Shown here: piece by piece, positions 1 through 25,219 of the stretch | How positions within the stretch are numbered: position 1 is the stretch's first letter | How the letters are laid out: each line of letters begins with the position of its first letter | From: a virus | Reading direction: 5' to 3' (one strand) | DNA length: 25,219 nucleotides | Virus record (IMG/VR): IMGVR_UViG_3300020171_000127 | Location: 1-25,219 of that record | Made by a program: the position numbers and the translations under genes | Notes under the pieces: generated by a model | Seen by the model: the letters and a program-made list of their open reading frames with translations, nothing else | Database searches by the model: none | Told to the model about the DNA's origin: nothing

Positions 1-269
1 ACCTTACGCAATAATAGGCGATATTCCTGCAGGTGAAAGTCAGTTAGTCCTTCTAGCGCACCTTCGCGGTAGAAAGTGCAGGCGGAAGCAAAGCCGCCGC
101 CGTCAACGTGTGCCAAGGAATACGGCGGGTCCGTGAGTACCAAGTCCACAACTTTATCAGGAATCAAGGGCAGAAGCTCACGACAATCCGCATGAAATAT
201 CGCAATATCGGATTGCTCATCCCGATAGTAAGGGGCCGGAAGTTTAGACAGGATTTCCTCGAAGGTCAC
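1..269 (-). CDS. DNA methyltransferase, N-terminal part (cut by window edge)
   Basis: Reading leftward from a GTG at 269, an open frame of 89 codons runs off the left edge. It contains a DLVLTDPPYS motif, the catalytic DPPY (motif IV) of amino-methyltransferases acting on adenine N6 or cytosine N4, preceded by the typical HADCRELLPLIPDKVVD lead-in. Motif IV lying close to the N-terminus, with the SAM-binding motif presumably later, fits the beta-class order seen in CcrM-like and phage orphan enzymes. The GTG is chosen because no in-frame ATG precedes the motif, it overlaps the previous stop as GTGA, and a GGAGAAGGT stretch lies upstream. The likely role is modification of phage DNA against restriction or for regulation. 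The target-recognition part lies outside the window, so specificity cannot be stated. Confidence 0.85.
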   Translation of the reverse strand, partial: MTFEEILSKLPAPYYRDEQSDIAIFHADCRELLPLIPDKVVDLVLTDPPYSLAHVDGGGFASACTFYREGALEGLTDFHLQEYRLLLRK

Positions 270-400
270 TTCTCTACCTTCTCCGTGTCGATTCTTACGC
301 CAGCCTCTACAAGTTTCCGTGCTACCTCTTCCCATGACAAGAGAATAACAGGTGGTTGCATATCCCTTAGAATATCGGCTAGCCTGACTTCATCTTCCAT
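266..400 (-). CDS. Small acidic hypothetical protein (44 aa)
   Basis: This short frame starts with ATG at 400, sharing one base with the TGA of the upstream ATPase gene (TGATG), and its own TGA overlaps the GTG of the methyltransferase. Such stop/start overlaps on both sides are strong evidence of a translated gene in a coupled operon. The protein (MEDEVRLADILRDMQPP...) looks helical and acidic, with no domain I recognise and no cysteines. Its position directly before the methyltransferase could mean an accessory role, but nothing in the sequence shows this. Confidence 0.6.
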   Translation of the reverse strand: MEDEVRLADILRDMQPPVILLSWEEVARKLVEAGVRIDTEKVEK

Positions 401-1305
401 CAAGGTTCGTCTCCTATGTAGTTATCTTCCTGTTCATAGACTCTCTGTATATCCGTGAAGTGAATCCCATCCTCTATCTTGAACTTGAACGTCATATTGT
501 TTGGATTCAACTTGGGACTTTTGGGTGTCTTGGCGTAGACCACCTTCAAACGATTAGAATCCATCGAAAGATACAAAACTGACCGCTTGGCAGAGAACGC
601 GCCACCATATCCGAGGTCTCGCGGGATTATCTTCTTGACACCTTTCACATAGGTCACGCCTGGTGGCGCTTTTTGGAGAGCTAAGAGTGCTACGCCTTTC
701 GTGAGCTTACGGAATATGGCGTCTATCTCCGCTCCTACTAAGTAGACCTCAGAATTAAAATCAAGGTAGTCCACCACACTGATATGTTCAGGATCAATTA
801 TCTCGGCGAAGTTGTCATAGCGTTCATATGTTTCAAAAGGCGGCGGATATGGAATACTAAGAAGGTCGAACCTTTCTTTCATCTGTTCGGGTCCCGTCTC
901 TGAATTGTAGAGGTCAATACGATATGCACCCATGTTCATGTTGATAAAGTTGTAGAGGAATCCTGTCTTGCCAGCGTTCTTACTTCCAGCTATCACGATA
1001 ATGCTCTTTGGGAATATCTTCACATATTCCTCTAGCCCAAAAGGGAAGCTAATCGGTAAATAGGCATCGGGGTTAGCCTCATGCCACTGAATCTTCGGGG
1101 CTACGCCATCTAATCTGTGGAACAAACCATCTGGGGTTGCCTTGACAGTCTTTCCGTCAAGCCTCCCCAGAATGACACGCAGATGATGCTTCGCTTCTGT
1201 CGATTCAATGCCGACTTCGTGCCAAATATCCCGGACTGAAAACTTAGCAGGTGCCAGCGACACCCACTCCTCAATAATGGCCTGCGTAAGCTCTTTCCGT
1301 GCCAC
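400..1305 (-). CDS. RecA-like P-loop ATPase with N-terminal winged helix, likely replication protein
   Basis: The 301-aa protein has a Walker A motif GSKNAGKTGF at about residues 107-116 after a beta strand (SIIVIA), a Walker B-like strand ISVVDYLDF near 174-182, and a following strand VALLALQK, the layout of RecA/DnaB-type ATPases. Residues 5-62 resemble a winged helix (TQAIIEEWVSLAP...FSVRDIWHEVGI...), suggesting DNA binding. The start is GTG at 1305, with AAGGAA about 8 bases upstream of the adjacent TAA. Such proteins in phages serve as helicase, helicase loader or initiator; the exact role is inference. It sits beside a short-repeat tract (1319-1385) that could be its DNA target, and is followed by a methyltransferase. 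It is shorter than full DnaB helicases (about 450 aa), which argues for a loader or RepA-like protein. Confidence 0.75.
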   Translation of the reverse strand: MARKELTQAIIEEWVSLAPAKFSVRDIWHEVGIESTEAKHHLRVILGRLDGKTVKATPDGLFHRLDGVAPKIQWHEANPDAYLPISFPFGLEEYVKIFPKSIIVIAGSKNAGKTGFLYNFINMNMGAYRIDLYNSETGPEQMKERFDLLSIPYPPPFETYERYDNFAEIIDPEHISVVDYLDFNSEVYLVGAEIDAIFRKLTKGVALLALQKAPPGVTYVKGVKKIIPRDLGYGGAFSAKRSVLYLSMDSNRLKVVYAKTPKSPKLNPNNMTFKFKIEDGIHFTDIQRVYEQEDNYIGDEP

Positions 1306-1491
1306 TTAGCTTTGTTCCTTTTGTGCGTTTTGTGCGCTTTGTTGATGTTGTGCGTTCCTGTTCGGGCCATGTGACGTTTTGTGACGGTGCGCCCACAACG
1401 AAGGCACTATCATTGTGTTGCCTCGCGCGCGCGGGCGCGTTACTCCCCACCCATCGATCAGTAATATAGGAGACACTAGCTTAATAAGCAC
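1306..1491 (-). CDS. Doubtful 61-aa ORF over a repeat-rich tract
   Basis: A GTG at 1491 preceded by GAAGGGACA opens a 61-codon frame that overlaps the 80-aa gene by 11 bases and ends immediately before the GTG of the ATPase gene. This spacing fits the packed operon and is the main argument for it. Against it, the product has a biased tail (QHQQSAQNAQKEQS) that simply reads through short DNA repeats, a CG-alternating run at about 1422-1440 sits in the middle, and no domain is visible. The same stretch may be a non-coding origin or regulatory tract. Confidence 0.3.
   Translation of the reverse strand: MLIKLVSPILLIDGWGVTRPRARGNTMIVPSLWAHRHKTSHGPNRNAQHQQSAQNAQKEQS
1319..1385. repeat. Iteron-like short repeats (TTTTGTGCG)
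   Basis: On the plus strand TTTTGTGCG occurs twice head-to-tail at 1319-1327 and 1328-1336. A shortened copy TTGTGCG lies at 1348-1354 and a variant TTTTGTGAC at 1377-1385, the latter inside a GTGACGTTTTGTGACG duplication. Short tandem repeats next to a gene for a P-loop DNA-binding ATPase are typical of initiator binding sites in phage origins. A function as an origin is inference; the copies are few and no AT-rich melting region is obvious beside them. Confidence 0.35.
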
Positions 1492-1723
1492 TGTCCCTTC
1501 TTTTCTTAGGAAGAAGGTAACGGACGGGTAGGAGATTTACCACGGTCTGTCCCTTTTCAAGATTGAAGATACGGGCTTCCATGTCCACCATCTTCTCGGA
1601 CTCCTCGGTAGGGGCGGGCATATCGTATTCCAACTCGCGCCGGTATTCGTCCTTCTGGAGTCTGAGGTTGCGGTATGCCTCGCGGTATTCGTCGGTACCG
1701 TAGATTAAAGCACGATTCGTCAT
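1481..1723 (-). CDS. Hypothetical protein (80 aa), charged and helical
   Basis: The frame starts at ATG 1723, overlapping the TGA of the upstream zinc-ribbon HTH gene by four bases (ATGA), a sign of translational coupling. The product is rich in Glu, Arg and Tyr in its first half (YREAYRNLRLQKDEYRRELEY), which predicts a long helix or coiled coil, and ends in a basic tail (LLPKKRRDSAY). I recognise no family. Small helical proteins next to phage replication ATPases are sometimes accessory factors, but that is only context. Confidence 0.65.
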   Translation of the reverse strand: MTNRALIYGTDEYREAYRNLRLQKDEYRRELEYDMPAPTEESEKMVDMEARIFNLEKGQTVVNLLPVRYLLPKKRRDSAY

Positions 1724-2187
1724 GCTGTTGTCACCTCTGGCTTGAATTGGCGGGGACTACCCCAACCGTAAGTTTTAGCAAGCCATTTACCATGACACTG
1801 GCGGGAACAAAAGAAATGTCCTTTGTATCCGAAACCACGCTTCGCCCACTTACCACTCTCGATTGCGATTAGCCTGCTGACTCTGACTTGTTTTAGTTTT
1901 CCGCAATTATCACAGTCCACGTCTACCCAGTGCATCTCGGAGAAACACCGTTTACACCATTTTGCTTCGTAGTTTTTCTGCCCGCCGCACCGTGGGCATA
2001 CGTATCGTTCTTTGGAAAAGTCAAGTCGCGTAGTCTGAGTTCTCAAGCCGTCCCGTTTCAGGATTTGCCTGATGCGCTCTTTGGTAACACCGAATTTATT
2101 ACTAATATCCTGAAGCGTGGCGCATGGATGCAGCTGGCGTTCCTCGCAGACTAACGAGGGATCAACTTTGCGAGTAAAGTTCATCAC
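1720..2187 (-). CDS. Sigma-region-4-like HTH protein with two zinc ribbons
   Basis: The 155-aa protein has a helix-turn-helix at about residues 24-45 (TLQDISNKFGVTKERIRQIL) that closely follows region 4 of sigma70 factors, the part that reads the -35 element. After it come a CPRC...CKRC zinc knuckle (64-81) and a CDNC...CSRQC knuckle (92-131). No sigma region 2 is present, so it cannot be a full sigma factor. It may be a transcription regulator or a homing-endonuclease-like DNA-binding protein, since HTH plus zinc ribbons also occurs in such proteins, although no HNH or GIY-YIG catalytic motif is visible. It overlaps the 80-aa and the 76-aa genes by four bases on each side. Confidence 0.7.
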   Translation of the reverse strand: MMNFTRKVDPSLVCEERQLHPCATLQDISNKFGVTKERIRQILKRDGLRTQTTRLDFSKERYVCPRCGGQKNYEAKWCKRCFSEMHWVDVDCDNCGKLKQVRVSRLIAIESGKWAKRGFGYKGHFFCSRQCHGKWLAKTYGWGSPRQFKPEVTTA

Positions 2188-2414
2188 ACCCTTCCTTTCA
2201 AGCGGTTCAGAAGTTCGGTTCTAGCGGATTCATAGGCGTGGACATTCACCATAGCGGTGCTAGTCCTGAAAGCTGCGAGTAGTAGGGGGTCTAGTTGCTC
2301 GAAGATAAAGACCACGTTTTCCCGATCTGTGCGGTCCACGTCTTTAAGTTCACTTCCAGACGCAAAGAGGTAGCAAGCCTGGGTGAGATTTGCTGTTCGG
2401 AAATCAACTAACAT
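2184..2414 (-). CDS. Hypothetical protein (76 aa)
   Basis: An ATG at 2414 opens a 76-codon frame whose stop overlaps the start of the HTH/zinc-ribbon gene (ATGA at 2184-2187). The ribosome-binding site is weak (GTAAAGTAG directly upstream). The product (MLVDFRTANLTQACYLFASG...) has mixed helix and strand character with no cysteine pairs and no family I recognise. The tight overlap is the best support that it is translated. Confidence 0.6.
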   Translation of the reverse strand: MLVDFRTANLTQACYLFASGSELKDVDRTDRENVVFIFEQLDPLLLAAFRTSTAMVNVHAYESARTELLNRLKGRV

Positions 2415-2458
2415 CTACTTTACTCTGCCTAACAAGATATTCCTATCTCAAAGATTTG

Positions 2459-2785
2459 TCAAGCCTCGATACCCCAATCCTTCAACTTGGCTTGCCATGC
2501 TTTAGAAGAAAAACAGTACTTATAGCTACAAGCGGGACTCTCGTGCAAGTGCTTATTCACGTAATCCGCCACTTCCTTCCGGCCTTTCTGACGCAGAAGT
2601 TGTGGGTTAGTATCGTGCAATATAAAGCCTTTCAAATGGGCCACCACACGCTTCGCCGCTGAAGAACGGTTAATTGTGGTTATTGGCCCGTGTGTGTCGA
2701 TAGAATTTTTAAGCGACCCATCGATAAGCGAATGGAGTTGCCCATTGTTCTTGAAATATCCTGATATATCTGCCTTTACTTCCAT
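2459..2785 (-). CDS. Hypothetical protein (108 aa)
   Basis: The gene starts at ATG 2785 with a strong Shine-Dalgarno (AAAAGGAGATAAGATG) and is the first gene after the 650-base non-coding stretch. The basic protein has a helical centre (SSAAKRVVAHLKGFILH) and a C-terminal part with a single CSYKYC pair. I recognise no domain. Being the first gene after structured DNA, it may be expressed from a transcript that starts within or before that region. Confidence 0.65.
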   Translation of the reverse strand: MEVKADISGYFKNNGQLHSLIDGSLKNSIDTHGPITTINRSSAAKRVVAHLKGFILHDTNPQLLRQKGRKEVADYVNKHLHESPACSYKYCFSSKAWQAKLKDWGIEA

Positions 2786-2887
2786 CTTATCTCCTTTTCT
2801 TAGTAAGTTGGAGAGGGCTGGCTGCGAGGGTTCTCGAAAGTTCCCTTTTTCGCTTTGACTATGCTGCCTTGCTGCCCTCTCCGTCTC

Positions 2888-2950
2888 GCCAGCCAGGAGC
2901 TATTCACTCCCCGCGTTCCGACCCTTTCCTAGCAGGAAAGAGTGGCTGGC
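2888..2950 (-). other. Three-way-junction-like stem structure
   Basis: An eight-base closing stem (GCCAGCCA 2888-2895 with TGGCTGGC 2943-2950) encloses two hairpins. One is GGAG 2896-2899 with CTCC 2907-2910 around a seven-base loop. The other is CCCTTTCCT 2922-2930 with AGGAAAGAG 2934-2942 around a three-base loop. The single imperfect pair in the second hairpin is G-U only if transcribed leftward. No T-run follows, so it does not look like a simple terminator. Confidence 0.45.
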
Positions 2951-3126
2951 CCAGAAACAACCTAGCCTACACGCAGTCCCTTTGGAGCTATCTGCATCTT
3001 CTAACAACCAGCTAATCGTATGCTAGTCCCTAACTTCCGATTCTCCTAAGCCATCTGCTCCTCGATGATAATGCTTCGGCATAGCGGCTTGTCTCCCTCG
3101 GCTAGGCTGATTATCTGACTATGTAA

Positions 3127-3245
3127 GCAGGAGACAGGGAGTCGAACCCTGTATGCTTTGGATTAGCCGTAGGGTTTCAGAGACTTACGAGTTAGTAATA
3201 CTCGGCTCTGTCGTTCTACTGCAATACCCGTTCTGCCACTCCCGC
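3127..3245 (-). ncRNA. tRNA-like element without a normal anticodon arm
   Basis: On the minus strand the ends form a seven-pair acceptor-like stem (GCGGGAG at 3245-3239 with CTCCTGC at 3133-3127, one G-U pair). Just inside the 3' arm is a classic T-arm, CAGGG-TTCGACT-CCCTG, with an extra A-U pair making six. The 5' side has a D-arm-like GCA...TGC with GG in the loop. The middle is wrong for a tRNA: 119 bases in all, with CAGAG and CTCTG enclosing a hairpin CGAGT-ATTACTA-ACTCG and about 25 more bases before the T-arm. No encoded CCA follows. It could be a decayed tRNA, an intron-bearing tRNA or a tRNA mimic that is part of a larger RNA. Confidence 0.45.
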
Positions 3246-3261
3246 ATGTTAAGGTACTCTG

Positions 3262-3270
3262 ATTATATCA
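3262..3270 (-). promoter_or_regulatory. Extended -10 promoter facing the tRNA-like element
   Basis: Read leftward the sequence is TGATATAAT, that is TG-n-TATAAT, the extended -10 form that needs no -35 box. Transcription would start near 3255, about ten bases before the tRNA-like 5' end at 3245. No TTGACA-like box lies 17 bases upstream. It is directly followed by the conserved CAGAGTACCTTAACA motif shared with the second structured element. Confidence 0.45.
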
Positions 3271-3280
3271 CTAAGGAGTA

Positions 3281-3340
3281 GGACGGGGCTGCCGTAGGGT
3301 AATCGGCATTTGAACGAGTTCCCGCCTCAATACCCCGTCC
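3281..3340. other. 60-base stem-loop structure with perfect 8-bp closing stem
   Basis: GGACGGGG at 3281-3288 pairs perfectly with CCCCGTCC at 3333-3340. Inside, TGCCG 3290-3294 pairs with CGGCA 3304-3308, and GAAC/GTTC form a further short inverted repeat. On the plus strand the first hairpin resembles a tRNA D-arm in position and loop (GTAGGGTAAT), but there is no anticodon arm or T-loop, so it is not a tRNA. It lies immediately upstream of the leftward extended -10 promoter. Confidence 0.4.
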
Positions 3341-3439
3341 ATTCCGTGAAAGGAGAGAGCTGGCTCGGTTCACCTTCCCCTGTCTACTCAATAGATGCCC
3401 GATATTAAGCCGATTCAAACGGCAGGACACCAGCACTCT

Positions 3440-4102
3440 CTATCTTATCACGTCCTTTTGTAAGTCTACCATTTGCCGCGCCTCCTGAACCATATCGGTC
3501 TGCTGTTGCAAGGAAAGCATCGCCCAGGTTTTCCCCTTCCCCTTCTCTTTGAACCAAGCGGCTTGTTCAGCTATTGTTTTCCCCGCACTTTTCAGAAGCC
3601 TACTCAGTTCCTCATGGAGCGGGTCTGGAGCCTTCGGGGAGGTCGATTCCTTGACGCTGGCTGGCTCCTTTGCCTGTGTGGTGGTCACTGGGGTGGGTCG
3701 GGTTACAAATGTCCTACCCTGCGCTGATTCCCCATCATCATCTTCGGCTGCAATACCGACTATGGCAGACAAGGCATACCTACGGGCATAAGTGATAGCA
3801 CTGCCAATAGCCTGCGGGGTATCGTCCTTTGGGCTGAGTACCACGGTAGATGATAACCATTGTCCCGATGCGTGGAGCAGGACGGTCTCTAGTATCTGTT
3901 TATCCTGCTCTTGACTCACAAGTTGGGATACGGACAAGCTGTTATCAGATAGTGGTTTCCGGCAAGCATCCCAACACGAGGCAAGGTCGGCATATTTGCT
4001 CTTGAAGAACGGGTTGGTTTCTGATTTCTTGGCTCCCTCGATTTGCCCTTGTGCTTTCGCAAGGGCAGTTGCGAGTTCATTTATTGACTCTGATTTCTCC
4101 AT
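3440..4102 (-). CDS. erf: ERF-family single-strand DNA annealing recombinase
   Basis: The 220-aa protein matches the ERF family of phage recombination proteins. It opens with a helical segment and the signature KSETNPFFKSKYADLASCWDA, continues with SVSQLV...ETVLLHASGQWL, and has the hallmark PQAIGSAITYARRYAL followed by an acidic stretch AAEDDDGE. These annealases pair complementary single strands during recombination-dependent replication and genome circularisation. The C-terminal third (from about residue 130) is a Pro/Thr-rich linker plus a short helical domain, as in many ERF proteins, which may bind a host single-strand binding protein. It starts at ATG 4102, overlapping by one base the stop of the small zinc-ribbon gene, so the two are co-translated. 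Confidence 0.92.
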   Translation of the reverse strand: MEKSESINELATALAKAQGQIEGAKKSETNPFFKSKYADLASCWDACRKPLSDNSLSVSQLVSQEQDKQILETVLLHASGQWLSSTVVLSPKDDTPQAIGSAITYARRYALSAIVGIAAEDDDGESAQGRTFVTRPTPVTTTQAKEPASVKESTSPKAPDPLHEELSRLLKSAGKTIAEQAAWFKEKGKGKTWAMLSLQQQTDMVQEARQMVDLQKDVIR

Positions 4103-4230
4103 TATTCCTTCTCTCCTTCGACATAATTATCCTGATGGATTAGTTTCCCACCACAATTTGGACATCTTCCCTTGCGCCAACTGGTAGTGGTGGCATGGCA
4201 AACCGTACAGACATATTCCGCGTCACTCAT
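4102..4230 (-). CDS. Zinc-ribbon microprotein (42 aa)
   Basis: An ATG at 4230 gives MSDAEYVCTVCHATTTSWRK followed by a CPNCGG knuckle, a complete two-knuckle zinc ribbon (CTVC and CPNC) in 42 residues. The start overlaps the upstream gene by eight bases and the stop shares a base with the erf start (TAATG). The paired CxxC motifs and both overlaps make this a real gene despite its size. The partner is unknown; small zinc ribbons usually bind nucleic acid or a protein. Confidence 0.75.
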   Translation of the reverse strand: MSDAEYVCTVCHATTTSWRKGRCPNCGGKLIHQDNYVEGEKE

Positions 4231-4834
4231 GGGCCTCTCCCAAGATTGCCATTATCTCCTGTACCTTTTCTTGCTCTCCGAAATAGGATGCGACAGCCTC
4301 GCGGGTAGGTGCTACTTTCAGGTGGTCAAGAGCGGATAGCACCGTCTCGCGCATCGTTGCCTCGTGGAATAGCAACCCGTTGACGTAAATCCTCCCGTTC
4401 AATGAGTCGAAGCGGAACCAGTCACCTGCCATCTTCTCTGTTAGTTCCTTTGCCATCGATGGGTCAAGGACTACAGGATTATTCAGCGCCGTCACGTTGT
4501 ATAATACTGCCTTGCGCTTCGTTCCCTTGTCTGCTCTCTGCTGGCGCGGCTTTAGGGATATTTCCTCTGCGCCAGCTTTCTTTATTGCATCGCAGATTTT
4601 ATCAACGAGTTTTGCTTTCCTTATCCGTGGCTTATCTTCCTTCAGGAGAATCCAGTCTGCAAAGGCGGAAATGCCCTGTGAGGTGGAGGGTACATTTCCT
4701 CCGCCATCTGCTTTTACCCTATCCATACGAGCATCTGGTTCTGTGCCACAGGCAACCAGGACAAATAAATCCCCGTCAGGACTCTTGTAATACTGCCCTA
4801 CATTCTGTGGGCGGACATTGGCTTTTCTTTTCAT
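4223..4834 (-). CDS. Hypothetical phage protein (203 aa) upstream of ERF
   Basis: The frame runs from ATG 4834 (overlapping the 66-aa gene as ATGA) to a stop overlapping the zinc-ribbon microprotein. It begins MKRKANVRPQNVGQYYKSPD and includes a basic central region (IRKAKLVDKICDAIKKAG...KPRQQRADKGTKRKA) and an acidic helical C-terminus (YFGEQEKVQEIMAILGEAHE). No catalytic motif is visible and I do not recognise a family. Its place in the ERF cluster suggests a role in recombination or replication, perhaps DNA binding given the basic region, but this is inference. Confidence 0.7.
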   Translation of the reverse strand: MKRKANVRPQNVGQYYKSPDGDLFVLVACGTEPDARMDRVKADGGGNVPSTSQGISAFADWILLKEDKPRIRKAKLVDKICDAIKKAGAEEISLKPRQQRADKGTKRKAVLYNVTALNNPVVLDPSMAKELTEKMAGDWFRFDSLNGRIYVNGLLFHEATMRETVLSALDHLKVAPTREAVASYFGEQEKVQEIMAILGEAHE

Positions 4835-5031
4835 TCTTCTCCCTCTACTTGAATTGGCGGGGCTACGTTGGTGGCCTGCATTTTCATCTTGATTCCCTCT
4901 AGCATGACTACCTGGGAGTCATCGCCGTTCACTTCTACTTTCCAACCGAGTTGTCCTTTGACGGCTGCTTGCTCGAATGTCACTTTGTATTTGGTCCCGA
5001 CCTGGATGTGTTTTATAACTTGTTCTTCCAT
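4831..5031 (-). CDS. Hypothetical protein (66 aa), beta-rich
   Basis: It starts at ATG 5031 behind a strong TAAAGGAGAGAT ribosome-binding site and ends in a four-base overlap with the 203-aa gene. The product (MEEQVIKHIQVGTKYKVTFE...) alternates hydrophobic and polar residues as in a small beta barrel and ends acidic (IQVEGEE). No family is recognised. An OB-like or single-strand-binding role is possible for such a fold near erf but is not shown by any motif. Confidence 0.65.
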   Translation of the reverse strand: MEEQVIKHIQVGTKYKVTFEQAAVKGQLGWKVEVNGDDSQVVMLEGIKMKMQATNVAPPIQVEGEE

Positions 5032-5040
5032 ATCTCTCCT

Positions 5041-5226
5041 TTACTCTAGCATTTCTCTTGCTTTGTCGATATTGGCATTATAATGCTCTGTGATTTTAGC
5101 CATGATGAGGTCTACTATTTTGTCCACCTCGATATGGTGCTCTTGTTCCACGGTAATGTTTTCTAGGATGATTTGCAGAATATCATCTTCTAGCGAAATT
5201 CGGCGTCCGTATTTACTGATTAGCAT
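5041..5226 (-). CDS. Hypothetical protein (61 aa), acidic helical
   Basis: ATG at 5226 follows an AAAGGAGAGAT ribosome-binding site identical in its core to that of the next gene. The protein (MLISKYGRRISLEDDILQII...) is predicted to be mostly helical with no cysteines and many Glu/Asp. The repeated leader sequence in front of this and the 66-aa gene points to shared translation control. Function unknown. Confidence 0.6.
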   Translation of the reverse strand: MLISKYGRRISLEDDILQIILENITVEQEHHIEVDKIVDLIMAKITEHYNANIDKAREMLE

Positions 5227-5235
5227 ATCTCTCCT

Positions 5236-5403
5236 TTATTTGATCTCGAACTCTGCGTTACGTGCTATGCGCCCTTCGTCTGCTATTTCCTGCTTCGTCT
5301 GCTCTACGGCCATATCCCAGACCTCCCCAAGCATTTCCAGAACTGAACCTTGACTGCGTGCCATGTCGTGTAGAGCCTTTTCGATGGCTTCCGATTTAGT
5401 CAT
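5236..5403 (-). CDS. Hypothetical helical protein (55 aa)
   Basis: ATG at 5403 overlaps the stop of the upstream gene (ATGA at 5400-5403) and the frame ends at TAA 5236-5238, nine bases before the next start. The protein begins MTKSEAIEKALHDMARSQGS and is amphipathic helical throughout, with no recognised motif. It may be a coiled-coil partner protein; its place in the coupled chain is the main support. Confidence 0.6.
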   Translation of the reverse strand: MTKSEAIEKALHDMARSQGSVLEMLGEVWDMAVEQTKQEIADEGRIARNAEFEIK

Positions 5404-5627
5404 ACCTCTCTCGTCTCAACCTCCTTGAAAATAATCCCTGTTAGATGTCCACCGAAACCTACTCCGTGGCACCACGTCCAGATGGGAGTTCCGATAGTCC
5501 ATTGTTTGGGCGAGTTTGTTTTTCGGGTCTCGGAGTGTCCGCACGTGGGGCAGACGCCAACTACGGTTTCTCCACCTGTAGTGAAGTACCGTTCTGCTAT
5601 CTCGTCTGCTAATTCTTGGTCAGTCAT
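5400..5627 (-). CDS. Small CxxC protein (75 aa)
   Basis: The frame is linked by four-base overlaps on both sides. After a helical start (MTDQELADEIAERYF) it has a CPTCGH knuckle at about residues 26-31 and a later WTWCHG single cysteine and histidine that could complete a zinc site. I recognise no family. It is one of a run of small putative metal-binding proteins in this operon. Confidence 0.6.
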   Translation of the reverse strand: MTDQELADEIAERYFTTGGETVVGVCPTCGHSETRKTNSPKQWTIGTPIWTWCHGVGFGGHLTGIIFKEVETREV

Positions 5628-5800
5628 TTCGCTCCCTTCTCTCGTTCCTCTTGACGTTTGAAACAGGCCACCAGGTCAGGGCAATATCTCCGTAGCACCT
5701 CTCCCTGCCCTCCGATGTAGATGTACTTCTCTTTCACGTCTGGGCCGGTGTGTCCGCAATTCCCGCAGGTCAGGATTTCGTCAGCCATTTTCTTAGCCAT
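5624..5800 (-). CDS. Zinc-finger microprotein (58 aa)
   Basis: The sequence MAKKMADEILTCGNCGHTGP with a later YCPDLVACF gives two cysteine pairs, CGNC and CPDLVAC, fitting one zinc site. The start at ATG 5800 has GGAGG four bases upstream; it overlaps the end of the preceding gene by 31 bases, and the stop overlaps the next start by three. An alternative start at the second Met (5788) lacks a well-placed site. The C-terminus is strongly charged (KRQEEREKGAK). Confidence 0.65.
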   Translation of the reverse strand: MAKKMADEILTCGNCGHTGPDVKEKYIYIGGQGEVLRRYCPDLVACFKRQEEREKGAK

Positions 5801-5997
5801 ACCACCTCCAGCATATCAAGGTTTCTCAAAAGGTTCTTGCCTGTCGTGATGATGGTAAACCGTTTCATACCGCTCACATTTACGTTAAATTTGTCGGGGC
5901 AGAATGTGCATTCGTCAGCGGTCTTGGCTGGCCAGTTGCCACAAGTCTGATTGCAGCTAATTATTGCCTCCATAGTGGTTTCCTCGTTCCTAGTCAT
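5770..5997 (-). CDS. Cysteine-bearing hypothetical protein (75 aa) with duplicated C-terminal segment
   Basis: The first half carries CNQTCG and CTFC, a likely zinc-binding unit; the second half starts at an internal MKRFTIITTGKNLLRNL segment that matches the whole of the next gene upstream (MRFTIITKAKNLLRDI...VWL). The similarity indicates a partial tandem duplication. The start at ATG 5997 overlaps the upstream TGA as ATGA; an alternative Met nine codons in has a better GAGGAA site. Function unknown. Confidence 0.6.
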   Translation of the reverse strand: MTRNEETTMEAIISCNQTCGNWPAKTADECTFCPDKFNVNVSGMKRFTIITTGKNLLRNLDMLEVVWLRKWLTKS

Positions 5998-6101
5998 TTC
6001 CTCACCATCCAGGGATACTTCTCTCGCTCTAACCAGACCTTGCTAAAAGCCTCAATGTCACGTAGTAGATTTTTCGCTTTCGTGATGATGGTAAATCTCA
6101 T
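5994..6101 (-). CDS. 35-aa microprotein, paralogue of the neighbouring C-terminal segment
   Basis: ATG at 6101 behind a GGGAGGAATCTAA site gives MRFTIITKAKNLLRDIEAFS and ends MVRK, with ATGA overlaps at both ends. It aligns along nearly its full length with the last 32 residues of the downstream gene, sharing RFTIIT, KNLLR and VWL. The conserved peptide suggests selection on a short helical or hairpin unit. The function is not known. Confidence 0.6.
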   Translation of the reverse strand: MRFTIITKAKNLLRDIEAFSKVWLEREKYPWMVRK

Positions 6102-6280
6102 TTAGATTCCTCCCAATAGTCTAGTGCGCCCATAGCTCCACCACCAATGCCCGCCCGTCTCATAGCATCCGCAATGGACCTGCCGTTTATTTCCTCGTCC
6201 TTCATACCGCCTCGCCAGTGCAAGATAAAGGTCTTGTCAGGTGCGGGTCCAGTCTCCTTACCGCAATGTGGGCAAATCAT
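6098..6280 (-). CDS. Small protein with N-terminal zinc knuckle (60 aa)
   Basis: It begins MICPHCGKETGPAP, a single CPHCG knuckle like half a zinc ribbon, followed by a segment TFILHWRGGMKDEEINGRSI and a Gly-rich stretch. The second metal ligands are not obvious, so it may bind metal as a dimer or through the histidine. Coupled by four-base overlaps to both neighbours. No family recognised. Confidence 0.6.
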   Translation of the reverse strand: MICPHCGKETGPAPDKTFILHWRGGMKDEEINGRSIADAMRRAGIGGGAMGALDYWEESK

Positions 6281-6465
6281 TTACTCTCCTTCCTCATTTG
6301 TTCCGTTCTCTGCAATTCGGCCCCATGTAGGATATAAGGGTTTCCTGCTCGCATCGCCTGTTCAATCAAATGCCTTATTAGTCCGGCCATGGTGCGGTCC
6401 TCTTTCCGTGCCTGTTCAATAATAAACTCCTCCTCTTTATCCGAGAGGGTTATCTGGACTTTCAT
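6277..6465 (-). CDS. Ribbon-helix-helix (CopG/Arc-like) DNA-binding protein
   Basis: The first 45 residues, MKVQITLSDKEEEFIIEQAR then EDRTMAGLIRHLIEQAMRAG, fit the ribbon-helix-helix pattern: a short strand KVQITLS, a helix, a turn, and a second helix. Such proteins dimerise and insert the strand into the DNA major groove. The size of 62 aa is normal for the fold. It may repress the early operon or be an antitoxin-like regulator, but no toxin partner is obvious. It overlaps both neighbouring genes by four bases. Confidence 0.7.
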   Translation of the reverse strand: MKVQITLSDKEEEFIIEQARKEDRTMAGLIRHLIEQAMRAGNPYILHGAELQRTEQMRKESK

Positions 6466-6626
6466 TCAACCACCACTTCGTCATCGTCAATAAAGTATTC
6501 ATCCGTGTTCATGTTTATCAGCATCCCTCTCAGCACTCGTTCGACTTGGGATTCGGATTTATTGCCGACATCAACGGTATGGACGATCTCGCGTGTGTCA
6601 AGTCTTCGGACGTACAGATTAGCCAT
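6462..6626 (-). CDS. Hypothetical acidic protein (54 aa)
   Basis: ATG at 6626 behind AATTGGAGA opens a frame that ends in a four-base overlap with the ribbon-helix-helix gene and starts inside an eight-base overlap with the upstream gene. The product (MANLYVRRLDTREIVHTVDV...) has a strand-rich N-terminus, a VERVLRGMLINM helix and an acidic tail (FIDDDEVVVE). The layout resembles small phage proteins that pair with a basic partner; no family recognised. Confidence 0.6.
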   Translation of the reverse strand: MANLYVRRLDTREIVHTVDVGNKSESQVERVLRGMLINMNTDEYFIDDDEVVVE

Positions 6627-6786
6627 TCTCCAATTCCTTTAGCTCAATAGATGCCTCCGCTCCGGCTTCCCTGAGTATGGCTACTTTAGCTAGTCTCTCT
6701 AATTTGGCCTTGCTCTTATAGCGGCGGCGAAGGTAATACTCGGTGCGTCGTGCGGTTTCATCCGTGAATTTAATCGTTATTCTCAT
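6619..6786 (-). CDS. Small basic helical protein (55 aa)
   Basis: ATG at 6786 overlaps the upstream stop as ATGA. The protein starts with a short strand (MRITIKFTDE) followed by an arginine- and lysine-rich helix (ARRTEYYLRRRYKSKAKLER) and a second helix, a pattern that could be ribbon-helix-helix-like but without a clear match. The strong basic charge suggests nucleic-acid binding. Confidence 0.6.
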   Translation of the reverse strand: MRITIKFTDETARRTEYYLRRRYKSKAKLERLAKVAILREAGAEASIELKELENG

Positions 6787-7133
6787 TTCTTTGCCTCGAT
6801 AGCAGAGAGGGCAGCTTCAAGTCGGGACATGGCCAAAGAAAAGGCCGAAGTCTTTTGAACTTTAGTTGCGACCCCTACCAATCTCTCAAGGTTCTCTGCT
6901 ACTGCCATCGGATTATCAGGATTGATACGTTGCGCTGCATTGACCAGGGCGACGATAAGGCGGGCAGCTTCTTCTGCATCCCCCTCTGTACCGTGCTGGC
7001 AATGGACTTGAAAATAGATACGGTTTATCTGTAGTTCATGGTACTCCTTGCCCTTGCCAGCATGTTCACCCGAACCTTGCAAAGTGTAGACTGTCGCGCC
7101 ATCTCGGAGCCATTCTCCCTTTGTGTGGTTCAT
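6783..7133 (-). CDS. Conserved phage protein of the HTxGxW...ARLI type (116 aa)
   Basis: The protein begins MNHTKGEWLRDGATVYTLQG and has EEAARLIVALVNAAQ near residues 55-70. This is the layout of a very common family of small phage and prophage proteins that start HTPGPW and contain a DARLIAAAP segment; their function is unknown. The rest (ENLERLVGVATKV...AMSRLEAALSAIEAKK) is helical. The start overlaps the stop of the XRE-type gene as ATGA. Confidence 0.65.
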   Translation of the reverse strand: MNHTKGEWLRDGATVYTLQGSGEHAGKGKEYHELQINRIYFQVHCQHGTEGDAEEAARLIVALVNAAQRINPDNPMAVAENLERLVGVATKVQKTSAFSLAMSRLEAALSAIEAKK

Positions 7134-7300
7134 TTTGTCTGTACCTTCCTTTGCAATCTAGCTAACTCTCTGAGAGCTAACTGACTGGGCTTCGTGTCAT
7201 TGTGTTCCCATCTAATAATCGTGCGCCTGTCTACTCCCAACTGTCGGGCTAATTCCGACTCACTCATATTCAGGGATGTTCTGAGAGATTTAATGTCCAA
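7130..7300 (-). CDS. XRE/Cro-like helix-turn-helix regulator (56 aa, TTG start)
   Basis: A TTG at 7300 lies five bases after a near-perfect AAGGAGG and opens a 56-codon frame: DIKSLRTSLNMSESELARQL then GVDRRTIIRWEHN. This is a full XRE-type helix-turn-helix: helix, ESELARQLGV recognition turn, RTIIRWE. The size fits Cro-like or small CI-like proteins without a dimerisation domain. It lies within the early operon rather than at the divergent promoter, so it may act as a delayed early repressor or on another site. It overlaps its neighbours at both ends (ATGA; eleven bases upstream). The rare start codon suggests low-level expression. Confidence 0.8.
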   Translation of the reverse strand: MDIKSLRTSLNMSESELARQLGVDRRTIIRWEHNDTKPSQLALRELARLQRKVQTK

Positions 7301-7442
7301 TTATGCCTCCTTGTTTTCCTTTCAATCTCGTATACTCCTGCCAAAGCACCTCATATTCGGGACTGTGGGAATCGAGCGATACTGCATATAGGCGGCACAT
7401 CTCCTGATAAAGCCGTTCGATCCGGTCGCGTTCGTCAGTCAT
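7290..7442 (-). CDS. Hypothetical helical protein (50 aa)
   Basis: ATG at 7442 behind AAAGGAGAAATACACAA starts MTDERDRIERLYQEMCRLYA and the frame ends eleven bases into the XRE gene. The product is nearly all amphipathic helix (YEVLWQEYTRLKGKQ), as in a coiled-coil pair. No domain recognised. The AAGGAGG of the XRE gene lies inside the last codons, so translation of the two is coupled. Confidence 0.6.
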   Translation of the reverse strand: MTDERDRIERLYQEMCRLYAVSLDSHSPEYEVLWQEYTRLKGKQGGIIGH

Positions 7443-7461
7443 TTGTGTATTTCTCCTTTCC

Positions 7462-7647
7462 CTACTTAGTAGCCCTAGTGCGGCGTGGGAAATGCTTGTT
7501 ATATTCCCTTAATGCAATCCTCGCGTCTCGGCGCTCGCAGAATCCATTTCGGAGTATGTAGTCATGCCATAACCTCTCGGCCTCCCGGCATAGGAAGTAT
7601 CCGGGTATACAACCACAGGGTAAAGTTTCAGGTTTATTCAGTTGCAT
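7462..7647 (-). CDS. Small cysteine-bearing protein (61 aa)
   Basis: ATG at 7647 lies downstream of the 26-base leader repeat that contains GGAGAAGGA. The protein begins MQLNKPETLPCGCIPGYFLC, with cysteines at 11, 13, 20 and 37, enough for a zinc site, and ends strongly basic (HFPRRTRATK). No family recognised. The leader is shared exactly with the next gene upstream. Confidence 0.6.
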   Translation of the reverse strand: MQLNKPETLPCGCIPGYFLCREAERLWHDYILRNGFCERRDARIALREYNKHFPRRTRATK

Positions 7648-7654
7648 GGGTGTT

Positions 7655-7680
7655 TCCTTCTCCTCTCTTGAGTCCTACTT
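7655..7680 (-). repeat. 26-bp direct repeat carrying a ribosome-binding site, copy 1
   Basis: These 26 bases are identical to 7900-7925. Read leftward each copy contains AAGAGAGGAGAAGGA a short distance before an ATG, so it is the translation leader of the 61-aa gene here. Exact conservation in a non-coding leader points to recent duplication or recombination. Confidence 0.85.
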
Positions 7681-7892
7681 CAAACGATTGGGCGGAAATA
7701 TCGCTCTCGTATTTCAATCTGTTTGAAACAGACGGGGCAGACGGGCTCTGTTTCTAGGGTCGAGAGGACTACGGCCCCATGCAGAGTGCAATTACCGGCA
7801 ACTGTGTTTGGTTGGGTGCTCGCTTTCCTGCGTTCTCTAGCTCTGATAATAGCTGCGTTGAGCGATTGTGCGAACATCTTGGTGCTATCCAT
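7680..7892 (-). CDS. Small zinc-knuckle protein (70 aa)
   Basis: The protein has a basic helical N-terminus (AQSLNAAIIRARERRKAS) and a C-terminal half with CTLHG and CPVC, which together could hold one zinc. ATG at 7892 follows GGAGAAGGAGAATACG from the second copy of the leader repeat. The start overlaps the end of the upstream gene by eight bases. Function unknown; the next gene upstream has a similar Cys layout. Confidence 0.6.
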   Translation of the reverse strand: MDSTKMFAQSLNAAIIRARERRKASTQPNTVAGNCTLHGAVVLSTLETEPVCPVCFKQIEIRERYFRPIV

Positions 7893-8100
7893 CGTATTCT
7901 CCTTCTCCTCTCTTGAGTCCTACTTGATGCGCCGCGATACGTTCGCAAATTTTGCACTTTGGGCCTTCACTCTCAGACGCGGGGAGATAATGCTGGTGAC
8001 GGCCACAAAGGGGCTTACGAGCCTCAAACATATCTTTGTCGGCGAATAGATGCACGTTGCCAATGCTGCAATGAGTCGTGTCGTTGTAACCGTAAAGCAT
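7885..8100 (-). CDS. Small zinc-knuckle protein (71 aa)
   Basis: I place the start at ATG 8100, which has AAGGGAG six bases upstream, rather than at 8181, whose extra 27 codons would run through the arm of the inverted repeat. The product begins MLYGYNDTTHCSIGNVHLFA and has CGRHQH followed by CKIC, a probable mixed Cys/His zinc site. Its layout (C...LCGRHQ...CKIC) recalls that of the following 70-aa protein (CTLHG...CPVC), so they may be distant paralogues. Confidence 0.6.
   Translation of the reverse strand: MLYGYNDTTHCSIGNVHLFADKDMFEARKPLCGRHQHYLPASESEGPKCKICERIAAHQVGLKRGEGEYDG
7900..7925 (-). repeat. 26-bp direct repeat carrying a ribosome-binding site, copy 2
   Basis: Exact copy of 7655-7680. 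It forms the leader of the 70-aa gene and lies inside the last codons of the upstream 71-aa gene, so here the repeat is also coding for that protein's C-terminus. Confidence 0.85.
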
Positions 8101-8116
8101 CGTAATCTCCCTTCTC

Positions 8117-8131
8117 CTGTCCGGTATCTCC
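8117..8131. repeat. 15-bp direct repeat flanking the structured element, left copy
   Basis: CTGTCCGGTATCTCC occurs here and again at 8457-8471, directly outside the two arms of the long inverted repeat. The position is what a target duplication would look like, but 15 bp is long for most elements; duplicated leader sequence is an alternative since read leftward it contains GGAGATACC. Confidence 0.8.
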
Positions 8132-8452
8132 TTAACCTCTGAGTAGTGAGCGGGTGGCATTGGCGGGGACTTGTTATCCAAGCTCGCTCCGAGGGCTGAG
8201 TCGCTGGTTTTTAAGTCCTCACGGACTACGGATTGATTACCGCGCTCCAGATATAGCTGCCTCTATCACACAGAGCCTAATCCCGATTCCCTTTTGCTGT
8301 GCCATTTCGGGCGGCTGGCATAAGACTTGCGTCAACCAGCACGATTCGCTACTAAGGACGCCGCTAGGGTGCGCGTCTTGGCTTCCCGTCCTTACCCTAC
8401 TTTGCAGGTATATTACAACCTGCTCCACCCGCTCACTATTCAATTGTTAAGG
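8130..8452. other. Structured non-coding element bounded by a 25-bp inverted repeat
   Basis: The left arm is CCTTAAC at 8130-8136 plus TGAGTAGTGAGCGGGTGG at 8140-8157. It pairs with the right arm at 8446-8452 and 8425-8442: seven plus eighteen pairs, one of them G-U on the plus strand and A-C on the minus. Fourteen pairs in a row are perfect. Between the arms lie local hairpins: CTCG/CGAG 8183-8193; AGTCC-TCAC-GGACT 8214-8227; CTCT/AGAG 8261-8275 with a seven-base loop; GCTGG/CCAGC 8314-8340; AAGGACG/CGTCCTT 8354-8393; and GCAGGT/ACCTGC 8404-8423. The only long frame inside (8237-8443, leftward) has a TTG start and no ribosome-binding site. It is either a structured RNA or a small inverted-repeat mobile element. 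Confidence 0.6.
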
Positions 8453-8456
8453 TGCT

Positions 8457-8471
8457 CTGTCCGGTATCTCC
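8457..8471. repeat. 15-bp direct repeat flanking the structured element, right copy
   Basis: Second copy of CTGTCCGGTATCTCC. Its first bases overlap the conserved 15-mer TGTTAAGGTGCTCTG at 8445-8459 that is also found at 3247-3261. Confidence 0.8.
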
Positions 8472-8483
8472 GGCTCAGGACTA

Positions 8484-8714
8484 CTAGCTATTGTGAAGGT
8501 CGTAGAGCCGTTGTGTGCGCTCTTCATCATTAGTTGCTTTCTCCAGCCATGCGATGTCCGCATACAGTTGCATATGATTGCCTCGCTTCGTATCGAGGAA
8601 TGTTGCGAGCCGTTGACGGGCTAACAGAGTACGCGGGCCTCGCTCCCCAATGGTGTGAGTAATGTCGAGTGCTTTAGCTGCTCGTGGAATCAAGGCTAAT
8701 GTTGATGGTGTCAT
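8484..8714 (-). CDS. Hypothetical protein (76 aa)
   Basis: ATG at 8714 follows GATAGGAGAGAACAAG, a good site. The protein begins MTPSTLALIPRAAKALDITH and is basic and helical, with no recognised domain. The ribosome-binding leader TTCTCTCCTATCTCAAT (plus-strand reading, 8719-8735) is repeated in front of the next gene upstream, suggesting shared control or gene-cassette shuffling. Confidence 0.6.
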   Translation of the reverse strand: MTPSTLALIPRAAKALDITHTIGERGPRTLLARQRLATFLDTKRGNHMQLYADIAWLEKATNDEERTQRLYDLHNS

Positions 8715-8739
8715 CTTGTTCTCTCCTATCTCAATATCT

Positions 8740-8760
8740 CAGGACTCTATAATCCAGTCC
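8740..8760. other. Short inverted repeat between genes
   Basis: AGGACT at 8740-8745 pairs with AGTCCT at 8755-8760 around nine bases, forming a weak hairpin just after the first early gene. No T-run follows on either strand, so a terminator role is unlikely; it may be an RNA processing or stability site. Confidence 0.3.
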
Positions 8761-8761
8761 T

Positions 8762-8941
8762 CTAAATATCTATTCTCTCGATTCTGTATTCGCCCCGGGT
8801 GGCGTTTTCGTCCACCCGGTAGAGGATATTTTCCGCGATCCACGTCGCGGCCTCCTGTTCTGTCTCGAATTCCGAATCTCCCACCGCCTCCCCCACCGCC
8901 TCCCACGTTCCGTTACGCTGGAGTAAATCTACCCTGAACAT
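8762..8941 (-). CDS. First leftward early gene, hypothetical protein (59 aa)
   Basis: ATG at 8941 lies behind AGATAGGAGAGAATACG and is the first gene after the strong leftward promoter. The product begins MFRVDLLQRNGTWEAVGEAV and continues as an acidic alpha/beta protein (EFETEQEAATWIAENILYRV...GEYRIERIDI). A 12-base tandem duplication (8880-8903) encodes part of the EAVGEAVG segment. The pattern of strand, helix EAATWIAE, then strand resembles small phage proteins expressed immediately after infection, often host takeover factors; no family recognised. Confidence 0.6.
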   Translation of the reverse strand: MFRVDLLQRNGTWEAVGEAVGDSEFETEQEAATWIAENILYRVDENATRGEYRIERIDI

Positions 8942-8984
8942 CGTATTCTCTCCTATCTCAATTCTGCTCTAATCTCTACCTGAT

Positions 8985-9013
8985 AGTATATTCCGAATGA
9001 AACCATTTGTCAA
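8985..9013 (-). promoter_or_regulatory. Strong leftward early promoter
   Basis: Read leftward: TTGACA (9013-9008), a 17-base spacer, TATACT (8990-8985). Both boxes are at or near the sigma70 consensus with ideal spacing. The start of transcription would be near 8978, about 37 bases before the first ATG at 8941. It probably drives the whole early operon. Confidence 0.85.
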
Positions 9014-9196
9014 GCGTCTGTCGTCATTTTAGCAGGGATAATTAGCTACAATAAAAGAAAATGCTGAAGCTAGGGGGAATTATCTTTTTACGAGTGGAAG
9101 TAAACCACTGAGCTGGGGGGCGGTAGAGATGTAGTGCACAACGCTCTTGCATCAATCCAATGCGTCTAGGTAGCCAGTGGGAGCACTTGAAGGGTA
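9014..9196. other. Divergent control region with inverted repeat and T-run
   Basis: No gene is seen. GATAATT 9037-9043 and AGCT 9044-9047 pair with AGCT 9068-9071 and AATTATC 9078-9084, followed by TTTTT 9085-9089. This may be a weak terminator or attenuator for rightward transcription, or an operator. TACAAT at 9047-9052 is a poor rightward -10. The remaining bases to the extended -10 at 9197 show nothing definite. Confidence 0.35.
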
Positions 9197-9205
9197 TGGT
9201 ATAAT
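9197..9205 (+). promoter_or_regulatory. Rightward extended -10 promoter
   Basis: TGGTATAAT is TG-n-TATAAT, a perfect extended -10 element. Transcription would begin near 9212, only about five bases before the ATG at 9217, so the first transcript would be nearly leaderless. No good -35 box is present 17 bases upstream. Confidence 0.55.
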
Positions 9206-9216
9206 GCTCAAAAGCC

Positions 9217-9441
9217 ATGAAAGCCCTTATCTTAGTAATTATTATCCTCCTAACCTGCTATGCGCCTATCGAGTTAACCCGTGTGATTTACGAGAACGGT
9301 TTACACCTTCGGTTGTGGACTCCGCAGACTGTAACAAACTGGGTTCCCGACTGGCAGTACGAGCTAGAGATCGCGGTTATGTGGTTTTTTTATTTACTGA
9401 TTATTCCGGTCTACTGGAAATTGACTCCTAAGAGGTGGTGA
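9217..9441 (+). CDS. Small membrane protein (74 aa, two predicted spans)
   Basis: The protein starts MKALILVIIILLTCYAPIEL, a clear hydrophobic span (or uncleaved signal), and has a second span at about 50-66 (LEIAVMWFFYLLIIPVYW) ending in a basic tail KRW. Two spans in 74 residues would allow a holin-like or superinfection-exclusion role, but no family is recognised and lysis genes are not nearby. There is no Shine-Dalgarno, while TATAAT lies 12 bases upstream of ATG, so leaderless translation is possible. First gene of the rightward arm. Confidence 0.6.
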   Translation: MKALILVIIILLTCYAPIELTRVIYENGLHLRLWTPQTVTNWVPDWQYELEIAVMWFFYLLIIPVYWKLTPKRW

Positions 9442-9442
9442 A

Positions 9443-9856
9443 TTGAGCGAGTGGATTTCGATGCGAGACTGTCATTTCGGGCGTGGAAATATGGTATTTC
9501 TCATCGAGAATCTAGAGACATTGAAAGAGGGTATCTGGCCTCCATCGCCACGAGGAACAGGTTATACGGACGTTTCCGGGGGTAGCGGGTATCATTCGAG
9601 CGGAGCGTTCACCCGGCCCTGTGAGTTTGCAGCTGAATGCGAGATAAGATTAAAGGCAACCGGGAAAGACGGGCGGTGGTTGAAGAAAGAGATCGACGAG
9701 GAAAGCTCCTGGTACGGTCTAACAAGAGAAGCAAAGTCAGCCCTGAATTATATCAGCGGATGGAGGCGGAAACGAGAGGGTTATCTGGAATGGAAAAAGG
9801 ATAGCGGTATGCGCCGGTTAGTCAATTTAATTGTGAGGGAATTGATAAGGGCTTGA
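9443..9856 (+). CDS. Hypothetical protein (137 aa) upstream of terminase genes
   Basis: TTG at 9443 has AGAGGTGG about seven bases upstream and lies just after the previous stop; a Met at codon 7 is the alternative start. The protein includes NMVFLIENLETLKEGIWPPS, a Gly/Ser-rich middle, and a helical charged second half (RLKATGKDGRWLKKEIDEES...YISGWRRKREGYLEWK...LVNLIVRELIRA). I do not recognise a domain. Position suggests a regulator or accessory factor for the packaging genes. Confidence 0.65.
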   Translation: MSEWISMRDCHFGRGNMVFLIENLETLKEGIWPPSPRGTGYTDVSGGSGYHSSGAFTRPCEFAAECEIRLKATGKDGRWLKKEIDEESSWYGLTREAKSALNYISGWRRKREGYLEWKKDSGMRRLVNLIVRELIRA

Positions 9857-9902
9857 CAAGGTACTCGGCAAAATGCAATAATTCCGTATACTAGGTAATC
9901 TT

Positions 9903-10040
9903 ATGCGAGGCATTAACTTCTGCAAGTGCCCATACTGTCTTTTCAAAGGGACACTAAAGCCCTTTTCAATCTTTGAAGACGGTTATGATATTGTCCGACG
10001 TTTCCGGTGTAAACATTGCGGGAGTCTGGTGAGCAAGTGA
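9903..10040 (+). CDS. Zinc-ribbon microprotein (45 aa)
   Basis: ATG at 9903 gives MRGINFCKCPYCLFKGTLKP and later RCKHCGSLVSK, a complete two-knuckle zinc ribbon (CPYC and CKHCG). An AGG lies nine bases upstream. Its TGA overlaps the GTG of the next gene (GTGA). The zinc-ribbon pattern makes this a convincing gene despite its length. A TTGACA at 9853 and a TATACT at 9887 lie upstream but 28 bases apart. Confidence 0.7.
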   Translation: MRGINFCKCPYCLFKGTLKPFSIFEDGYDIVRRFRCKHCGSLVSK

Positions 10041-10162
10041 AGCCTTTGACGGTTGTTATCAAGATAGAACGCAAACCATGCCCGAGGTGTGGTTTACTAG
10101 TGAAGAGTAGTGAGTGGATAAACCATGTTAGAGATTGTGAATCAGGAAAACCAGGCGATTGA
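10037..10162 (+). CDS. C2HC-type zinc-finger microprotein (41 aa)
   Basis: Starting at GTG 10037, overlapping the previous stop as GTGA, it reads MKPLTVVIKIERKPCPRCGL and then WINHVRDCESGK, giving CPRC and H...C ligands spaced as in a C2HC/C2H2-like finger. The following 62-aa frame overlaps it by 38 bases in another phase. Likely a nucleic-acid or protein-binding adaptor; target unknown. Confidence 0.6.
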   Translation: MKPLTVVIKIERKPCPRCGLLVKSSEWINHVRDCESGKPGD

Positions 10163-10313
10163 TCGCATAATAGCGGTAGAAACAGCGGTAATAAATCAGG
10201 CATTTATTAAAAGAGCGGTTGCGTCCTACAATGAGCCTACCTGCAAGAACCTTGCCAACTTTATCATTCGCTACGTCGGGGCCTGCTGGTTAGACCTTAC
10301 GAGGAAGAATTGA
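10125..10313 (+). CDS. Hypothetical helical protein (62 aa) before terS
   Basis: The frame from ATG 10125 ends one base before the GTG of terS. The product (MLEIVNQENQAIDRIIAVET...) is largely helical with two cysteines and no motif I recognise. The ribosome-binding site is weak (GAGTGGATAAACC) and it overlaps the zinc-finger gene by 38 bases, so the start is less certain than the end. Helical small proteins before terS can be packaging accessory factors, but there is no direct evidence. Confidence 0.5.
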   Translation: MLEIVNQENQAIDRIIAVETAVINQAFIKRAVASYNEPTCKNLANFIIRYVGACWLDLTRKN

Positions 10314-10314
10314 A

Positions 10315-10884
10315 GTGCCTGTCTTAACCAAACCCCGGTGGGAAACATTTTGTCTTGAATACCTTTCGGGGAAACCCGCCGGGGAAAGTGCTCTTATTGC
10401 AGGCTTCTCTCCGAAAACTTGTTACTCAGCCGGCCCTCGGCTGTTGAAGAAGGTTGAAATCCGAAAGCGGTTAGCAGAACTGCGTAATCCGAAAGATAAA
10501 CCCCTGATTATGGCGGTTGATGAACGTAAGGAACGTCTGACTGAAATAGCCCGTTCGAAACTGACCGACTTCATGGAGCTGGGGCAGGACGGTTCGTGGG
10601 TGAACATTGGCAAAGAGACGCCTAACGGGGGGGCTATTCAGGAGATTCACTCGCGGACGGAATACGATGATGACGGGTCGAAACCCACGGTCTACACGAG
10701 CGTCAAGTTGCATGATCCTCTGAAGGCCATTGACCTGCTGAACAAGATGGACAAACTCTATAGCGAGACAATAATCAACGTGGACAATCGAAAGATAGAA
10801 GTCTATGAACTCACGACTGAGCAACTCAAGTTTATTGCAAGTCGATCCCTCACTAGCGGCGGCGGAACTCCTAAAGAGGGATAG
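10315..10884 (+). CDS. terS: Terminase small subunit
   Basis: The 189-aa protein begins with a terminase-small-type helix-turn-helix: RWETFCLEYLSGKPAGESAL then IAGFSPKTCYSAGPRLLKKVEIRKRLAEL, the pattern of the Terminase_2 family, where a tandem repeat and tip are recognised in the DNA at the packaging start. The middle (KERLTEIARSKLTDFMELGQ...) is the oligomerisation region and HDPLKAIDLLNKMDKLY is the conserved later helix. It starts at GTG 10315 with GAGGAAG upstream. Its last 80 bases overlap the terL reading frame, a normal phage arrangement. Confidence 0.9.
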   Translation: MPVLTKPRWETFCLEYLSGKPAGESALIAGFSPKTCYSAGPRLLKKVEIRKRLAELRNPKDKPLIMAVDERKERLTEIARSKLTDFMELGQDGSWVNIGKETPNGGAIQEIHSRTEYDDDGSKPTVYTSVKLHDPLKAIDLLNKMDKLYSETIINVDNRKIEVYELTTEQLKFIASRSLTSGGGTPKEG

Positions 10885-12259
10885 TGCCTGCCGGTCTCTT
10901 CTTTCCTTCTGTCAGTACACCTTCCCCGACTATCAGGAAGCGCATCATCTTACAGCGCTGGCGGAGATGTTGGAACGGGTAGAACGCGGGGAAGTTAAGC
11001 GGTTACTCGTTTTAATGCCGCCCCGACACGGCAAGTCTGAACTAGTCTCGCTCCGCTTCCCTTGCTGGTATCTAGCGAGACATCCCGAAGACTACATAGC
11101 TCAGGTAGGATATGCCGAGTCAATCGCGCTCACTCATTCTCGGAAAGCTAGGGACATCTTCATATCTCAGGGGATGACTAACCTCTTTCCCGGGATACAC
11201 CATAGACCTGAACGCGCAGGGCAGGAAATCATCATCCCTGAGAGACAAGCGGCGCACGAGTGGGGTACTAAGCAGGGCGGCTCCTACTACGCGGTAGGCA
11301 TTGGCGGGGGTCTGACGGGCAGAGGATTCAACGTCGGAATCATTGACGATCCAGTGAAGGACGATGAGGAAGCTGCCAGTCAGACAATACGAGACAAGGT
11401 CTGGGAGTGGTACAAGACAGTCTTCCGCACGCGGGCGCAGCCGGATGCGGCGATAATTATCGTCATGACTCGTTGGCACCAGGACGACCTCGTAGGGAGG
11501 CTCCTGAAGCAGGCTAGAGAAGACCCTACGTCAGACCAGTGGACAATCCTTCACTTCAAGGCACTTACGGAAGGCAAAGCTCTTTGGCCCGAAAGATACC
11601 CGCTCGCCGAACTAGAGAAAATACGGTCATCAATCGGCGGGAGAGCGTTTGAGAGTCTATACCAGGGCAATCCTACGGTAGCGGAAGGGCAGATAATCAA
11701 GCGCGAATGGTGGAAATACTACAAGGAGAAGCCCACGTTTACGAAGCTAATCCATAGTTGGGACACAGCATTCAAGGACAAGTCCCAAAATGATTATTCG
11801 GTCTGTACGGTATGGGGAGAGACGGACACAGGTTACTATCTACTCGACCTCTGGCGGGGTAAGGTAGAGTTTCCCGAACTAAAGCGGGTTGCCGTGTCGT
11901 TGGCAGAGAGGGACCATCCCAGTGTGGTAGTCGTTGAGGATAAGGCTTCCGGGCAGTCTCTCATTCAAGAGCTTCAACGCAACACACGATTGCCGGTATT
12001 ACCATTCAAGGTGGACCGGGACAAGATCGCACGAGCCGAGGCGGTCACTCCGTTAATCGAAGCCGGCAAGGTCTTACTCCCTGAAACTGCTCCGTGGCTG
12101 TTCGACTACCTTGAGGAGATGTCAGGTTTCCCGAATGCAGAGCATGATGACCAGGTAGACTCGACCACGCAGGCACTCGAATACCTGAGAGCTAGACCCG
12201 AGCAAGACGAAATCGTAGTCTTTGATTCGATGCAACTTTTGAAGGGAATGGAACTGTAA
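10805..12259 (+). CDS. terL: Terminase large subunit (ATPase and nuclease)
   Basis: The 484-aa protein has the full two-domain terminase. The N-terminal packaging ATPase has Walker A PPRHGKSE at about 72-79, Walker B VGIIDD near 177-182, and a coupling motif MTRWHQDD. The RNase H-like nuclease has three acidic sites: SWDTAFKDKSQND (first Asp), VVVEDKASGQ (Glu-Asp), and EHDDQVDST (Asp pair). It cuts concatemers and pumps DNA into the prohead with the portal. The ATG at 10805 lies inside terS; a later start near codon 11 is possible since the conserved region begins about AAELLKRDSACRSLLSF. The family fits phages with HK97-like heads. Confidence 0.95.
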   Translation: MNSRLSNSSLLQVDPSLAAAELLKRDSACRSLLSFCQYTFPDYQEAHHLTALAEMLERVERGEVKRLLVLMPPRHGKSELVSLRFPCWYLARHPEDYIAQVGYAESIALTHSRKARDIFISQGMTNLFPGIHHRPERAGQEIIIPERQAAHEWGTKQGGSYYAVGIGGGLTGRGFNVGIIDDPVKDDEEAASQTIRDKVWEWYKTVFRTRAQPDAAIIIVMTRWHQDDLVGRLLKQAREDPTSDQWTILHFKALTEGKALWPERYPLAELEKIRSSIGGRAFESLYQGNPTVAEGQIIKREWWKYYKEKPTFTKLIHSWDTAFKDKSQNDYSVCTVWGETDTGYYLLDLWRGKVEFPELKRVAVSLAERDHPSVVVVEDKASGQSLIQELQRNTRLPVLPFKVDRDKIARAEAVTPLIEAGKVLLPETAPWLFDYLEEMSGFPNAEHDDQVDSTTQALEYLRARPEQDEIVVFDSMQLLKGMEL

Positions 12260-12386
12260 ACGTCTAGCTTCCCTCAAAAGTAAACAGCAACAAAACCTAG
12301 TCTTGGTTAGTTTCGACCTCACGAGCGGAAGGCACCGAAAATCCCGCCTTTTGCCTAGTTGAAAAGTAAACAACACGAGGTAAACA
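12256..12386 (+). repeat. Repeat-bearing gap between terL and portal (GTAAAC motifs)
   Basis: GTAAAC occurs at 12256, 12280, 12366 and 12380; two of these are in an 11-base repeat AAAAGTAAACA (12276-12286 and 12362-12372). The gap of about 130 bases holds no gene. Clustered short repeats here could bind a regulator or be a packaging recognition or mRNA-control site; nothing more can be seen. Confidence 0.5.
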
Positions 12387-12389
12387 AGT

Positions 12390-13775
12390 TTGATAGACGA
12401 ATTCGAGACGATATTAAAGGAAACCTACCAGAGCGTAGAGCAGTCCCTCTCTCTTGAAGACGCAGGCTGGTTGACCCTTGGCACTACTACCAATGCCAAC
12501 GTCCTAACCGATGCGGAACGCAAGTTATCAGTCCAGAAGGCGCGCATTTACGCTGTCAAAGACCCGCTTGCGAAACAGGCAATTAGACTGTGGACGGATT
12601 ACACGTTCGGAACTGGCATGACGTGGGCGGCGAAAGACAAGAAGACCACTGAGGTGCTTTCAAACTACTGGAACGCACCTGAGAATGTCGGTATCCTGTC
12701 GGCTAGAGGGCAGCGGAAGTCCTCTGATAAGGCACTCATCGACGGCGAGATATTCTTCGCCCTATTTCTAGGCTCGCAAGGGCAGGCAACGATACGGCGC
12801 ATAGACCCGCTCGAAATCACTGAGATAGTTACCGACCCCGACGACATGGAGGACGTGAGATATTACAAGCGCGAGTGGTCAACCATAGCGGGACAATCGA
12901 AGTCGGCTTATTACAAGTCGGTGGCGAATATCAAAGACAAGTCGATTCTCGACGCATGGGGCAAGAACGTCAGCGCAACGGAAGAGGCGATAGTCTACCA
13001 CCTAGCTCTAAACACCATCGGGCAGCGGGGCAACTCAATGCTTCTACCTGTGATTGACTGGATTAAGTTATACCGGCAGTTCCTATCTTCAAGGGTAGCG
13101 ATTATGCTGGCCCTTGCAAGGTTCGCCTGGAAGGTCAAGGTCACGGGCGGACAACCAAACGTGACCGCTGCGAAGGCGATCTACCAGGACCAGAAACCAG
13201 CAGCCGGTGCGGTGGCGATTGAGAACATGAGCGCAGACCTTCAACCTATCAAGACGGACTCTGGGTCACAGAACGCTTATCAGGATGGCAGACAGATTAA
13301 ACTACAGATAGCCGCAGGCGTAGGCTGGCCGGAACAGTATTTCGGAGACATTTCAATCGGCAACCTGGCAACGGCAAAGACAGTCGAACTCCCTGTAATG
13401 AAGATGTGCCAATCCCTTCAAACGGTGTGGGCGAGTGCCTACGATGACCTCGACCAGCTCGTGTTAGCGCATAACGACGTACCCGAAGATGCGCGTTACA
13501 TTGACAGGGACTTCCCGCCCATTACGCCGCCCGACGAGAGCGCGATGGCTGCAAATATAGGCATTATAGGTACTTTGTTCCCTGAATTCGCATCTAACCG
13601 AGATGTGATGCAGCAGGCACTCATGAGCATAGGTGTCAAAGACCCCAATGAGGTGATAGACGAGATTCAGAAGCAGGGCAGTACGGAGTCAAACGTAGTG
13701 GCGCTGACGAAAGCGCTTCGAAACTTTAAGGAGACGATACAACGTGACGATCACAAGCAAATGCCCCGCGTGTAA
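12390..13775 (+). CDS. Portal protein
   Basis: The 461-aa protein fits phage portal proteins in size, position after terL and layout: an N-terminal region (AVKDPLAKQAIRLWTDYTFG), an EIFFALFLGSQGQATIRRIDPLEI strand region typical of the portal wing, a long helix region (IKLYRQFLSSRVAIMLALAR), and the segment QIAAGVGWPEQYFGDISIGN shared by many portals. It forms the 12-fold ring at the head vertex through which DNA passes. The start is TTG at 12390 with GAGG eight or nine bases upstream. The last 32 bases overlap the zinc-knuckle gene. Confidence 0.88.
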   Translation: MIDEFETILKETYQSVEQSLSLEDAGWLTLGTTTNANVLTDAERKLSVQKARIYAVKDPLAKQAIRLWTDYTFGTGMTWAAKDKKTTEVLSNYWNAPENVGILSARGQRKSSDKALIDGEIFFALFLGSQGQATIRRIDPLEITEIVTDPDDMEDVRYYKREWSTIAGQSKSAYYKSVANIKDKSILDAWGKNVSATEEAIVYHLALNTIGQRGNSMLLPVIDWIKLYRQFLSSRVAIMLALARFAWKVKVTGGQPNVTAAKAIYQDQKPAAGAVAIENMSADLQPIKTDSGSQNAYQDGRQIKLQIAAGVGWPEQYFGDISIGNLATAKTVELPVMKMCQSLQTVWASAYDDLDQLVLAHNDVPEDARYIDRDFPPITPPDESAMAANIGIIGTLFPEFASNRDVMQQALMSIGVKDPNEVIDEIQKQGSTESNVVALTKALRNFKETIQRDDHKQMPRV

Positions 13776-13959
13776 GGGCCTCGGTTACAAGGAATTCGAA
13801 CATGGTCTATTCCGATTTAGATGCGAGACCTGCAAAGGCAAAGGGGATGTCGAAAGTGACAACGGAGACCGTCCTGAGCGAGTTGAACAGTATCCTATCG
13901 TTGCTAGAAGCGCGAATCCCCGGAAGCGCGGCAGACCCAGGAAATCAACGCCTCGTTAA
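13744..13959 (+). CDS. DnaJ-like zinc-knuckle protein with AT-hook (71 aa)
   Basis: GTG at 13744 has AAGGAG ten bases upstream and reads MTITSKCPACKGLGYKEFEH then FRCETCKGKGDVE, two CxxCxGxG knuckles as in the DnaJ zinc domain. The C-terminus has ANPRKRGRPRKSTPR, an AT-hook-type minor groove binder. From about 13802 the gene overlaps the collagen-like gene in another phase, so this DNA codes for two proteins. Similar small CxxCxGxG proteins are common in phages; a combined zinc knuckle and AT-hook suggests DNA binding, perhaps during packaging. Confidence 0.7.
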   Translation: MTITSKCPACKGLGYKEFEHGLFRFRCETCKGKGDVESDNGDRPERVEQYPIVARSANPRKRGRPRKSTPR

Positions 13960-14632
13960 TTCCCTTCAAGCGGATATAAGCGAATACTTCCGGCAAGTAG
14001 AGATGGCTTTACCGCTAGCCGACATTGAGACACTGTATTACAACCGAGTCGGGATAGCTGAAAGTGACAGGCCTGTCAAGGTTGTCTTCGAGGAACCCTT
14101 AGAGCCTATCTTGGAACCGATAGTAATTCAAGGTCTACCTGGTGAGCAAGGGCCACAAGGCCCACCTGGAATTGACGGACGGGACGGGAAGGATGGGCGG
14201 GATGGTGCGGACGGAGCGGACGGCAAAGACGGCCTCTCTATCAAGGGCAGGGATGGGGTTGACGGGAAGGATGGTCTTAACGGCAGAGACGGGATTGATG
14301 GTAGAGACGGCAGAAGTATCAAGGGGGAAAGGGGCGAAGCGGGGGAACCTGGCAAGGCGGGAATATCTAGAGACGAGCACAAGGCCGTCAAGAATCTCAT
14401 TAGCGACTTTTCAGGGAAGACGTTTGTTGAAGACGACGATCCCAGACTAAAGGACGACAGAAGTCCGAAATCTCACAAGCATCCTGAAATCCAATCGATA
14501 GTCATGTCATACCCAATAGCGAATATAGGAAGTCTAGGGATTGGGAGCGAACCTCCTAGCGGTTTTAAGAAGGTATCTAATATCTACGTGGAACCTGAAA
14601 CGGGCAAATTGATAGTAATACACGAACTATAG
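13802..14632 (+). CDS. Collagen-like fibre protein
   Basis: The protein of up to 276 aa has about 26 Gly-X-Y triplets at residues 107-188 (GLPGEQGPQGPPGIDGRDGK and so on), rich in Asp and Lys/Arg as in bacterial collagens that trimerise through charge pairs. Before it is a helical stretch (LSELNSILSLLEARIPG...ADISEYFRQVEM) for trimer nucleation or attachment. After it is a C-terminal domain with SPKSHKHPEIQS and GSLGIGSEPPSGFKKVSN, a pattern found in tail-fibre ends. The ATG at 13802 has AAGGA eight bases upstream; ATG 13847 (MSKVTTET) would avoid coding over the second zinc knuckle. Probably a head or neck fibre. Confidence 0.8.
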   Translation: MVYSDLDARPAKAKGMSKVTTETVLSELNSILSLLEARIPGSAADPGNQRLVNSLQADISEYFRQVEMALPLADIETLYYNRVGIAESDRPVKVVFEEPLEPILEPIVIQGLPGEQGPQGPPGIDGRDGKDGRDGADGADGKDGLSIKGRDGVDGKDGLNGRDGIDGRDGRSIKGERGEAGEPGKAGISRDEHKAVKNLISDFSGKTFVEDDDPRLKDDRSPKSHKHPEIQSIVMSYPIANIGSLGIGSEPPSGFKKVSNIYVEPETGKLIVIHEL

Positions 14633-14641
14633 GAGGAACAG

Positions 14642-15052
14642 ATGAGTGAATTTTCTGATTACATGGAGAACGCAATTATCAATCAGATGAGGAATGTGGC
14701 TGGCCCGCAGGTGGCTGTCTACGTTGCCTTATTCACAGCGGATACGGGGTTAGAGTCAGATGGCCCAGCTTGTGCTGAAGTGTCCGGCAATGCCTATGCT
14801 AGACAACTTGCAGGGTTGTCAGCAGGTTCTGGAGGTCTAAGTTCCAATGCTGCGGACATTGTATTTCCTACAGCAACCCCGGCAGGATGGGGAACAGTCA
14901 CGCATGTCGCTCTAGTTGACCATGCTACCAATGTCACTTGGGGAACCAATGTCCACGTTCTGATGTGGTCTATTCTTGATGCTCAGAAGGCCGTGGACGC
15001 TGGAGATACCTTCAAGATAAATGCTGGTGATCTGGATGTTTCTGTAGCTTAA
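14642..15052 (+). CDS. Virion-associated tail-fibre-type protein (136 aa)
   Basis: A strong AGGAGGAACAG site precedes ATG 14642. The protein fits a widespread small phage structural family: an N-terminal helix MSEFSDYMENAIINQMRN, a strand YVALFTADTG, an EVSGNAYARQ segment, and the signature FPTATPAGWGTVTHVALVDH, ending in beta strands. Members are usually encoded among tail fibre or decoration genes and are thought to be virion components. The exact location in the particle is unknown. It is followed directly by the repeat protein, whose ATG touches its stop. Confidence 0.75.
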   Translation: MSEFSDYMENAIINQMRNVAGPQVAVYVALFTADTGLESDGPACAEVSGNAYARQLAGLSAGSGGLSSNAADIVFPTATPAGWGTVTHVALVDHATNVTWGTNVHVLMWSILDAQKAVDAGDTFKINAGDLDVSVA

Positions 15053-16474
15053 ATGGCTAACCTAAACCAATCTCACTTCCGCTTTGGTAAGGATGACGGG
15101 ACTGAGTCAGGTCATACCTTTTGGCAGCTTGAGGATGTCAACCATACCCAACTAATTACTGCTAACTGGACATTCCTGCTAAGATTCTGTGCACAGAATC
15201 CCATAGCAACTGCTCTTGCCAATGTAGATACTCAGTTCCAATATAACAAGAGTGGTGCTGGCTGGGTAAATATAACCACCTCATCATCTGTTGTCAAAGC
15301 AGTAGCTGTTAATGCTTTTACCGATGCCCAAACAACCACTAAAAGATTAAGCGGAACTGGCTCCCAGGACACTTCTAATGCTGGGTGTACTGAAGATGGT
15401 CTCTCTGGGGGGACTGCTAACGATATTCCCGCCAGTGGTTTTTATGAGACTGAGGCGGGACTTCAGGTTGTTTTTGCCGATGTAGTCAATGGAGATACTA
15501 TCCAATTCAGGCTTACAAGTCCCGATGCGACAATAGTCTACACTATTACTCCTACTCTGACAATACAAGAGGCGGTCTTTGAGTATGGGGTTGCTACCTT
15601 ATCTGGGCTAGGCACTTTAGCAGGCATAGGGGTCAGGATAAGGTCAACCCTTGCGACTTTATCTGGTGCTGGATTACTAGCCACTATCGGAACTGTTATT
15701 GAGGGAACTGTATATGAATACGGCTCGGCTTTACTTTCTGGCTTAGGTTCACTATCTGCGATAGGCGCAAGAATCAGAGTTGCTACCACAACCTTGAATG
15801 GCATAGGTTCACTGTCCGGCATTCCTCAGCGAATCAGATATGGGATTGCTAACTTAGCAGGTTCAGGATTACTTTCAACTTTAGGAGTTCGGGTTAGGGC
15901 GGGTGTAGCCTTACTAGAAGGCATAGGTTCCGTGTCTGCCATAGGAATAGTTACATTAGGAGCCATCTATGAATATGGTTCTGCGTTTCTATCTGGTGCG
16001 GGTAATCTGGCCGCTTCCGGGATTAGACTACTCACGAGTACGACTACAGTAGCAGGTTCAGGATTTATATCTGTTGCAGGTAGCAGGATTCGAACAACTT
16101 CGTCTACTCTAGTAGGTGCAGGAAGCCTGATTACTCGTGGAGTAATGACATTTGCTGGCACAGTTGCTTTAGCCGGACAAGGATTCCTTACGACTAACGC
16201 GGTGTCATTGGTGATTGGGAAGGCAATCTCCACAGGTGTCGGAACGCTCTCTGCCCTAGGCACAGTAGTCGGTGAGGAAGTTATATGGTACGGGTCAGCG
16301 ATATTGGCGGGCATGGGAACCTTAGTGACTTCTGCGGTTAGGATTTTGAGGGGCGAACTTGCATTTGCCGGAGTAGGCAACCTAGTTGCTAAAGGCAAGA
16401 AAAAATTGGTTGCTCCCCCAGGTAAAGATATTAAGGCATATGATCCTACAGGGTCTAGTGACTTATGGTACTAA
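15053..16474 (+). CDS. Repeat protein with about 13 tandem 20-residue Gly/Leu units
   Basis: Residues 1-172 form a beta-rich domain (FLLRFCAQNPIATALANVDT...TIQFRLTSPDATIVY). From about 176 to 448 there are roughly 13 repeats with core L-x-G-x-G-x-L-x-x-x-G-x-R-I-R, for example ALLSGLGSLSAIGARIR, mostly 18-21 residues long, with four longer units ending EYG or WYG (about 178, 223, 308, 413). The C-terminus is basic then SDLWY. The pattern suggests a beta-solenoid or stacked hairpin rod, as in fibres. I recognise no named family. It lies between a fibre-type protein and the tailspike, so a receptor-binding or surface structure is likely. Start ATG directly follows the previous stop. Confidence 0.7.
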   Translation: MANLNQSHFRFGKDDGTESGHTFWQLEDVNHTQLITANWTFLLRFCAQNPIATALANVDTQFQYNKSGAGWVNITTSSSVVKAVAVNAFTDAQTTTKRLSGTGSQDTSNAGCTEDGLSGGTANDIPASGFYETEAGLQVVFADVVNGDTIQFRLTSPDATIVYTITPTLTIQEAVFEYGVATLSGLGTLAGIGVRIRSTLATLSGAGLLATIGTVIEGTVYEYGSALLSGLGSLSAIGARIRVATTTLNGIGSLSGIPQRIRYGIANLAGSGLLSTLGVRVRAGVALLEGIGSVSAIGIVTLGAIYEYGSAFLSGAGNLAASGIRLLTSTTTVAGSGFISVAGSRIRTTSSTLVGAGSLITRGVMTFAGTVALAGQGFLTTNAVSLVIGKAISTGVGTLSALGTVVGEEVIWYGSAILAGMGTLVTSAVRILRGELAFAGVGNLVAKGKKKLVAPPGKDIKAYDPTGSSDLWY

Positions 16475-16484
16475 GGAGGTAAAC

Positions 16485-16676
16485 ATGCCAGATTCAACTT
16501 TTCAGACAGTCCTTCCCCCATTAAAGGCAAAAGATAACGGCGATGCTACCTATGCAGTCGCTGTCTATCAGGTGCCGATGTTCGTAGGCACAGATTTGAC
16601 GTTCAATACCCTTCCACCCTTGAAAGCCGTGGACAACGGAGATGGTACTTATTCTGTAATGGTCAAGTTGGTCTAG
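16485..16676 (+). CDS. Small LPPLK-repeat virion protein (63 aa)
   Basis: The start at ATG 16485 has a perfect AAGGAGG six bases upstream. The protein is two copies of one unit: TFQTVLPPLKAKDNGDATYA and TFNTLPPLKAVDNGDGTYSV, each followed by a strand (VAVYQV, VMVKLV). The next protein, the tailspike, begins with a third copy, TARTVLPPLKMVDLLDGTFA. This shared short unit is likely an attachment or assembly module that docks to a common virion site. The function is inferred only from the repetition and the context. Confidence 0.7.
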   Translation: MPDSTFQTVLPPLKAKDNGDATYAVAVYQVPMFVGTDLTFNTLPPLKAVDNGDGTYSVMVKLV

Positions 16677-16685
16677 GAGGCACGC

Positions 16686-18863
16686 ATGGCAGATACTACG
16701 GCAAGAACGGTTTTACCTCCCCTCAAGATGGTTGATTTGCTGGATGGCACGTTTGCAATGGGCGTTAGATTACTGTCCGCTCCCAGCGGTGCGGGAGCAC
16801 TCGATGCTACGGCTTGGGTAGTAGCTAACGATGCCCCTGCTACAATCAAGGCTTACGCAGTCATATTGCAGGCGGCGGGTTATCCGGTATGGGTGTGCGA
16901 TGCAGTAGCGGATGATGTGCAAATTCAGGCGGCCATAGACGGCCTTCCTGCAAAGGGCGGACTTGTGAGTCTAAGTGTAGGCACGTTTACGATTGCGACC
17001 TCGGTAGTCTATCACACGGGGGTATCTATCAAGGGACAGGGGTGGCAGTCAACGATTCTAGACGGAACGGGGATCGCTGGCGGAACATACGTGATAGACG
17101 CGGACACGCACGCGGCGGCTATTCAAAACGTGTGTTTCGCGGACTTCCAGGTTGAGCACGGCGCTAATGGAATCCGACTTCAAGACAGTTGGAATGTCAC
17201 GCTAACGAATATTCGCATAATTGATATTACAGGGACAGGACTTTACCTTGACGGTGCTGATTGGGGTATTTCTGGTGTCATAGGGATTAGCGTCTTTGTG
17301 AATACCGCAACTACGGGCATCACAATTGACCCTGGACATGCTGCCGGGTTTGCTACAATCAACAGTTTCATTAAGGGCGGAGTAATCAGTTGCACCACGG
17401 GTCTCAATATGCCGGGGGCAGCGGGTACACTCGGATTTGCTTCTGCGTTATTTAGCCAGATGCAGATTGAGAACTGCACCACAGGCGCACTAGTTGGGAC
17501 TGTAGCCGCTGTTTCTAATGTCAAGTTCATTGATTGTATTTGGGACAGCAACACGCTTGACCTAAACAACGGCGTTAATTCGGTAGGAACCTCGGTACAG
17601 GGTGGGTTGATTCACCAGAACATAATCACATCCACCTTGCCTTTAGCTAACAACATCGCTAAGTCAGTGACATTCACAGTTGTACCGGCGGGGTATTTAG
17701 GGGCTTATACGGCAGTCGGCGACTTTTACTGTGACGGAACTGCTGACGAGGTGCAAATCAATGCAGCGTTCACCGCCTTAGGTGGTACTGGAGGCGAGGT
17801 AAGACTTCTCAAAGGCACATACACGGTAGCGGCTGCTGTCATCCCTACAGCCAATTCTATTCTCTCCGGGGTGGGGCCAGGGACTATACTAACCTCCGTT
17901 GGGGGAGCAGCCATAGACCTTATTCGTCCTGCTGGTGGCTCAAACTATGTACAGGTAAGAGATATGACTGTGACTGGAGCGGCGGCGGCAAAGAACATAA
18001 TTAGGATAGATGGCACCTATGGTGTTGTTGAGAATGTCATAGCATCAGGTGGAGATGGGACATCACAAGGTATCATGGTAAGCACATATGGGAAGATACT
18101 TCATTGTATAGCCCATGATTGCGGCGGCCCCATGTTATTGAGCGGAAGCGGATACAACGAAATAATTGGTGGGGAGGTTTATGCCTCGCAGAACTATGGG
18201 GCATTCGCCCAGCAGCCCTACGGTACGATTATTGGTCTCTACGCGCATGATAACGTTGTTGCCACGGGCGCAGGGATATTCGCTGCTGCTGCGGGAGCCA
18301 TCATACAAGGATGCCAAAGCCACGGCAACTTAGTGGGTATTTACGTGCAATCCACAAGTACTTCAACCATAGTTGAAGGGAATGACGTGCTTGGTAATAC
18401 CCTTGCAATGGTAAATGGTACAACTACTCAAACCGGGCTTATCCGAAACAATATCGGGCATATCGCTCCTGGCGAACACCGCACCTATTCAGGTGCTCTC
18501 GTTGCTGGAAATGCCAATGCAATCGCTCTAGCATGGCACAACCCAGAGGCGCAGGACGTTCTCATTGACAAGGTAGTGGTCGAGATTACCACGGGCAGCG
18601 TAACTGCAAACTCTGTGATTGACGTAGGTATAGCAGATGATGCGGCAGGAACAAACAGAGGAGTGGAGTTCTTTGATGACCTTGATGCTAACGATGTAGA
18701 TATAAACAACTCCTATCTTGCTGGGGACGGAGGTACACAGACTAAACCCGTATTCTGTCAAGATTCGGCAAGTGCAACGGACGGATGGATAGTCGGCCAA
18801 ATCCTAGTCGCTGATGCTGCCGCTCTCGCGGGTAAATACTATATCTACGTGATAGGTCGGTAA
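16686..18863 (+). CDS. Tailspike with two pectate-lyase-like beta-helix modules
   Basis: The 725-aa protein starts with the LPPLK unit (residues 6-30), then has two modules, each opening like a pectin-lyase-fold enzyme: WVCDAVADDVQIQAAIDGLP near 70-90 and FYCDGTADEVQINAAFTALG near 348-368. Both continue with a GG-V-L-GT-T pattern, then long runs of Gly/Asn-rich short strands forming right-handed beta-helix coils. A C-terminal beta domain (about 615-725) probably trimerises. Such proteins bind and often cut host surface polysaccharide. Catalytic residues cannot be assigned by eye. The two modules may be an internal duplication. Good start with AGGAGGCACGC upstream. Confidence 0.82.
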   Translation: MADTTARTVLPPLKMVDLLDGTFAMGVRLLSAPSGAGALDATAWVVANDAPATIKAYAVILQAAGYPVWVCDAVADDVQIQAAIDGLPAKGGLVSLSVGTFTIATSVVYHTGVSIKGQGWQSTILDGTGIAGGTYVIDADTHAAAIQNVCFADFQVEHGANGIRLQDSWNVTLTNIRIIDITGTGLYLDGADWGISGVIGISVFVNTATTGITIDPGHAAGFATINSFIKGGVISCTTGLNMPGAAGTLGFASALFSQMQIENCTTGALVGTVAAVSNVKFIDCIWDSNTLDLNNGVNSVGTSVQGGLIHQNIITSTLPLANNIAKSVTFTVVPAGYLGAYTAVGDFYCDGTADEVQINAAFTALGGTGGEVRLLKGTYTVAAAVIPTANSILSGVGPGTILTSVGGAAIDLIRPAGGSNYVQVRDMTVTGAAAAKNIIRIDGTYGVVENVIASGGDGTSQGIMVSTYGKILHCIAHDCGGPMLLSGSGYNEIIGGEVYASQNYGAFAQQPYGTIIGLYAHDNVVATGAGIFAAAAGAIIQGCQSHGNLVGIYVQSTSTSTIVEGNDVLGNTLAMVNGTTTQTGLIRNNIGHIAPGEHRTYSGALVAGNANAIALAWHNPEAQDVLIDKVVVEITTGSVTANSVIDVGIADDAAGTNRGVEFFDDLDANDVDINNSYLAGDGGTQTKPVFCQDSASATDGWIVGQILVADAAALAGKYYIYVIGR

Positions 18864-19465
18864 TGCCGCCTCCTGAGAAAGAAGTCTTCGATATTCTCGA
18901 TCCGATTCTCTTAGCCTTCCGCACACGCCTAGAGGCAACAATCCTCAATCATGCCGTAACTGCCTACCTGAGAGGTTCTGCCCAGATGGTTTCATTCGGG
19001 CGGACATTACTTGACAAGCCGATTTACTTCGAAGGCCCGCCCATGCAGCAGGCAATTTCCTACGCCAACAAACACGCTGCGCGACTTGTGACCGAAATGG
19101 ATTTGGAGACGAAGGATAGGCTGGCCAAGGTAATCGCTGACGGTATTCAGAACAAGAGAGGGATTGACGGGCTGGCCAGGGACATACGCAAGGGCTTTGA
19201 CGATATGACGAAATATCGGTCTCAACTTATCGCGCGGACAGAGACGGCGGGGGCACTTTCAAAAGGAAGCATTGACCGCATGGAAGACATGGGTGTAACG
19301 GGGAAAGAGTGGGTCACTGTCGGGGATGACAAAGTAAGCGACGAGTGTTTAGGAAACGAGGCCGAAGGTGCAGTGCCCATTGACCACGTGTTCTCAGGAG
19401 GCGTTCTCAACCCTCCCCAGCATCCAGATTGCCGATGTTCTCTTGCGCCCGTCATGCTCAAATAG
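18863..19465 (+). CDS. MuF/SPP1 gp7-like minor head protein
   Basis: The 200-aa protein has the MuF family C-terminal signature: RSQLIARTETAGALSKGSID near 119-138, WVTVGDDKVSDECLG near 150-164, and the end NPPQHPDCRCSLAPV, with conserved His and Cys. These proteins bind the portal inside the head and are injected or guide DNA ejection. It is shorter than Mu gpF or SPP1 gp7 (about 300-400 aa), lacking part of the N-terminal domain. Its ATG shares one base with the stop of the tailspike gene (TAATG). Polymorphic toxin domains are often fused or adjacent to MuF, and the next gene fits that. Confidence 0.85.
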   Translation: MPPPEKEVFDILDPILLAFRTRLEATILNHAVTAYLRGSAQMVSFGRTLLDKPIYFEGPPMQQAISYANKHAARLVTEMDLETKDRLAKVIADGIQNKRGIDGLARDIRKGFDDMTKYRSQLIARTETAGALSKGSIDRMEDMGVTGKEWVTVGDDKVSDECLGNEAEGAVPIDHVFSGGVLNPPQHPDCRCSLAPVMLK

Positions 19466-19474
19466 GAGGACTAA

Positions 19475-20260
19475 ATGCCTTATCCAACATTGGATAGTTT
19501 GCCAGATTGGGTTAAGGACATGCCGAAACATGCCCAAGAAATATATCAGGCAGCGTGGAATTCAGCCTATGAACAATACAAAGATGAAGGGAAGGCAGCA
19601 GCAACGGCGATTACGGCTGTTAAGACTAAGTACGAAAAGAACGCAAAAGGCGATTGGGTAGCCAAAGAAACTATAACTGAAGGCGGAGGTGGGTCAGGCA
19701 ACTTCGGACATGAGGGAAGACCTGGTGAAGTGGGAGGAAGTGGTGGAGGGGGAGGTGGAAGGGATAAGTTCGTTTCAGAGAAAATCTCTGCCAGTCCACA
19801 CCAAAAAGGCGAATTTGCCAAAGGCACCTTTTCCAATAGCGCCGTAATGGAACGGACACAAACTGTGATAAAGGAAGCAAAAATACCGGATAGGCATCTC
19901 GAACATATTAGCAAGATAACAGTGGACGCAGATAAAATTGCGGCTCGCGGGCAGATGGTTGATGCGACTTTCGATTCCTCTAACAATGAAATCACATTGG
20001 GACGTTTTGGGAACGAAGCGGTTATACATGAAATTGGACATGGGGTTATGCAAGGTGAAATCTTTGGGGCAAAGAGAGGTGGCGAAGTCATGACAGTCTT
20101 TGCTGCGTCTTCGAAGACAGGCAAAGGGTTTGTGAGTTCCTACGCAAAGACGGATGTAAGGGAGTTTTTCGCGGAATCTTACGACGCCTATGCGAAGAAT
20201 CCAGCTGGCTTTAGTAAGTTGAATCCGCCGATGGCCAAAATACTTAAGAGTATCTGGTGA
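19475..20260 (+). CDS. ChaB-domain protein with zinc metalloprotease-like (HEIGH) domain
   Basis: Residues 1-62 match the ChaB domain: YPTLDSLPDWVKDMPKHAQE then AWNSAYEQYKD and KTKYEKNAKGDWV. A Gly-rich linker (70-95) contains SGNFGHEGRPGEVGGS, a segment I know from phage head-associated proteins next to MuF. Residues 100-261 form a protease-like domain with IHEIGHGVM (His185, Glu186, His189), matching HExxH, and a later REFFAESYDAY whose Glu234 could be the third zinc ligand. This resembles lethal-factor-type metallopeptidase domains in phage and toxin proteins. It may cleave host or head proteins; it is distinct from the following prohead protease. Strong AGGAGG start site. Confidence 0.75.
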   Translation: MPYPTLDSLPDWVKDMPKHAQEIYQAAWNSAYEQYKDEGKAAATAITAVKTKYEKNAKGDWVAKETITEGGGGSGNFGHEGRPGEVGGSGGGGGGRDKFVSEKISASPHQKGEFAKGTFSNSAVMERTQTVIKEAKIPDRHLEHISKITVDADKIAARGQMVDATFDSSNNEITLGRFGNEAVIHEIGHGVMQGEIFGAKRGGEVMTVFAASSKTGKGFVSSYAKTDVREFFAESYDAYAKNPAGFSKLNPPMAKILKSIW

Positions 20261-20272
20261 GGAAAAAAGAAA

Positions 20273-21889
20273 ATGATACTAACTGATCCTAGATTAGAAC
20301 CGGATAGATTCAAATTCGGCGGCGAACCTCTAACCGATGAAGATATGGCCAAAGAATCCAAACAGGAGGTGTCAGTGAAAGCAGAATTACAGGCGAAATA
20401 TGCCGAGATAATTCAGGAGGCGGGTAGACGCAACGCTTCTTCCGATGCCGCGAGGATTAAGAAGATTCGGGAACTGTGCGAGGAACTTCTGTCGAGCGAA
20501 ATAGAGGATGAAGTAAAGACGAAAGAAGCCTTGGCGGAAGCGACTGCAACTCTCACTTGGCTGAAAGAGCAAAAGACTTTTAAGACCGAAGACGGTGCTC
20601 AGTATCCTCAAGAAGCCTTTGCCTACGCGCCGGACGCAGAGAAGCCGAGTGATTGGAAGCTCCGACTCTGGGAAGACCCTCAGAAGAAGATCACGCGGGC
20701 GCAACTCGGACGTGCGTCCGCGACTCTCAGCCCAGGCGGATTCAGGGGTCAGAGAGTTGACATCCCGAAAGAGGATTTGCCGGCAGTTAAACGGACAATC
20801 AGGGCAGAGTACCGCGCCCAGGACGTGGCCGATGAGGACATTCCCAAGTGGGTGAAAGAGTCTGAGAAGCGCGTTCCCCTGTCTGACTTTGTTTCTCTTT
20901 CAGAGGCCACGGTCACAGGGAAGGGTATTGCAACTATCGTGGTGATTAAACCTGGACTGAACGCCTCGAAGGAAAGATATTACTCTCCCGAAACACTAAA
21001 GCGGGATTTCGGATTGTTCGAAGGCGTTAAAATGTATGCCGACCATCCGACAGAAGCAGACGAAAAGCAACGTCCTGAGAGGTCGATTAAGGACTGGGTA
21101 GCAACTCTGAAAAACGTGCGAATGGACGAGAAAGGTCAGATCATTGGCGAGGCCGTAATCGTCGAACCCTGGATGCAAGCAAAGTTAGCCTCACTCAGAG
21201 ATAAAGGGATGCTCACTGAAATGGGCATTTCCATCAACGCAGTAGGCACAGCAACCAAGGGCGAGATAGAAGGCGTCAAGACCAATGTGATTGAGCGGAT
21301 TGTCCGCGTGCGTTCTGTAGATTTTGTCACAGAGGCGGGAGCCGGGGGAATGGTCCAGATGTATGAGTCCGGCCCCGAAAACGACGTAGACATTATCACT
21401 CTTGATACTCTAAGGGAACGGCGTCCTGACTTGGTTAAGACTATCGAAACCGAGGCCAAAGCCGTAATTATGTTGGAGGTAAAAAAGACAGTGGAACTTA
21501 CTGAAAAGGTCAAGGAACTGGAGACCAATATCGTAACGCTAACCACGGAACGGGACGAACTGAAGGTCAAGATCACCGAGGCAGAAAAGGCAAAGGCAAA
21601 AGCCGACGCGCAAGCCATCATAAAAGAGGCGGTTGCGAAGGCCGAACTTCCCGATGCTGCTAAGGCGAGACTGACTAATCAGTTCAAAGATGCTGAGAAG
21701 GCCGACGGCGTAGCGGAGGCAATCAAGGCGGAGTCAGAATACATCAATGCCTTGAAAGAGGCGGGCAAAGTCAAGGGAATGGGAGCCAATAAGCCCGACA
21801 CGGAAGCAGATCACAAGGCGCTCGTCGAATCCTTCAAGCGCACCGGCATGAGCGATAAGGACGCCGAACTGGCCGCCAAAGGAAGGTAA
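20273..21889 (+). CDS. Prohead protease fused to scaffold
   Basis: The 538-aa protein has three parts. Residues 100-200 include the segment QEAFAYAPDAEKPSDWKLRL and TLSPGGFRGQRVDIP, a domain often found ahead of phage proteases. Residues 205-362 are a serine-type prohead protease: GVKMYADHP (His258 candidate), MGISINAVG (Ser320 candidate), SVDFVTEAGAGG. Residues 390-538 are a charged coiled coil (VELTEKVKELETNIV...ERDELKVKITEAEKAK) typical of scaffold. The protease digests the scaffold during head maturation. ATG 20273 has AGGA upstream; an in-frame GTG at 20375 has a better AGGAGG. A further in-frame GTG at 21491 may start a separate scaffold. Confidence 0.88.
   Translation: MILTDPRLEPDRFKFGGEPLTDEDMAKESKQEVSVKAELQAKYAEIIQEAGRRNASSDAARIKKIRELCEELLSSEIEDEVKTKEALAEATATLTWLKEQKTFKTEDGAQYPQEAFAYAPDAEKPSDWKLRLWEDPQKKITRAQLGRASATLSPGGFRGQRVDIPKEDLPAVKRTIRAEYRAQDVADEDIPKWVKESEKRVPLSDFVSLSEATVTGKGIATIVVIKPGLNASKERYYSPETLKRDFGLFEGVKMYADHPTEADEKQRPERSIKDWVATLKNVRMDEKGQIIGEAVIVEPWMQAKLASLRDKGMLTEMGISINAVGTATKGEIEGVKTNVIERIVRVRSVDFVTEAGAGGMVQMYESGPENDVDIITLDTLRERRPDLVKTIETEAKAVIMLEVKKTVELTEKVKELETNIVTLTTERDELKVKITEAEKAKAKADAQAIIKEAVAKAELPDAAKARLTNQFKDAEKADGVAEAIKAESEYINALKEAGKVKGMGANKPDTEADHKALVESFKRTGMSDKDAELAAKGR
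21491..21889 (+). CDS. Possible nested scaffold protein from internal start
   Basis: Inside the protease-scaffold gene, GGAGGT at 21475-21480 lies ten bases before an in-frame GTG at 21491. This would give a 132-aa protein beginning with V(M)ELTEKVKELET, exactly the coiled-coil scaffold part. Lambda C/Nu3 and related phages make scaffold this way. The site may be chance in a purine-rich gene, and the spacing is slightly long. Confidence 0.4.
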   Translation: MELTEKVKELETNIVTLTTERDELKVKITEAEKAKAKADAQAIIKEAVAKAELPDAAKARLTNQFKDAEKADGVAEAIKAESEYINALKEAGKVKGMGANKPDTEADHKALVESFKRTGMSDKDAELAAKGR

Positions 21890-21892
21890 GCC

Positions 21893-22036
21893 ATGAACGT
21901 ACGCGATAGGTCACGTATAGCATTTGCGCTGAAATGCAAGCCTGAAGAGGTGCCAGATACGCCGGAGAAACTTCGGAGCGCCCTTGCTAACCGGCGTGCC
22001 GTGCTGAAGGCGGCGAAGAAGGTGAAGCATGGTTAA
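21893..22036 (+). CDS. Small basic protein (47 aa)
   Basis: ATG at 21893 behind GGAAGG gives MNVRDRSRIAFALKCKPEEV and ends KAAKKVKHG; the stop overlaps the next start by eight bases. It is strongly basic with a helix in the second half. Tight packing between scaffold and decoration genes supports it; a head-associated or DNA-binding role would fit but is unproven. Confidence 0.6.
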   Translation: MNVRDRSRIAFALKCKPEEVPDTPEKLRSALANRRAVLKAAKKVKHG

Positions 22037-22514
22037 TCCATACACTAACCCCTATGAGGCCGTAGCCGGACGTGAAGTTTCCTCTACGTTTGAGGGACGG
22101 CACATCAATATCGAAGAGACCCGGCTGATACATCCCGACCATACCGACCCTGTAACGGGTGACGACTTTGTTCGCAAGGGAGACCCTGTGGCATTCTTCG
22201 ACGGCGCAGGGGTAGCTCTCAAAACTGCGACAGCGACAACGGAATCAATCCCAGTAGATACGGAAGGTATCTGGAGATTGTCCGTCACTAACACAGGGGT
22301 CAATTTCTTCGGGGGTATTGTGGTGGGGCAGGTGCTCTACATCGACGCGCAAGGCGTAATCTTCGACGAATGGAGCACATCCTATACCATCTTCGGCTAT
22401 GCGCTAGAGCCGATTGCTGACCCAGGGCAGGGTGCTCCGATTACCCAGGTCATTGCGGTGAAGGTTCACTGGATGTGGCCGTTCTGGTTCTACACCACGG
22501 AAATAGAAGTCTAA
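22029..22514 (+). CDS. Head decoration protein (DUF2190-like)
   Basis: The 161-aa protein has a pattern typical of small capsid cement proteins: GREVSSTFEGRHINIEETRL, VRKGDPVAFF, IPVDTEGIWRLSVT, VGQVLYIDAQGVI and FGYALEPIA...IAVKVHW. This is a small beta barrel that sits on the outside of the capsid at three-fold points. It is paralogous with the next gene, sharing VSSTFEGRH/VSSTYEGRH, VDTEGIW/IDTEGIW and AVKVHW/AVKLHW. The start ATG overlaps the preceding gene. Confidence 0.78.
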   Translation: MVNPYTNPYEAVAGREVSSTFEGRHINIEETRLIHPDHTDPVTGDDFVRKGDPVAFFDGAGVALKTATATTESIPVDTEGIWRLSVTNTGVNFFGGIVVGQVLYIDAQGVIFDEWSTSYTIFGYALEPIADPGQGAPITQVIAVKVHWMWPFWFYTTEIEV

Positions 22515-22538
22515 AAACTAACTTAGGAGGTAAGAACA

Positions 22539-23585
22539 ATGCCAGCTTTTGGAGTTTATCCAGTAGCAGACGCCTTGACTGAAGGCGAAGAGGTTTCGTC
22601 TACCTATGAAGGTAGACACGTCACTCTATTGGAGAGTGAGCTAATTCACAAGGCCGGAAACGTCGGCGGACTTGTCGATAAAGGCAACCCAGTCGTTTTC
22701 GACATCACAGAGGGGCATGGAGTCGGGATTGCGTTCACCGATGCTGCGGCTGCAACTGACTTAGTTGCCATTGACACCGAGGGTATCTGGATTGTGGATG
22801 TTGTCGCGGCTGACGATGGGGGGAATATCGCAGTAGGCGGCGGAGACGTGCTCTATATCAACAACGTCACTGCTGTTGTCAGCAAAATCGCTACCGGAGC
22901 CACGCAGGTTCCGTTCGGGTATGCGCTGGGCATCATCGCTACTCCGGGCAATATCGAAAGGATAGCGGTCAAGTTGCACTGGAGTCCGGTAGACAACTGG
23001 ATTCGGGACCTGGAGCCGTTCTACTTCGGTGATGGACTGGACGTCAACCTGACCTATGACTCGGCTACGGGCCAGTTAATCCTTACCGCCCCAACCGTAA
23101 CTCACGACACGTCCGGCCTGAAAATCGTAGCTGCTCAAGCCGCTGGGCATAATGAGCAGGGCATAGCGTGGTACGCGGATGCCAACTATAGTGGTGTAAT
23201 GACTGCCACCTTCCTGTATGGCTGCGGCACTTGGGTCAATCTCGCCACCTCATTTGACGGCGCGGCGGTGCGTGGTGTTGTTGCCGCACAGGACAACGGC
23301 ATCTTTGCCACCACTCTGACGGAATGCGCCACTACCGACCTGGTATATGGCATGAGGGCAGAGTGCATCACTCAGGCTTCTGTTCATGGCCTGTATGCAT
23401 TCTCGCTAAACGCCCCCATTGCCACGACTGCCGCTCATCGGGCCATCTTCTATGCGGATAACGTGGAATCGGTCGGGCATCTTGTTGCTCAGAAGTCCGG
23501 CGTCTCAGGCGGGTGCCTCGCTCTCGCTTACGTCAATGGTTCCGGCTACTCTGATGTTTACTATGTCAACCTGTGGCAGAGCTAG
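22539..23585 (+). CDS. Second decoration protein with extra C-terminal domain
   Basis: Residues 1-150 repeat the DUF2190-like fold of the preceding gene (EEVSSTYEGRHVTLLESELI ... DTEGIWIVDVV ... VLYINNVT ... FGYALGI ... IAVKLHW). After it, residues 155-348 form a Gly/Ala-rich beta domain (FYFGDGLDVNLTYDSATGQL...AHRAIFYADNVESVG...YVNLWQS) that I do not recognise but whose repeated AADN/ATT segments look like tail-fibre or glycan-binding surface domains. A good AGGAGGTAAGAACA site precedes the ATG. It probably displays the extra domain on the head surface. Confidence 0.72.
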   Translation: MPAFGVYPVADALTEGEEVSSTYEGRHVTLLESELIHKAGNVGGLVDKGNPVVFDITEGHGVGIAFTDAAAATDLVAIDTEGIWIVDVVAADDGGNIAVGGGDVLYINNVTAVVSKIATGATQVPFGYALGIIATPGNIERIAVKLHWSPVDNWIRDLEPFYFGDGLDVNLTYDSATGQLILTAPTVTHDTSGLKIVAAQAAGHNEQGIAWYADANYSGVMTATFLYGCGTWVNLATSFDGAAVRGVVAAQDNGIFATTLTECATTDLVYGMRAECITQASVHGLYAFSLNAPIATTAAHRAIFYADNVESVGHLVAQKSGVSGGCLALAYVNGSGYSDVYYVNLWQS

Positions 23586-23607
23586 AAATTAAAAAGGAGA
23601 AAAGACA

Positions 23608-23931
23608 ATGCGCAAACTGAACTTGAAGGATTACACGGTTACAGGGAAGGTAAAGGGCGGCGATGGGAACATTGTAGACATTACCGCCCCTTACCGAGTC
23701 AAAGATTCCATCCTCAACCTGATGTTTACACGAGAGTTGCAACTGTCTGGTGCTGAACTGGTCAAGCAAAACGTGCTGGCCATGAAGCTAGAGACTTGCA
23801 AAGAAGATACCATTCTCTTGGAAGACGAGGAATGGGGGCGAATCAAGAGGGCCGTGGACACCTTCAAGGGATTCAACCGGAACGACGTGGAACTTGTCAC
23901 CCGCATAAACGATGCGGAAGTTCAAAAGTAA
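23608..23931 (+). CDS. Conserved-position hypothetical protein (107 aa) before major capsid gene
   Basis: ATG at 23608 has AAAAGGAG about nine bases upstream. The protein MRKLNLKDYTVTGKVKGGDG...IKRAVDTFKGF has a beta-rich first half and a helical second half (ELQLSGAELVKQNVLAMKLE). Small proteins of this type between decoration and capsid genes are common but their function is unclear; a capsid assembly or scaffold-partner role is plausible. No family named. Confidence 0.65.
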   Translation: MRKLNLKDYTVTGKVKGGDGNIVDITAPYRVKDSILNLMFTRELQLSGAELVKQNVLAMKLETCKEDTILLEDEEWGRIKRAVDTFKGFNRNDVELVTRINDAEVQK

Positions 23932-23955
23932 ATCGAAACATGGAGGTTAATTAAA

Positions 23956-25080
23956 ATGGCAGAATTCATGAAACTTATGGAGGACTGGGGCGGATACACC
24001 GCTCTGTCCGAAGTCAAGAGGCCCGAAGGCTATGAGCGACGCCTGAAGGAAACCATCGACCTACTCACCAATGCAGCCGGTCTACCCGCGCATCGCCACG
24101 AATACCTGCTCCGCGAAGCTCTTACCACGAGCGACTTCCCTTATCTCTTCGGCGACGTGCTGGACAGGCAGGTTCTCGCGGCCTATAAGGGCGTCGATCC
24201 TGTGTGGAAGCAGTTCACCAAACAGTCCACCGTTCCCAGAATCTCCCCGCAGGTCGGTGGATACCGCTTCTCAATGACGGGCGGAGACCAGCACCTTGAA
24301 GAGGTGGCAGAGAAGGGCGAGTACCTGGCTTCTGACCGCAACGAGACTCGCTATCCTGTGTCCGTCAAGAAGTATGGTCGTCAGTTCGACATTTCGTGGG
24401 AGGCCATGATAAACGACGACCTGGGCGCCTTGAAGGATACCCCGACCCGCTTCGCTCTCGCGGCTGCGCGGACTGAGCATCGCATAGTAACGGCGATTTA
24501 TGGAGGGGATTGTCTCGCCGGTACTGGATTGTATACCGCCGCTCAGGGCAACGTGGGTGCTCTTCCCCTAACCATCGCCAATCTTGAGAACACTTGTGAA
24601 GCGATGGCGGCCTTCCTTGATGCCAGTGGCGAACCGATAATGAACAGGGCTAAGTACCTTGTGGTCGGCCCCGGTCTAGAGTTCACCGCTCGGCAGATTC
24701 TGACCTCGGCAACCAAGATGTGGGTGATGAGCACCGTTGCCCCGACTGTACCGTATCCGACGACCAACGTCATTTCTCAGTACGGTCTTCAGTTGGTCAT
24801 CGACCCGTACATACCCATCTTCTGCACGGGCAACGTCCTCAGTTGGTTCCTGTTCGCCGCTCCCTCAGATATAGCGGCCATGGAGTGCGATTATCTGGTC
24901 GGGCACGAGAGGCCGGAGATTTGCATGAAGGCCAGCGACAAGGTGTCGATTGGTGGCGGAGAAGTCGGCCCGATGACGGGTGACTTCGCAACGGATAACG
25001 TCTTCTACCGCGTGAGGGACGTGTTCGGCTGCAATAGACTTGACTGGAGAGCCACTTACGGGCAACTCAGCAACGTCTAA
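23956..25080 (+). CDS. Major capsid protein (HK97 fold, gpT-like)
   Basis: The 374-aa protein fits the Mu gpT / HK97-fold capsid type: an N-terminal arm, LREALTTSDFPYLFGDVLDR at 57-76, then the E-loop/P-domain pattern EEVAEKGEYLASDRNETRYP, VSVKKYGRQFDISWEAMIND, LGALKDTPTRFALAAARTEH, and the A-domain end VSIGGGEVGPMTGDFATDNV with YRVRDVFGCNRLDWRATYGQ. It forms the capsid shell with the decoration proteins and is followed by a strong hairpin. The N-terminal helical part (about residues 1-60) may be removed by the prohead protease, but no cleavage site can be assigned. Start with GGAGGTTAATTAAA. Confidence 0.9.
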   Translation: MAEFMKLMEDWGGYTALSEVKRPEGYERRLKETIDLLTNAAGLPAHRHEYLLREALTTSDFPYLFGDVLDRQVLAAYKGVDPVWKQFTKQSTVPRISPQVGGYRFSMTGGDQHLEEVAEKGEYLASDRNETRYPVSVKKYGRQFDISWEAMINDDLGALKDTPTRFALAAARTEHRIVTAIYGGDCLAGTGLYTAAQGNVGALPLTIANLENTCEAMAAFLDASGEPIMNRAKYLVVGPGLEFTARQILTSATKMWVMSTVAPTVPYPTTNVISQYGLQLVIDPYIPIFCTGNVLSWFLFAAPSDIAAMECDYLVGHERPEICMKASDKVSIGGGEVGPMTGDFATDNVFYRVRDVFGCNRLDWRATYGQLSNV

Positions 25081-25094
25081 ATAGTGCTAGTCGA

Positions 25095-25132
25095 GGGGAG
25101 AGGGCGGTTATCTCCTTTTCCGTTCTCTCCCC
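25095..25132 (+). terminator. Strong hairpin after major capsid gene
   Basis: GGGGAGAGGGCGG at 25095-25107 pairs with CCGTTCTCTCCCC at 25120-25132: thirteen pairs including two G-U, around a 12-base loop. No long T-run follows, so it may be a partial terminator or a processing and stability hairpin that raises the level of capsid mRNA over downstream genes. Confidence 0.5.
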
Positions 25133-25150
25133 TTGCTAGGTAGGAGCGCA

Positions 25151-25219
25151 ATGACAGACATCGAAAAGGTACGACTCCTCATTGGGGATGTTACTCCTGC
25201 ACTGCCAGCCTTGCCCTAT
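25151..25219 (+). CDS. Start of probable head-tail connector protein (cut by window edge)
   Basis: ATG at 25151 after GTAGGAGCGCA begins MTDIEKVRLLIGDVTPALPA and runs off the right edge after 23 codons. The opening LLIGDVTP pattern and position after the capsid gene are typical of head-tail adaptor proteins of the gp6/gp15 type. The fragment is too short to be certain. Confidence 0.55.
   Translation, partial: MTDIEKVRLLIGDVTPALPALPY

Follow-up and report, generated by a model that had tools for sequence, protein, structure and literature searches.

In Escherichia coli, boxA is necessary and sufficient for the rRNA antitermination complex. The leader tethered in this way has been proposed to meet the emerging trailer, and the resulting leader-trailer helix contains an RNase III site (PMC10250234). 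boxA control has also been described for the mRNAs of suhB and of a ParE-type toxin gene, where a boxA of the rRNA type lies in the 5' UTR, with no trailer mentioned (PMC5725501). In lambdoid phages the nut sites (boxA-boxB, used with the N protein) place a boxA in the early transcript, and recruitment of NusB/S10 is expected there. For rRNA, both boxA antitermination and leader-trailer helices are established; boxA by itself has been described in lambdoid phages and a few mRNAs. RNase III, in turn, cuts the early polycistronic mRNA of phage T7 at double-stranded sites; these form as local intergenic hairpins, have no boxA and involve no long-range helix that encloses a gene.

Here we analyse an element in the early region of a phage genome. 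The window, i.e. the whole stretch of DNA under study, has 25,219 bases and corresponds to one complete virus record. Since the element combines the boxA of Chloroflexota rRNA operons with a leader-trailer helix like that of these hosts, it is probably the phage counterpart of the boxA/leader-trailer device that flanks pre-16S rRNA in the host. It resembles the bacterial device (PMC10250234) in the boxA sequence, which is the host's, in the order of boxA and leader, cargo and trailer, and in the long helix, whose interruption at boxA recurs in most of the host operons tested. The bacterial cargo is 16S rRNA, whereas that of the phage brackets is a small gene or non-coding DNA. Moreover, boxA lies outside the helix and boxC inside in E. 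coli, in contrast to Chloroflexota and many of the bracket phages, where boxA is inside. The mRNAs of suhB and the ParE-type toxin gene share the rRNA-type boxA upstream of a message, but the phage helix additionally encloses its cargo. Compared with lambdoid nut sites, the boxA is of the host rRNA type and a leader-trailer helix is added. The likeness to T7 is a phage early polycistronic RNA cut at double strands, a cut that is presumed for the bracket phages. In the open-access literature, where absence is not proof, we found neither a description of a phage boxA with a leader-trailer helix nor a report of a whole pre-rRNA envelope around phage mRNA genes.

The inverted repeat and its boxA

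On the minus strand of the window, a predicted promoter leads into genes A and B; the bracket comes next and then gene C (Table 1). The boxA is located about 520 nt past the predicted promoter and not at the transcript start; in several relatives a promoter-like sequence is found just 5' of boxA. Nearly all early genes of the window, including B and D, have no homologues among the collected loci (A and C were outside this comparison). Two successive early genes are preceded by repeated copies of CTTCTCCTCTCTTGAGTCCTACTT (7655-7680 and 7895-7924), a shared Shine-Dalgarno leader.

Table 1. Features of the early region of the window, in the direction of transcription of the early genes.
Feature	Position	Strand	Basis
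Predicted sigma70-type early leftward promoter, TTGACA-17-TATACT	8985..9013	-	sequence, strong promoter-like
Gene A, 59 aa, first after the promoter	8762..8941	-	
Gene B, 76 aa, immediately 5' of the element	8484..8714	-	
15-bp direct repeat, copy upstream of the element	8457..8471	-	identity
boxA (candidate antitermination site), AGCACCTTAACAATTGAATAG, identical to Chloroflexota rRNA boxA	8436..8456	-	sequence identity
5' (leader) arm of the leader-trailer helix, most of boxA plus GAGCGGGTGG leader	8425..8452	-	sequence, pairing
Interior (cargo), 267 nt, no ORF with SD and ATG, structure no better than shuffled	8158..8424	-	
58-codon open frame with ATA at the start position of other members, possible decayed or non-AUG gene	8237..8413	-	
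3' (trailer) arm with anti-boxA CACTACTCAGAGGTTAAGG, near-identical to the post-16S trailer of host operon L091	8130..8157	-	sequence, pairing
Downstream copy of the 15-bp direct repeat, extending into the leader of gene C	8117..8131	-	identity
Gene C, 71 aa, immediately 3' of the element	7885..8100	-	

The arms, 28 nt each and separated by 267 nt, are complementary at 24 of 28 positions. The best 28-nt inverted repeat in 200 dinucleotide shuffles of the region 7900-8700 reached 20 matches, so the repeat noted in a preliminary description is real. This description had also placed identical 15-mers immediately outside the arms. Their identity stands (an exact 15-mer repeat occurred in none of 2000 shuffles), but the downstream copy shares 2 nt with the end of the trailer arm and is consequently not strictly outside it. 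On either strand, the complete segment is more stably folded than shuffled sequence (z = -3.0 on the minus and -3.7 on the plus strand), whereas the interior alone does not (z = -0.5 and -0.9 for the two strands). The extra stability thus resides in the closing stem, and the six or more local hairpins previously seen in the interior are no more than expected by chance. A large structured phage RNA of the GOLLD/ROOL type, as had been considered, is not supported, given the interior z-scores near zero and the lack of any Rfam match to the element, either at the gathering threshold or at E ≤ 10. A search of the element for tRNA and tmRNA found none.

The complete element had no blastn match in INPHARED or PLSDB, and a pattern scan for the closing stem found nothing. 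TerL relatives of the window were collected and compared with the element by blastn, and three of them (L017, L022 and L023) contain a match of 20-30 nt, which is AGCACCTTAACAATTGAATAG. In each case it is on the minus strand, 5' of small leftward genes. The motif GCACCTTAACAAYTGAATAG was then scanned across 84,980 species genomes. This boxA 20-mer occurred in 48 genome stretches, and all 48 belong to Chloroflexota by name, by group (Dehalococcoidia, Anaerolineae, SAR202) or by genus. The 5' end of 16S rRNA follows 41-120 nt downstream of boxA in at least 27 of the 48, and a few of the other matches precede 23S-like sequence. By its sequence, the window motif is thus the Chloroflexota rRNA boxA. 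TerL homologues were found in 9 of 393 genomes of the class to which L102 belongs, with 43% at best; these distant matches are compatible, but weakly so, with a Chloroflexota host for the window phage, an assignment that otherwise relies on boxA.

Host operons could be examined for pairing where 16S and its 3' spacer were readable (L099 was left out, as it ends 12 nt after 16S). In all six (L091, L093, L096, L100, L102 and L103) the leader starting from boxA pairs with the spacer behind 16S. The pairing passes through boxA, which thereby lies within the pre-16S leader-trailer helix, unlike the E. coli boxA, and in four of the six operons it is interrupted by a 2x2 mismatch, AA/CG or AA/GG, at the AA of boxA. 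The window arms pair at the same positions and are interrupted at the same AA. The window trailer CACTACTCAGAGGTTAAGGAG and the post-16S spacer CACTACTCAGCGGTTAAGGAG of L091 are one base apart as printed, and the trailers match at 19 of 21 positions. One further imperfect arm pair had been described as G-U when read rightward, which is correct; on the minus strand it is an A-C mismatch, and this mismatch recurs in the rRNA stem of host operon L091 as well as in phage L133.

Brackets in other phages and selection on the helix

Further loci were obtained from viral scans with boxA or the phage leader, plus one genome contig (L191). Including the window, 23 brackets were counted, with at least 22 other loci, mostly IMG/VR phages: L022, L133, L134 (= L135, L146), L136, L143, L144, L147, L148, L149 (twice), L150, L152, L160, L161, L165, L166, L170, L171, L172, L173, L178 and L191. 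In nearly every bracket tested, the observed arm-pairing score exceeded that of all 200 dinucleotide shuffles. The exceptions are the second bracket of L149 (3 of 200) and L150, whose trailer is beyond the range of the test and was found at about 870 nt. Members that were found later each exceed all 12 mononucleotide shuffles, and the duplex energy of L191 exceeds 100 shuffles. In four phages (L149, L171, L172 and L178) a trailer-like sequence is directly followed by another boxA, the order of an rRNA operon, in which the 16S trailer precedes the 23S boxA.

The bracket is common at viral boxA sites but not universal, since no trailer was found at L138, L139, L140, L142, L145, L155, L164, L169, L175, L176 and L179. 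L137 and L167 are possible further cases. On the minus strand of L137, boxA at 8671 precedes an imperfect inverted repeat of 64 nt, and the ORF inside this repeat is about 116 aa long. This ORF appears GIY-YIG-like by eye, and the repeat may be a bracket around a nuclease gene. In TerL-related phages with readable upstream DNA the element is often absent from the DNA available. A blind scan of 55 TerL relatives for inverted repeats, with a threshold above the window itself, recovered only L022/L023 and an unrelated repeat in L055. The latter, a TerL relative, contains near-perfect 24-nt arms 192 nt apart (1105-1320) without boxA.

A separate observation concerns the actinobacterial rRNA boxA GTTTGAGAACTCAATAGTG, which was found in 53 phage records, all from actinobacterial hosts (Mycobacterium 29, Streptomyces 23, Nocardia 1). 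In five of them it is unannotated in the record (L180 1395-1417, L181 2993-3013, L182 1119-1138, L183 1183-1203 and L184 1271-1293) and stands roughly 300-500 nt ahead of a run of small genes. In these five records, no long-range helix linked to boxA scored above shuffles.

Covariation was assessed on ungapped arm alignments, one of 17 sequences (11 phages and 6 rRNA operons) and one of 10 phages. In the larger set 89.7% of the cells are paired, a value biased upward because arms were picked for pairing; the informative part is the two-sided changes. Such changes affect 13 of 28 pairs in the 17 sequences and 11 of 28 in the 10 phages alone. These counts were reached in none of 500 shuffles and are lost on sliding by 1-3 columns. 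The stems therefore covary, and the element represents a genuine RNA structure in a phage early operon, as initially suspected. Across the 23 brackets, 53 G-U pairs stand against 16 A-C pairs (symmetric G-U/A-C scoring, p = 9e-6), and this excess fixes the strand. An RNA helix of the arms is clearly selected on the boxA strand, which is the minus strand in the window and the direction of the early genes. Hence, the rightward reading against the surrounding genes, which had appeared unexpected, does not hold: over all members, the functional strand is that of the genes.

Cargo of the brackets

In 20 of the 23 brackets, Shine-Dalgarno-led ORFs of 56-131 aa are enclosed, nearly always exactly one (L150 has two). 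They start 11-23 nt past the 5' arm and usually stop 7-9 nt ahead of the 3' arm. The encoded proteins are mostly unrelated; by eye, L161 resembles L173 and L022 resembles L149. A reading frame conserved across the element in related phages, raised earlier as an argument against a structured element, is thus present insofar as most relatives enclose a small gene, but these genes are mostly not the same. Three brackets contain no Shine-Dalgarno-led ORF: that of the window, with 267 nt inside, that of L152, with 54 nt, and that of L191, where a length of about 78 nt was read from the sequence.

The absence of a credible gene from the window interior was confirmed: it has no ORF with a Shine-Dalgarno sequence and ATG, and its codon statistics are non-coding-like in every frame, a score that is also weak for the short neighbouring genes. 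Its translations match no Pfam family and were negative in tblastn against phages. A decayed known protein was rejected on these grounds, and a rightward gene at 8154-8450 was discarded as well (codon score -0.26, no family). We read the window cargo as non-coding or as a decayed gene. Alternatively, the 58-codon frame could be a real gene with a non-AUG start, which would make the element an ordinary coding member. An ATA is found at the expected start position after an SD-like GAGCAGG, and a frame of this kind is open in about 3% of shuffled interiors. However, the codon scores and the lack of a protein family stand against such a gene, and its stop lies about 80 nt before the trailer, where 7-9 nt is usual, so that we consider it unlikely.

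Proposed function and alternative explanations

The sequences themselves give the identity of boxA, the resemblance of leader and trailer to those of the host, the covarying helix, the cargo geometry and the recurrence of the bracket in many phages; Nus recruitment, looping and RNase III-type processing in these phages we infer. The nascent phage boxA would bring host NusB-S10, together with the other components of the rRNA antitermination complex, to RNA polymerase, and early transcription would thereby resist Rho and terminators in a Nus-type manner. The boxA-tethered leader would pair with the trailer on its emergence, as in the published rRNA model. Since boxA is paired in the finished helix, synthesis of the trailer should remove it from NusB-S10, and closure of the helix may thus act as a switch that ends boxA occupancy. 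The closed helix may then be a substrate for RNase III-type processing of the early mRNA. Such a cut would excise the cargo as an RNA whose ends are paired and protected, and would free the downstream message. In most relatives this cargo would be a small mRNA fitted between start and stop, and in the window a non-coding or decayed gene. Because a bracket of 250-450 nt is short for a benefit from antitermination, the exact role assigned to the helix is presumptive.

Another possibility is that the arms form only a long-range mRNA helix, which stabilizes the bracketed early gene or regulates its translation. boxA would then be kept for pairing and antitermination would be incidental. The tight distances of start and stop codons from the arms in 20 loci agree with this explanation, as do L144, L172 and L170, which pair with sequence past boxA and leave boxA itself free. 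On the other hand, conservation is highest in boxA even in members that leave it unpaired (L144, L147), although the boxA-based search for loci biases this comparison. The same boxA precedes 16S and 23S rRNA in the hosts, and three members, the window among them, enclose no gene. Overall, a helix of this kind alone appears rather improbable.

The MITE-like mobile element of the preliminary description, or an exchangeable cassette, whose insertion would have produced the 15-bp direct repeats, is not the best reading and very improbable: the identical 15-mers, the alike arms around varying cargo and the divergence of L134 and L135 shortly past a common bracket would fit, but the arms covary as RNA with G-U on one strand, begin with the host rRNA boxA and match the pre-16S leader and trailer, inspection by eye revealed no long direct repeats of this kind in the flanks of other members, and neither an empty site nor a homologous early region was found among the collected loci. 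As a side observation, L134 (12668) and L135 (2958) are nearly identical contigs that share the bracket and all readable upstream DNA, diverge for about 200-390 nt just past the bracket and become alike again thereafter, a pattern that would fit a swap of the next gene. Cassette exchange by recombination is also compatible with the phage version of the pre-16S device favoured here.

In its widest form, this explanation states that Chloroflexota phages have taken over the complete rRNA maturation envelope as a modular envelope for early mRNA, which is transcribed, looped and excised like 16S and in the window carries a non-coding RNA; we regard the chances of this as evenly balanced. The brackets offer a compact natural system, with cargo swapped many times, for studying the function of a leader-trailer helix outside ribosome assembly and a possible contribution of boxA tethering to the pairing of distant arms. 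For the hosts, the operons tested place boxA inside the pre-16S helix, which sets these Chloroflexota apart from E. coli. Finally, the boxA 20-mer may serve as a sequence-based host marker that ties phage contigs to a largely uncultured phylum.
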